From the IMG/VR virus record IMGVR_UViG_3300037087_000298, positions 1 through 39,729 of that record: a stretch of DNA of 39,729 nucleotides. One strand, 5' to 3'. Under the pieces are notes generated by a model that saw only the letters and a program-made list of their open reading frames with translations, had not been told where the DNA came from and did no database searches. Of this stretch, positions 1 to 39,729 are shown one piece after another (positions within the stretch are counted from its first letter, which is position 1; each line of letters starts with the position of its first letter). Both the position numbers and the translations under genes were made by a program. This DNA is from a virus.

Positions 1-185
1 TATTCCATTTCTCTCTTCTTTACTCTTGCGTGGGCTACTAGCATCTCTTCAAGCAGATAGCTTTCCACTCTATCCGTCTCTTCAGGTGTCCAACCGAACG
101 CCTCTGCGCATTGCAGGTAATTGGTCATTTTGACGATGTCTGGATCGGTCGTTATTGCCCCGTCCACGACAGCATCAATCTTCAA
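1..185 (-). CDS. tail assembly chaperone, frameshift extension (partial)
   Basis: This frame is open from the end of the upstream chaperone gene to the left edge of the window and has no start codon of its own near its beginning. Conceptual translation gives about 60 residues with an FGWTPEETDRVESYLLEEML segment, resembling the second half of lambda G-GT-type tail chaperones. It is the -1 frame relative to the 182..481 gene and joins it across a run of ten A. In that family the long form is made by ribosomal slippage, coats the tape measure and helps recruit tube subunits. The C-terminus lies outside the window. A separate gene starting at an internal ATG is a weaker alternative. Confidence 0.7.
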   Translation of the reverse strand, partial: MKIDAVVDGAITTDPDIVKMTNYLQCAEAFGWTPEETDRVESYLLEEMLVAHARVKKREME

Positions 186-481
186 TTTTTTTTTTCGGTC
201 AGTTGGTTGAGCTCCACGAACTCTTCGTATAGCTTCATACCAACTTCGTTGTCCAGGTTTTGTATGCTTATTAAGTCCACCGTGAAAGGGGCGTCTATTA
301 TCCCCTTGAGCAGACTTAGCTCTATGAAAACCTTCTGGTTCATTTTGACAACTGGCTGACTGTTTATTGCTTGTACATTCATGGACTTCTCCTTGATCTC
401 ATTCATATCTCCGAACGAGATTCTCTTTATCCGGACACTCTTCTTCTCTCCGTGCCAATCGATTTCTATTGTCTTTTCCAT
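182..481 (-). CDS. tail assembly chaperone (short, gpG-like form)
   Basis: Product of 99 residues directly after the tail tube gene. I chose the ATG at 481 over the longer frame because the longer start lies inside the tube gene. It begins with a beta-rich segment (residues 1-25) followed by helices. This position, between tube and tape measure, is where siphovirus chaperones sit. The frame ends in codons gaa aaa aaa aat tga, so a slippery A run lies right before the stop. Function is assigned from order, size and the frameshift architecture, because sequence identity in this family is low. Confidence 0.7.
   Translation of the reverse strand: MEKTIEIDWHGEKKSVRIKRISFGDMNEIKEKSMNVQAINSQPVVKMNQKVFIELSLLKGIIDAPFTVDLISIQNLDNEVGMKLYEEFVELNQLTEKKN
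186..195 (-). promoter_or_regulatory. -1 programmed frameshift slippery site (A10)
   Basis: Ten consecutive A on the minus strand contain A AAA AAA in the zero frame, 0-1 codons before the TGA at 182-184. A -1 slip joins the short chaperone to the open frame running to the window edge. This matches tail chaperone frameshift signals. I did not identify a stimulatory structure. Confidence 0.7.
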
Positions 482-482
482 T

Positions 483-1463
483 TTAAGGTGAAGTGCTGTC
501 TCCGGTTGTCCCATTCGTCCACATTATACTGGTTCCACTCAATGCCCATCCTCCGACATCCTCCTTGATTATTTCGTTGACATCCTTTGGAAGTGTCTCC
601 TCATCAAAGTAAACGTTTGCAAGAGTAATTACTATTTTATTTGAATCTGCTCCTGTTCCTCCTGTGTCAAATGTAAGGACAATATTTGCCTGTGGGGCAG
701 GGGTCCCTGCTATTGGTGCTTCGCTTGCTCCAAGGAATTTAGTCAATAATTCTGTCACATCCTTGAATGCTATCGTCAATCTCAAGTTATACTCTCTTGT
801 CTTTCCGACTTCTGCTGCCTTGAATCTGCTTCCAACTCCCCATATTCCCTCTGAGTTGCTGTTGTATGTCCATTCAATGCTTTGGACTTTTCCTATTTCT
901 CCTCCGCCAGAAGTCCATTCAACAATCCCTTGTGCGAATGTCATTGCGGTATGTGTTTCCGCAACTTGACTTCCTGCTGTTGTTGCTGCAAGTGTCTCTG
1001 TCTTATAAGGGCATTCAAGTCTCACTCTTACAAGCTCATTGACTGCTGCAGTGAGTGTCATGCTTGAAATCACACAACCTTGTAATTCAGTTAGTTCATC
1101 ATTTCCTCCGAGTTCAGTTCCTGTGTCAATTGCGAAACTTGTCATAACATTTGCTTCACTATAAGTGTGCGTGTATGTTGGTCCACCTCCACCTCCATCT
1201 GCTGCTGATCCAAGTACTGCCCTGAAAAAGCTTGCATTAGCTAACACAAATTCTACTGTTGCATTTCCTTCATATTTCTTAGCGACAGTCGATACGGCAT
1301 TTCTTGCACCCACCCCATATATCCTCTCCATGTTGTTCTTCCTTGTATGGGTGATCTTTGCTCCTGGTCCGAATGTCCTCGCGCTTACAGCTCCTGCTCC
1401 GTATGTGGTTTCATAGCCGTAGTTTACATAGGATGCATATCCCGCTGCATAATTTTGAGTCAT
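483..1463 (-). CDS. major tail tube protein
   Basis: Product of 326 residues with no signal or membrane segment, rich in Gly, Thr, Ala and Val. Beta strands alternate with polar loops, as in phage tube proteins of the gpV/TP901 kind. It opens with an AGYASYVNYGYET stretch; a GGGGG loop lies near residue 92 and a second half (about 175-326) again looks beta-rich. A strong GGAGG ribosome site precedes the ATG. Gene order (tail terminator upstream, chaperone with frameshift downstream) is what identifies it. It should polymerise as hexameric rings around the tape measure. Confidence 0.75.
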   Translation of the reverse strand: MTQNYAAGYASYVNYGYETTYGAGAVSARTFGPGAKITHTRKNNMERIYGVGARNAVSTVAKKYEGNATVEFVLANASFFRAVLGSAADGGGGGPTYTHTYSEANVMTSFAIDTGTELGGNDELTELQGCVISSMTLTAAVNELVRVRLECPYKTETLAATTAGSQVAETHTAMTFAQGIVEWTSGGGEIGKVQSIEWTYNSNSEGIWGVGSRFKAAEVGKTREYNLRLTIAFKDVTELLTKFLGASEAPIAGTPAPQANIVLTFDTGGTGADSNKIVITLANVYFDEETLPKDVNEIIKEDVGGWALSGTSIMWTNGTTGDSTSP

Positions 1464-1482
1464 ATTCTTTTACCTCCTTTCA

Positions 1483-2157
1483 TTATTCCACCATAAACTT
1501 CACTAGGAAGTCCTGGCTAATTTGGATTATTTTTTGATTGGTACCTACCGTCACAGGGGTCCCGCTTGTTGGCGTTATATACGGGAATGAGTAGAAACTC
1601 TTCGCATTGGCCCTTATGGCATTCCTCACGTCGCTCATTGTATCATTCAAGTCATCTCCCCCTCCGAGTCCACCTGCTATCGTGCTGACTTTGTTCACCG
1701 GCATCCACACATAAATCGAGATAAGATAATCAGTTATATGCACCATGCCCCCCAGCCCAAGAGGTTCCGTGCTCGGGCTCACCAAACTGATTCCTATCCT
1801 TGGGAAGCTTTCTAGAGTTAGGTCAGACCTAGGCATGTCCGGATACACCTTGTCACCCGTTCCGTAATCATAATTAAGGACTATTGCCTCTCCCCCGGAA
1901 AGTGCAGAAACCAATGTTATGACCCCCGTCGAGAAGTTGATCATATAATCCTTTATGAAGTATTTGTTCACCGCGGTTATTGTAAGTGACCTTATGTTCT
2001 TCAGTGTCGAATGCGTTGGTGTAATTGTGCTACCCGCAATTCCTGTTATATTATCTGTCACAGTCGTAACTCCCCTTATTGTAGTGCTGAAAATATCCGC
2101 ATTTCTCAAGGTGTGCATTATCTCCTCTCTTATGTTCTCTAGTTCAAATGTACTCAT
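1483..2157 (-). CDS. tail terminator / tail completion protein
   Basis: Product of 224 residues. An N-terminal helix (about residues 4-20) precedes a beta-rich central part and a closing beta strand. It overlaps the gp10-like gene upstream by 4 bases (ATGA) and is followed by the tail tube gene. In siphoviruses the gene between the gp10-like protein and the tube is usually the tail terminator, which caps the tube and joins it to the head. No diagnostic motif is visible, so the call rests on synteny. It could instead be another head-tail joining protein. Confidence 0.5.
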   Translation of the reverse strand: MSTFELENIREEIMHTLRNADIFSTTIRGVTTVTDNITGIAGSTITPTHSTLKNIRSLTITAVNKYFIKDYMINFSTGVITLVSALSGGEAIVLNYDYGTGDKVYPDMPRSDLTLESFPRIGISLVSPSTEPLGLGGMVHITDYLISIYVWMPVNKVSTIAGGLGGGDDLNDTMSDVRNAIRANAKSFYSFPYITPTSGTPVTVGTNQKIIQISQDFLVKFMVE

Positions 2158-3487
2158 GACAATTCCCCCTTCACAATTGTTTTTATGTCACCTATGGATT
2201 GCATCAATGCTGTTCTCAGGAATGGTCGATAATATCCACTAAATGTTTTTAGGGGATTTTCCGGCGTTCCAACTTTTATCCCTTCCTTTTCTATCTTCCT
2301 TATTACTGGACCTTTTGGAAGTCCGTGCCTCTTGGCCCATTCTCCTAATTGCTCCTTTTCACTCTCACCGAGAACTCCTGGCGGAGTATTGTGGGTTAAT
2401 ATTCCATTGGCAAAAAAGGGACTATTTCCTTCCAAACTAATATTAAAAATTTCTCCTTTTTGTAAAATCTCTTTTTTAACTTCAATAACTCTTTCTGTTT
2501 CTTCCATCCATTGAAGAAATTGAGATTTTGTATTTTTTCCATATCCATATTTTTTATGAAATTTTTGATGATGTTTTTCACATAAACAAACTAAATTTTC
2601 TCTTTTCATTCTTTCTTCTGGAAATTCCTTATATCCATTCAGATGATGCAAAATATTTCCCTTATCTATTTTTCCACATACATTACACATAAATTTCCTT
2701 TCCCTTTTTTCATGTCTAATGAATTTTCTGTATTCTGCCTGTTTTCTTTTTTCAGTAATCCCACCTTTCCAGTTATGGTTCTTTTCTCCAATTTGGGCAT
2801 CTGAATGCTTTTCTCTTTGTACTTCTGAAAGTTTCCAATGCTTTCCTTTATTTCTTATCATGTTTTCTCCTTGAAGATAACATTTCCTTGAGCAATATTG
2901 TGGTTTTGATTTTCTTTTTAACTCTGAGGGTTTCCTTTTAAATCTTTCATTGCATCTCTTGCATTTTATTTCTATGAGGTTGCTTAATCCCTTATTCCAT
3001 GGAACTCTACCTTTTTTTGATCCCATTATATTTCTTTTACTAATTCCCCCCTTCTTATTTTTACAGCGGGTATCCATCCTCTTTGCGTCCATATTGGATG
3101 GTCAGCTGTTACTTCTAATTTTCTCCTTGCTGTTTTTATAATAATTTTTTTAATAGGATATCCTATCTTTATTCTTTCTAATTGCAATACTTTTCTATAT
3201 TGAACTCCATCCCACACCAAATCTCCTATTTTCATTTTACTTAATTTCTTTTTACCCCTTATTGTTTGAATGCTTACATCTTTAAAAAAGCACCCATACT
3301 CCATGTCCTTTGCATATTCTACCGGCGTGAATATTATTACTGAATCTCCCTCTATCTTGTGTGTGATGCTTGCCCTCAATACACCCATGTCCACTGGGCA
3401 TATCATCTTGGCTTTCATTTCCACATATGCACCAATGCGATCCAAAATTCTATTTTTGGTATTTTCATCTAGCATGCTGTCCGTCAT
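2154..3487 (-). CDS. HK97 gp10-like tail completion protein, split by an intein and a frame break
   Basis: The N-extein (65 residues, ending VEYAKDMEYG) and the C-extein (starting TPPGVLGESE) join seamlessly into an HK97 gp10-like head-tail joining protein. Typical signs are the PVDMGVLRAS segment and the VEYA..MEYG strand. Between them is an HNH intein (2388-3292). The N part (stop near 3026) and the rest (open to 2154) lie in different frames. A -1 change at a run of six G (+ strand C at 3046-3051) restores one continuous product. Either the genome sequence has a one-base error, or the gene is inactive, or ribosomes slip here. Confidence 0.75.
2388..3292 (-). mobile_element. HNH intein in the gp10-like gene
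   Basis: Splicing motifs are clear. Block A starts at Cys1 after MEYG. Block B has the TADHP signature in LEVTADHPIWTQRGW. The C-terminal block reads FFANGILTHN, followed by Thr at +1. The middle carries NUMOD3-like repeats (KKGRVPWNKG), a zinc knuckle (CKRC...YCSRKC), and an HNH core with CNVCG, HHLNGYK and LVCLCEKHH. The endonuclease shares the frame of the C-terminal splicing half. The N-terminal splicing half is in another frame, broken at the G6 run. Family knowledge says such inteins home into intein-less alleles of the same gene. Confidence 0.85.
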
Positions 3488-3774
3488 TTGAATGTCTCCC
3501 TCAATATCTTTTCTACGTCGTCGCGGAAAGGAAGCTTAATGTTGGCTTTTATGTCCTTCCTCAAAGACACCTCGTTTGGATATACTTCCATTATGTCTCC
3601 GGCAGTCTTCCTGCCAATCCCCTTTATCGATTCAAGCTTTACGAAAAAGAATTCTTTCCTGTTTCCTTTTCCTTGGGATTCCAAGTTTGCAATTCTCTTT
3701 TCATGATCGCGAATGACATTCTCCATATGTTGCTCATGCGTCATCGGAACCTCAGGAATAATATCGTCTGTCAT
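3484..3774 (-). CDS. small helix-hairpin-helix protein of the connector cluster
   Basis: Product of 96 residues. An N-terminal coiled-coil-like helix (about residues 12-35) precedes a helix-hairpin-helix motif, SIKGIGRKTAGDIME (about 48-63), of the kind that contacts the DNA backbone without sequence preference. It overlaps both neighbours by 4 bases, inside the head-tail connector cluster. It might contact DNA at the portal exit or be a non-structural passenger. No close family is recognised. Confidence 0.5.
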   Translation of the reverse strand: MTDDIIPEVPMTHEQHMENVIRDHEKRIANLESQGKGNRKEFFFVKLESIKGIGRKTAGDIMEVYPNEVSLRKDIKANIKLPFRDDVEKILRETFK

Positions 3775-4127
3775 ACTTTAAAACATACCCCCAAATCCAG
3801 CATCGCCGTCCCAAGCACAAATCTGTGTATCACGTTCTGAATGTAAAATGCCTCCCCTGAAATTGTAAATCTGTCATATCTCTTTATTCCTACAGTCGTC
3901 GCGCATAGAATATAAGCATCTCCGACTTCCACCAAACCCTGCTTGTCGAAGATGAACCTATTCTCCTCAAGGAAAAACACCGCGCTCACATTACTCGCCG
4001 TCGCAAATGTGTCCGTCTCGTTTCCTGTTCCGTCAGTCGTCTTGGTCACGACCTGATAACTCAACGTCCTAGAGAAATCCGAAAGTATCTGCGCAAAGTC
4101 GCTGGAAGAAACTCCTGTATTGCTCAT
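3771..4127 (-). CDS. head closure / stopper-like protein
   Basis: Product of 118 residues. A short N-terminal helix is followed by a small beta barrel-like region, with the EVGDAYILC and YDRFTISGEAFYIQNV strands resembling phage head-tail joining proteins (SPP1 gp16 type). It lies between the adaptor (4124..4846) and the HhH protein, overlapping both by 4 bases. The likely role is sealing the DNA exit channel after packaging. The call combines fold-like features with gene order; no catalytic site is expected. Confidence 0.55.
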   Translation of the reverse strand: MSNTGVSSSDFAQILSDFSRTLSYQVVTKTTDGTGNETDTFATASNVSAVFFLEENRFIFDKQGLVEVGDAYILCATTVGIKRYDRFTISGEAFYIQNVIHRFVLGTAMLDLGVCFKV

Positions 4128-4846
4128 CTATCCATCCCAGAAGCAAAGAAGAGTCTTCTTGGTCTTCTGCCTACCCTGTCAAGGATTGCGTTTGCCTCGC
4201 TGGTCAGGCTGTCTATCATCTGCTTGCCCCTCTGGAATAAATCTCCCTTGCTCACGCTCTGTTGCGGAATAGAATAAGAGTTCAAATAATTGTACGATCC
4301 GCCGAGGAATTTTACCCACTGTCTTATGCCTATCAAACAGCATGCTAAATTGTTTATTGCATGTGGAATCGTGGAATATCCATATGTATAAGTCACCTTT
4401 ATGTTCCTGTTGCCGGGAGGGAATTCCGTGTTCTTTAGTATGATCTTCCCGTTCATTGAGATTCCCCTTGTCAATGGATCCTCTTGGCTGTCCATCCAAT
4501 AGTCTATCGTCTCTGTGCCTGTGGAAAGTGCGGCATAGGTAGTATTTGTAGTTCCGTCTACGTTCAATATCAGGAATGATGTGATTGTTAGAATTGGATA
4601 AAAAGAAAGGTTGATCGTTCTGGCCTTCTGGCCGCTAGTTCCGATTACATCCAGCTTCGGTCCGTCAAGCGTCTCTGTTATTGAATTTGAATTCGTGAAC
4701 TTTCTCCCGGTCAATACTTCTACTTCCTCTTCTCCATCATTAATCAGTTGAGAATCATTTGCAGTTATATCCGATTCTGTAACTGTCAATCCCGATTTAT
4801 TATATACATCGGTTGCACTCGCGAGATATCTAAGTACATATACCAT
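4124..4846 (-). CDS. head-tail adaptor protein
   Basis: I place the start at the ATG at 4846, preceded by a GAGGA ribosome site, not at an earlier in-frame codon, giving 240 residues. The N-terminal half (ANDSQLINDGEEEVEVLTGR) looks like the helical DNA-packaging/connector family (gp6/gp15-like), where helices bind the portal ring. A beta-rich insertion (about residues 50-140) and a C-terminal helical bundle follow. It is the first of five head-tail joining genes linked by 4-base overlaps. Confidence 0.6.
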   Translation of the reverse strand: MVYVLRYLASATDVYNKSGLTVTESDITANDSQLINDGEEEVEVLTGRKFTNSNSITETLDGPKLDVIGTSGQKARTINLSFYPILTITSFLILNVDGTTNTTYAALSTGTETIDYWMDSQEDPLTRGISMNGKIILKNTEFPPGNRNIKVTYTYGYSTIPHAINNLACCLIGIRQWVKFLGGSYNYLNSYSIPQQSVSKGDLFQRGKQMIDSLTSEANAILDRVGRRPRRLFFASGMDR

Positions 4847-4956
4847 TGTTTTCCTCTTGGAATTATTTTGCCTCTTGGCGCCAATCATCTGGCGACTCCG
4901 TAGAATCACCAGGGATCATGTTAAAATTCAAAGAATTCTCTGTTATTTAAGGATTT

Positions 4957-5298
4957 CTATCCAGAACAAGAATGATTGTAGAACCCGTCCCCCGAGAATT
5001 CTGTCCCAGGGATTATCCTGTCCGCCTTCGTCGGGTTGTTGGGCGTCTTTATGTCGTTGACATGCTCTATACTTACTTCCCCGTGTATATTTGACCCAAA
5101 GAACTTGTCCTCTTCCCCGTAGTGTGCCCTTCTAATATCCGTCTCGGGATCCTGCAAAACGTTAGGGAATGACTGGACTTCCTGACCCTCAGTCGCACTT
5201 ATTCCTATCCTACTTGGGACTGCTTCCCTTATTCCGTGAGGGAGATTTTTTTCTGTCTCTATTCTTACCTCTTGAAAGTTTGCCTCTGGGTTTTCCAT
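4957..5298 (-). CDS. hypothetical virion-cluster protein
   Basis: Product of 113 residues from the ATG at 5298; a TTG two codons upstream is possible. It is hydrophilic, rich in Glu, Asn and Pro, with no membrane segment or metal site. It has its own predicted TATA box about 50 bases upstream and lies between the beta-helix protein and the adaptor, so a minor virion or connector role is plausible. No family recognised. Confidence 0.5.
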   Translation of the reverse strand: MENPEANFQEVRIETEKNLPHGIREAVPSRIGISATEGQEVQSFPNVLQDPETDIRRAHYGEEDKFFGSNIHGEVSIEHVNDIKTPNNPTKADRIIPGTEFSGDGFYNHSCSG

Positions 5299-5337
5299 TG
5301 TCAAATGTTAGTCTTCTCATCATAACTTAGAGATTAT

Positions 5338-5360
5338 AGACCTATAACTCTTATAAGTCT
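5338..5360 (-). promoter_or_regulatory. promoter-like TATA inside an inverted repeat
   Basis: AGACCTATAA and TTATAAGTCT face each other with one mismatch around CTC. On the minus strand this gives ACTTATAAG, a good archaeal TATA box, about 50 bases before the ATG at 5298. The repeat could also bind a regulator. It would start a transcript covering the connector and tail genes. Confidence 0.4.
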
Positions 5361-5364
5361 TTCT

Positions 5365-5398
5365 AAAAAATAAAAGAAAAAAATAAAAAATAAATTTT
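5365..5398 (-). terminator. oligo-T terminator after the beta-helix gene
   Basis: Directly after the stop codon at 5402 the minus strand has several runs of 5-7 T separated by single A bases. Archaeal RNA polymerase ends at such tracts without a hairpin. Confidence 0.5.
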
Positions 5399-5401
5399 GA
5401 T

Positions 5402-6490
5402 TTATGCAATGCTTATTTCTCCGCCTGTTGCATCTGCAGTTATTGATTGTCCAAAGTTTCTTGCTAAGTGCAATGTTACTGGAATTTCTGCTCCTGATCC
5501 ACCAACCTTGAAAGTAATTGGTGTTCCACTTGTGCCAGATGTCTGACATCCAAATGTGTTTCCGACTAACATTCCTGTGCATCCTGTTGCTACAATGTAT
5601 CTTTTTACTTGTCCTGCACTCAATGCTGGTAATTGTTGGAATGTGTTATCCTTAATAACCAATCCAGTCATTCCAGAACCTCCTGCAAGATACAAATTAC
5701 AGTCAACGTTTGCTGCCTGTCCACTGAATATGTTGTCTTCAATAACCACATCCTGTGGAACTGATCCAGATGTTCCTAATAAGACAATATCTCCTACATT
5801 CTTGTAGAATCTATTTCCTTGAATAAGAACTTGGAATGCTCCTCCATTGGTTGACCAAACAATTGCTCCGCCTGTTCTTGCGTCCCCTACTGTCGATCCT
5901 GCACAATCCTTGAAGTGACAATTTATTATAGTTGTTCCAAATGCTGACTTTGTTTCACCGCCTGATGCTGCCGGTATACCCGAATTGTCATCCAAAAGAA
6001 TACCATTAACTAATGGTGCTCCTGCTGTTGAATTCCCATTGAATCCAATATTAGCAATCAAGCATCCTGGTGCTCTGACTGTCAATAATGCTCCGGTTAA
6101 TGTTCCGCCGTACTTGATCTGTGGCAATCCGCCCTGGGTTCTTCCCCAGTTGATTCCTACAAGTGCCAGATTCTCATGAGTTGCTGGAATTATAATCTTC
6201 TCAGCATAACTGCTTGGATCTGATGATCCTGCGGCCATTGCCTTGGGCATTACAAAAACCACGCTGTTTGCTCCTGCTGCAGTCACTCCTGCCTGGATAG
6301 TTGCTTTGGCATTTGTCCATGAAGTCCCGTCACTTCCATCTGAACCGCTTTCTCCATCAACATATATTACACTTCCTTTTGTGTTCACTCCAGCAATTCC
6401 TGCTGTGAATGTAACAAATTGATCCCATGTATAGGGTCCCTTTGTAAAGGGCGGACTTGCTATTCCTACGCTACTTCTTAATCCATCCAT
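5402..6490 (-). CDS. parallel beta-helix virion protein
   Basis: Product of 362 residues, started at the ATG at 6490, which has a strong AAAGGAGGT site. After a short N-terminal domain (1-45), the motif VIYVDGESGSDGSDGTSW is the start typical of pectate-lyase-like right-handed beta-helices. Coils follow, with repeated NCHFKDC, NRFYKN and NIFSGQ and DNTFQQ turns (about residues 195-310). Such proteins are usually tail spikes or capsid decorations that bind or cut polysaccharide. Its place next to the capsid gene, not the tail tip, favours a capsid-surface or head fibre role. No catalytic residues can be assigned by eye. Confidence 0.65.
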   Translation of the reverse strand: MDGLRSSVGIASPPFTKGPYTWDQFVTFTAGIAGVNTKGSVIYVDGESGSDGSDGTSWTNAKATIQAGVTAAGANSVVFVMPKAMAAGSSDPSSYAEKIIIPATHENLALVGINWGRTQGGLPQIKYGGTLTGALLTVRAPGCLIANIGFNGNSTAGAPLVNGILLDDNSGIPAASGGETKSAFGTTIINCHFKDCAGSTVGDARTGGAIVWSTNGGAFQVLIQGNRFYKNVGDIVLLGTSGSVPQDVVIEDNIFSGQAANVDCNLYLAGGSGMTGLVIKDNTFQQLPALSAGQVKRYIVATGCTGMLVGNTFGCQTSGTSGTPITFKVGGSGAEIPVTLHLARNFGQSITADATGGEISIA

Positions 6491-6491
6491 T

Positions 6492-6572
6492 TTAATTATA
6501 CCTCCTTTCAATACCTTTCTCAATCTCTTGAGTAGAATTCTCTTTCAAACCTGTTCTTTCTATATTTGCCAT
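6492..6572 (-). CDS. possible 26-residue microprotein
   Basis: A short ATG frame (MANIERTGLKENS...) ends just before the beta-helix start and contains that gene's ribosome site. It has no clear ribosome site itself. It may be a leader peptide or chance. Confidence 0.2.
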   Translation of the reverse strand: MANIERTGLKENSTQEIEKGIERRYN

Positions 6573-6603
6573 GTTATTTTTTCTGTTGTTTTTTTCAACC
6601 CTT

Positions 6604-6625
6604 CCTGACAAGCATTTTTGTCAGG
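6604..6625. repeat. 7-bp inverted repeat hairpin
   Basis: CCTGACA and TGTCAGG flank an 8-base loop in the gap between the 57-residue gene and the beta-helix gene. No T tract follows closely on the minus strand. It may be an RNA processing or attenuation hairpin separating expression of the two genes. Confidence 0.4.
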
Positions 6626-6653
6626 CGCATTTTGTAATTATTTAAATTAAAAA

Positions 6654-6827
6654 TTAATCATAAAATATTGTATACCTAAGAATACTATTTGATATAGGTG
6701 TTACTGCCCACCCATATACATGAGTTATTGCTAGTCCATCTTCCCATATCTTAAGCAATGCTGCATCTGTATCTGGGTCGCTTACTTCTAAGTCATATAC
6801 TGCTATAGTCGGCGTTATTACTACCAT
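6654..6827 (-). CDS. 57-residue protein next to the capsid decoration gene
   Basis: An ATG at 6827 with a strong AGGAGG site opens a 57-residue frame ending in stop codon TAA. The product is acidic in the middle (VSDPDTDAALLKIWEDG) and beta-like at its end (HVYGWAVTPISNSILRYTI). It shares orientation and 8-base spacing with the decoration-like gene upstream. Likely a small virion component; no family recognised. Confidence 0.55.
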   Translation of the reverse strand: MVVITPTIAVYDLEVSDPDTDAALLKIWEDGLAITHVYGWAVTPISNSILRYTIFYD

Positions 6828-6835
6828 TTATCCTC

Positions 6836-7165
6836 CTAATATGCAAATATTACTAAGGTTCCGCCTTTTGTATTTGCTGCACAACCTGTTGAGTTGAACG
6901 TCAAAGTTGTAGTTGATACTGATGTAGTTCCTAATTGTGCACCTGATGCCCCGCAAGGAACTGTTACGCTTCCTGCTGTAGTCTCAATAAATCCAAGCAC
7001 TCCTGCGACTTTACTTGCTCCATACTTAGCCAAGTCTACAATTAAGTTGTCTGTTCCCCAGACAAATGTTGCTGGAACTCTTATCTGCAAGACTTTTACT
7101 CCAAGTTGTGGAGTTACGTCTTTAGTAACAACTCCGCTTGTTGTTCCATCTGTGAAATCTACCAT
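6836..7165 (-). CDS. putative head decoration protein
   Basis: Product of 109 residues, almost all beta-type sequence (VLQIRVPATFVWGTDNLIVD, then Thr/Ser/Val-rich strands), with two Cys. It has a good AGGAGA ribosome site and sits directly after the major capsid gene, where small decoration or stabilising proteins are found. The pattern VTPQLGVKVLQIRVP...TLVIFAY is of the kind seen in trimeric capsid cement proteins. The role is inferred from position. Confidence 0.55.
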   Translation of the reverse strand: MVDFTDGTTSGVVTKDVTPQLGVKVLQIRVPATFVWGTDNLIVDLAKYGASKVAGVLGFIETTAGSVTVPCGASGAQLGTTSVSTTTLTFNSTGCAANTKGGTLVIFAY

Positions 7166-7227
7166 TATTTCTCCTATTCTTTTAATTCCTATCCCGGCTA
7201 AGCCAGGATTTTTGCCTTTTGGGCCTA

Positions 7228-7266
7228 CTGACTAAAAAAGACATTCAGTAAATAAAAATAATAAAT
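7228..7266 (-). terminator. T-rich stretch after the capsid gene
   Basis: Right after the capsid stop codon the minus strand reads ATTTATTATTTTTATTT, then later TTTTTT. This is a likely partial archaeal terminator that would let capsid mRNA end while some transcripts read on. Confidence 0.4.
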
Positions 7267-8484
7267 TTACGCTCCAATATCTACAACACAATGATTGAAC
7301 TGAGGGGCCTTGACCAATAGACATTCGTAGCACTTCAAGAAGAACTTGATGCTGTCGTTTGTCTTCGCCAATTCCTCGTAGCTCACATCCTGCAATACCC
7401 TCATCTCGATCACGTTCGTGTCCAAGACAAAAAGGCTTCTTCCGGTTGCTGGGACCATAACCCCTGTTCCGGCAGTTGTTGACAAGAACCTGCTTGCGAT
7501 TATAGGCAATCCTTCGAAGCTTACTGTAGTGATTCCCCAGGCAATTGTCTGGGTGCTTACGTATCTCAGCTCATCTTGGATTAATGCCTTTATTGCATCG
7601 TAGGTTGCATAGTCGGTGACTATCAAGTTAGGCTCTCCGCCGTGCGTCCTTGGTGTCCTGATTGCAGTTCGTATTATCGGTATTGAAATCGATGCTCCGG
7701 CATTGTCTGTCAAATAACTTGAGCTTCCTCCAAGTGCCAATCCGCTTGCGTTTGCTCCGGTGATCAGGTTATAAAGCCCGTCATAGGAATATGCTGCAGT
7801 GATTGTCGTTGAGTTTACCGGCTCTGTCCAGTCTGTGGTTGCGTCGCCTAGCAATATCTCGGCTTCCTCAAGTCTCTTCAGTGCAAGTGTTTTATTCTTG
7901 ACCTCTAGACTCAAAGCGTCGACGTACCCTCCGCTTGAAAGGTACTGCTTGCTTGCTGCGAACATTGGCCCAGTGACTCTTCCTACCGAATACATGTACT
8001 TGATCTGTACGCTTCTTCTGACATAGGTGTCGTTCTGCTCGCTCAATGCCATGTCTTCCGCGCCCATTACCGCAGATGAAATTACCGTTATCTGGTTGTA
8101 GTCTGCCGTTCGTCCGTAGTTTGTGACTCTTGGTATCAATTCAACTAAAGGGGTTGCCCTTCTGGTCAAATCAACTATTTCAGGGTCTACATATACTGGA
8201 ATAAGTACTGGCAAAGTTCCAACCGAATATGTGCTCAAAGTAGTACTTAATGCCTTCTGGAAGTCCATTCCCTCGGAAGTGAATCCCCTGCTCTCCACCA
8301 ATGCGTGCAAGTATGCATGCTTGAAGAAGGGCATCCCGCCGGAGTTCTCTACAGATTGCTCCTCGTATCCGACACTGGCTCTTATGTTCTTTCGAATGTC
8401 ATAATGACCGATGCCGTCGTTTAGGACCAGCTTCTCTGGCAATGTTTCCATCTCTTTTAGAGATTTCAATATGGAAAATTCCAT
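7267..8484 (-). CDS. major capsid protein, HK97 fold
   Basis: Product of 405 residues with a strong GGAGG site. Features fit HK97-fold capsid proteins: a helical N-arm (1-90) that may be trimmed, PVLIPVYVDPEIVDL then RRATPLVELIPRVTNYGRT (about 90-125), a long spine helix region with VKNKTLALKRLEEAEILLGD (about 195-215), and the P-domain ending EGLPIIASRFLSTT...GRSLFVLDTNVIEMRVLQD (about 325-370). It follows the protease and scaffold genes and precedes decoration proteins, the canonical head order. It should form the icosahedral shell. Confidence 0.88.
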   Translation of the reverse strand: MEFSILKSLKEMETLPEKLVLNDGIGHYDIRKNIRASVGYEEQSVENSGGMPFFKHAYLHALVESRGFTSEGMDFQKALSTTLSTYSVGTLPVLIPVYVDPEIVDLTRRATPLVELIPRVTNYGRTADYNQITVISSAVMGAEDMALSEQNDTYVRRSVQIKYMYSVGRVTGPMFAASKQYLSSGGYVDALSLEVKNKTLALKRLEEAEILLGDATTDWTEPVNSTTITAAYSYDGLYNLITGANASGLALGGSSSYLTDNAGASISIPIIRTAIRTPRTHGGEPNLIVTDYATYDAIKALIQDELRYVSTQTIAWGITTVSFEGLPIIASRFLSTTAGTGVMVPATGRSLFVLDTNVIEMRVLQDVSYEELAKTNDSIKFFLKCYECLLVKAPQFNHCVVDIGA

Positions 8485-8534
8485 TTGTTTTTCTTTACCT
8501 CCTTACATCAATCACTCCCGTTTGGTCGTGAAAA

Positions 8535-9143
8535 TTATTGGGTGAATCTCAATGTGCCTATATTCACCTTGTCGGCAACAGTCTCGCTCTTGGCATTCTC
8601 TGGTGTATCCACTACCGCCTTATAGAATGGTTGCTTGTAGAACTTCTCCACGTTGTCAATGGACTTCTTTATTGAATCCATCCTCTCCGTGAAAGACTTT
8701 TCTACTCCGTCCATCTTCTGGCCGAATGTCTTCTCAAGCCTTTCCAACTGCTTGCTGAAGTCGGTGTACAAAGGAGACTTTCTCAAGTCCAAGTCAGCTT
8801 CAGCTGACTTACCCGAATAACTTTCCTGTCCCGGAGTCGTTCCCTTTCCTTGCCTGTCGCCAGATACTCTGCTTGGTGGGCTGAAGACGTTCTGTGGCTT
8901 GCCAGTCATCTTTCCTGGTGTCGCAGTGTTCTTTCCTTCTGCTCCCTCTGCAGCGCCTTCCTCTGGGTTCTGTTCAAGACCTACTTTTTCGACTTCTTCT
9001 TCTGTCGTGCTCGAAGTGTCTTCTTTCGCCTTGCATCTTTTGTCGGTGCTAGACGAAGTGGTCTCATCCATTGCCTTCTTGGCCTTAGGATCTTCCGAAT
9101 CAGTACTTGTATCGGATGCCGTTGTTGTATCCTTCTCTCTCAT
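8535..9143 (-). CDS. scaffold-like protein
   Basis: Product of 202 residues. The first 115 are low complexity (Thr, Ser, Glu, Lys, Gly) and probably disordered. The C-terminal part (about 120-175) is a coiled coil with the repeats FSKQLERLEKTFGQKMDGVE and FTERMDSIKKSIDNVEKF. A good GGAGG site precedes the ATG. Position between the protease and major capsid genes, plus this composition, fits an internal scaffold removed by the protease. Sequence identity is not diagnostic in this class. Confidence 0.65.
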   Translation of the reverse strand: MREKDTTTASDTSTDSEDPKAKKAMDETTSSSTDKRCKAKEDTSSTTEEEVEKVGLEQNPEEGAAEGAEGKNTATPGKMTGKPQNVFSPPSRVSGDRQGKGTTPGQESYSGKSAEADLDLRKSPLYTDFSKQLERLEKTFGQKMDGVEKSFTERMDSIKKSIDNVEKFYKQPFYKAVVDTPENAKSETVADKVNIGTLRFTQ

Positions 9144-9167
9144 TCTTTCCTCCTTTCATTTAATTGA

Positions 9168-9422
9168 TTATTCATAACTTTCATCTCCCAGTTGCTCGGT
9201 GCATACTGCTTCGGGACTTTCTACATTTCCTTGTGCCCTTACATGCTCAACGCATCTGTCCCACTTGGCAGAATGCTTAGCCTTTGCAGTGTCATGGACC
9301 TTCGGGTCCTCCCTGAACCTATGGTTGCAACTCTCGCAATAATACAGATCGTTGAACTTTTCGTTCTCTACCTTCTTGATTTTGTCAGAGTGGCAGAATG
9401 GGCATTCTTTTGGGTTAGGCAT
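9168..9422 (-). CDS. zinc-ribbon protein linked to the head protease
   Basis: Product of 84 residues. The first half is a zinc ribbon, CPFCHSDKIKKV ... YYCESCNHRF. The second half, KWDRCVEHVRAQGNVESPEA followed by VCTEQLG, resembles a short C-terminal module often attached to phage head maturation proteases. It overlaps the protease by 8 bases. It may guide the protease or the scaffold; a DNA-binding role is the alternative. Confidence 0.6.
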   Translation of the reverse strand: MPNPKECPFCHSDKIKKVENEKFNDLYYCESCNHRFREDPKVHDTAKAKHSAKWDRCVEHVRAQGNVESPEAVCTEQLGDESYE

Positions 9423-9993
9423 GGTTTCTCCAATGACATAAATTACATATATTGTTATTTAAGGGTATCGGTGCAAAACACTGTTCGCACTTTTCCACTT
9501 TCCTGTATCCCTTCGTTATAGCTTGCGGGAGCGAAAGAAAACTATCCGCATTGCTGGGGATCCCGACCACGCTTATCTCGAAAAGGTTCACTCCATCGAT
9601 GACCTTTATCCTCCTTCCGAGCTCCTTGCTGTATTCTTCTCTCTCCTTGGTGACCGACCCGCCGACGCTGAGTCCCATCTTTATCCCCCTCTTCAGCTTG
9701 TTGAGCAACATAGGAATCTTCGGGTTAGTATTTGGGTCGTCCAGATTAATATCTACTATAATATTCCTGTTCTGGAGCCTGGCCTTCCACACCGCGCCCA
9801 ATGTATTTTCCCATGAATGCTCGTGGTTCCCGAATAGGTTCACTCCCTTCTCCATTATCTCCCTGACCATGTCGTTCAGCGCATTCTCGGACATCCTTTC
9901 TCCGTCCCTGTCGACAGATATCGTAGATGCTATCCCGGTTAGTTGAGTATCAGATGATTTCTCGAGAGGCAGATAAAACTGGAAATCTTGCAT
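9415..9993 (-). CDS. prohead protease
   Basis: Product of 192 residues of the HK97 prohead protease family. Recognisable parts are the N-terminal GIASTISVDRDGERM strand, FGNHEHSWENTLG around the catalytic His (about residue 58), and KMGLSVGGSV with the catalytic Ser (about 108), followed by FEISVVGIPSNADSF. The end carries an added zinc knuckle, CEQC...CNLCH. It should process scaffold and capsid N-arms. Length is near the family norm. Confidence 0.88.
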   Translation of the reverse strand: MQDFQFYLPLEKSSDTQLTGIASTISVDRDGERMSENALNDMVREIMEKGVNLFGNHEHSWENTLGAVWKARLQNRNIIVDINLDDPNTNPKIPMLLNKLKRGIKMGLSVGGSVTKEREEYSKELGRRIKVIDGVNLFEISVVGIPSNADSFLSLPQAITKGYRKVEKCEQCFAPIPLNNNICNLCHWRNHA

Positions 9994-10017
9994 ATAAATA
10001 AAGAATTTTATTGATAT

Positions 10018-10245
10018 TTAAGCCTTATGGACTTTGTACACCATTCTGTTCTCTCTGTTTCTTTGACTGTCTATCTCCGGGAAGGAGTTGATAATCTTCA
10101 CGAAGCTCCTGAATCCGCGTATCCTGTCCTCGTGAATCACGTGCTGACCTATTTCCTTCACTTCCTCATACAAGTCCCGGGCGACCATGGATTCCTTTTT
10201 AAGTATGACAAATATCAGTCGCTTGGTCTCCATTCTTTCCCGCAT
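10018..10245 (-). CDS. small winged-helix-like protein
   Basis: Product of 75 residues; its ATG overlaps the stop of the upstream gene by one base (TAATG). The pattern LIFVILKKESMVARDLYEEV, then the loop with REN and final strand RMVYKV, resembles a winged helix. It sits between portal and protease. A DNA-binding or regulatory role is possible but unproven. Confidence 0.5.
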   Translation of the reverse strand: MRERMETKRLIFVILKKESMVARDLYEEVKEIGQHVIHEDRIRGFRSFVKIINSFPEIDSQRNRENRMVYKVHKA

Positions 10246-10412
10246 TATCTTGAATTCAACTTCTTTAATTCAGTCAGTATCTCGTCCATCTTGTCCAATA
10301 CAAGAACCATCTCCAGACCGACCTTCAGTTGATTATTTCTCTGGCCAGTCGCCGCCTTGTTTATCTTCCTATTAATTCTTTGATTGTATTTTGCTTTTTC
10401 GAGCACCATCAT
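10245..10412 (-). CDS. 55-residue coiled-coil protein
   Basis: ATG ATG start at 10412 after GAGGTGA. The product is helical and basic at its N-terminus, with a coiled-coil end (VLVLDKMDEILTELKKL). It is coupled to the next gene by TAATG. No family recognised. Confidence 0.5.
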   Translation of the reverse strand: MMVLEKAKYNQRINRKINKAATGQRNNQLKVGLEMVLVLDKMDEILTELKKLNSR

Positions 10413-10437
10413 TTCACCTCAATATATTCTGTATTAT

Positions 10438-10935
10438 TTAATTCTTTGGAAGAAATCTGCCATATCTGTCGATTATCCTTTTGGCGTAATGTAATTTGTG
10501 ATGCTCTATTTTGCTCATCAACATCAAATTGCCTAAGGAATTGTTCAATCTGTCGAAATCCTTGTGATGCAAAATCATCCCTTGGGGAACTGATCCTAAC
10601 TTCAATTCCCATAGGTAAGTATGTTCCCTTACCCATCCCTTCTTGGGAACATAAATCATTCTGTATCCCCTTTTGCCTATCTTTGTTGTTGGATTCTCCC
10701 TGAATTTTCTTTCTCCTCTTTCCAAATAATCTTTTCGCTTGGGAGATAGATGTCTCCATTGCCATTCCACAGACTCCTTGGGCCCTCTTATTTGAATCTC
10801 GTATCTTTCCAGTCTCCTCATTATTGTCCGCGGATTGCATTTTAATTCTGAAGATATCTGCCTTACTGACTTTTCTTCTTGAATATACATCTTCTTTAAA
10901 ATATCTTGAGTTATCTCTTTTTTGTAATCTCTCAT
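10438..10935 (-). CDS. free-standing HNH homing endonuclease
   Basis: Product of 165 residues. The N-terminal helix-turn-helix (SVRQISSELKCNPRTIMRRL, about 23-42) is a target-recognition domain. The C-terminal HNH_3-type core has LHHKDFDRLNNSLGNLMLM (about 121-139) and HHKLHY. It sits between the portal and a short gene without a promoter of its own, as intron-less homing endonucleases do. It probably cuts the matching site in related viruses lacking it. A longer overlapping frame here lacks these motifs and is a shadow. Confidence 0.8.
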   Translation of the reverse strand: MRDYKKEITQDILKKMYIQEEKSVRQISSELKCNPRTIMRRLERYEIQIRGPKESVEWQWRHLSPKRKDYLERGERKFRENPTTKIGKRGYRMIYVPKKGWVREHTYLWELKLGSVPQGMILHHKDFDRLNNSLGNLMLMSKIEHHKLHYAKRIIDRYGRFLPKN

Positions 10936-10969
10936 TCATTTTAATATACACCTACATTTAAATATCTTT

Positions 10970-13849
10970 CTATACCTCAATAAATTCTGAAAACGAACAT
11001 CTACAGCGTGGATGCAAAGGAATTTTCCCTTTAATATCTTCCAAGTCCATTACTTTCCTGTCCATCTTTTTGCACTCCTCGCACAGTCTTCCGTCCTCGT
11101 TCGCGCTGAGCCATATCACTTTCTTCACTCCCTTCTTTTCCAGATGCAATCTTTGACCCTCGTTTGATACCCTTATGATTTCCGTACGGGCTATCATGTG
11201 GCTTCTTCCGACGTCCTTGATGAATTTGTCTATCTCCTGTGCGATTTGAGATATGTTCAACCCGCGCTCGATTCCGAGTATTATAGACTCCCTTAGTTTC
11301 TTCCTCTGCAGTTGGCTCAAGTCAGGAAGGTACTTATCTATTATCTTTGTATATTCCTCGCTGTTGACATACTTGACAATCTCCTCATAACTTTTAGAAA
11401 CATCAAACCCAGCGAATTCCTTCACGCTCATCTCCATGTCTATGGACTTATCGAATTCAAACGCCTTGGGTGACCAGTCAGGGACGCTCACCGCATCCGT
11501 ATTATTGTTCTGGGTCATCATGTTATCCATTGCATCCAACAATTCCTCTTCCCTCAGAAGCGAATGGCAGTTCGCGCATCTGTACTGCCTCATAGTATTC
11601 GGTATATCGGATTGCTCCTCACTTAGTGTCGGTCTTGAGCATCTCGGGCAGTTTATCTTGTTTTTCAGGTTGACTTTGTCTTGATACTGCTGGTTCTGGG
11701 GCTGGTCTATCTTCCCCCGATTTGGCTTGTTTACTTCCAACGGCTCGTGGTAATACTGCCCGTCATCTAGTCCCTTTTCCTTTTTTTTTTCAGCTTCTTG
11801 AATATATTCCTCTAACTCTCTCTTTTGCTCTTTCAGCTCATTATCCAGCTTTTCTGGGTCCTGGCTCTCCAAAACCTCAACCAGCTTCTTATGCTCGGCT
11901 ATCAAATCGTCATAGTTCATTCTTTTGTAGTCCTTTTTTTGAATATCCATGCTTTGTATATTGTGCCTCTTCTCCAGGACAGTCTCCCCCTTGTGCTTAG
12001 CTTCCCTTCTTTTTTTGACAATATCAAACCACTCCTTCCTGAACTGCTTGACGTATTCCTTGTCCATGATTCTCCTATCCAGCGTTCCAGCATCAATCAA
12101 GTATGGTTTATTTGACCATCCCCAGTTCTTGGCCTTCTTGAAGTCTCCCCATATCAAGTCAAAGTCGGGGATCCGATCGAAGTCGCAGTCAGGATACTCC
12201 TCATTTAGATTATCTATCTCTTTCAATAATTCCTTGTCCTTCGTCGCCCAATCCCTTGAACTGAATTTCTGGAACGGCTTGAGCATCTTGTTTGATTTCT
12301 GGTCATCCCTGGGACAATTCTCCACTACCACATAGTCCTTTCCTTTCTCCAGCAATTCCGGCACGAACTTCACATCGTATCCTTCCATCTGGTTCTGCGC
12401 CAAGCCCCTAGCGGTCTTCACAATCTTGATTATTTTCTCGTCCGGCAATTCGTAGGTGCTTCTGTCACTTCCTCCCCGATTTATCAACTCAGCATCTTTT
12501 AAGTCAAACCTCTCGTGTGCATACTTAGACATTCGGTTCTTCTTGTAGTCCACGCTTTTCTCGAACTTTTCCTCTCCCTGGAAGAATTCCTTGCCAAAGT
12601 CGCCTTCCTCCCTTTTCCTGTCCTCAGTATATTCATTGCTCTCCTGCTTTCCGGGCTCTCCTTCCTCCCCGGGCTGACCGACTCCGTACTTTTGATATTG
12701 TCCCTCCCCCCAAGGCACCGGCTCAAGACCCAATTCCTCCCTGACCTCGTTAACGGATTTAATACCCATGCTAAGCTCCATCTGGAAATTGGTCAATCTC
12801 TGGTTCTTCTCAGAAGGGTCGTCATATATGAACTGGAACTCGATACCTTCGTACATGAACTCGGGCATTATTGACCTGTTCATTGCATTTTCTATTATCT
12901 TCATTATAGGTCTGATTCCTTTTCTCTTGCTCAATTCCGCCTGTGTCGCACTAGTAGATTTGTTCACATCTTCTGTCAATCCCAATTCTGCGGGCGTCAG
13001 TCCGAACATGCTTATGACCATCTTGTAGTACCAAGACTGAGTTTCCAAGAATTCCAACTCTTTCTGCATTGCAGTCAAAGGGAGCCACTTTATGTCCTGG
13101 TTGACCACCGCGAACTTATGGGGCTGAGCCTTGAACGAGCTCTGCCATTCGCTCGTGAAATTCTTCATCTCCGCCTCGTTCGTGTTGAGAATACTTAAAA
13201 CTCCGTCGGGTATCGCGCTCTCCTCGAAGAATCTTCGATTGTATAAAGTAGAATAATGAAGCGACTTGACTACATCCAGAAGTGCCTGCATCGGAGCGAA
13301 TCCATAAGGGGACATGCTTCGAGTGTTCCTCGCGCAGTAGCATATCTCGTCCGAATTGAACCACATGGGGTGTGCAGGTATCTGGTAAGAATACTGCCAG
13401 TAGCCGAGCACAAATCCGAATTTATCGGTTTCTTTCAAGAATGATGCTCCATCTCTTGCGTACAATTCAAGGAATTTCCTCTCCCCGATCGGCTTGAGCA
13501 TAGGCGCACCTGACTTAGCCTCCAATTGCTCCATGTCGTAACTATCTATGGAGAATACCTTAGTAAGCACCCCCGCATCCAATTCCAGTATGTCCTTTAT
13601 GAATGCCCTTAATATTTCCGAGAATGTCTCATTGTTCTTGTTCGGGTGCCTCATGAATTCCTTCACTTCCTCTATCTCTTCCCTGACCTGGTCGTACTCG
13701 TATCCCTCTTTTGGAACTATATCCCAGTTCATACTTGTGATCTCGTCCTGGATCGTAGTCACGCAGGAGTTCACCCAATGGGTCTGACTAAACTGACGCA
13801 ATTCATTTGTGTCTACACGTCTAGGTTGCCCTCTTACTGGTTCGAAATG
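10970..13849 (-). CDS. portal protein exon 2, fused to kinase-like, zinc-ribbon and MuF domains
   Basis: The frame is open from 13849 and reads HFEPVRGQPRRVDTNELRQF before any usual start codon, so I treat it as a downstream exon. Counting from the TTG at 13801: residues 1-370 are an HK97/SPP1-type portal (WVNSCVTTIQDEI, DEICYCARNTRSMSPYGFAP, GIKSVNEVREELGL). Residues 440-600 resemble a protein kinase fold: GGSDRSTYEL P-loop, Lys459, Glu473, D553...N559, and IDAG at 569-572. About 710-745 is a zinc ribbon (CPRC...CANC). Residues 830-943 are a MuF/SPP1 gp7 domain (ARTEIIRVSNEGQRL, LCEECK, LHPRCRC). Confidence 0.8.
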   Translation of the reverse strand, partial: HFEPVRGQPRRVDTNELRQFSQTHWVNSCVTTIQDEITSMNWDIVPKEGYEYDQVREEIEEVKEFMRHPNKNNETFSEILRAFIKDILELDAGVLTKVFSIDSYDMEQLEAKSGAPMLKPIGERKFLELYARDGASFLKETDKFGFVLGYWQYSYQIPAHPMWFNSDEICYCARNTRSMSPYGFAPMQALLDVVKSLHYSTLYNRRFFEESAIPDGVLSILNTNEAEMKNFTSEWQSSFKAQPHKFAVVNQDIKWLPLTAMQKELEFLETQSWYYKMVISMFGLTPAELGLTEDVNKSTSATQAELSKRKGIRPIMKIIENAMNRSIMPEFMYEGIEFQFIYDDPSEKNQRLTNFQMELSMGIKSVNEVREELGLEPVPWGEGQYQKYGVGQPGEEGEPGKQESNEYTEDRKREEGDFGKEFFQGEEKFEKSVDYKKNRMSKYAHERFDLKDAELINRGGSDRSTYELPDEKIIKIVKTARGLAQNQMEGYDVKFVPELLEKGKDYVVVENCPRDDQKSNKMLKPFQKFSSRDWATKDKELLKEIDNLNEEYPDCDFDRIPDFDLIWGDFKKAKNWGWSNKPYLIDAGTLDRRIMDKEYVKQFRKEWFDIVKKRREAKHKGETVLEKRHNIQSMDIQKKDYKRMNYDDLIAEHKKLVEVLESQDPEKLDNELKEQKRELEEYIQEAEKKKEKGLDDGQYYHEPLEVNKPNRGKIDQPQNQQYQDKVNLKNKINCPRCSRPTLSEEQSDIPNTMRQYRCANCHSLLREEELLDAMDNMMTQNNNTDAVSVPDWSPKAFEFDKSIDMEMSVKEFAGFDVSKSYEEIVKYVNSEEYTKIIDKYLPDLSQLQRKKLRESIILGIERGLNISQIAQEIDKFIKDVGRSHMIARTEIIRVSNEGQRLHLEKKGVKKVIWLSANEDGRLCEECKKMDRKVMDLEDIKGKIPLHPRCRCSFSEFIEV

Positions 13850-14034
13850 TTAACTTATGTTTTATTTATATCATAAGACCAGACTGTATATCCTTCCATT
13901 TGGAAGCCCTTGTCAGTCGTTCGAGCGTAGTTCAAGTGTTTTACGCTTCGGTCTTGTCCTGTCGGATGTTAACCGAAATTCGGGATTGTGCATTAGAAGA
14001 TTGCTCCTCTAATGGGTAATTTTAAGTTTGCCAA
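13838..14034 (-). mobile_element. compact group I intron-like RNA in the portal gene
   Basis: Between two portal exons the minus strand can fold as a group I core. P2 is a 10-bp stem capped by GCAA (about 14015-13992). P4 pairs TTCGGTT with GACCGAA around a small P5. P6 is AGCGTA/TACGCT. P7 is GACTG (13918-13914) with CAGTC (13886-13882), inside R-like TCGAACGACTGA and S-like GGATATACAGTC. P8 is CTTCC/GGAAG and P9 is CTTATG/CATAAG (13877-13854). P3 is weak, and P1 and both splice sites are not resolved. Length near 190 bases would be very small. No endonuclease lies inside it. Confidence 0.6.
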
Positions 14035-14249
14035 AACCATTCCGTAAGCACTGCTTTCCTTCCGTCGTTGCTAACCCAAGGCATTCCCGTCTGCGTCCAA
14101 TAATTTCCAGTAACTAACCCGGTAAATGGATTCTTGACCTGCGCAACCTGCTGACGTTCTACTATCCTATCAACATCTTTCTTTATGCTGTAAACTTCGC
14201 TTCGCAGTCTCGCAACATTCGGCTTAGAATCAGTGTTCTTTTTTAACAT
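14022..14249 (-). CDS. portal protein exon 1 (N-terminus)
   Basis: ATG at 14249 follows a GGAGGTG site; an earlier GTG is possible. The 75 residues start with a helical region (LRSEVYSIKKDVDRIVERQQ), then NPFTGLVTGNYW, and end KAVLTEWFWQT before TAA. Portal N-termini often have a proline/glycine-rich lead and a WF motif just before a GQPR segment. That next segment begins exon 2 about 175 bases later. The two parts thus form one portal gene split by an intron-like insert. If unspliced, both fragments would be inactive. Confidence 0.65.
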   Translation of the reverse strand: MLKKNTDSKPNVARLRSEVYSIKKDVDRIVERQQVAQVKNPFTGLVTGNYWTQTGMPWVSNDGRKAVLTEWFWQT

Positions 14250-14292
14250 CTTTCGGATGACCACCTCCACATACTTCTCTTAAAAACTATTG

Positions 14293-14796
14293 CTATTTAA
14301 ACTTTTTGGATAATTTTGGAGAAATTTGGATATTCCTTTTTCTGACCTTCGCTTCTTCTTTCATATGGCATTTAGTGCATAATGAAACGAGATTCCCTTT
14401 GGAATTGTCTTTGCTAATTGCATAAGGAATTTTATGATGGCATTGATATTTGTATTTTGTCAAATTTCTCCCACATTTTTGGCAAGTGAAATTGTCTCTC
14501 AATAATACTTCCTTAGACAACTTCTTCCATCTTGCCTTTCCTATCCCATACCACCCGCCAGGCAATGCATTATCTTGAGCATATTTATTCAGTTCATAAA
14601 AAGGATGTTTCCCTTCAGAATATCTCTTCTTCCCCAAATCTCTGTTTATCTCAATGGTCTTTGGGCAATTCAATTTCCCTTTCTTAAAGCATCCTCTTCC
14701 CTTATTTATCTGTTTATGCCCATTAGTAAATGTGCCTTTTTTATTCCTGTTCCAAGGATGAGGACATTTCCCGCTGGTCATGATTATGGCAACCAA
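14293..14796 (-). CDS. free-standing HNH homing endonuclease
   Basis: Product of 167 residues. NUMOD3-like repeats (HPWNRNKKGTFTNGH) at the N-terminus precede a classical HNH core: CQKCGRNLTKYKYQCHHKIP, then NLVSLCTKCHMKEEA (about 108-150), with paired CxxC zinc ligands. It lies between the TerL stop and portal exon 1, close upstream of the portal intron, and might mobilise that locus. Alternatively it is the small packaging HNH common beside terminases, but the NUMOD3 part favours homing. Confidence 0.78.
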   Translation of the reverse strand: MVAIIMTSGKCPHPWNRNKKGTFTNGHKQINKGRGCFKKGKLNCPKTIEINRDLGKKRYSEGKHPFYELNKYAQDNALPGGWYGIGKARWKKLSKEVLLRDNFTCQKCGRNLTKYKYQCHHKIPYAISKDNSKGNLVSLCTKCHMKEEAKVRKRNIQISPKLSKKFK

Positions 14797-14814
14797 TCAG
14801 ACTTTATAAAACCA

Positions 14815-17109
14815 TCACTTAGCGTACTTCACCATCGCCATGGCAAATGGCACCTTCTTCTCAAACGTGTAAAACATACGTTGCATTAAAATATCCCCGC
14901 AGTCTGTAGATCTATTCAATCCTCCCTGCTCCTTTATCTCTTCCTTCGTAATGACTTGCAGTTTCCCGTCCTGGTCTGCGTTCTTCTGCTTCATCTGTTC
15001 TAAATCTTCTATGATCAATTTCTTGGTCTCCATCGGCACATTAAGGTATATGCCTATCATTCCGGAATTCACGTAATTGGCAAGGGTGAACCAGCATTGT
15101 GATCTAAGATTCTTGAAGTTGTGCTGCACTTTGTCAATCTCTTTTTCGTCCTCCTTCTTGATCGGCGAACTTCCAGCCACGAAACCCCTGACCTCCCTTT
15201 TGTACGTGTTCTTCAGTTCGTGGACTATCCCGAAGCCAACGCCCGTCTCATCTATCAGGCAGTTGCTCGATGGGATCATTCTCTTTGTCAGCATCTCGTC
15301 AAGCTCCTTGGCTGTTAGTGAACTCGGGGGCATTATTATCTCGGAAATATAAAATCCGTCCCAAAATGAAATTACTGTCTTGTCCCTTCCCAGTCCGGCC
15401 ATGTCCACTATGCAATATTTCAGTCCCCTCTCCGCATCCAGCGTGAACATGTCTATTATCTTCTCATAGTTGAACAATTTGAAAGGATCGTCTGAATATT
15501 CCCAGTTCCCGTTCAGAAGTCTCTCCATGTTGACTGGATCCAGTTTCTTAAGATTCTCTATGTAGTGCTCGGATATGAACGGATTGTCATATACGCTGGC
15601 CCGTATGTACGCCTTGTAGGGTTCTAACTGATTGTCCTTCCACTTCTTGTAGAATTCCCGGTAAATAAACGTCTTGCAGGGATTCGAACCCATGGCGATC
15701 TTGGGTATTAATCCAAACTCATCCAATTTATACCTTATTCTTGATCTGATGATCTGATAAGCCTGCTCCGTAATCTCTGGCATTTCATCGATAAATCCGT
15801 CGGTGAATTCCGTTGAACCAAGACTAACGAAGTCCGGGTCGGAGGGATACAAAAACAAGTCTTTCAGATATTCCTCTGATCCGTTCGAGAATTTTATCAC
15901 GCTTGTCATGATATTGTAAGTAAAATCCTTTCCTTGCACAAGCCCAAGCTTTTTGCATACCTCGAAGAAAGTTAATAGTGTCGATTCCTTCAATGTTTTG
16001 AGTTGAGCTCTTGCAATGAATCCCCTAGATCCAGCATATTTCAGTCTTCTGTCTATCTGCCAGAGACATCCCGTGAAGCTCTTTGAATTATGTACTATTA
16101 TTTTGTTTTTTGTAATGATATAGTTATAAGTATTCTCAACAGTAAAATCATACCTACACTCATCTGAAGAATAAAATTCTATCTCCCAAATATCATCCAA
16201 ATTTATTTCAAATGCTTCCAACTCTTTCTCAGAATAATATCCTTTATGGTGCTTGGCTTTACATGATATTCCTGCGCCAATTGCTTTCTCCCGCATTTGT
16301 GAGGAACGAATTTCCCTCTTATCTCTATGACCTGCCGATTCGTCAGTTTGCTTGATGCATTCTCCTCTCCCCTGAATGTCTTCAAATTCGATGTCTTGCC
16401 CACATTTCCCTGAAATCCGCTCATTCTTTCTATTGCATGATGAAAATTCTCCTTTGGGGTCACCCATTCCAGATTTTCTATCTGATTGTTCCTTTTGTTG
16501 AAATCCTTGTGGTTTATCTGGTTCTTTCCCAATATCTTCAGTATAAATACTTCTGCCACTAACGTATGAATTTTCACTGCCTTGTTCTTTCCGCCTAAAA
16601 CAATAACCGTATGCAAGTATCCTTTTCTGCTTATTGCCGGATTCATTATCATTTCTCTTCCAGAATTCTTCCAGTTCTTTGTCTTCAATCTTCCTTTGTT
16701 GCTTATCCAATATATCCCATTCTTGTCTATCTCTTTCCAAATCTCTCCAGGCAAGTTCTCCAAGTTCAATCCATTCTCCATTAAATAAGAACTTGTGGTT
16801 CGCTGTTGCTTTGATTTCCGTTCCATTTGTCTTAACTCTTATACATTCTACACCCCCCCCATTTATAAAAGTTTCTACTACCTTATTATAACATAAAGAT
16901 TTCTTTTCTTTATCATAAGAAAGCACCAAATCACCCTTCTTAATCTCTTGTATCTTCTTTTGCCCACCCAAAATTTCTACCGATGTATCTTTGGCAAAGC
17001 ATCCCCCTGCTGCGCCCCCCATGAAGACTTCCGTATGAATGTCATCATTTAGTACTTTCAGAAGTTCCACTTGCTTGGGGGTTATCGGCAGGTTGAGTTC
17101 TCTTTTCAC
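14815..17109 (-). CDS. terminase large subunit interrupted by an intein
   Basis: Uninterrupted 764-codon frame. After removing a 305-residue intein (residues 37-341) the host protein is 459 residues, normal for TerL. Walker A is GGAAGG|SKS, cut exactly by the intein. Walker B is GFIDEMPEI. The RNase H-like nuclease acidic sites are in YCIVDMAGLGRDKT and CLIDETGVGFG, with a late D in STDCGD. It powers DNA translocation into the prohead through the portal and cuts the concatemer. It overlaps TerS by 65 bases. Without protein splicing its ATPase would be dead. Confidence 0.9.
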   Translation of the reverse strand: MKRELNLPITPKQVELLKVLNDDIHTEVFMGGAAGGCFAKDTSVEILGGQKKIQEIKKGDLVLSYDKEKKSLCYNKVVETFINGGGVECIRVKTNGTEIKATANHKFLFNGEWIELGELAWRDLERDRQEWDILDKQQRKIEDKELEEFWKRNDNESGNKQKRILAYGYCFRRKEQGSENSYVSGRSIYTEDIGKEPDKPQGFQQKEQSDRKSGMGDPKGEFSSCNRKNERISGKCGQDIEFEDIQGRGECIKQTDESAGHRDKREIRSSQMREKAIGAGISCKAKHHKGYYSEKELEAFEINLDDIWEIEFYSSDECRYDFTVENTYNYIITKNKIIVHNSKSFTGCLWQIDRRLKYAGSRGFIARAQLKTLKESTLLTFFEVCKKLGLVQGKDFTYNIMTSVIKFSNGSEEYLKDLFLYPSDPDFVSLGSTEFTDGFIDEMPEITEQAYQIIRSRIRYKLDEFGLIPKIAMGSNPCKTFIYREFYKKWKDNQLEPYKAYIRASVYDNPFISEHYIENLKKLDPVNMERLLNGNWEYSDDPFKLFNYEKIIDMFTLDAERGLKYCIVDMAGLGRDKTVISFWDGFYISEIIMPPSSLTAKELDEMLTKRMIPSSNCLIDETGVGFGIVHELKNTYKREVRGFVAGSSPIKKEDEKEIDKVQHNFKNLRSQCWFTLANYVNSGMIGIYLNVPMETKKLIIEDLEQMKQKNADQDGKLQVITKEEIKEQGGLNRSTDCGDILMQRMFYTFEKKVPFAMAMVKYAK
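16087..17001 (-). mobile_element. intein in the TerL Walker A loop
   Basis: 305 residues. Cys1 (CFAKDTSVEI) forms block A. Block B is GTEIKATANHKFLF. The C-terminal blocks are YDFTVENTYNYI and KNKIIVHN, followed by Ser at +1. The middle, about residues 85-255 of the intein, is charged low-complexity sequence in this frame and matches no endonuclease. An HNH endonuclease is instead encoded there in another frame. The insertion at the ATP-binding loop is the classic conserved site favoured by inteins. Confidence 0.9.
16203..16781 (-). CDS. HNH homing endonuclease nested out of frame in the TerL intein
   Basis: Read one base later than the intein frame. Product of about 192 residues from the ATG at 16781 (an ATG at 16826 is also possible). 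It has a NUMOD4 domain (GEIWKEIDKNGIYWISNKGR), an HNH_3 core (QINHKDFNKRNNQIENLEWV, then TPKENFHHA), and a C-terminal helix-turn-helix (NRQVIEIRGK...KQLAQEYHVKPSTIKDII). This is a complete endonuclease, and the intein frame stays free of stops across it. No ribosome site is seen, so its expression route is unclear. Confidence 0.8.
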   Translation of the reverse strand: MENGLNLENLPGEIWKEIDKNGIYWISNKGRLKTKNWKNSGREMIMNPAISRKGYLHTVIVLGGKNKAVKIHTLVAEVFILKILGKNQINHKDFNKRNNQIENLEWVTPKENFHHAIERMSGFQGNVGKTSNLKTFRGEENASSKLTNRQVIEIRGKFVPHKCGRKQLAQEYHVKPSTIKDIILRKSWKHLK

Positions 17110-17602
17110 TTTTGATCTCCTCCACTGATTTTTCTATGAGATTGATTATCACTGGCACATTTCCAGATAACTCGTGCTTGTCTGGCATTTTTTCCTTCTC
17201 GCCCCATGCTTCCAATTCTTCCCTGTAATGTCTGGCTGCAGCAATAACTGCACCGATCCCTCTTAATTTCTGTTCTGGATCCATTGCGTAAGCCAATAAT
17301 TCCATGGCACTTTGAAGTGCTCGGTCTCTGGCAATTCTTAAGTCTATTTTTATCTCTCGCAGATTTGCTGGCTTGTAATGGCCTACTATCCAAGTAAAGT
17401 CGTTATAAATTGTCTGCCTGCTTACTTTGTATTTTTCTGCCAGTGTTTTTGATTGTTTTCTGGCTCCACCTATTGTAAGGGCATTAACTAACATCAATAA
17501 ATCTTCCCTCCTTAAATCTATCTCCAAATTAAAGGGATTAAAAGGTTTTTTCTGTTTAATCGGCAATTGAAGGATTTCAACATTCAAGGGTTCTTCAGTC
17601 AT
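17045..17602 (-). CDS. terminase small subunit
   Basis: Product of 185 residues. A helix-turn-helix (SKTLAEKYKVSRQTIYNDFT, about 52-71) should recognise the packaging site. A central helical region follows (LQSAMELLAYAMDPEQKL), then an oligomerisation-type helix and a disordered end. It overlaps the methyltransferase stop by 4 bases and TerL by 65. Position directly before TerL supports the call. Confidence 0.7.
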   Translation of the reverse strand: MTEEPLNVEILQLPIKQKKPFNPFNLEIDLRREDLLMLVNALTIGGARKQSKTLAEKYKVSRQTIYNDFTWIVGHYKPANLREIKIDLRIARDRALQSAMELLAYAMDPEQKLRGIGAVIAAARHYREELEAWGEKEKMPDKHELSGNVPVIINLIEKSVEEIKSEKRTQPADNPQASGTSESTK

Positions 17603-18357
17603 ACTCCCACCTTCAATAAGTCATCAACTTTTATCGCTTTAATTCCTGTGAGTGCTTCAAATCTTTTTATAATTATTTCCACATATTTTGGATCCAATTC
17701 CATCATGTAGCATCGTCTCCCTGTATGCTCACATGCAATCATTGTGCTGCCGGATCCTCCGAATAAGTCTAAGACTATATCTCCTTGGTCTGAACTGTTC
17801 TCTATTGCTCTTTGAATGAGTGCCACTGGTTTCATTGTTGGATGAACGTATTCTTGGCTGTTTCTTCTTTTAAAGAACCACACATCTGTTTGGCCTCGAC
17901 TTCCTCTGAATTTCTTCTCAGGGTAATAAAAATAAAGCATTGGTTCGTATTGAGAATGATAATCTCTTGCTAATATGCTAAATTCGTTCTTGACCCACAT
18001 TATAAACGTTGGTCTGTATCCTATGTTTTTGAATACCCATGGATAAATTTGTTCAATTTGATTTGTTCCACAACACATGTATACTGCCCCTTTACATATT
18101 CCTGTGTGAATCAAATCCAATAAATCTGTGACTTGGAAGTTTATGTCATTCATGATTCCTCCTAGTGTTTTTACTCTTCTTCCGCCTTTTCTTCGTGCTT
18201 CCGGCTGATAATTAACTGAGTATGGGGGATCAAACCAGCACATATCCGCTTTTTGCCCATCAAGAAGTTTATGTACATCTGTTAATGATAATGAATCCCC
18301 ATACATTAATTTATGGTTCCCGAGAATAAAAATGTCTCCTTTGTTTATTGTTTGCAT
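17599..18357 (-). CDS. DNA methyltransferase, class beta
   Basis: Product of 252 residues. The catalytic motif DPPY (residues 43-46) comes first, and the SAM-binding motif LDLFGGSGST (197-205) lies near the end, defining the beta-type order of amino-methyltransferases (adenine-N6 or cytosine-N4). VHPTMKPVAL (171-180) is also typical. There is no clear target-recognition insert, so it is a small orphan enzyme. It probably modifies the viral genome against host restriction or marks packaging sites. It overlaps TerS and the ART-like gene. Confidence 0.88.
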   Translation of the reverse strand: MQTINKGDIFILGNHKLMYGDSLSLTDVHKLLDGQKADMCWFDPPYSVNYQPEARRKGGRRVKTLGGIMNDINFQVTDLLDLIHTGICKGAVYMCCGTNQIEQIYPWVFKNIGYRPTFIMWVKNEFSILARDYHSQYEPMLYFYYPEKKFRGSRGQTDVWFFKRRNSQEYVHPTMKPVALIQRAIENSSDQGDIVLDLFGGSGSTMIACEHTGRRCYMMELDPKYVEIIIKRFEALTGIKAIKVDDLLKVGV

Positions 18358-18695
18358 TTTTCAAAGCATCCTCTTTTTACTTCTACTGCAATTTCTATAA
18401 TTCTTTCTGGTTTTATTGTTTGTAAGCATACAAAATCCCCTTCGCAATCTATATCCATGTCTCTTTTATCTGTGTGAATATCTTTTAATAATTTTAATCC
18501 TGTAGCGTCAATTGTTATAAGTGCTCCTGGTGTTTGTTCCAGTGTTGAATTGAACATCCATTTGAAAGGGAATTTTGAAAGATATATTCCTTTGAGTTTG
18601 TCTGGCCTTGCGAATGGTCTTTTTGGTACCAAACCTTCTTCTTTAATCTTTGGTACCAAATCCTTTCTTGTTGTGTGATATAGCTTGATTTCCAT
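18345..18695 (-). CDS. ADP-ribosyltransferase-fold protein (predicted)
   Basis: Product of 116 residues with the layout of small ART-fold enzymes. LYHTT (His7) opens the NAD site, GIYLS (Tyr38) is the second strand, and EGDFVCLQTIKPERI (Glu85, then the IxPxxI segment) closes it, giving a possible H-Y-E triad. Related folds include KptA/Tpt1 RNA phosphotransferases and DarT. It could modify host proteins, RNA or DNA. It lies in a cluster with two DNA methyltransferases. The activity is a prediction from motif spacing. Confidence 0.55.
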   Translation of the reverse strand: MEIKLYHTTRKDLVPKIKEEGLVPKRPFARPDKLKGIYLSKFPFKWMFNSTLEQTPGALITIDATGLKLLKDIHTDKRDMDIDCEGDFVCLQTIKPERIIEIAVEVKRGCFEKCKQ

Positions 18696-18741
18696 TTTTT
18701 TCCCCTTAAAATCCTTGCACAGGCTTGCAAGGTCTTGTTTT

Positions 18742-18981
18742 TCAGGCCTCTATTGGTACTTCTGCCTGCTTTTTCTTCTTTTTCTTGATTCTCTGCACAA
18801 GCTCTGTGAATTTGCTGTCTGTTATCATGTCACACATTGTGTCACATCCCCTTTTTTCTCCAATTATAATAATCCCATTTTTCATGGCAAATTCTTCAAG
18901 GAAGTTGTCTAATTCTACCCGTTCTTCATGGGTCATGTTTATTTTAAGCCTGTTTAATCTTTCTTTGACTGTGTTGCTCAT
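18742..18981 (-). CDS. hypothetical small protein
   Basis: Product of 79 residues, overlapping its upstream neighbour by 4 bases. Helical N-terminus (KERLNRLKINMTHEERVELD), two Cys in GCDTMCDM, and a lysine-rich tail KKKKKK. Possibly nucleic-acid binding. No family recognised. Confidence 0.45.
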   Translation of the reverse strand: MSNTVKERLNRLKINMTHEERVELDNFLEEFAMKNGIIIIGEKRGCDTMCDMITDSKFTELVQRIKKKKKKQAEVPIEA

Positions 18982-19211
18982 TGGTTTATCTCCAATTCTT
19001 CAATTTCAAATATGTCTTTCAATATTTTTACTGCCCCATCTCTCTTTGCTTGGGATATCTTGCATTCCTCACAGTCAGAATCCTCAACTTGCATGTCATT
19101 TATTATTCTTGCCCATTTTATTGCTTCACTTCGAACCTCTTGAAGGGCTTTGTTGTACTCTACATTATCTGTCTTTTTGAAGTCGCTTATTTGTTTCAAT
19201 TGATTATTCAT
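18978..19211 (-). CDS. hypothetical small protein with CEEC
   Basis: Product of 77 residues, helical, with a single CEEC pair (DCEECKISQAKRDGAV). It is linked by 4-base overlaps to the ParB-methyltransferase gene upstream and the 79-residue gene downstream, so the three are translated together. No family recognised. Confidence 0.45.
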   Translation of the reverse strand: MNNQLKQISDFKKTDNVEYNKALQEVRSEAIKWARIINDMQVEDSDCEECKISQAKRDGAVKILKDIFEIEELEINQ

Positions 19212-20530
19212 AATACTTTCTCCTTTGGATCCACTGTTCTTTGAATATCCATTTTTGCACTTGGTTTGTAAAGCATGAATCTTTCAATGCATAAACTTAC
19301 ATAACTTGGATCCAGTTCAATTCCATAGCATTTTCTTTTTAATTGATCTGCTGCAATTAATGTGCTTCCGCTGCCCATGAATGGATCTATTATTCTTTCC
19401 CCTTCAAAGCTGAAGAATCTGATGCAATTGTAAGGTAGTTGTACGGGGAATGGCGCAGGGTGATCCTGACTTAATTGTGTTTCGGTCATCATTTCCAATA
19501 CATTCCCTGAATACTTTTCCAATAAGATTTTTGGTATTTGTTCCTTTCTTGTTTTCTCGCCTTCTCCGATTTTGTAAACTATCATTGGCTCATAAATATT
19601 GGGCATTTCTTCTGATGCGTAGATTTCTATTATTTCAGTCTGCACTTTTGGAACGTAGTATCTTGGGAATGGATTTCTTGTTGTGATTGTTCCCCTGGCT
19701 GCGCCTTTTGGTTTGCTCCAATAGATGTTCCTGAAGAATGTATAACCAAGTCCTTCAAAGATGTTGTCATACTTTGCTGCAATGTTTATTGGGCCCCATT
19801 CTCTGCCGATGTTTACACAGATAAATCTTCCTTTGTCTATATAGTCTTTCATATTCATAAAAACCTTTTCAATCATGTTCAGATAGTCTTTCATATCCCT
19901 GTTGTCAGAATATTTCCCGTATTTTATATCCAAATTGTAAGGCGGACTTGTTACAACCAAATCCAGTTTTTTGTCTCCGATTAATTTTCTCAAGTTTTCT
20001 GGGTCTGTTGAATCACCGCAAATAATCAGATGATCATCCAATTTCACGATATCCCCTACTTGGATTCCGTATTTGTTGTTTAGATTGAATTGATCTTCCT
20101 GGCTTTTTGCGAAGATGTTCTGCTTATCTTTTTCCCTTAGCCCTAACAAGTAATTTATTTCTTCAGTGTTGAATCCTGTTAATCCCAAGACATCTTGATT
20201 CTTTTCGTCAATCTGCTGCAATAACTCAATCAATTTATCTTCCTCAAATTCCCCGGAGATTTTGTTCATTGCAAGGTTTAATGCTTTCTCTTGCTCTTCT
20301 GTCAATTCTAAAAATAAAGCGTCTGTTTCTTCTATTTTTTCTTCAATAAGAACTTTCAATAATTGATGCCCACTGATTAAGTTTCCTGTTATTTTGTTAA
20401 TTATTAGGGGTCTAAGAATTCCAAACTGCTTCACGCTCTTCTTTAAATTGTTATAATCCTTCTCGCTTATTTTTCTTGGATTGTATTCGCTTGGTTTTAC
20501 TTCTGATATTTTTATTCTTTTTGTTTCCAT
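19208..20530 (-). CDS. ParB-like nuclease domain fused to DNA methyltransferase
   Basis: Started at the ATG at 20530, which has a GGAGG site; an upstream extension overlaps another gene and looks spurious. The product has 440 residues. Residues 1-110 are ParB/sulfiredoxin-like (VKPSEYNPRKI, then ISGHQLLKVL). Then come VTSPPYN (194-199, catalytic, the S/T-PPY form common in cytosine-N4 enzymes) and DPFMGSGSTLIAADQLKRKC near the C-terminus. This fusion is widespread in phages as an orphan methyltransferase. It should act with or against the smaller enzyme at 17599..18357. Confidence 0.85.
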   Translation of the reverse strand: METKRIKISEVKPSEYNPRKISEKDYNNLKKSVKQFGILRPLIINKITGNLISGHQLLKVLIEEKIEETDALFLELTEEQEKALNLAMNKISGEFEEDKLIELLQQIDEKNQDVLGLTGFNTEEINYLLGLREKDKQNIFAKSQEDQFNLNNKYGIQVGDIVKLDDHLIICGDSTDPENLRKLIGDKKLDLVVTSPPYNLDIKYGKYSDNRDMKDYLNMIEKVFMNMKDYIDKGRFICVNIGREWGPINIAAKYDNIFEGLGYTFFRNIYWSKPKGAARGTITTRNPFPRYYVPKVQTEIIEIYASEEMPNIYEPMIVYKIGEGEKTRKEQIPKILLEKYSGNVLEMMTETQLSQDHPAPFPVQLPYNCIRFFSFEGERIIDPFMGSGSTLIAADQLKRKCYGIELDPSYVSLCIERFMLYKPSAKMDIQRTVDPKEKVL

Positions 20531-20829
20531 TAGTCTTCCTCCGATGCAATGAGCTCCAAATCTTTCCTTTTCTGGTCCACAATTCCCATCATCTGCTTCT
20601 GGAATATCTCGCCCATTCCCACGAATGTCCTTTTGTAGAAATAGCACATCACGTTCTTGTTATTTTGGATATCCTTTTCAGTGATTGAGCATTTTAATGT
20701 GTATGCTACCTCGCCTGTATGCCTTATCTCCATCAGTATGCTTTTCCCCTTGTAGGAACTCATGGCCATGTCCACTTCCTCCCCGTTGTCTTCTTCCGTG
20801 TAGAAATCCCAGATTAAGTCTCTGTTCAT
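20530..20829 (-). CDS. hypothetical 99-residue protein
   Basis: Its stop codon shares bases with the ATG of the ParB-methyltransferase gene. The N-terminal half is beta-rich (ILMEIRHTGEVAYTLKCSIT) and the C-terminal half helical (VGMGEIFQKQMMGIVDQKRK). No metal site or membrane segment. It resembles nothing I can name. Confidence 0.5.
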   Translation of the reverse strand: MNRDLIWDFYTEEDNGEEVDMAMSSYKGKSILMEIRHTGEVAYTLKCSITEKDIQNNKNVMCYFYKRTFVGMGEIFQKQMMGIVDQKRKDLELIASEED

Positions 20830-21141
20830 TTATGCCTCCGGTGCCATGTCCGCCCTGTGCTGCTGGACTTCTTCCACTTCCTTCCCGGTCCTTTTGGCCA
20901 TCAGCTGGTTCTCGCTTTGCCATAATTTTGCCATACTCTCTGCCTTCGCAAACTCCTTCTCTATGACTTCGTTGTTCTGTATGTTCTTCTCCAGCTGTTC
21001 CCTCTTTATGTTCAGGGTGTCCTTGTCGGACAGTATGTTCTGCCTTATCCCGTTGAGGTTCTTGAGCACATCCTCCGGGTCCGCCTCGTCCACCGAGTTG
21101 ACGGTTATCCTGAACTTCTTCTTTTCCGAGATCTCTTCCAA
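20830..21141 (-). CDS. coiled-coil protein with uncertain start
   Basis: About 103 residues from a TTG at 21141. The centre (about 38-75) is a coiled coil (KDTLNIKREQLEKNIQNNEV). The only good ribosome site, AGGAGGT, lies about 35 bases before the TTG and sits next to in-frame ATT and ATA codons. Either a non-standard start is used or the 5' end was removed when the endonuclease gene upstream inserted. No function assigned. Confidence 0.45.
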   Translation of the reverse strand: MEEISEKKKFRITVNSVDEADPEDVLKNLNGIRQNILSDKDTLNIKREQLEKNIQNNEVIEKEFAKAESMAKLWQSENQLMAKRTGKEVEEVQQHRADMAPEA

Positions 21142-21172
21142 TTTGATGTCCCTGCTTATCGTGTTTATAATT

Positions 21173-21784
21173 TTAATTACCTCCTGTTTTTACATTTAAT
21201 TTTTCTTTGATTTCCTTCTCATTAACCTCGGTTTCATCAAAGAATATAATCTCCCATCCTTCTTGATTAAATAATCTTATCCTTTCGGCTTTCCATTCTT
21301 CCAATCCCCCGCGGAATAACTCTTTGTGCTTTCTATAAAAAACCTCAATAGCTATTTTCTTTCCCGTTAAATCAACAAAATCAGGGCATTTTCGTGCAAT
21401 TATTACTTCTCCATTTCCTACAAATTTATATGGAAGATTTAATTTTTTAATCAAGTCTTCAAATTTGATTTCAAGGGAGGATTTTTCTCTTCTTTTCAAT
21501 CTTTTTTGTATATGCTCTTTAGTTTGTTTATGCCCCTTATATTCTGGACTTGTATGCGATTCCCTTAAATGTTCAATATGCTTTTCAGATAATTTTTTCT
21601 TATAATTCCATGGATGCTTTCCTTTCATTCTTTTGGAATGTTCTGGATTCTTCCCTAATTTTTTACCTTTGTTCCAAGGTATAACTCCTGTTTTTTTTCC
21701 TTTGTTCCATGGCTTTTGTCCTTTATGACTTTCAATAAGCCTTTTTCTTGTTATCTCTGGATTTTTTAATTTTCCTCTTGCCAT
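21173..21784 (-). CDS. NUMOD3 / Vsr-like homing endonuclease
   Basis: Product of 203 residues. The N-terminus has repeated NUMOD3-type segments (KGQKPWNKGKK, GVIPWNKGKK, MKGKHPWN), which bind DNA. The C-terminus has a PD-(D/E)XK-type core like Vsr: LEIKFEDLIKKL, CPDFVDLTGKKIAIEV, and WEIIFFDETEV. Such enzymes are free-standing homing endonucleases in phages. It is a paralogue in style of 26022..26759. It has a GGAGG site, and the gene after it has a disturbed start. Confidence 0.75.
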   Translation of the reverse strand: MARGKLKNPEITRKRLIESHKGQKPWNKGKKTGVIPWNKGKKLGKNPEHSKRMKGKHPWNYKKKLSEKHIEHLRESHTSPEYKGHKQTKEHIQKRLKRREKSSLEIKFEDLIKKLNLPYKFVGNGEVIIARKCPDFVDLTGKKIAIEVFYRKHKELFRGGLEEWKAERIRLFNQEGWEIIFFDETEVNEKEIKEKLNVKTGGN

Positions 21785-21785
21785 T

Positions 21786-21932
21786 CTATTCTCTGTATTT
21801 CCTCCCGATTTTTAATTGATCATGACGCTTTCGATTATGCTTGCTCTCTTCTGGGACCCACTCCTTGCAAGTCGGGCAGAAGTACATGGGCGCATCTCCC
21901 TTCGGCAAGTCCATGTTTCCCAATTTTGTCAT
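21786..21932 (-). CDS. 48-residue zinc-finger protein
   Basis: I use the internal ATG at 21932, which overlaps the previous stop as ATGA and has a GAGGA site; the longer frame is a shadow of the membrane protein gene. The motif is YFCPTCKEWVPEESKHNRKRH, a C2H2-like site split as CPTC...H...H. Small DNA- or protein-binding zinc finger; target unknown. Confidence 0.6.
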   Translation of the reverse strand: MTKLGNMDLPKGDAPMYFCPTCKEWVPEESKHNRKRHDQLKIGRKYRE

Positions 21933-22192
21933 TCTTGTTTCCTCAATCTCGCCAGATTCTTCAGGTTTAATTCCGTCCCCGTCTTTGCCAGTTGCATGTT
22001 CCACTTTAGATTCTCTGTGTTGGCTTTGCATTGGTCTATCTGGGCCCTCACTAATTCTATGTTCTCCTTGACAGGGTACTCCCAGAATAGCAATGCCCCC
22101 GCGATGAGTATTATAAAAATCCAATGGAATTTATATGCATAAGTCATGTATACAAAAGCTGTACATAAGAGTGCGCTTGGAAGGTTCCTCAT
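21929..22192 (-). CDS. small membrane protein
   Basis: Product of 87 residues. One or two hydrophobic segments (about 5-16 and 22-40, FHWIFIILIAGALLFWEY) are followed by a helical charged tail that could be a coiled coil (ELVRAQIDQCKANTENLKWN). It overlaps both neighbours by 4 bases. It may be an early membrane-associated protein; a holin role is less likely here. Confidence 0.55.
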   Translation of the reverse strand: MRNLPSALLCTAFVYMTYAYKFHWIFIILIAGALLFWEYPVKENIELVRAQIDQCKANTENLKWNMQLAKTGTELNLKNLARLRKQE

Positions 22193-23172
22193 ATTTCTTC
22201 CTCCGCGAAGTCTATTTCTTCGTCCTCTTCCTTATCTTGATTCTTCCTCTTAATGTCGTACTTCTTGCATATCTGCTCGAATCTTTCGGCATTCATACTC
22301 ACCCCTAATTCGCTCTGGATTCTCTGTATTATCTTGTTCCTGGTCTCCGGCGAGTTTCGAGTGTGTCTTATGAAATCAACTATTTCTTCTTCCCTGTCAT
22401 CCGTCTTTTCTGTCTTTTCAAAATCTTTCTTTGTCCTTCCATTTCCCCTTCCCGGGCCTTTTATCCCATACCTGTTCTTTATGTATCCCATGCTTTGGGA
22501 AGGGATCTCAAAATCAAACTTCTCCTTGACTTTGCTTATGATCTCCGCGTTTGGCAGTTCGGAGTTTTCCCTCATGAATTCTATTATCTCGGGGGTATAC
22601 TTGCTCTGCTTCTTATCTTTCTCCACCTTTATTGGTTTTTCCGGCTTGGGCTTATTGTTCTTCTCGACAATTGCGTCGTATTGCTTCCTTCTCAATGCGG
22701 GCGACCTTGCATTATACGTCTTCTTGAACTCAGTATTCTTCCTGCTTATTCTCTGGATGCTCATCTGGCTGCATAATGCAGAATAGGTGACCTTCATATT
22801 GAACTTCCTTTTTATCTCCTTGATCAATTCGGGATTCGATAATTCCAAATTATCCTTTATGAAACTGAATATCTCAGATGTCCATTTGTTGGATTCTCTT
22901 TTTCTAAACTTAGAAGAAGAGGGAGGAATAGTCTTCCGCCCAGGTTTCTCCTTTGTCTCCACAGTTTTGACCTTCACCGGAGGATGTTCCTTCCTTCGAC
23001 GCTTCTGGTGATTCTCGTGATGATGATCAGGAGAATTCCCTGAACTGGTTTTGTCCTGCGAAAGTAATTCAAGATAAAAATTCATTGCAAATCTCTCGTT
23101 CGCGCCCAATTTTCCCTTCAGTACTTCCTTGCATTTGTTAATTTCCCTATCCTGCCATGTTTGTTCTTTCAT
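22189..23172 (-). CDS. protein with three tandem helix-turn-helix units
   Basis: Product of 327 residues. A basic N-terminal linker (1-90) leads to three repeated units: WTSEIFSFIKDNLELSNPEL (about 95-145), YTPEIIEFMRENSELPNAEI (about 195-245) and REEEIVDFIRHTRNSPETRN (about 265-315). Each unit has the spacing of a Myb/homeodomain-like three-helix domain ending in a recognition helix. Lys/Pro-rich linkers join them. The acidic tail may contact partners. A DNA-binding protein acting on long or repeated sites, such as an origin or promoter array, is likely. Confidence 0.65.
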   Translation of the reverse strand: MKEQTWQDREINKCKEVLKGKLGANERFAMNFYLELLSQDKTSSGNSPDHHHENHQKRRRKEHPPVKVKTVETKEKPGRKTIPPSSSKFRKRESNKWTSEIFSFIKDNLELSNPELIKEIKRKFNMKVTYSALCSQMSIQRISRKNTEFKKTYNARSPALRRKQYDAIVEKNNKPKPEKPIKVEKDKKQSKYTPEIIEFMRENSELPNAEIISKVKEKFDFEIPSQSMGYIKNRYGIKGPGRGNGRTKKDFEKTEKTDDREEEIVDFIRHTRNSPETRNKIIQRIQSELGVSMNAERFEQICKKYDIKRKNQDKEEDEEIDFAEEEI

Positions 23173-23173
23173 T

Positions 23174-23350
23174 TTATAAAAATTTCTTTAGTTCTTTAGT
23201 TTGTAATGCATCTAATATGATTCTTCTCTCAGTATTGATACTGGATTTTATTCTCAGATTTTTCCCTTCCTTAGTGAATCTTATGCTGTCTGGGAAGTCC
23301 TCATCGTCTACATTTTTCTTTTTTTCAGTAAATTGTATTTCTTTTTTCAT
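23174..23350 (-). CDS. 58-residue protein
   Basis: ATG at 23350 with a GGGAGG site, overlapping the previous stop (ATGA). The product is charged, with an acidic patch (VDDEDFPDSIRF) and a C-terminal helix (ERRIILDALQTKELKKFL). It belongs to the operon led by the winged-helix-like gene. No family recognised. Confidence 0.6.
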   Translation of the reverse strand: MKKEIQFTEKKKNVDDEDFPDSIRFTKEGKNLRIKSSINTERRIILDALQTKELKKFL

Positions 23351-23526
23351 TTGATCCTCCCGTCTTTGTATGTCTTGTGCTTTATTTTTGTCAGTGCAAA
23401 ATCCAAAGAATAGATATTGACGTGCAGTGTCTTTGCTATATTGCTCTTGTATGCCGGCTCCTTCATGTTCTTCATGAATTTCTTTATTTTATCAAGTGTT
23501 TCTGCCGTTATGCCTTCGCCTTTCAT
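23347..23526 (-). CDS. 59-residue winged-helix-like protein, candidate repressor
   Basis: ATG at 23526. The pattern ITAETLDKIKKFMKN, then PAYKSNIAKTLHVNIYSLDF (helix-turn-helix, about 25-44), then HKTYKDGRIK (wing-like end) fits a minimal winged helix. A perfect 8-bp-arm palindrome lies 6-25 bases before its start and overlaps its TATA box. The same operator core recurs at two other viral promoters. An autoregulating repressor is the natural reading, not shown directly. Confidence 0.6.
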   Translation of the reverse strand: MKGEGITAETLDKIKKFMKNMKEPAYKSNIAKTLHVNIYSLDFALTKIKHKTYKDGRIK

Positions 23527-23531
23527 GTCAT

Positions 23532-23557
23532 TAAATACAATAATGTATTTATAAATA
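23532..23557 (-). promoter_or_regulatory. operator AATACA-N4-TGTATT with overlapping TATA box (copy 1)
   Basis: Perfect palindrome at 23532-23551 (TAAATACA, ATAA spacer, TGTATTTA). The minus-strand TATA box ATTTATAAAT spans about 23547-23556, overlapping the operator edge. Transcription would begin very near the ATG at 23526, so bound protein should block initiation. Confidence 0.7.
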
Positions 23558-23616
23558 TTACTGAAAAATTAGAACTACTTTAAAGTGACTTCCATCGCCT
23601 ATATGCCTATCTATGT

Positions 23617-23697
23617 TCATTTTTTTCCAAAATGAATTGCTATCCATAAAAGAATTAATCCAAATATCAAACCTGCTCCGGCATATTGTATATTCAT
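23617..23697 (-). CDS. 26-residue membrane microprotein
   Basis: ATG at 23697 overlaps the previous stop as ATGA, with a GAGGT site ten bases upstream. The product is one hydrophobic helix (GLIFGLILLWIAIHFG) with a charged end. A further 20-codon frame (23558-23620) follows by another ATGA overlap but has no recognisable features. Confidence 0.55.
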   Translation of the reverse strand: MNIQYAGAGLIFGLILLWIAIHFGKK

Positions 23698-23918
23698 TTT
23701 GTGTAGTACCTCTTTCCGTCGGTGTAATATTTTCTCTGCTCGCCGAACGCCATTCTTCTCTGCCTCTCTACACCCATCTCTTCTCTTTGTATCCTCGCCC
23801 TGGCTCTTGTATATTGGTCGTAAATCCGTTTTATATGTTGCCTATGGCCGTTCAACTGGCTCAATGTCCCTTTCATGAATTCTTCTTTGGTTATCCTAGT
23901 TAATTTTGATTTTTCCAT
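23694..23918 (-). CDS. basic helical protein
   Basis: Product of 74 residues, very rich in Arg, Lys, Gln and Tyr (HIKRIYDQYTRARARIQREE). AAGGAG precedes the ATG. Probably nucleic-acid binding; no family recognised. It overlaps the zinc-ribbon gene upstream by 23 bases. Confidence 0.5.
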   Translation of the reverse strand: MEKSKLTRITKEEFMKGTLSQLNGHRQHIKRIYDQYTRARARIQREEMGVERQRRMAFGEQRKYYTDGKRYYTK

Positions 23919-24024
23919 CCTTCTTGAACTCCTTCTTGCATCTTCCGCACCTGAATGTAGAATCCCCTATGTAATAAACCTTGTCTTCTTTCTTGCAATT
24001 TGGGCAATCTGGATGTCTCACCAT
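23896..24024 (-). CDS. 42-residue zinc ribbon
   Basis: Short frame from the ATG at 24024, overlapping the HNH stop. MVRHPDCPNCKKEDKVYYIG is followed by FRCGRCKKEF, two CxxC knuckles about 16 residues apart, the layout of an A1-type or transposon-style zinc ribbon. It overlaps the next gene by 23 bases. Likely DNA- or RNA-binding. Confidence 0.65.
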   Translation of the reverse strand: MVRHPDCPNCKKEDKVYYIGDSTFRCGRCKKEFKKDGKIKIN

Positions 24025-24254
24025 TTTTCTCTGTATTTCTTATGACAGTAATAGCAAAGGCCGCGGATGTTCCCTGGCCGATAAGTTCCCCCCTTATTTC
24101 CATATACAATGCGGTGCACTTCCCACTTGACTATTGAGCCGTCCTTCCTTGTTTGACCCTCTTTCATTAGACAATCCTCGCAGGTCGCGTCCAGCACCCG
24201 TTTATAGGCATCTCTCAGCCATTTCGGCAGCTTTTTTGGTCCCAGCATGATCAT
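24018..24254 (-). CDS. small HNH endonuclease
   Basis: Product of 76-78 residues (ATG at 24254 or 24248). CEDCLMKEGQT, WEVHRIVYGNKGGTYRPGNI and LCYYCHKK give the HNH-zinc layout with two CxxC pairs. It begins only 3-9 bases after a tRNA-like gene, so it may be co-transcribed with it. Being minimal, it may be a packaging or recombination nuclease or a reduced homing enzyme. Confidence 0.7.
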   Translation of the reverse strand: MIMLGPKKLPKWLRDAYKRVLDATCEDCLMKEGQTRKDGSIVKWEVHRIVYGNKGGTYRPGNIRGLCYYCHKKYREKW

Positions 24255-24256
24255 GA

Positions 24257-24330
24257 AGCGAGGAGCGGGAGTCGAACCACGCTATCTCTGGCGCATGAGG
24301 CCAACGAATCTACCGATTTTCTTCCCTCGC
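24257..24330 (-). tRNA. tRNA-Met-like gene, anticodon CAU, bulged T-stem
   Basis: Acceptor GCGAGGG pairs with TCCTCGC (last pair G-U). The D arm is GAA...TTC with GG in its loop. The anticodon arm is TTGGC-CTCATGC-GCCAG with anticodon CAU. The T arm has TTCGACT with GCG(T)GG/CCCGC, where one U must bulge out. Base 8 is A, not U. CCA is not encoded. It reads as elongator Met or CAU-Ile by anticodon, possibly degenerate. Confidence 0.65.
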
Positions 24331-24334
24331 ATTT

Positions 24335-24420
24335 TGCAGGAGGAAGGACTCGAACCTTCTTACGCCCTTATCACCTATGAGAAGCGATTGGTCGTTTTAA
24401 CCACACTCATAATCTCCTGC
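24335..24420 (-). tRNA. tRNA-like gene of unclear identity
   Basis: Acceptor GCAGGAG/CTCCTGC with discriminator A, and a perfect T arm GAAGG-TTCGAGT-CCTTC, show a tRNA scaffold of 86 bases. The middle does not fold cleanly. ATCGC and GTGAT can pair around a 9-base loop containing CTCATAG (possible anticodon CAU), but no good D stem forms. It may hold an intron, be a type II tRNA I mis-fold, or be a decayed gene. Confidence 0.55.
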
Positions 24421-24424
24421 ATTA

Positions 24425-24455
24425 AATAAAAAAATAAAAATAAATATAAACTTAT
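24425..24455 (-). promoter_or_regulatory. T-rich terminator and TATA box before the tRNA-like genes
   Basis: On the minus strand TTTATATTTA (about 24442-24451) lies about 27 bases before the tRNA-like 5' end at 24420, the right distance for an archaeal TATA box. Oligo-T runs between may also end the upstream operon. Confidence 0.4.
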
Positions 24456-24459
24456 CTGT

Positions 24460-24567
24460 TCAGTCCGTGAACTGATTTGCGCACTTTCTCTCATATGCCT
24501 TCACCAGCTTCCTCTTTCCGTGATGGGTTATGTAGTGCGCCTTGATCGTCTTCCTCTTAGCTTTCAT
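24460..24567 (-). CDS. 35-residue basic protein
   Basis: ATG at 24567 with a GGAGG site, ATGA overlap with the SWIM gene. Product rich in Lys, Arg and His (TIKAHYITHHGKRKLVKAYE). Last gene before the tRNA-like pair. Probably nucleic-acid binding. Confidence 0.55.
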   Translation of the reverse strand: MKAKRKTIKAHYITHHGKRKLVKAYERKCANQFTD

Positions 24568-24800
24568 TTTGCCTCCTTCTCCTTCATAGCATGATAGATG
24601 ACCACAAGCCGATGACAACAAATTGTAGGTTCATTACAAAATCTTGTCCCATTCTGGCAAGTGCATGTCATTAAAGTTCGCCCTAGCTTCTTGAATATCC
24701 TTACTACATATTCCCCGACTTCGTACTGCTCGCCCATCTTGCTTCCTTCATTGCTTATCTTCTTCACCGAATTAATCAAAGAAAGGGCCTTTTTTATCAT
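24564..24800 (-). CDS. SWIM-type zinc finger protein
   Basis: Product of 78 residues. After a helical lead (1-25), VRIFKKLGRTLMTCTCQNG begins a SWIM motif: CTC...C...CCH (about residues 46-63, CxCx(n)CxH). SWIM domains bind DNA or proteins, for example in recombination mediators. It overlaps both neighbours by 4 bases in a compact early operon. Confidence 0.65.
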   Translation of the reverse strand: MIKKALSLINSVKKISNEGSKMGEQYEVGEYVVRIFKKLGRTLMTCTCQNGTRFCNEPTICCHRLVVIYHAMKEKEAK

Positions 24801-25132
24801 TCTTTACCCTCCTCCGAAATCTTCTGCTTTAATTCTTGTATTCTTGACTCTCTAACTTCAAAGAAATCTTTTCCCGCAAGGGCATTTATATCTCCTATAG
24901 AACTATCAATCCTCGCATTAACAAAGTTCATAACAAATTCAGGAGTCATATTCTTGTGCGCTAAAAAATCATTCTTTAGTTGCTTCTTTAAATCACTAAT
25001 AATCTTATTTTGTCGCAGGATGAATTCTTTAACATCATCCATCTTTAACATATCCCAATTTTCTCCATGGTCATCTTCAGTATCATAACTACAATGTTTT
25101 ACTATCTTCTTGCTTAAATCAAAGTCGTTCAT
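24797..25132 (-). CDS. hypothetical coiled-coil protein
   Basis: Product of 111 residues, acidic, with helices (LRQNKIISDLKKQLKNDFLA) and an ending (IQELKQKISEEGKE) almost repeated at the end of the next gene upstream (LEELKQKISEGKA). The shared tail also shows at DNA level over about 35 bases, suggesting a small duplication. Function unknown. Confidence 0.5.
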   Translation of the reverse strand: MNDFDLSKKIVKHCSYDTEDDHGENWDMLKMDDVKEFILRQNKIISDLKKQLKNDFLAHKNMTPEFVMNFVNARIDSSIGDINALAGKDFFEVRESRIQELKQKISEEGKE

Positions 25133-26025
25133 GCTTTGCCCTCCGAGATTTTCTGCTTTAATTCTTCAAGATACTCTAAAAGAGTTTCATTGCTCCATTG
25201 GAAATTAAGAGGCAATAAATTAAACTTCTTTTTCCAATTGTCAAGTATCTTCAAATCTTCCTCTGCCTTTTTATCCCAGCCCATTTTGAGGGCTTTTTGG
25301 AGTATCTTTGGGATAGTCCAATTAGTATCAAAGCTTTCACTATCCATTTCTAAATCATAAAAATAATCTACTTCTTTCAAAATCTTCCGAACAAGTTCTT
25401 CTTGTTCGTAGCGAGGGTTTCCTGCCCGATGCTTCTCAACCAAATCTTCATTTATTGAATTATCTACATAATCTCTAACCTCTTTTAGAGATGCATCTTT
25501 ACCTTCTATTTGAAATTTAACATCTTGGGATTTTTCAAAGTCGCCACCAGATAATCCTTCGTTTGAAGGAAGGGAGATACCTGATGGCTTCTTGTCCGCA
25601 GAAGAACCCTGTTTTATTACGGCTTTTTGTGCAGGACTTACTCTTCTATCATCTGCCGATGAGACTTGCGGATTATATCTTGGAATTCTATCTATATATT
25701 CCATAATTCTTTTTCTATCCTCTAATCTTAATTTAAACTTCTTCCTGTTCTTGAATAGACCGAGAACGTCATTCAATCTTATGAATATATCCGCAGTCTT
25801 TAGCTTGTCCGAACCGCCAGAATATTTATTCGGTTGTGGGATAAGTTCATCCTTTCCCTTATTCTGGATAGAGGGTTTAGTCTGCGGATTATTTTCTTTC
25901 GGTGTGAATTTCTTGCAGAGACAATTATGCCTATTCTGAATACCAAACATTCTTCCTTTCCAACATCCTTTTCCATCTATATGAAAATGTTTATCGTGTC
26001 CGCAGGTGCAGATTTCGGGGGTCAT
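25129..26025 (-). CDS. protein with N-terminal zinc cluster
   Basis: Product of 298 residues. The first 40 hold CTCGHDKHFH, GKGCW and NCLCKKF, a probable zinc-binding site of Cys and His. A helical segment follows (IRLNDVLGLFKNRKKFKLRL), then a Ser/Gly/Lys-rich linker (about 115-170) and a helical C-terminal half with Trp. Its start overlaps the stop of the Vsr-like endonuclease (ATGA). No family recognised; it may be a scaffold or adaptor in replication or host takeover. Confidence 0.5.
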   Translation of the reverse strand: MTPEICTCGHDKHFHIDGKGCWKGRMFGIQNRHNCLCKKFTPKENNPQTKPSIQNKGKDELIPQPNKYSGGSDKLKTADIFIRLNDVLGLFKNRKKFKLRLEDRKRIMEYIDRIPRYNPQVSSADDRRVSPAQKAVIKQGSSADKKPSGISLPSNEGLSGGDFEKSQDVKFQIEGKDASLKEVRDYVDNSINEDLVEKHRAGNPRYEQEELVRKILKEVDYFYDLEMDSESFDTNWTIPKILQKALKMGWDKKAEEDLKILDNWKKKFNLLPLNFQWSNETLLEYLEELKQKISEGKA

Positions 26026-26759
26026 TCCATCTCCAGTTCGTCAGGGGTTTTATTCTCGTTTGATTCCTCGAACTCTTCGAGTGTCCTCTGCTCGCTCATT
26101 ATATTTATTATTTTCTCTTTAATTTCAATTTTGTTAGAATATATCTCTGTTTCCCAAAATCTTAGAATTTTATATCCCTGACTTTCCAATATAGTATTTA
26201 CTTCTTTATCTCTCTCGCTCCCATTTGGATAATTATGCCAATAAACTCCATCAGCAAATATACATATATTCGGTTTAATGAAAAAATCTGGAGTGCCATA
26301 CAAATTCTTCTGTTCTTCAAAATCTATTCCTATCCCTTTGAGAATCTCCCTCAATTCCCTTTCTGGTCTTGTATCGTGAACCCAAATTCCTTTTCTAATC
26401 CCATCTGCATAAGCTTTTTTTAAACCGGCACTCATCTTTTTTCTTGTTATTTCTGATAATTTTCTTCCTGTTAATGCGTTGCTTACCTTGGGATTTTTCT
26501 TTCCTTTGCTCCAAGAACCATGTTCTTTTGTATACTTCTTTAATGCTTCTATACTTTTATCAGAAGTAACTCCTTTTTTTCCTTTGTTCCAAGGAATATA
26601 TCCTTTCTTAAAAGGAACTTTAGGTATATATCCCAAACCCTTATTCTTCCTGTGGTCAGTTATAATCTTCTTAGTCTCTTCCGAATGATGCATTCCTTTG
26701 TTATTCCCGTGACTCTTTGGATTTTTACCTAAGGGATATTTTGCTATTTTATTGTTCAT
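26022..26759 (-). CDS. NUMOD3 / Vsr-like homing endonuclease
   Basis: Product of 245 residues. Several NUMOD3-type DNA-binding repeats (GMHHSEETKKIITD, GYIPWNKGKKG, GRKLSEITRKKMS) precede a Vsr-like nuclease: DTRPERELREILKGIGIDFE, TPDFFIKPNICIFADGVYWH, and GYKILRFWETEI. This fits the very-short-patch-repair-derived homing family. The last 25 residues are acidic and unlike the enzyme, perhaps the remnant of the gene into which it inserted. It lacks a clear ribosome site. Confidence 0.8.
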   Translation of the reverse strand: MNNKIAKYPLGKNPKSHGNNKGMHHSEETKKIITDHRKNKGLGYIPKVPFKKGYIPWNKGKKGVTSDKSIEALKKYTKEHGSWSKGKKNPKVSNALTGRKLSEITRKKMSAGLKKAYADGIRKGIWVHDTRPERELREILKGIGIDFEEQKNLYGTPDFFIKPNICIFADGVYWHNYPNGSERDKEVNTILESQGYKILRFWETEIYSNKIEIKEKIINIMSEQRTLEEFEESNENKTPDELEME

Positions 26760-26886
26760 ATTCGTCTAAGGTTGTTTGACCTTCTCCATTCTCCTTTTCG
26801 TCCATGTCCCAGTCGTGCCTAGGGTACCTGTTCTCCTCGTGCCTCTTCCTTCGTTCGTAGTCTCACATGATAATAAAGGAAAGGGA

Positions 26887-27267
26887 TTACCCCTCTCCAA
26901 TTCCTAATTTAATTTTTTTGTACGCCTCTACCACGGCTTCTGCTGCAAGATTCATTGCCGCTTTTATGTCCACTTCTATGCCTGTCTTTTCCATTCCGGC
27001 AACCACCAAGTCTTTCGCATAGGAAAGAATCATGGATGCATTCTTGTCCTCTCTAAATCCTTGCATTACTTGGTCGGACTTCTTGAGGACATCAATCTTC
27101 TTGATGTTCTTGAAGTTCCCGTTTATTTCGTATTCCAGCTTCACTTCGTCGCCCTTCTTGCATGGGCACACCCCGAAGTCACTGTACCACGTTGCTCCGT
27201 CAAAAGTCAGAGAGTATCTCTCTTCCTTCTGGCTGATTGCTTTAATTACTCCTGTTTTTTCTTCCAT
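26887..27267 (-). CDS. OB-like single-stranded DNA-binding candidate
   Basis: Product of 126 residues. The N-terminal 60 residues (GVIKAISQKEERYSLTFDG, TWYSDFG, then KGDEVKLEYEINGNFKNIKK) have the strand order of a small OB-like beta barrel with an aromatic WYS, as in phage ssDNA-binding or accessory proteins. The rest is helical (about 75-120). A GGAG site precedes the ATG. About 120 bases after its stop (26760-26886) hold no clear gene. Confidence 0.55.
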   Translation of the reverse strand: MEEKTGVIKAISQKEERYSLTFDGATWYSDFGVCPCKKGDEVKLEYEINGNFKNIKKIDVLKKSDQVMQGFREDKNASMILSYAKDLVVAGMEKTGIEVDIKAAMNLAAEAVVEAYKKIKLGIGEG

Positions 27268-27404
27268 TTTTTCTCCTTTTCCGGTGTCTGATGTTGTCCG
27301 GAGTTATTTAATTGAGCATTGACTTTTAGGCATTTCTTGTTCTTGCAGAGACTTTCCCCGCTGCTTAGTTGCTCGGTTTCTGATCCGCAATATTCGCAGT
27401 TCAT
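27246..27404 (-). CDS. 52-residue zinc-finger protein
   Basis: ATG at 27404, overlapping the previous stop by 4 bases and the OB-like gene by 22. NCEYCGSETEQLSSGESLCK is followed by C four residues on, giving CxxC...CxxxxC. A basic tail ends it. Small zinc-binding protein of unknown partner. Confidence 0.55.
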   Translation of the reverse strand: MNCEYCGSETEQLSSGESLCKNKKCLKVNAQLNNSGQHQTPEKEKKWKKKQE

Positions 27405-27667
27405 TTGTATATCCCCTTGAAAAAATTCTCTATGAAAATTAGAGGGGAGGAGGATTCCATGACGTTATTCAAAGAATCGTCCCCTCCCGCGCGTACCTCG
27501 GATTTTACCCGTGGATTGTGATTGAAAATGAAAGGCCTCATTTTGGCTTTCTCTGCGTCCTTGTTTATCTCGTCTACCAGTCGCTCCATGTATGGGATCT
27601 TGCGACTTGCATTCTTCCTGTATATCTTCTTTATCATCTCCTTAAGCTGTGGAATCTCGGATTTCAT
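27401..27667 (-). CDS. hypothetical 88-residue protein
   Basis: Helical and basic N-terminal half (LKEMIKKIYRKNASRKIPYM), then MRPFIFNHNPRVKSEV. Second gene of the unit led by 27642..27983, overlapping it by 26 bases. No family recognised. Confidence 0.45.
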   Translation of the reverse strand: MKSEIPQLKEMIKKIYRKNASRKIPYMERLVDEINKDAEKAKMRPFIFNHNPRVKSEVRAGGDDSLNNVMESSSPLIFIENFFKGIYK

Positions 27668-27983
27668 TGTTTCCCTCCCTTGATATTCTTGCTACTTCCG
27701 ATGCAACTTGGCTTATTGCTTCCATGACTTTTCCTGGCAATTCCAATGCACCCTCTTCTTTCATTTGCTTTGTTCCCCTTGGATATCCCAACTCTTTTGC
27801 ATTTTGGTTGTTCAGGGTCTTCTGTATTCTCGCAGAAATCTTTTGCATCAATTTTTCTGTGCTTTCCGAATCTGCACTTGTTGCCCAGTATTTAAGAAAT
27901 TTATTTAATTCCTCTGCTTGTTCTGTGCTTAAAGCCAGAACCACTCTTTTTGCCGTCTGTCCGGCTGTCTTTTTTTGGTTCAT
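27642..27983 (-). CDS. first gene of an operator-controlled early operon
   Basis: Product of 113 residues, mostly helical (LALSTEQAEELNKFLKYWAT, then LMQKISARIQKTL). Its start has GGAGG and lies 17 bases after the palindromic operator, which itself follows a TTTTAAAA box. Being first in the longest early operon it may be made early and in quantity. No family recognised. Confidence 0.5.
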   Translation of the reverse strand: MNQKKTAGQTAKRVVLALSTEQAEELNKFLKYWATSADSESTEKLMQKISARIQKTLNNQNAKELGYPRGTKQMKEEGALELPGKVMEAISQVASEVARISREGNNEIRDSTA

Positions 27984-27999
27984 GTTGTTGAATCCTCCA

Positions 28000-28028
28000 A
28001 ATACACTATTGTATTCTCCTTTTTAAAA
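28000..28028 (-). promoter_or_regulatory. operator AATACA-N4-TGTATT and TATA box (copy 2)
   Basis: Perfect palindrome at 28000-28015 (spacer CTAT). On the minus strand it lies 4 bases downstream of the TATA box TTTTAAAAA (28020-28028), where transcription should start. Same core and layout as the copy before 31405. Confidence 0.7.
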
Positions 28029-28089
28029 CCTTCTAATGCTGCGATATAGTCCGAAAAGTATAGGGACATAGATATAGGTACTCATATTC

Positions 28090-28166
28090 GTACTTATATA
28101 AGTACTTATAGAATACCGACGATAAAGTTATATTTAAAAGATATTGTTACAATATATTGTTGCAAT
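28090..28166. repeat. palindrome and tandem repeats upstream of the early operon
   Basis: GTACTTATATAAGTAC (28090-28105) is a perfect 16-bp palindrome, with partial copies around it. ATATTGTTACAAT and ATATTGTTGCAAT (28141-28166) are tandem 13-mers, each itself nearly palindromic. They lie in a gene-free stretch (28030-28233) before the operon and may be regulator sites; no gene is seen there. Confidence 0.5.
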
Positions 28167-28233
28167 TCCTTCTAAAAGGATGCTTTAAATATAGAAAGAC
28201 TATTCGGACAAAACAAGACTTTTCGGACTGCAT

Positions 28234-28407
28234 TTAATGCTGCACTTTGTTGCATACTACTAATAAGTTGCAATTCTTTTTCTCCCTGTTGATTGCCCGA
28301 CTCACGCTCCCCGAATATCTATTTCCGGTGAAACATTCCCTGCACAGGTTTCCAAAGCACATTTTCCTGCATCTTCTGCAGGGCTTCTTAATCTTTGTAT
28401 TTGCCAT
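28234..28407 (-). CDS. 57-residue zinc protein
   Basis: ATG at 28407. KPCRRCRKMCFGNLCRECF packs five Cys in CxxC...C...CxxC form, followed by a basic stretch (SVSRAINREKK) and two more Cys. It overlaps the gene upstream by 20 bases. Likely zinc-dependent nucleic-acid or protein binder. Confidence 0.6.
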   Translation of the reverse strand: MANTKIKKPCRRCRKMCFGNLCRECFTGNRYSGSVSRAINREKKNCNLLVVCNKVQH

Positions 28408-28807
28408 TTCTCTCCTCTCTTTTCTTTTTATTAATCTCTTCTTTATTCTCGTTGTAATATCTCAAAACTTTCCCGATTATCTCTTCCTTGTTTCTTTGAT
28501 AATATTCTTTTCTCTTTTCTTTAACTATCAGACTTTTATTGTATAGACTTATTCTTTTTCTTACTTCCGGATTGTTCTTGTATCTCTCCCGCTGCTGCTT
28601 GTTTTTCCTTGCTTTAACGCTATTCAAATTCCGATGGACTTCGGGGTATCTTCTTAGGCATTCCTTGCTTCTGCAGGTTTTTTGCCTTTTTTCTACATAA
28701 TGCTTTTTGCTATGTGGCAAATGCTTTATGAATTTGTGGCACACAATACATCTTATTGAATGAAGCGGTCTGTAATTACATATTTCTATTTCAATCTCTT
28801 TTCCCAT
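28388..28807 (-). CDS. zinc protein with repeated basic helices, endonuclease VII-like N-terminus
   Basis: Product of 139 residues. CIVCHKFIKHLP and CRSKEC form a zinc site (about 20-52). Then come repeated motifs RYKNNPEVRKRISLYN, YYQRNKEEI and YYNENKEEI, like the DNA-binding repeats found before recombination endonuclease VII domains. The nuclease domain itself is absent, so it may be a truncated homing or recombination protein or a stand-alone DNA binder. Confidence 0.5.
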   Translation of the reverse strand: MGKEIEIEICNYRPLHSIRCIVCHKFIKHLPHSKKHYVEKRQKTCRSKECLRRYPEVHRNLNSVKARKNKQQRERYKNNPEVRKRISLYNKSLIVKEKRKEYYQRNKEEIIGKVLRYYNENKEEINKKKREERNGKYKD

Positions 28808-28913
28808 GTTCTTTCAGATAATTCTTGTCGTTTATGAATCTGCATTTGTCGCACTTGCTCTTTCCGTTGCTCTCGTGATATCTGCTTGAATTGCAATTTG
28901 GGCACTTCTTCAT
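28791..28913 (-). CDS. 40-residue zinc ribbon
   Basis: ATG at 28913. MKKCPNCNSSRYHESNG then KCDKCRF gives a compact CxxC...CxxC ribbon. It overlaps the next start by 17 bases and the previous stop by 4. One of several ribbons in this operon. Confidence 0.65.
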   Translation of the reverse strand: MKKCPNCNSSRYHESNGKSKCDKCRFINDKNYLKEHGKRD

Positions 28914-29179
28914 ATTCCCTCCGTCGCTGTGTTCAACGGGTTGTTCTTCTTCTCGATTCCTCTCTGATTGACCCTTATCACTTCCTTTGATACTCCCCTG
29001 GCACCTCGGGCTTCTATTGCCTCTATTGATCCTTTGTGTTCCTTGCTTATTGTCTTCGAGTGGATGAACATCCGAGAATATGGCCCCTCAATTTCCTTGG
29101 CGCCGGACTTGTTGAATTTCTCCAGCCTCATTTGGTCCTTCTCGCTCATGAAGTCCTTTGTCTGTTCCCTATTTTCCAT
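28910..29179 (-). CDS. hypothetical 89-residue protein
   Basis: From the ATG at 29179 (a TTG two codons earlier is possible). Charged and helical, with the segment GARGVSKEVIRVNQRGIEKK. The pattern is typical of small nucleic-acid-associated viral proteins but matches no family I know. Confidence 0.45.
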   Translation of the reverse strand: MENREQTKDFMSEKDQMRLEKFNKSGAKEIEGPYSRMFIHSKTISKEHKGSIEAIEARGARGVSKEVIRVNQRGIEKKNNPLNTATEGI

Positions 29180-29181
29180 AT

Positions 29182-29343
29182 TCAAATTTTCCGTTTTGGT
29201 TTTATTAGCTCCCGCAGTTCCCTCAGCGATTTTCGAGATAAGTTATTTGTAAGTCTCCAGATCATCGCTCTTTTTGCATTTCCCATATCACAGAATGGAC
29301 ATTTACTTATATCACTCAATTTTATCTTTTCTTTATTTTCCAT
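29182..29343 (-). CDS. 53-residue protein
   Basis: ATG at 29343. ISKCPFCDMGNAKRAMIWRL carries a single CxxC, then a basic helix (SRKSLRELRELIKPKRK). May dimerise around zinc. It overlaps the previous gene by 11 bases. Confidence 0.5.
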   Translation of the reverse strand: MENKEKIKLSDISKCPFCDMGNAKRAMIWRLTNNLSRKSLRELRELIKPKRKI

Positions 29344-29587
29344 TCTTCCTGGGCATATCCTCCTTGCAATAGTCAGACTCCGTCCTGTAGTCCAGCAATT
29401 TACCGCACTTTTTGCAGTGTCGATTTCTGAACTCGTTCATGTTCCTCACGAAGTTCCGGCAGTATTTCCTTCTCTTCTCCCTGTTCTTGTTGTTCCATTT
29501 TCTCTGGCTCTCCAGTTGCTTCTGCCTGTACTCCGGATCATTCTTCATCCTCTCCGCATGATGCATGGCAGTCCCTGGCCTGATCAT
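29333..29587 (-). CDS. basic zinc-finger protein
   Basis: Product of 84 residues. The N-terminal helix is strongly basic (YRQKQLESQRKWNNKNREKR) and the end holds HCKKCGKLLDYRTESDYC, a likely zinc site. It overlaps the gene upstream by 4 bases. DNA- or RNA-binding is likely. Confidence 0.55.
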   Translation of the reverse strand: MIRPGTAMHHAERMKNDPEYRQKQLESQRKWNNKNREKRRKYCRNFVRNMNEFRNRHCKKCGKLLDYRTESDYCKEDMPRKNGK

Positions 29588-29937
29588 TCAAGCATTTCCC
29601 GGAACTTCTCCAAGGTGATTCTCTTCCCGAATAGTTTGTTGTATGTCTCCCAGATGTTGTAAGACTCAGCGGGATATTTCTTTACTCTTTCCTTGGCATT
29701 TTCAATCCATTCCTTTTCCTTTGGATCAGATATATCTGGCTTTTTCCTTTGGCTCTCTTCTGATAATTTTTTGTTGAGCTCGTCCAATTCCTGCTGTTTT
29801 TTCTTTATTTCAAGTTTCAAGAATTCTTCCGAGTAATCTCTCTGTATGCAGTTTTGTACGTATTTTGAGAAATCCGGAATGTCTTTTGCGATCTCTCCCG
29901 TTATTCCGGGCAGACTAATCGATTTTATAAAAGTCAT
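29584..29937 (-). CDS. coiled-coil protein
   Basis: Product of 117 residues. After a short lead (ISLPGITGEIAKDIPDFS), residues 36-65 form a coiled coil (LKLEIKKKQQELDELNKKLS), then a helical end with YNIWETYNKLFGKRI. Operon overlap of 4 bases on each side. No family recognised. Confidence 0.45.
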   Translation of the reverse strand: MTFIKSISLPGITGEIAKDIPDFSKYVQNCIQRDYSEEFLKLEIKKKQQELDELNKKLSEESQRKKPDISDPKEKEWIENAKERVKKYPAESYNIWETYNKLFGKRITLEKFREMLE

Positions 29938-30095
29938 TCTTCGTCTGATATCGGAGTAGAGTTCTCAATATCCACCAATTTAATTTTTACAAAAACGCCG
30001 AATTTGTCCGTGCCAGAAATATATTCGTCAGTCTGCTCTTTAATAGTAATTGTTAGAATCTTTCCGTAAATCGTCTTTATCTTGATCCTTGCCAT
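29934..30095 (-). CDS. 53-residue beta-type protein
   Basis: I prefer the ATG at 30095; TTG or GTG codons upstream would lengthen it to 68 residues. The strand pattern IKIKTIYGKILTITIKEQTD then YISGTDKFGVFVKIKLVDI resembles a small Sm-like or SH3-like barrel. A TATA box lies about 55 bases upstream. First gene of its operon. Function unknown. Confidence 0.5.
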   Translation of the reverse strand: MARIKIKTIYGKILTITIKEQTDEYISGTDKFGVFVKIKLVDIENSTPISDEE

Positions 30096-30145
30096 GTTCT
30101 TGTTCTTGGTGCGCCCAACGCTTCCGAAATTCACACGCAAACCCC

Positions 30146-30154
30146 TTTTTTAAA
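30146..30154 (-). promoter_or_regulatory. TATA box of the 30095 operon
   Basis: TTTTAAAAA on the minus strand, the same sequence as at two operator-bearing promoters, but here without the AATACA-N4-TGTATT palindrome, so this operon is probably controlled differently. Confidence 0.45.
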
Positions 30155-30230
30155 ACCTTTCTTTTCAAGTCGCTATTTTATAGTTGCAACTGTTTCCACT
30201 GCAGAATTTTCCTACTACTACTTACTTACT

Positions 30231-30310
30231 AAGTTAATAATTAATTAATAATTAATAATACAAATAGCTCTTTTCCCTATTTTTCTTGTTTGAATGTCTC
30301 ATAATGTCTC
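30231..30310. repeat. AT-rich tandem repeats, possible unwinding element
   Basis: The 11-mer TTAATAATTAA occurs twice head to tail (30234-30255) and starts again. Further on, AATGTCTC occurs at 30293-30300 and 30303-30310. No gene is seen from 30155 to 30676. The AT content and repeats fit a replication origin or regulatory island. Confidence 0.45.
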
Positions 30311-30348
30311 GTATTAATCCCATTTATTACAACATGGTATTACTTTTG

Positions 30349-30396
30349 GTTATTAATCAAAGTTATTAATTTAAGTTAATAATCCAGATTAATAAC
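30349..30396. repeat. four heptamers at 13-bp steps, mirror arranged
   Basis: TTATTAA at 30350 and 30363, then its reverse complement TTAATAA at 30376 and 30389, all exactly 13 bases apart. The outer pair extends to 10-bp arms, GTTATTAATC and GATTAATAAC. The array abuts a plus-strand TATA box. It looks like a cooperative binding site (operator or origin iterons). Confidence 0.6.
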
Positions 30397-30427
30397 ATTT
30401 ATAAATAGGCACTACGTCTCTATTTCA

Positions 30428-30575
30428 TAAGATTCTGTGAGGTTTTCCCTTTCAGGAGGGATGCGACAAAGATGCCCTACAAGGGTTAAGAGTCCAACAT
30501 CCATCCGCAGAACTCAAATCGGGTAGAACGTCAGCTTTCTTAATAACCCCTTCCAGAATCCTTTAGGTAGCTTTT
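30428..30575 (+). ncRNA. putative structured plus-strand RNA
   Basis: A TATA box ATTTATAAATA at 30397-30407 predicts a start near 30428. GATTCTG (30431-30437) pairs with CAGAATC (30554-30560), closing about 130 bases. Inside are CCCT/AGGG and CCC/GGG hairpins and a GGGTTAAG helix with a later CTTA...ACCC. TTTTTT follows near 30572 and more T runs after. No open frame of note. I cannot place it in a known RNA family. It is the only convincing plus-strand unit. Confidence 0.5.
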
Positions 30576-30676
30576 TTGACTGTCTTTTCCTTTTTCTTCT
30601 TTTCAATATGAATTACATTAATCCTTCTAAGCAAAGCTCCCAAAAGCCTGGAATAATCCCCACTTCCCATGCTTTC

Positions 30677-30952
30677 TTACTGCTCTATTTGTGTAAAGAA
30701 CTTTCTTCCGGCGTTTATCAGAATCCCCAGTACGGCCACGATAATCGGCGTGTAGTCCCCGAAGTTAACACCCGGAATCGCTTCTGCAAGGTATGCCAAT
30801 ACTGCAGCTCCTCCAGCGATCAAGGCACCCTTACCTACCTTCTTCAGGCCTACTAAATCTATCTGAAATCTCGACTTAATCACAGTTATGGGTGCTACAG
30901 GTACTTGTGGCACTAGCACTGGTTCAGAAGCCGATACTTTCTTTTTTGCCAT
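30677..30952 (-). CDS. holin-like small membrane protein
   Basis: Product of 91 residues. Two hydrophobic segments (about 42-58, GALIAGGAAVLAYLAEA, and 66-82, YTPIIVAVLGILINAG) are separated by a short turn with Pro and Asn, and a charged end RKFF follows. This fits class II-type holins, which open the membrane late in infection. It is near two more small membrane proteins. No endolysin is recognisable, so the lysis role is an inference. Confidence 0.55.
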   Translation of the reverse strand: MAKKKVSASEPVLVPQVPVAPITVIKSRFQIDLVGLKKVGKGALIAGGAAVLAYLAEAIPGVNFGDYTPIIVAVLGILINAGRKFFTQIEQ

Positions 30953-30991
30953 TATAAACTCACTTTCTATTGATATTTAAAGATTATGGAT

Positions 30992-31405
30992 TTACTGTGA
31001 TGCCCGTGTGAGATCGGACGGTGGGCAATTATTAAATGGTTTATTCACACATTCTGGCTTTATACTTACACTTTGGTTAACTGCTTCTATTGGCTTTTCC
31101 TGATAGATAATTGTTGTTTTCTCTTTGATGATTGTCGTGTTTGTATAATTAGACAGAGAAGAATTTAAGGCGTTGATTTGATTCTGAAGTTGATTAATCC
31201 TATTTTCCATATCAAGTAGATTTGAATAACCGCCCCCCGTTCCAATAAAACTTATAGAATTATTATCCTGAACAGAAGAATCATTCTGTGAAACATTAGA
31301 ATCATAAGGCACGAAATTAATCACGCCTTTTATATAAATCAATAATACAGCAAGGCATAAGAGAGCTGTTATTCCAAGAACAATAAAAAATGTTTTTGCT
31401 TTCAT
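30992..31405 (-). CDS. membrane-anchored coiled-coil protein under operator control
   Basis: Product of 137 residues. One N-terminal membrane segment (FFIVLGITALLCLAVLLIYI, 6-25) anchors an external domain with Asn/Ser-rich sequence, a coiled coil (MENRINQLQNQINALNSSLS, about 67-86) and several N-glycosylation sequons. Resembles spanin-like or pilus-like single-pass proteins. The ATG directly follows a palindromic operator, so its mRNA would be nearly leaderless. Role unknown, lysis or surface. Confidence 0.55.
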   Translation of the reverse strand: MKAKTFFIVLGITALLCLAVLLIYIKGVINFVPYDSNVSQNDSSVQDNNSISFIGTGGGYSNLLDMENRINQLQNQINALNSSLSNYTNTTIIKEKTTIIYQEKPIEAVNQSVSIKPECVNKPFNNCPPSDLTRASQ

Positions 31406-31406
31406 A

Positions 31407-31436
31407 AATACACTATTGTATTCTTCTTTTTTAAAA
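31407..31436 (-). promoter_or_regulatory. operator AATACA-N4-TGTATT and TATA box (copy 3)
   Basis: Perfect palindrome at 31407-31422 with spacer CTAT, ending one base before the ATG at 31405. TATA box TTTTAAAAAA at about 31427-31436. The 16-bp core is identical to copy 2. Confidence 0.7.
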
Positions 31437-31444
31437 CTTGCTGT

Positions 31445-31654
31445 TTATATGAAGTTGAAGACTTTTCCCAGTCCCATGACACCCGCGAGGAAGACTATTG
31501 TGGCCCACTGCATCTTCTGCTGGAACTTGTACCCCCTGACCATGGTCTTCAGTTCCTCCGTGTTCAGGAACAGTGTATCTAGCTTTTGGTTACTTGGAAG
31601 CTTCTGGAATCCCTTAAGATCTATATTTATGCCCATGACTATTTTATCTTCCAT
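31445..31654 (-). CDS. XhlA-like small membrane protein
   Basis: Product of 69 residues. A helical, soluble N-terminal part (LDTLFLNTEELKTMVRGYKF) and a single C-terminal membrane segment (WATIVFLAGVMGLGKVF, about 50-66) match the layout of haemolysin XhlA-type phage proteins and neck-to-membrane accessory proteins. It sits between the baseplate gene and the holin-like gene. Confidence 0.5.
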   Translation of the reverse strand: MEDKIVMGINIDLKGFQKLPSNQKLDTLFLNTEELKTMVRGYKFQQKMQWATIVFLAGVMGLGKVFNFI

Positions 31655-31667
31655 TGTTATTTAAACA

Positions 31668-33101
31668 TTACGAGTATAGCAAAGCAATGCTCTCCACCTT
31701 AGAACTAGCCGAATAAAAATTGATCCTTATCCTAAGGTTGTTCCCCGAGGTGCTGAACGAATAAGTGTTTGTTCCGAAGACAGGATGGTACACCGCTCCC
31801 CCGTCCGTGCTTGCGGAAACGACGATATTCCCGACCAGTTCCTCCCCAACTATCCTTAATTCCAGCGCCTGTATATTTGAGATAAGACTTCTAACCGGGC
31901 TTATCCACAATCCTGATGAAGCCCCATCCGTCTTAAGAACCCCCTCTGTTATGACTGTGTTGCTGTGCGTTCCTACGTCTTCATTAAAGTCAAAATTGTA
32001 TGAATAATTCAATTTGTGGGGATTGTTAGGCGGTGGACCCCCCTCGGCTATGTTCTTGATATTCTTAATCATTATATGCGTTCCCGATTCCTGATGCTCC
32101 GTGATTAGTTCCGTTCTCCAGCCGCCTTGATCCATCCCGAAAGAGTGCGTTATCTGGGATAGTTTATACTGCCCCGCCACCTTCTGCCTTGGCATTATGA
32201 ACCAGATATTGTCCCCGGGGTTTACCGTCTCCAGTCCAAAAGACTTGACCTTGGACTGCTGGTACCTGGTTTCTACCTCAGCCAGTTTGGCATTGGCTAT
32301 ATCCCTGACTTTTTCATACGTGTCCGCTGAACTATCGTTTACATACATTTCCTTTACATCCGTCTCTGATTCGCTTATCGCAGTGTATATTATCGGAAGA
32401 CCAGCATCATCCTGCCCTGATGCAACTACTCTGGATTTTGCGTAGTAGTCATTTGTCCCTATGTCCTCTCCTTTTATTAAATTGTCGCCCTCCACAACGG
32501 CATCCCCGTTGTTAACTATGGAGTTGGCCAGAAAATAATGAAAATCAAGATTATTGTCTACATAGCAATCAAATCCTGACTGGTTGCATAGTTCAATAAT
32601 GCAGTCCCAGAACGGCTTATAATTCCAATTTACGCTCATTAAGGTTGCATCATCCTGCACATTAGATGAAGTAAATCCCTGACTTGAGGGCAACTCAGCA
32701 ATTATTCCCTTTAATATCTGTGACGTGACTGTGTCGATGGCAGAGTAGCATACATAAAACTCGTTCAGATAAAATGACCTATGCCTTCCCTCTATATTCA
32801 GATACTGGCCATCCGTGGTCAGGTCGTCTTTTACATAGTCTATCCTTCCCCAGAATTGCAAGGTTGTCCCATCCACATTGTCCGCATAAAACTTTACTAT
32901 TTCCCCCCTGTTGAACGAACTTGAATACTGACCATTGGCGTTTGATACCTTTATGTTGAATGTGCCTACTCCTTTCGTTACGGGCAGAACCCACGAGCTG
33001 TCTATTATCCTTTTGGTCATGTCCAAGCCGTTTATTTCAACCTTGCCATGCGTGTTCCTAGTCTTGGGGATTGGTATGAATATCTGCGTTGACTTTATCA
33101 T
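31668..33101 (-). CDS. baseplate hub / tail-tip protein
   Basis: From the ATG at 33101, which overlaps the adhesin stop (ATGA); 477 residues. The first 350 resemble gp27/gpD-like hub proteins: WVLPVTKGVGTFNIKVSNAN, EIVKFYADNVDGTTLQFWGR, then ILKGIIAELPSSQGF and GFDCYVDNNLDFHYF, VNPGDNIWFI. The C-terminal 120 residues form an added beta domain (SPVRSLISNIQALELRIVGE ...). It would join the tube end to adhesins and form the opening for DNA exit. Confidence 0.65.
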   Translation of the reverse strand: MIKSTQIFIPIPKTRNTHGKVEINGLDMTKRIIDSSWVLPVTKGVGTFNIKVSNANGQYSSSFNRGEIVKFYADNVDGTTLQFWGRIDYVKDDLTTDGQYLNIEGRHRSFYLNEFYVCYSAIDTVTSQILKGIIAELPSSQGFTSSNVQDDATLMSVNWNYKPFWDCIIELCNQSGFDCYVDNNLDFHYFLANSIVNNGDAVVEGDNLIKGEDIGTNDYYAKSRVVASGQDDAGLPIIYTAISESETDVKEMYVNDSSADTYEKVRDIANAKLAEVETRYQQSKVKSFGLETVNPGDNIWFIMPRQKVAGQYKLSQITHSFGMDQGGWRTELITEHQESGTHIMIKNIKNIAEGGPPPNNPHKLNYSYNFDFNEDVGTHSNTVITEGVLKTDGASSGLWISPVRSLISNIQALELRIVGEELVGNIVVSASTDGGAVYHPVFGTNTYSFSTSGNNLRIRINFYSASSKVESIALLYS

Positions 33102-36100
33102 GTTGCGATCAGGCAATTATGGCAATTTGCCCTTACCTGAAGGTTTGGATTCAGTATCCTTTGGTCTGATGCGTTGCACTGGCTCAGGTCAGCCCATAGC
33201 CAGATACTCAAGTTCTCCAGATATTTAGCCTGACTTTTAATCTCGGTATAAGACGTATTAAGCAGATTCCCATTTGGTTTGAATGAGTTATTGTTCCATG
33301 TTATATTCAAACAGCTGAAGGATTGGTTTAGTCTTATTGACACATTTGCGTCCTTTCCCCCATAGCCAGTCATATTTATCCTGTATAATGGCATTACATT
33401 CGTCTGCCCGTATGCGGACACGTTCTTTGAGCTGTTGGTCTTGGGCAGGAAGAATATGTAATCTGTCCAACTATATGGCAATAACTTCACAAAGCTTGAC
33501 CTGTAATAAATAATGCTATTCGTGATATTCCCAGTAAGCCAAGGGGAAGACACAGTAAACTGGTAGGATTTGTTCCCCCCTACATAATCCTGATTCAATC
33601 TGCTAAAGTTTAATGTTGAGGTTCCAGTAGTGGCATTCATAAATGAAAAGGGAATAGACATATTAAAATAAGTATTACTATTTAGGGCATTAAGATAATT
33701 CTGTATTGCAGAGGTATTCAATGAAATCGGATTGGGACTATATGTGAAATTGACATTGGATATTTGTATTGTTCCTGCAGTATCAGAACTAATCTTTAAG
33801 GGGATGAAATAAAGATGCCCATTTGGATAAAATAAAGAGGCATTGGTAAAGGCATTTGATAAATTTATATTGGAGAAATCATAAGAATAAGTCGTATTAA
33901 ATGTTCCACTATAATTTCCATCGATTATCCCATCATTGCCCCAGTCTATAGAAATATTACTTGGATAAGAAAGAGGAATAGACATATTGACATATATTAA
34001 TTTGTTAGTTGCATTCAAATCGTCTATACCAGTTATATTGAAATTTACTCTCCACTTTAAATTATTACCGGGATTTGTAAAAATATGTAATACATCTGAT
34101 GTTGCAGATTCCCAATGCAATCCATTATCTGCGCTTAGATAAAGAGCATTAGTTTCGTTTATTGCGGGGGCAACAGAACCAATAACAATACTTGGAGTTA
34201 CTGATACAATATTCGCAGAAGAATCATATATAGATTTGGAGACTACAGAGGAATTAGCCCTTGTATAAATAATTCTTGTAACATTATGAATATACATATC
34301 TGTAGACATACCATAAACTGATGATGAAGATGTATAAAATTGTATAAAACTTGATAAGGTATTATCTACTAAAAAATAGGAAGGAACTCCAGTATAAGTT
34401 GTTGTAGTTACATCATCACAAGATGGTTTGGGTGAGGTATAATTATCATTTCCATATAATTGATTTTTCCATGTTGTTCTATTTACTTTTGTCAATACCA
34501 TATTTATTGTTGCCTGTGAATTTCCATTTCCACATGCTTGGAAAGGTACGGGTCGAGGTAATGAATAAACTATTGTATTTCCAAAATATACTTTATTATT
34601 CATATCAAAACTATTTGTATCAATATCACCTATATTTGAATCCATAGAAAAAGATATATTTATCTGTGGGGATTCAAGAAGAGAGATATTAGCAGAAGAA
34701 TAGTCATTTATACTTGCTGAACCTGCTTGTCCATGGGTGCCCAAATATAAATCTCCAGATAAGGTCTTTTCACAATATTGATTACCAGTAAGAGGGCAAC
34801 TACCCCTATTACCATATAACCACTTAGACATATCTACTGTTGCTCCATCAAAATTATCATAAACATTATTTATTGCCGAAGTATTCTGCGCCATAATCAC
34901 TCCGCTTGGGTCTAATTGGGCAGTAGTTAAAATGGTGTCTATATTGGAATAATTCATAAATCCGTATAAAGAATCCGAACCCGGATAACTCCCAGAGGCA
35001 ACGCTTCCATCGTGATAATTAACACCGAAATTAAAACCAGTAAGATTAAGTAAGAAACTATAGATATTTCCTGCCTTTAATATATCATCCAAAAGAATAT
35101 ACGCAACAAGATCTCCTTTTGTATAAAATGTTATATTTTGAGAAGTAAATTCATCTGTCTTTGCTGGATTGGCTATACTATTCAAAAATATATTACCGCC
35201 TTTTAAATATCCGTTGTATGCCCGATCAACAAAAGGGGACGAGTTAATGTCAAAGGTGTTATTAGAATATGTTGGTGTTGTGTTCACAAAAAAGAAAGTG
35301 GGGTTCTCGATTACTCCGGTTACATTAGAGATATTGAAACTAATGGCATTAATTTCATCTTTTCCATGAATTAAAAACCAAAGACTCTTCATTGATTGAT
35401 TGGTATTCTGACTTATCGTAAAAGATGAACCATTCAAGAAAAGATTGTTCCTAAAATAACTTATATTTATCGTCATGTTTATAGGGTTCCCGCAGGTGTA
35501 ATTGGTCCCATAATCGGGGTGGTCTATCGATAGACAAAAATTCGAAGAGGGGATTGATCCGTTTGCGTATAGATTTATCAGCCCAACTTCCGCTGTATTG
35601 TTTCCCTCCACATTATTGAAGAATATCCTATACGAAGAATATACCTTAAGCGTCCTGTTCGTGTCCGTCCAGTCGTAGTTTCCAGCCGTGTCATTTGTGA
35701 AAATTCCCCAAGTAAAATATCCTTCGGGAATTCCTGTAATTGTTATGTTCAGCCATGTATCGTTGACGTAGGAACTGTTTGTGTAGTTTGCCATCCAAGA
35801 ACCAGACCAGTTTCCATAAAGCTGGATAGTATTTACACCGACGTTGTCCGATGCTTTGAAATCAAAGGTTACAGATCTTGATGAAGAGTTGTAATTATCA
35901 ATCGGATTCGTCCCAAAGGAAGCAATTGGATTGATTACAAGCCATGCAACATATGACCTATTCAATCCTGTATTTCCCAAGGTATCATTTGCATAGGCAT
36001 TTATTGTTTTGTTTCCGTCTGAAAGTCCTGTTAAGGCATAAGTTCCATTGCACCATCCATTTGAAACTAATAATGTCTGGTTTGCATTTCCATTAACATT

Positions 36101-38203
36101 GATAGAGCAATAATTTGCCCCCATAATAGCATCTATGGCAGAGATGTTAAAGGTTATGTTCTGGGTATTCTTGTATTTTGTTGCATTGACATAAACTGGA
36201 AGAGTTATTACGGGGGGGGTTGTATCTATTGTAAATGTATAATTAGCAAGACTCCAATTAAAATTAACACCATCATTGACTAAAGCATTCCAAATCCATG
36301 TTCCATCAGGAATTCCAGCAACAGTAAAGTTTGTTTGAGTATTATTTTTAGCGGTTGAATTTGTCTGATTAACTGCCCAGCTTCCACTCCAATTTCCATA
36401 TATTGAAACATTTAATCCAGTTGCCTTAGTTAGACTTAAAGGAGTAACTGAAAATATTATTGAACTCGCCGAGAAATTTTGATTATTTATTGGATTATTT
36501 AGATTAATTGTTGGAACTGCACCAGCAGTCCATCTTACAACAACTAATCCACTTCCCCCATTTCCGCCTAAACCACCACTTGAACCTCCACCTCCGCCTC
36601 CTCCTCCAGTATTTGCAGAGGCAGTATCTCCAGTAACACCACTACTTCCTCCATTTGCTCCTCCACCAAGTCCTCCAGTAGCACCGGTTGCTCCTCCTCC
36701 ACCGCCACCGCCACCAACATAAGATAAACCCCAGACATAAAGACCATTTCCTCCCAAACCTACAGCAGTTGTTCCTCCATCTGCTCCACTTTGATTAGCT
36801 CCGCCTCCTCCTGCTCCATACCCTCCGCTAGCTTGATTTCCCCCAGCATAACCCTGTCCTGTTATTCCTGAACCTCCAGTTTGTGGTGGATTGCAAGCCG
36901 CAGCACCTCCACCGCTTCCACCATTTAAAGCAGCGCTTCCGCAGGTTCCTCCTCCTCCTCCTCCATAAGCTATAAGGGTTCCAAAAATGCTATTGCTTCC
37001 ATTTGTGCCTGGGGGTGCACCACTTGCGCCTGCTCCCCCATCTCCAACAGTAACAGAAATATTTGTTATAGCAGTAACTGCATAACTTGAATTAAGTATT
37101 AATCCTCCAGCTCCTCCACCACCAGCTTGTTCGTGTCCTCCTCCCCCTCCTCCAGCCACAATTAAAACAGAAACATTAACAATTCCTAATGGAACAGTAA
37201 AATTAGAAGTTTCAGTTGTATTAAATACTTGATAATTTCCAGTAAGAGAATTCCACCAAGCAAAGTCCGTTAATTTCAGTCCATTAACAGTCCCTACCCA
37301 GTCTATACTTTGGTGCGGGTCTTTCTTTCCCTCAATTTTCCAGTGATAGATTCCCGCAGGCAACTTAGTAAAGTTATACTTTACCCATTTCTCTACGGTA
37401 TAAGAATGATTTTCATAACCAACAGTCTGATTTGTTTCATTAAATATCGGGATGCTATAATTAGAAGTTACATTCTGCTTTATGAAGAAATCATAAGTCA
37501 AATTTATATTTCTTCCATTCTTGTCGTAAAAATCAAATCTTTCAAAAAGAGGCATATCCACTTTTAACACAGAAGTTCCTTCAGAACTGCAATCAATCAA
37601 GCAAGTCGGGGTATGGGAATCTAATTTGCTATATGCAATTTCCCTCTTGGATGTCTTATCAAAAATGGAAATCGCTTTGCTATATTCAGAGTAAATCTTA
37701 TCAGAATTATTCACTCCATAGAAATAAGGGTCTACATCTGCGTATCCCCATTTGATGCTATCACTAACATTACTTTTTATGACCTCAAATTTCAGGTTGT
37801 ATTTTGTGTCATGTCTGAATGCAAATGAATAAGAAGTATTTCCAGAACTGTCAGATGCTCCGCACCAAGTCCCCTTGCAGTTTGTCGTGAGATTTATCTC
37901 CCTCCACCCATCCCCCCAAGAACGATACATCTTCACGGATTTTACAGATCCATTCGTATAAAATCCCCCCGACCAGTTCTTGTCCGGGTAGATGAAAATA
38001 TCCTCCTTTGCAGTCATGTTGATGTATGCAATACATGGGTTCAGATTAGTTCCCGCGCAGATTTGGTCCCCAGAAAAACCAGTGATTGCAATTGCCCCAA
38101 GTGAAGACAAGTACCAGAATAAAAGCAGTGCTAATGGAATCCCTGTCGCACCTATTCCGATTCCCCATTTCGCCAGTGTTGAGATATAAATTCTTTTTGC
38201 CAT
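33098..38203 (-). CDS. giant glycine-rich adhesin-like surface protein
   Basis: Product of 1701 residues. The N-terminal hydrophobic segment (about 12-40, GIGIGATGIPLALLLFWYL) is followed by a domain with CAGTN...C and N-glycosylation sequons. About 344-560 is a polyglycine domain with runs of 5-8 Gly, like receptor-binding polyglycine folds. About 560-890 has Ig-like repeats sharing YGNWSGSW. About 1130-1290 looks lectin/concanavalin-like (NVYDNFDGATVDMSKWLYG). The tail is beta-rich. The style is that of archaeal surface proteins. Likely receptor binding; a membrane anchor is odd for a tail fibre. Confidence 0.6.
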   Translation of the reverse strand: MAKRIYISTLAKWGIGIGATGIPLALLLFWYLSSLGAIAITGFSGDQICAGTNLNPCIAYINMTAKEDIFIYPDKNWSGGFYTNGSVKSVKMYRSWGDGWREINLTTNCKGTWCGASDSSGNTSYSFAFRHDTKYNLKFEVIKSNVSDSIKWGYADVDPYFYGVNNSDKIYSEYSKAISIFDKTSKREIAYSKLDSHTPTCLIDCSSEGTSVLKVDMPLFERFDFYDKNGRNINLTYDFFIKQNVTSNYSIPIFNETNQTVGYENHSYTVEKWVKYNFTKLPAGIYHWKIEGKKDPHQSIDWVGTVNGLKLTDFAWWNSLTGNYQVFNTTETSNFTVPLGIVNVSVLIVAGGGGGGHEQAGGGGAGGLILNSSYAVTAITNISVTVGDGGAGASGAPPGTNGSNSIFGTLIAYGGGGGGTCGSAALNGGSGGGAAACNPPQTGGSGITGQGYAGGNQASGGYGAGGGGANQSGADGGTTAVGLGGNGLYVWGLSYVGGGGGGGGATGATGGLGGGANGGSSGVTGDTASANTGGGGGGGGSSGGLGGNGGSGLVVVRWTAGAVPTINLNNPINNQNFSASSIIFSVTPLSLTKATGLNVSIYGNWSGSWAVNQTNSTAKNNTQTNFTVAGIPDGTWIWNALVNDGVNFNWSLANYTFTIDTTPPVITLPVYVNATKYKNTQNITFNISAIDAIMGANYCSINVNGNANQTLLVSNGWCNGTYALTGLSDGNKTINAYANDTLGNTGLNRSYVAWLVINPIASFGTNPIDNYNSSSRSVTFDFKASDNVGVNTIQLYGNWSGSWMANYTNSSYVNDTWLNITITGIPEGYFTWGIFTNDTAGNYDWTDTNRTLKVYSSYRIFFNNVEGNNTAEVGLINLYANGSIPSSNFCLSIDHPDYGTNYTCGNPINMTINISYFRNNLFLNGSSFTISQNTNQSMKSLWFLIHGKDEINAISFNISNVTGVIENPTFFFVNTTPTYSNNTFDINSSPFVDRAYNGYLKGGNIFLNSIANPAKTDEFTSQNITFYTKGDLVAYILLDDILKAGNIYSFLLNLTGFNFGVNYHDGSVASGSYPGSDSLYGFMNYSNIDTILTTAQLDPSGVIMAQNTSAINNVYDNFDGATVDMSKWLYGNRGSCPLTGNQYCEKTLSGDLYLGTHGQAGSASINDYSSANISLLESPQINISFSMDSNIGDIDTNSFDMNNKVYFGNTIVYSLPRPVPFQACGNGNSQATINMVLTKVNRTTWKNQLYGNDNYTSPKPSCDDVTTTTYTGVPSYFLVDNTLSSFIQFYTSSSSVYGMSTDMYIHNVTRIIYTRANSSVVSKSIYDSSANIVSVTPSIVIGSVAPAINETNALYLSADNGLHWESATSDVLHIFTNPGNNLKWRVNFNITGIDDLNATNKLIYVNMSIPLSYPSNISIDWGNDGIIDGNYSGTFNTTYSYDFSNINLSNAFTNASLFYPNGHLYFIPLKISSDTAGTIQISNVNFTYSPNPISLNTSAIQNYLNALNSNTYFNMSIPFSFMNATTGTSTLNFSRLNQDYVGGNKSYQFTVSSPWLTGNITNSIIYYRSSFVKLLPYSWTDYIFFLPKTNSSKNVSAYGQTNVMPLYRINMTGYGGKDANVSIRLNQSFSCLNITWNNNSFKPNGNLLNTSYTEIKSQAKYLENLSIWLWADLSQCNASDQRILNPNLQVRANCHNCLIAT

Positions 38204-38607
38204 TATGCGTTCGTGCTAGACTCCACAAGCACCAATGTCCAGGATATTCTTATAGTTTCCGCTTCCACTAATACAGACTCGAAACTCATGACCTTTACTT
38301 TTATCGTTCCCCTCAAATCGTCGGTGAATGTCAATGGATAACCCGCCTGCACATCTTGGTGTCCTTGAATCAAATCCTCCAATGAGTCTATCCATGTCTT
38401 GCATGTTGCAAGGTCTGCTCCCACATAATCCCCGCTCAGCGTTATGTTTTTTGTGACTCCTCCGAAGTCGAGGACGTCCGTCTGATCTGAATCAGATAGG
38501 TACAATGGCATGGTTACCATTATGGCTTCCTTCTTGCATGTGTTGCTTTTTATTACCGCATTCGTCCCGTCATGCAGGGTAACTGTCCCCAAAGTAGTAT
38601 TTGACAT
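38203..38607 (-). CDS. small tail / baseplate protein
   Basis: Product of 134 residues. Beta-rich start (GTVTLHDGTNAVIKSNTCKK), a helix (ATCKTWIDSLEDLIQGHQDV, about 67-86) and a final strand pair (GTIKVKVMSFESV, IRISWTLVLVE). This resembles small tail-tip proteins between tape measure and hub in siphoviruses. It begins right after the tape measure stop and ends one codon into the adhesin start. Confidence 0.55.
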   Translation of the reverse strand: MSNTTLGTVTLHDGTNAVIKSNTCKKEAIMVTMPLYLSDSDQTDVLDFGGVTKNITLSGDYVGADLATCKTWIDSLEDLIQGHQDVQAGYPLTFTDDLRGTIKVKVMSFESVLVEAETIRISWTLVLVESSTNA

Positions 38608-39729
38608 TTAAAGTACTCCCCTCTGCTTGAGCTCAGTCTCGGTTATCTTCGCCGCCCTTCTCGCAAGTGAGTCTATGTCTACTTCTTGGCTTATGTTCCC
38701 GTTGAAATTATTTGTAGTCTGCAGGAATACAGACTTTCCCGCCTGTCCCTTTGGGACGACCTGTTCCCCCCTGTGCAATTGGTAAAGTCCCGTGTCCGAG
38801 ACGAATGACGTTCCCGTCTGGAAGCTTCCCTTCTTCTGGGTGCCTCCTCCGAACAGGTTCGTGAACCAACCTATGACTGTTTGTATCTGGTCAGCCAACC
38901 ATTTGAAGGGGGTAGATATAATGTCCCATATTTTTATTCCAACATCCTTGAGCCAGTTCCATGCCGGCTGAAGAATCTGCTCCCATATCCATTGACCGAC
39001 ATTCTTCAAGAAGTTCCACGCCGGCTCAAGTATTTCCGTCCAGATTTTCTGGCCTATTCCTTTTACCCAATTCCAAGCTTGAACGATGGCATATTCGACA
39101 TATGCAAAAGCTGTTCCGAGACTCTGACCAATTGTATATACAACATCCGCAATCCCAACCCCGATTGCCTCTCCTATTTTTTGGAACGTTGTGAACAACC
39201 AATCTCCTATAACTTTCCCGATATTAAGGAATCCAATGATAGCACCTCCTATGGCTCCCCCTAATTGAAGAAGTGCATTAATGATATCCCCTATTATTCC
39301 CAACCCCACATCTGGTTTTATCTGGGGAACGCTTGCCGCCCCTTCTCCCATGGCTTTTGTGATCGGTCGGGTCGCCTTCAAGAATGCAACTGCCACCCTC
39401 ATCAGTAAAACTGCGAGTGGCCTAAGTAGCATAGCCAGGAAGTCCCCGAATGGCCTGAAAAATATCATCATTGCCCTGGTGAATATAGAAAGTATGCCTC
39501 TCAGGTAAGGACTAGCCTGAGATAAAAGAGCAACGACCGCAGTTATTCCGGCTGCGACTATCCCTATCTTCCCCGCGACCTCCATTATCCCCTTGGATGC
39601 GTCTGGTCCCGCCAATGAGACGGCCGAACTTATGTTCTTCCCCATTCCCATCTTCCCCAGGGATTTTTGCAGATCGCTGGCTATCTGTTCCGCGAAGTTC
39701 TTCGCAGAACTTTTCGTTGCATTTATATT
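38608..39729 (-). CDS. tape measure protein, C-terminal part (partial)
   Basis: The frame is open to the right edge with no stop, so the N-terminus may lie outside; the first ATG in the window is at 39651 (347 residues). Hydrophobic helices (about 25-90) resemble tape-measure membrane regions. Four repeats of about 23 residues with AWNW/AWNFLK and GxxIWxxI (about 205-275) follow, then a C-terminal segment with LYQLHRGEQVVPKG, a strong tail-tape signature, and a helix. It sets tail length and helps eject DNA. Confidence 0.8.
   Translation of the reverse strand, partial: NINATKSSAKNFAEQIASDLQKSLGKMGMGKNISSAVSLAGPDASKGIMEVAGKIGIVAAGITAVVALLSQASPYLRGILSIFTRAMMIFFRPFGDFLAMLLRPLAVLLMRVAVAFLKATRPITKAMGEGAASVPQIKPDVGLGIIGDIINALLQLGGAIGGAIIGFLNIGKVIGDWLFTTFQKIGEAIGVGIADVVYTIGQSLGTAFAYVEYAIVQAWNWVKGIGQKIWTEILEPAWNFLKNVGQWIWEQILQPAWNWLKDVGIKIWDIISTPFKWLADQIQTVIGWFTNLFGGGTQKKGSFQTGTSFVSDTGLYQLHRGEQVVPKGQAGKSVFLQTTNNFNGNISQEVDIDSLARRAAKITETELKQRGVL

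Follow-up and report, generated by a model that had tools for sequence, protein, structure and literature searches.

The stretch of viral DNA analysed here (the window; positions 1 to 39,729 of IMG/VR record IMGVR_UViG_3300037087_000298) carries a TerL precursor ORF of 764 amino acids (14815..17109, minus strand), which starts with GTG behind a GGAGG sequence and runs unbroken through an intein of 305 residues (16087..17001, −; C37 to N341). The N-extein (17002..17109, −; 36 amino acids) ends with GGAAGG in the P-loop of the ATPase, C37 follows directly, and the intein ends with IIVHN before the S+1 residue of the C-extein (SKSF...; 14818..16086, −), which is 41% identical to an aligned Cellulophaga phage TerL. 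An intein-free related TerL, L004, is 75% identical and reads GGAAGG|SKSF, and therefore the empty site is known. The intein thus lies in frame at a conserved site for which an intein-free allele exists.

The PF14890 (Intein_splicing) model matched TerL residues 50-341 (4.5e-14), covering both splicing halves with a long gap between them. The N-terminal half (16744..17001, −; HMM score 111) carries C1 and the block B motif TANH, and the C-terminal half (16087..16221, −; HMM score 78) ends with IIVHN, VHN|S being present at the junction. Between them lies a stop-free linker of about 174 amino acids in the TerL frame (16222..16743, −), predicted to be disordered, the DNA of which is common to the endonuclease described below. 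Pfam recognised no domain in this middle part of the intein, in agreement with the original prediction of an unbroken TerL frame with an unmatched middle. In an AF2 model made from the intein alignment, the splicing halves mostly had pLDDT values of 74-91 and the linker mostly less than 50; the best PDB matches of this model found by Foldseek were inteins and intein-like domains (Ssp DnaB, Npu DnaB/DnaE), which together with PF14890 identify a Hint fold. Among related inteins, C1, TxxH, HN and S+1 are intact in all 18 of the complete members listed; L118, which was scored apart, is without the penultimate H. One might suppose that the insert is not spliced, either because TerL keeps it, as is the case for the ShiLan element discussed below, or because the gene is dead. 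The long, presumably disordered linker would suit such a reading, but the conserved splice residues, the predicted Hint fold, the position of the insert within the P-loop of an essential ATPase and the intact TerL exteins leave it only a very slim chance. The idea that the spliced product holds a nonsense linker was mistaken, as the linker stays in the excised intein and spliced TerL would be without it.

An Rfam search of the window gave no intron match, and a self-splicing RNA intron was rejected for this reason and because the TerL frame is open all through. The window contains a tRNA gene (24257..24330, −; RF00005).

In the frame that is +1 relative to TerL, the same DNA encodes a NUMOD4-HNH homing endonuclease of 192 amino acids (16203..16781, −) with its own TAA stop codon. 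The gene overlaps both splicing halves in part, the N-terminal one at its end and the C-terminal one at its start. The full +1 ORF has 207 codons (16826..16203, beginning with ATG 16826), and its conserved part comprises the 192 codons from ATG 16781. This ATG (16779..16781, −), the likely start, lies inside the intein codons for N-G and is common to L018, L019 and L222; an alternative TTG start (16767..16769, −) has a GGAG (16779-16776) at a distance of 6 nt. Pfam recognised HNH_3 (8.9e-8) and NUMOD4 (6.1e-6), confirming a complete HNH enzyme out of frame within the TerL intein at 16087-17001. A NUMOD4-HNH-HTH enzyme of about 190 codons had been proposed; the first two domains and the length (192 codons) stood, while the HTH gave a weak Pfam signal (0.025), with C-terminal helices in the AF2 model. 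I-HmuI (PDB 1u3e) was the best and only strong PDB match to the endonuclease model (E 4e-8), and in the family alignment the NUMOD4 and HNH_3 domains are present and the catalytic core is invariant. By its domains, invariant core and predicted fold, the enzyme appears to be I-HmuI-like, with putative cleavage activity; it shares domain order, core and predicted fold with I-HmuI and free-standing NUMOD4-HNH phage endonucleases but, unlike them, is encoded within an intein, where a second frame constrains it.

Both frames are free of stops, as had been noticed. When the synonymous codons of the homing endonuclease gene (HEG) were permuted among themselves, 10.7 stops were expected in the TerL frame and 0 were observed, none of 3000 permutations reaching zero; with a model of the virus's codon usage, 14.5 were expected and the minimum in 4000 samples was 6. 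Twelve family members tested singly gave expectations of 9.7-15.3 stops, with 0 seen in each. For the window's other genes, we estimate about 0.8 of the expected stop number. Moreover, 44 intein-resident HEGs have 0 stops each, and the median is 21 in the same frame of 176 related HEGs that do not lie in such inteins. Chance openness of the TerL frame is ruled out by the permutations, the 12-member test and the comparison of 44 with 176 HEGs.

These counts also bear on the suggestion that two compensating indels, or a pair of sequencing errors, shifted an endonuclease that was once in frame. Homopolymers do occur nearby (G8 at about 16852-16859). However, a second assembly (IMGVR 3300036886_000327) is identical here, differing from the window elsewhere by one 12-bp gap; the same frame relation is found in 20 distinct inteins; there are zero stops in each where 10-15 would be expected; and the two frames are under different selection. 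The second assembly and the 20 distinct inteins rule out sequencing or assembly error, and we regard the whole explanation as having a negligible probability.

Elsewhere in the window, an HNH_3 endonuclease (10438..10935, −) follows the portal/MuF gene and is overlapped by another ORF (10951..10409, −). Here the portal frame is also stop-free (0 versus 9.4 expected; 0 of 3000 permutations at zero), and, the intein-borne HEG apart, no further gene of the window lacks stops so completely against such an expectation. The overlapping ORF ends with EYIEVK, which nearly repeats EFIEV, the end of the portal protein. The arrangement resembles an out-of-frame insertion of the ShiLan type at the 3' end of a gene; a search for relatives found only the same virus.

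Relatives were fetched by IMG/VR scans keyed on the enzyme, whatever their frame, and were classified by HMMs for the enzyme and for each intein half; as these HMMs were built in this work from few sequences, they could have overlooked intein halves that are weak or very divergent. Altogether, 47 records (22 distinct enzymes) have intein halves, 45 of them (20 distinct) with the enzyme in the +1 frame, 2 split and 0 in frame; none of the 45 +1 records has a stop in the intein frame. Some of the 45 were obtained by a later scan that looked for a linker motif peculiar to the out-of-frame form. Given the bias of that scan, the absence of in-frame enzymes is judged from the HEG-keyed scans, which alone gave, with the window included, 15 records out of frame, 2 split and 0 in frame. 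Comparison of related TerL inteins thus revealed the opposite of an enzyme that is always in frame. The 20 distinct inteins lie in TerL P-loops, those with an identified C-terminal site just before S(G)(G)K; between lineages the insertion point shifts by 1 or 2 codons, and the layout is kept across TerL genes about 30-77% identical to that of the window. A scan of genome contigs gave 80 HEG loci, 0 of them in such inteins, and tblastn of the L108 and L023 inteins against GenBank phages gave no match. Judged by these comparisons, the +1 layout is a stable arrangement in the window and about twenty related inteins. With canonical bifunctional inteins (e.g., PI-SceI; PMC6801210) the element shares the Hint halves, a conserved site of the P-loop type and endonuclease DNA between blocks B and F. 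Nevertheless, it is not one of them: the endonuclease is an in-frame domain there, whereas here it lies in the +1 frame and has its own stop, with no in-frame relative among the 47 records.

The genetic code offers a reason for +1 being the sole relation seen. In this relation, the stops possible in the intein frame are T|AA, T|AG and T|GA, each beginning with the wobble base of an enzyme codon, and changing NNT to NNC never alters the amino acid (checked). Every +1 stop can therefore be lost without a change to the enzyme's protein sequence. The other shifted frame includes a case that has no silent fix, ATG followed by A, and 13-30 stops remain there. From this we infer that silent stop removal may account for the single frame relation.

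How the enzyme would be translated can be narrowed down. Stops close the enzyme frame shortly upstream of the start region, and therefore entry from far upstream is impossible. Start codons lie near the conserved core in 19 of 19 members examined (ATG in 18 of the 19), although their positions vary among members. In the window, the conserved ATG 16781 has no Shine-Dalgarno sequence, which about half of the window's genes have. The missing Shine-Dalgarno sequence would be consistent with +1 ribosomal frameshifting from the TerL reading, yielding a fusion of TerL-N, the N-terminal intein half and the endonuclease, and the upstream stops leave a window of roughly 30 codons where such a shift would work. 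Still, no conserved slippery site was noticed by eye in the aligned joins, start codons are found near the core throughout the members examined, the standalone P-loop relatives described below must use their own ATG, and the split relatives have their own starts. Frameshifting is thus unlikely, and internal initiation is favoured for the enzyme.

The two frames differ in selection. The enzyme frame has dN/dS values of 0.09-0.18 in nearly all pairwise comparisons (0.5 for L229-L235, a pair with 6 differences), and the linker in the intein frame has values near or above 1 in most pairs (pooled pN/pS 1.12), little being kept in it apart from openness. In all pairs compared, identity is higher in the HEG than in the linker. 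Purifying selection acts on the enzyme frame and not on the linker frame; therefore, both products appear to be important and separately encoded. That splicing and homing would be functions of separate polypeptides translated from overlapping frames, as had been proposed, is supported by these differences and by the 20 distinct +1 inteins, with splicing and the translation start deduced from motifs and ORFs. Intein and C-extein DNA identities were 92% versus 78% for L018-L222, 97% versus 88% for L108-L244 and 97% versus 87% for L229-L235. The greater likeness of the inteins than of the host genes in several pairs suggests recent homing or horizontal movement. The reverse was seen for L105-L247 and L108-L105, the inteins of which are less alike than the exteins, and therefore not every copy has been recently mobile. 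Inteins often lose endonuclease activity once fixed (PMC6801210), and the endonuclease frame could accordingly be a decaying passenger, with only the intein mattering now. This is very unlikely given the invariant core residues, a HEG dN/dS of about 0.1, HEG identities that always exceed those of the linker, and inteins that are more alike than exteins in several pairs; a dead enzyme is disfavoured by the dN/dS values and the intact core.

A tree of 53 enzymes places the TerL-associated ones in a single group (98/91); the ten intein-resident and five P-loop enzymes without an intein fall together (92/67), with the five nested inside. The simplest reading would be one origin of the overlap and one later intein loss, inner support being moderate and branches long. 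In five records that are among the closest non-intein relatives (L020, L021, L022, L101 and L102), the HEG sits at the TerL P-loop without an intein; the first ~35 TerL codons are duplicated downstream and the TerL start is rebuilt, making TerL whole again. In the frame corresponding to the intein frame, the HEGs of L020-L022 have 17-24 stops.

In the two split inteins, L024 (2583-4865) and L111 (172-2059), a HEG of the same family separates an N-half ORF from a C-half ORF that begins at an ATG of its own. Starts and stops overlap at these loci; in L111, the sequence ATGA holds both the enzyme start and the stop of the N-half. The host gene in L111, named by eye, is a RecA/DnaB-like ATPase and not TerL. 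'Fractured genes', in which an endonuclease gene separates the two halves of a split intein, were reportedly described by Dassa and colleagues in 2009. L024 and L111 fit that layout, with halves on separate ORFs and a separate endonuclease gene between them; the window's halves, in contrast, form one continuous ORF that overlaps the HEG entirely.

A second intein of the window (3292..2388, −) lies in an HK97-gp10-like gene, on ORFs 3487..3026 and 3092..2154. The TAA of its N-half ORF overlaps the ATG (TAATG) of a −1-frame ORF comprising HNH, C-half and C-extein, and the whole resembles a coupled split intein whose C fragment carries the HNH, as far as its ORFs indicate. One extra base (e.g., in the G6 run just upstream) would give an ordinary in-frame intein, and no relatives were found in IMG/VR. 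Four further ORFs of the window (14293..14796, 21173..21784, 26022..26759 and 28388..28807, −) resemble free-standing homing endonucleases by eye, and the virus seems unusually loaded with homing endonuclease-like ORFs.

Eight Pectobacterium/Dickeya phage records have a TerL intein without a recognised in-frame enzyme and with an antisense HNH ORF of 232 amino acids. In L250, the HNH (3189-2491, −) lies inside TerL (2298-4562, +), with the same layout in L251-L256; it matches HNH_3 (1.5e-6) and is 50% identical to an HNH adjoining TerL in Pseudoalteromonas phage PHS3. Both frames are intact in the seven records compared at the DNA level; in pairs with enough changes, pN/pS is 0.11-0.42 in the antisense HNH and 0.6-2.7 in the linker on the sense strand. 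The antisense HNH is a candidate second decoupled design. Between the TerL genes of Sabo and Setonix (L250 versus L255), 144 of 1248 nt differ in the C-extein and 37 of 864 in the intein, which suggests that the intein was transferred recently. Neither the intein nor the HNH is mentioned in the publication on these phages. HEGs that are antisense within group I introns (PMC9548176) likewise lie opposite the strand of the host element, but there the element is an RNA intron in nuclear rDNA and not a dual-coding intein.

The nearest published case is the ShiLan insertion (Arsenault et al. 2025, PMC11855218), in which a phage methylase gene harbours an HNH out of frame while its own frame stays open, and which has no splicing domain. 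Both are spreading elements in a phage gene with an out-of-frame HNH gene and an open host frame; ShiLan, however, is a non-intein described as using the third frame of another host gene, whereas intein halves are present here. In the collaborative homing proposed for T4-like phages (PMC2988022), a free-standing enzyme targets the site of a splicing element and joins that element, and HEGs overlap neighbouring ORFs, although the proposal concerns group I introns and the overlaps are about 1-24 bp there and the whole gene here. Our literature search found no intein with an out-of-frame endonuclease; priority is uncertain given a preprint (Gosselin et al. 2025, bioRxiv 10.1101/2025.01.02.630785) that, as cited in PMC11855218, concerns actinophage inteins of 'non-canonical architecture'.

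We consider it highly probable that the window carries a TerL P-loop intein with a complete overlapping I-HmuI-like HNH gene in the +1 frame, the separate enzyme homing the whole element. Under this explanation: reading in the TerL frame would give TerL-N, a splicing half, an unstructured linker of ~170 residues, the other splicing half and TerL-C; the intein, to judge from its intact motifs and fold, would splice out and restore TerL; the same DNA read one base later would give a separate endonuclease, probably starting inside the intein N-half (ATG 16781 or TTG 16769); this enzyme would cut intein-free TerL P-loops, the putative target, and repair would copy the whole element; and selection would hold the enzyme's amino acids while keeping the TerL frame stop-free, which should be cheap in the +1 relation since wobble T-to-C changes are always silent.

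More broadly, and with somewhat less than even confidence, we propose that intein residence of a whole endonuclease gene, in another frame or on the other strand, has evolved repeatedly as a way of life in which the gene rides unfused, that it arose at least twice in TerL inteins (+1 and antisense), and that fractured split inteins, with an endonuclease between the halves, may derive from it when the downstream half acquires a start of its own. Splicing and homing are combined in one polypeptide in canonical inteins, whereas here they would belong to two proteins from overlapping frames. The arrangement offers a specific and testable way for a free-standing endonuclease gene to enter an intein without in-frame fusion, and it supplies candidate intermediates towards split inteins. 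Annotation of one frame misses such enzymes, and large inteins without a recognised endonuclease merit a six-frame check; in the isolated Pectobacterium phages, the antisense version is open to bench tests.
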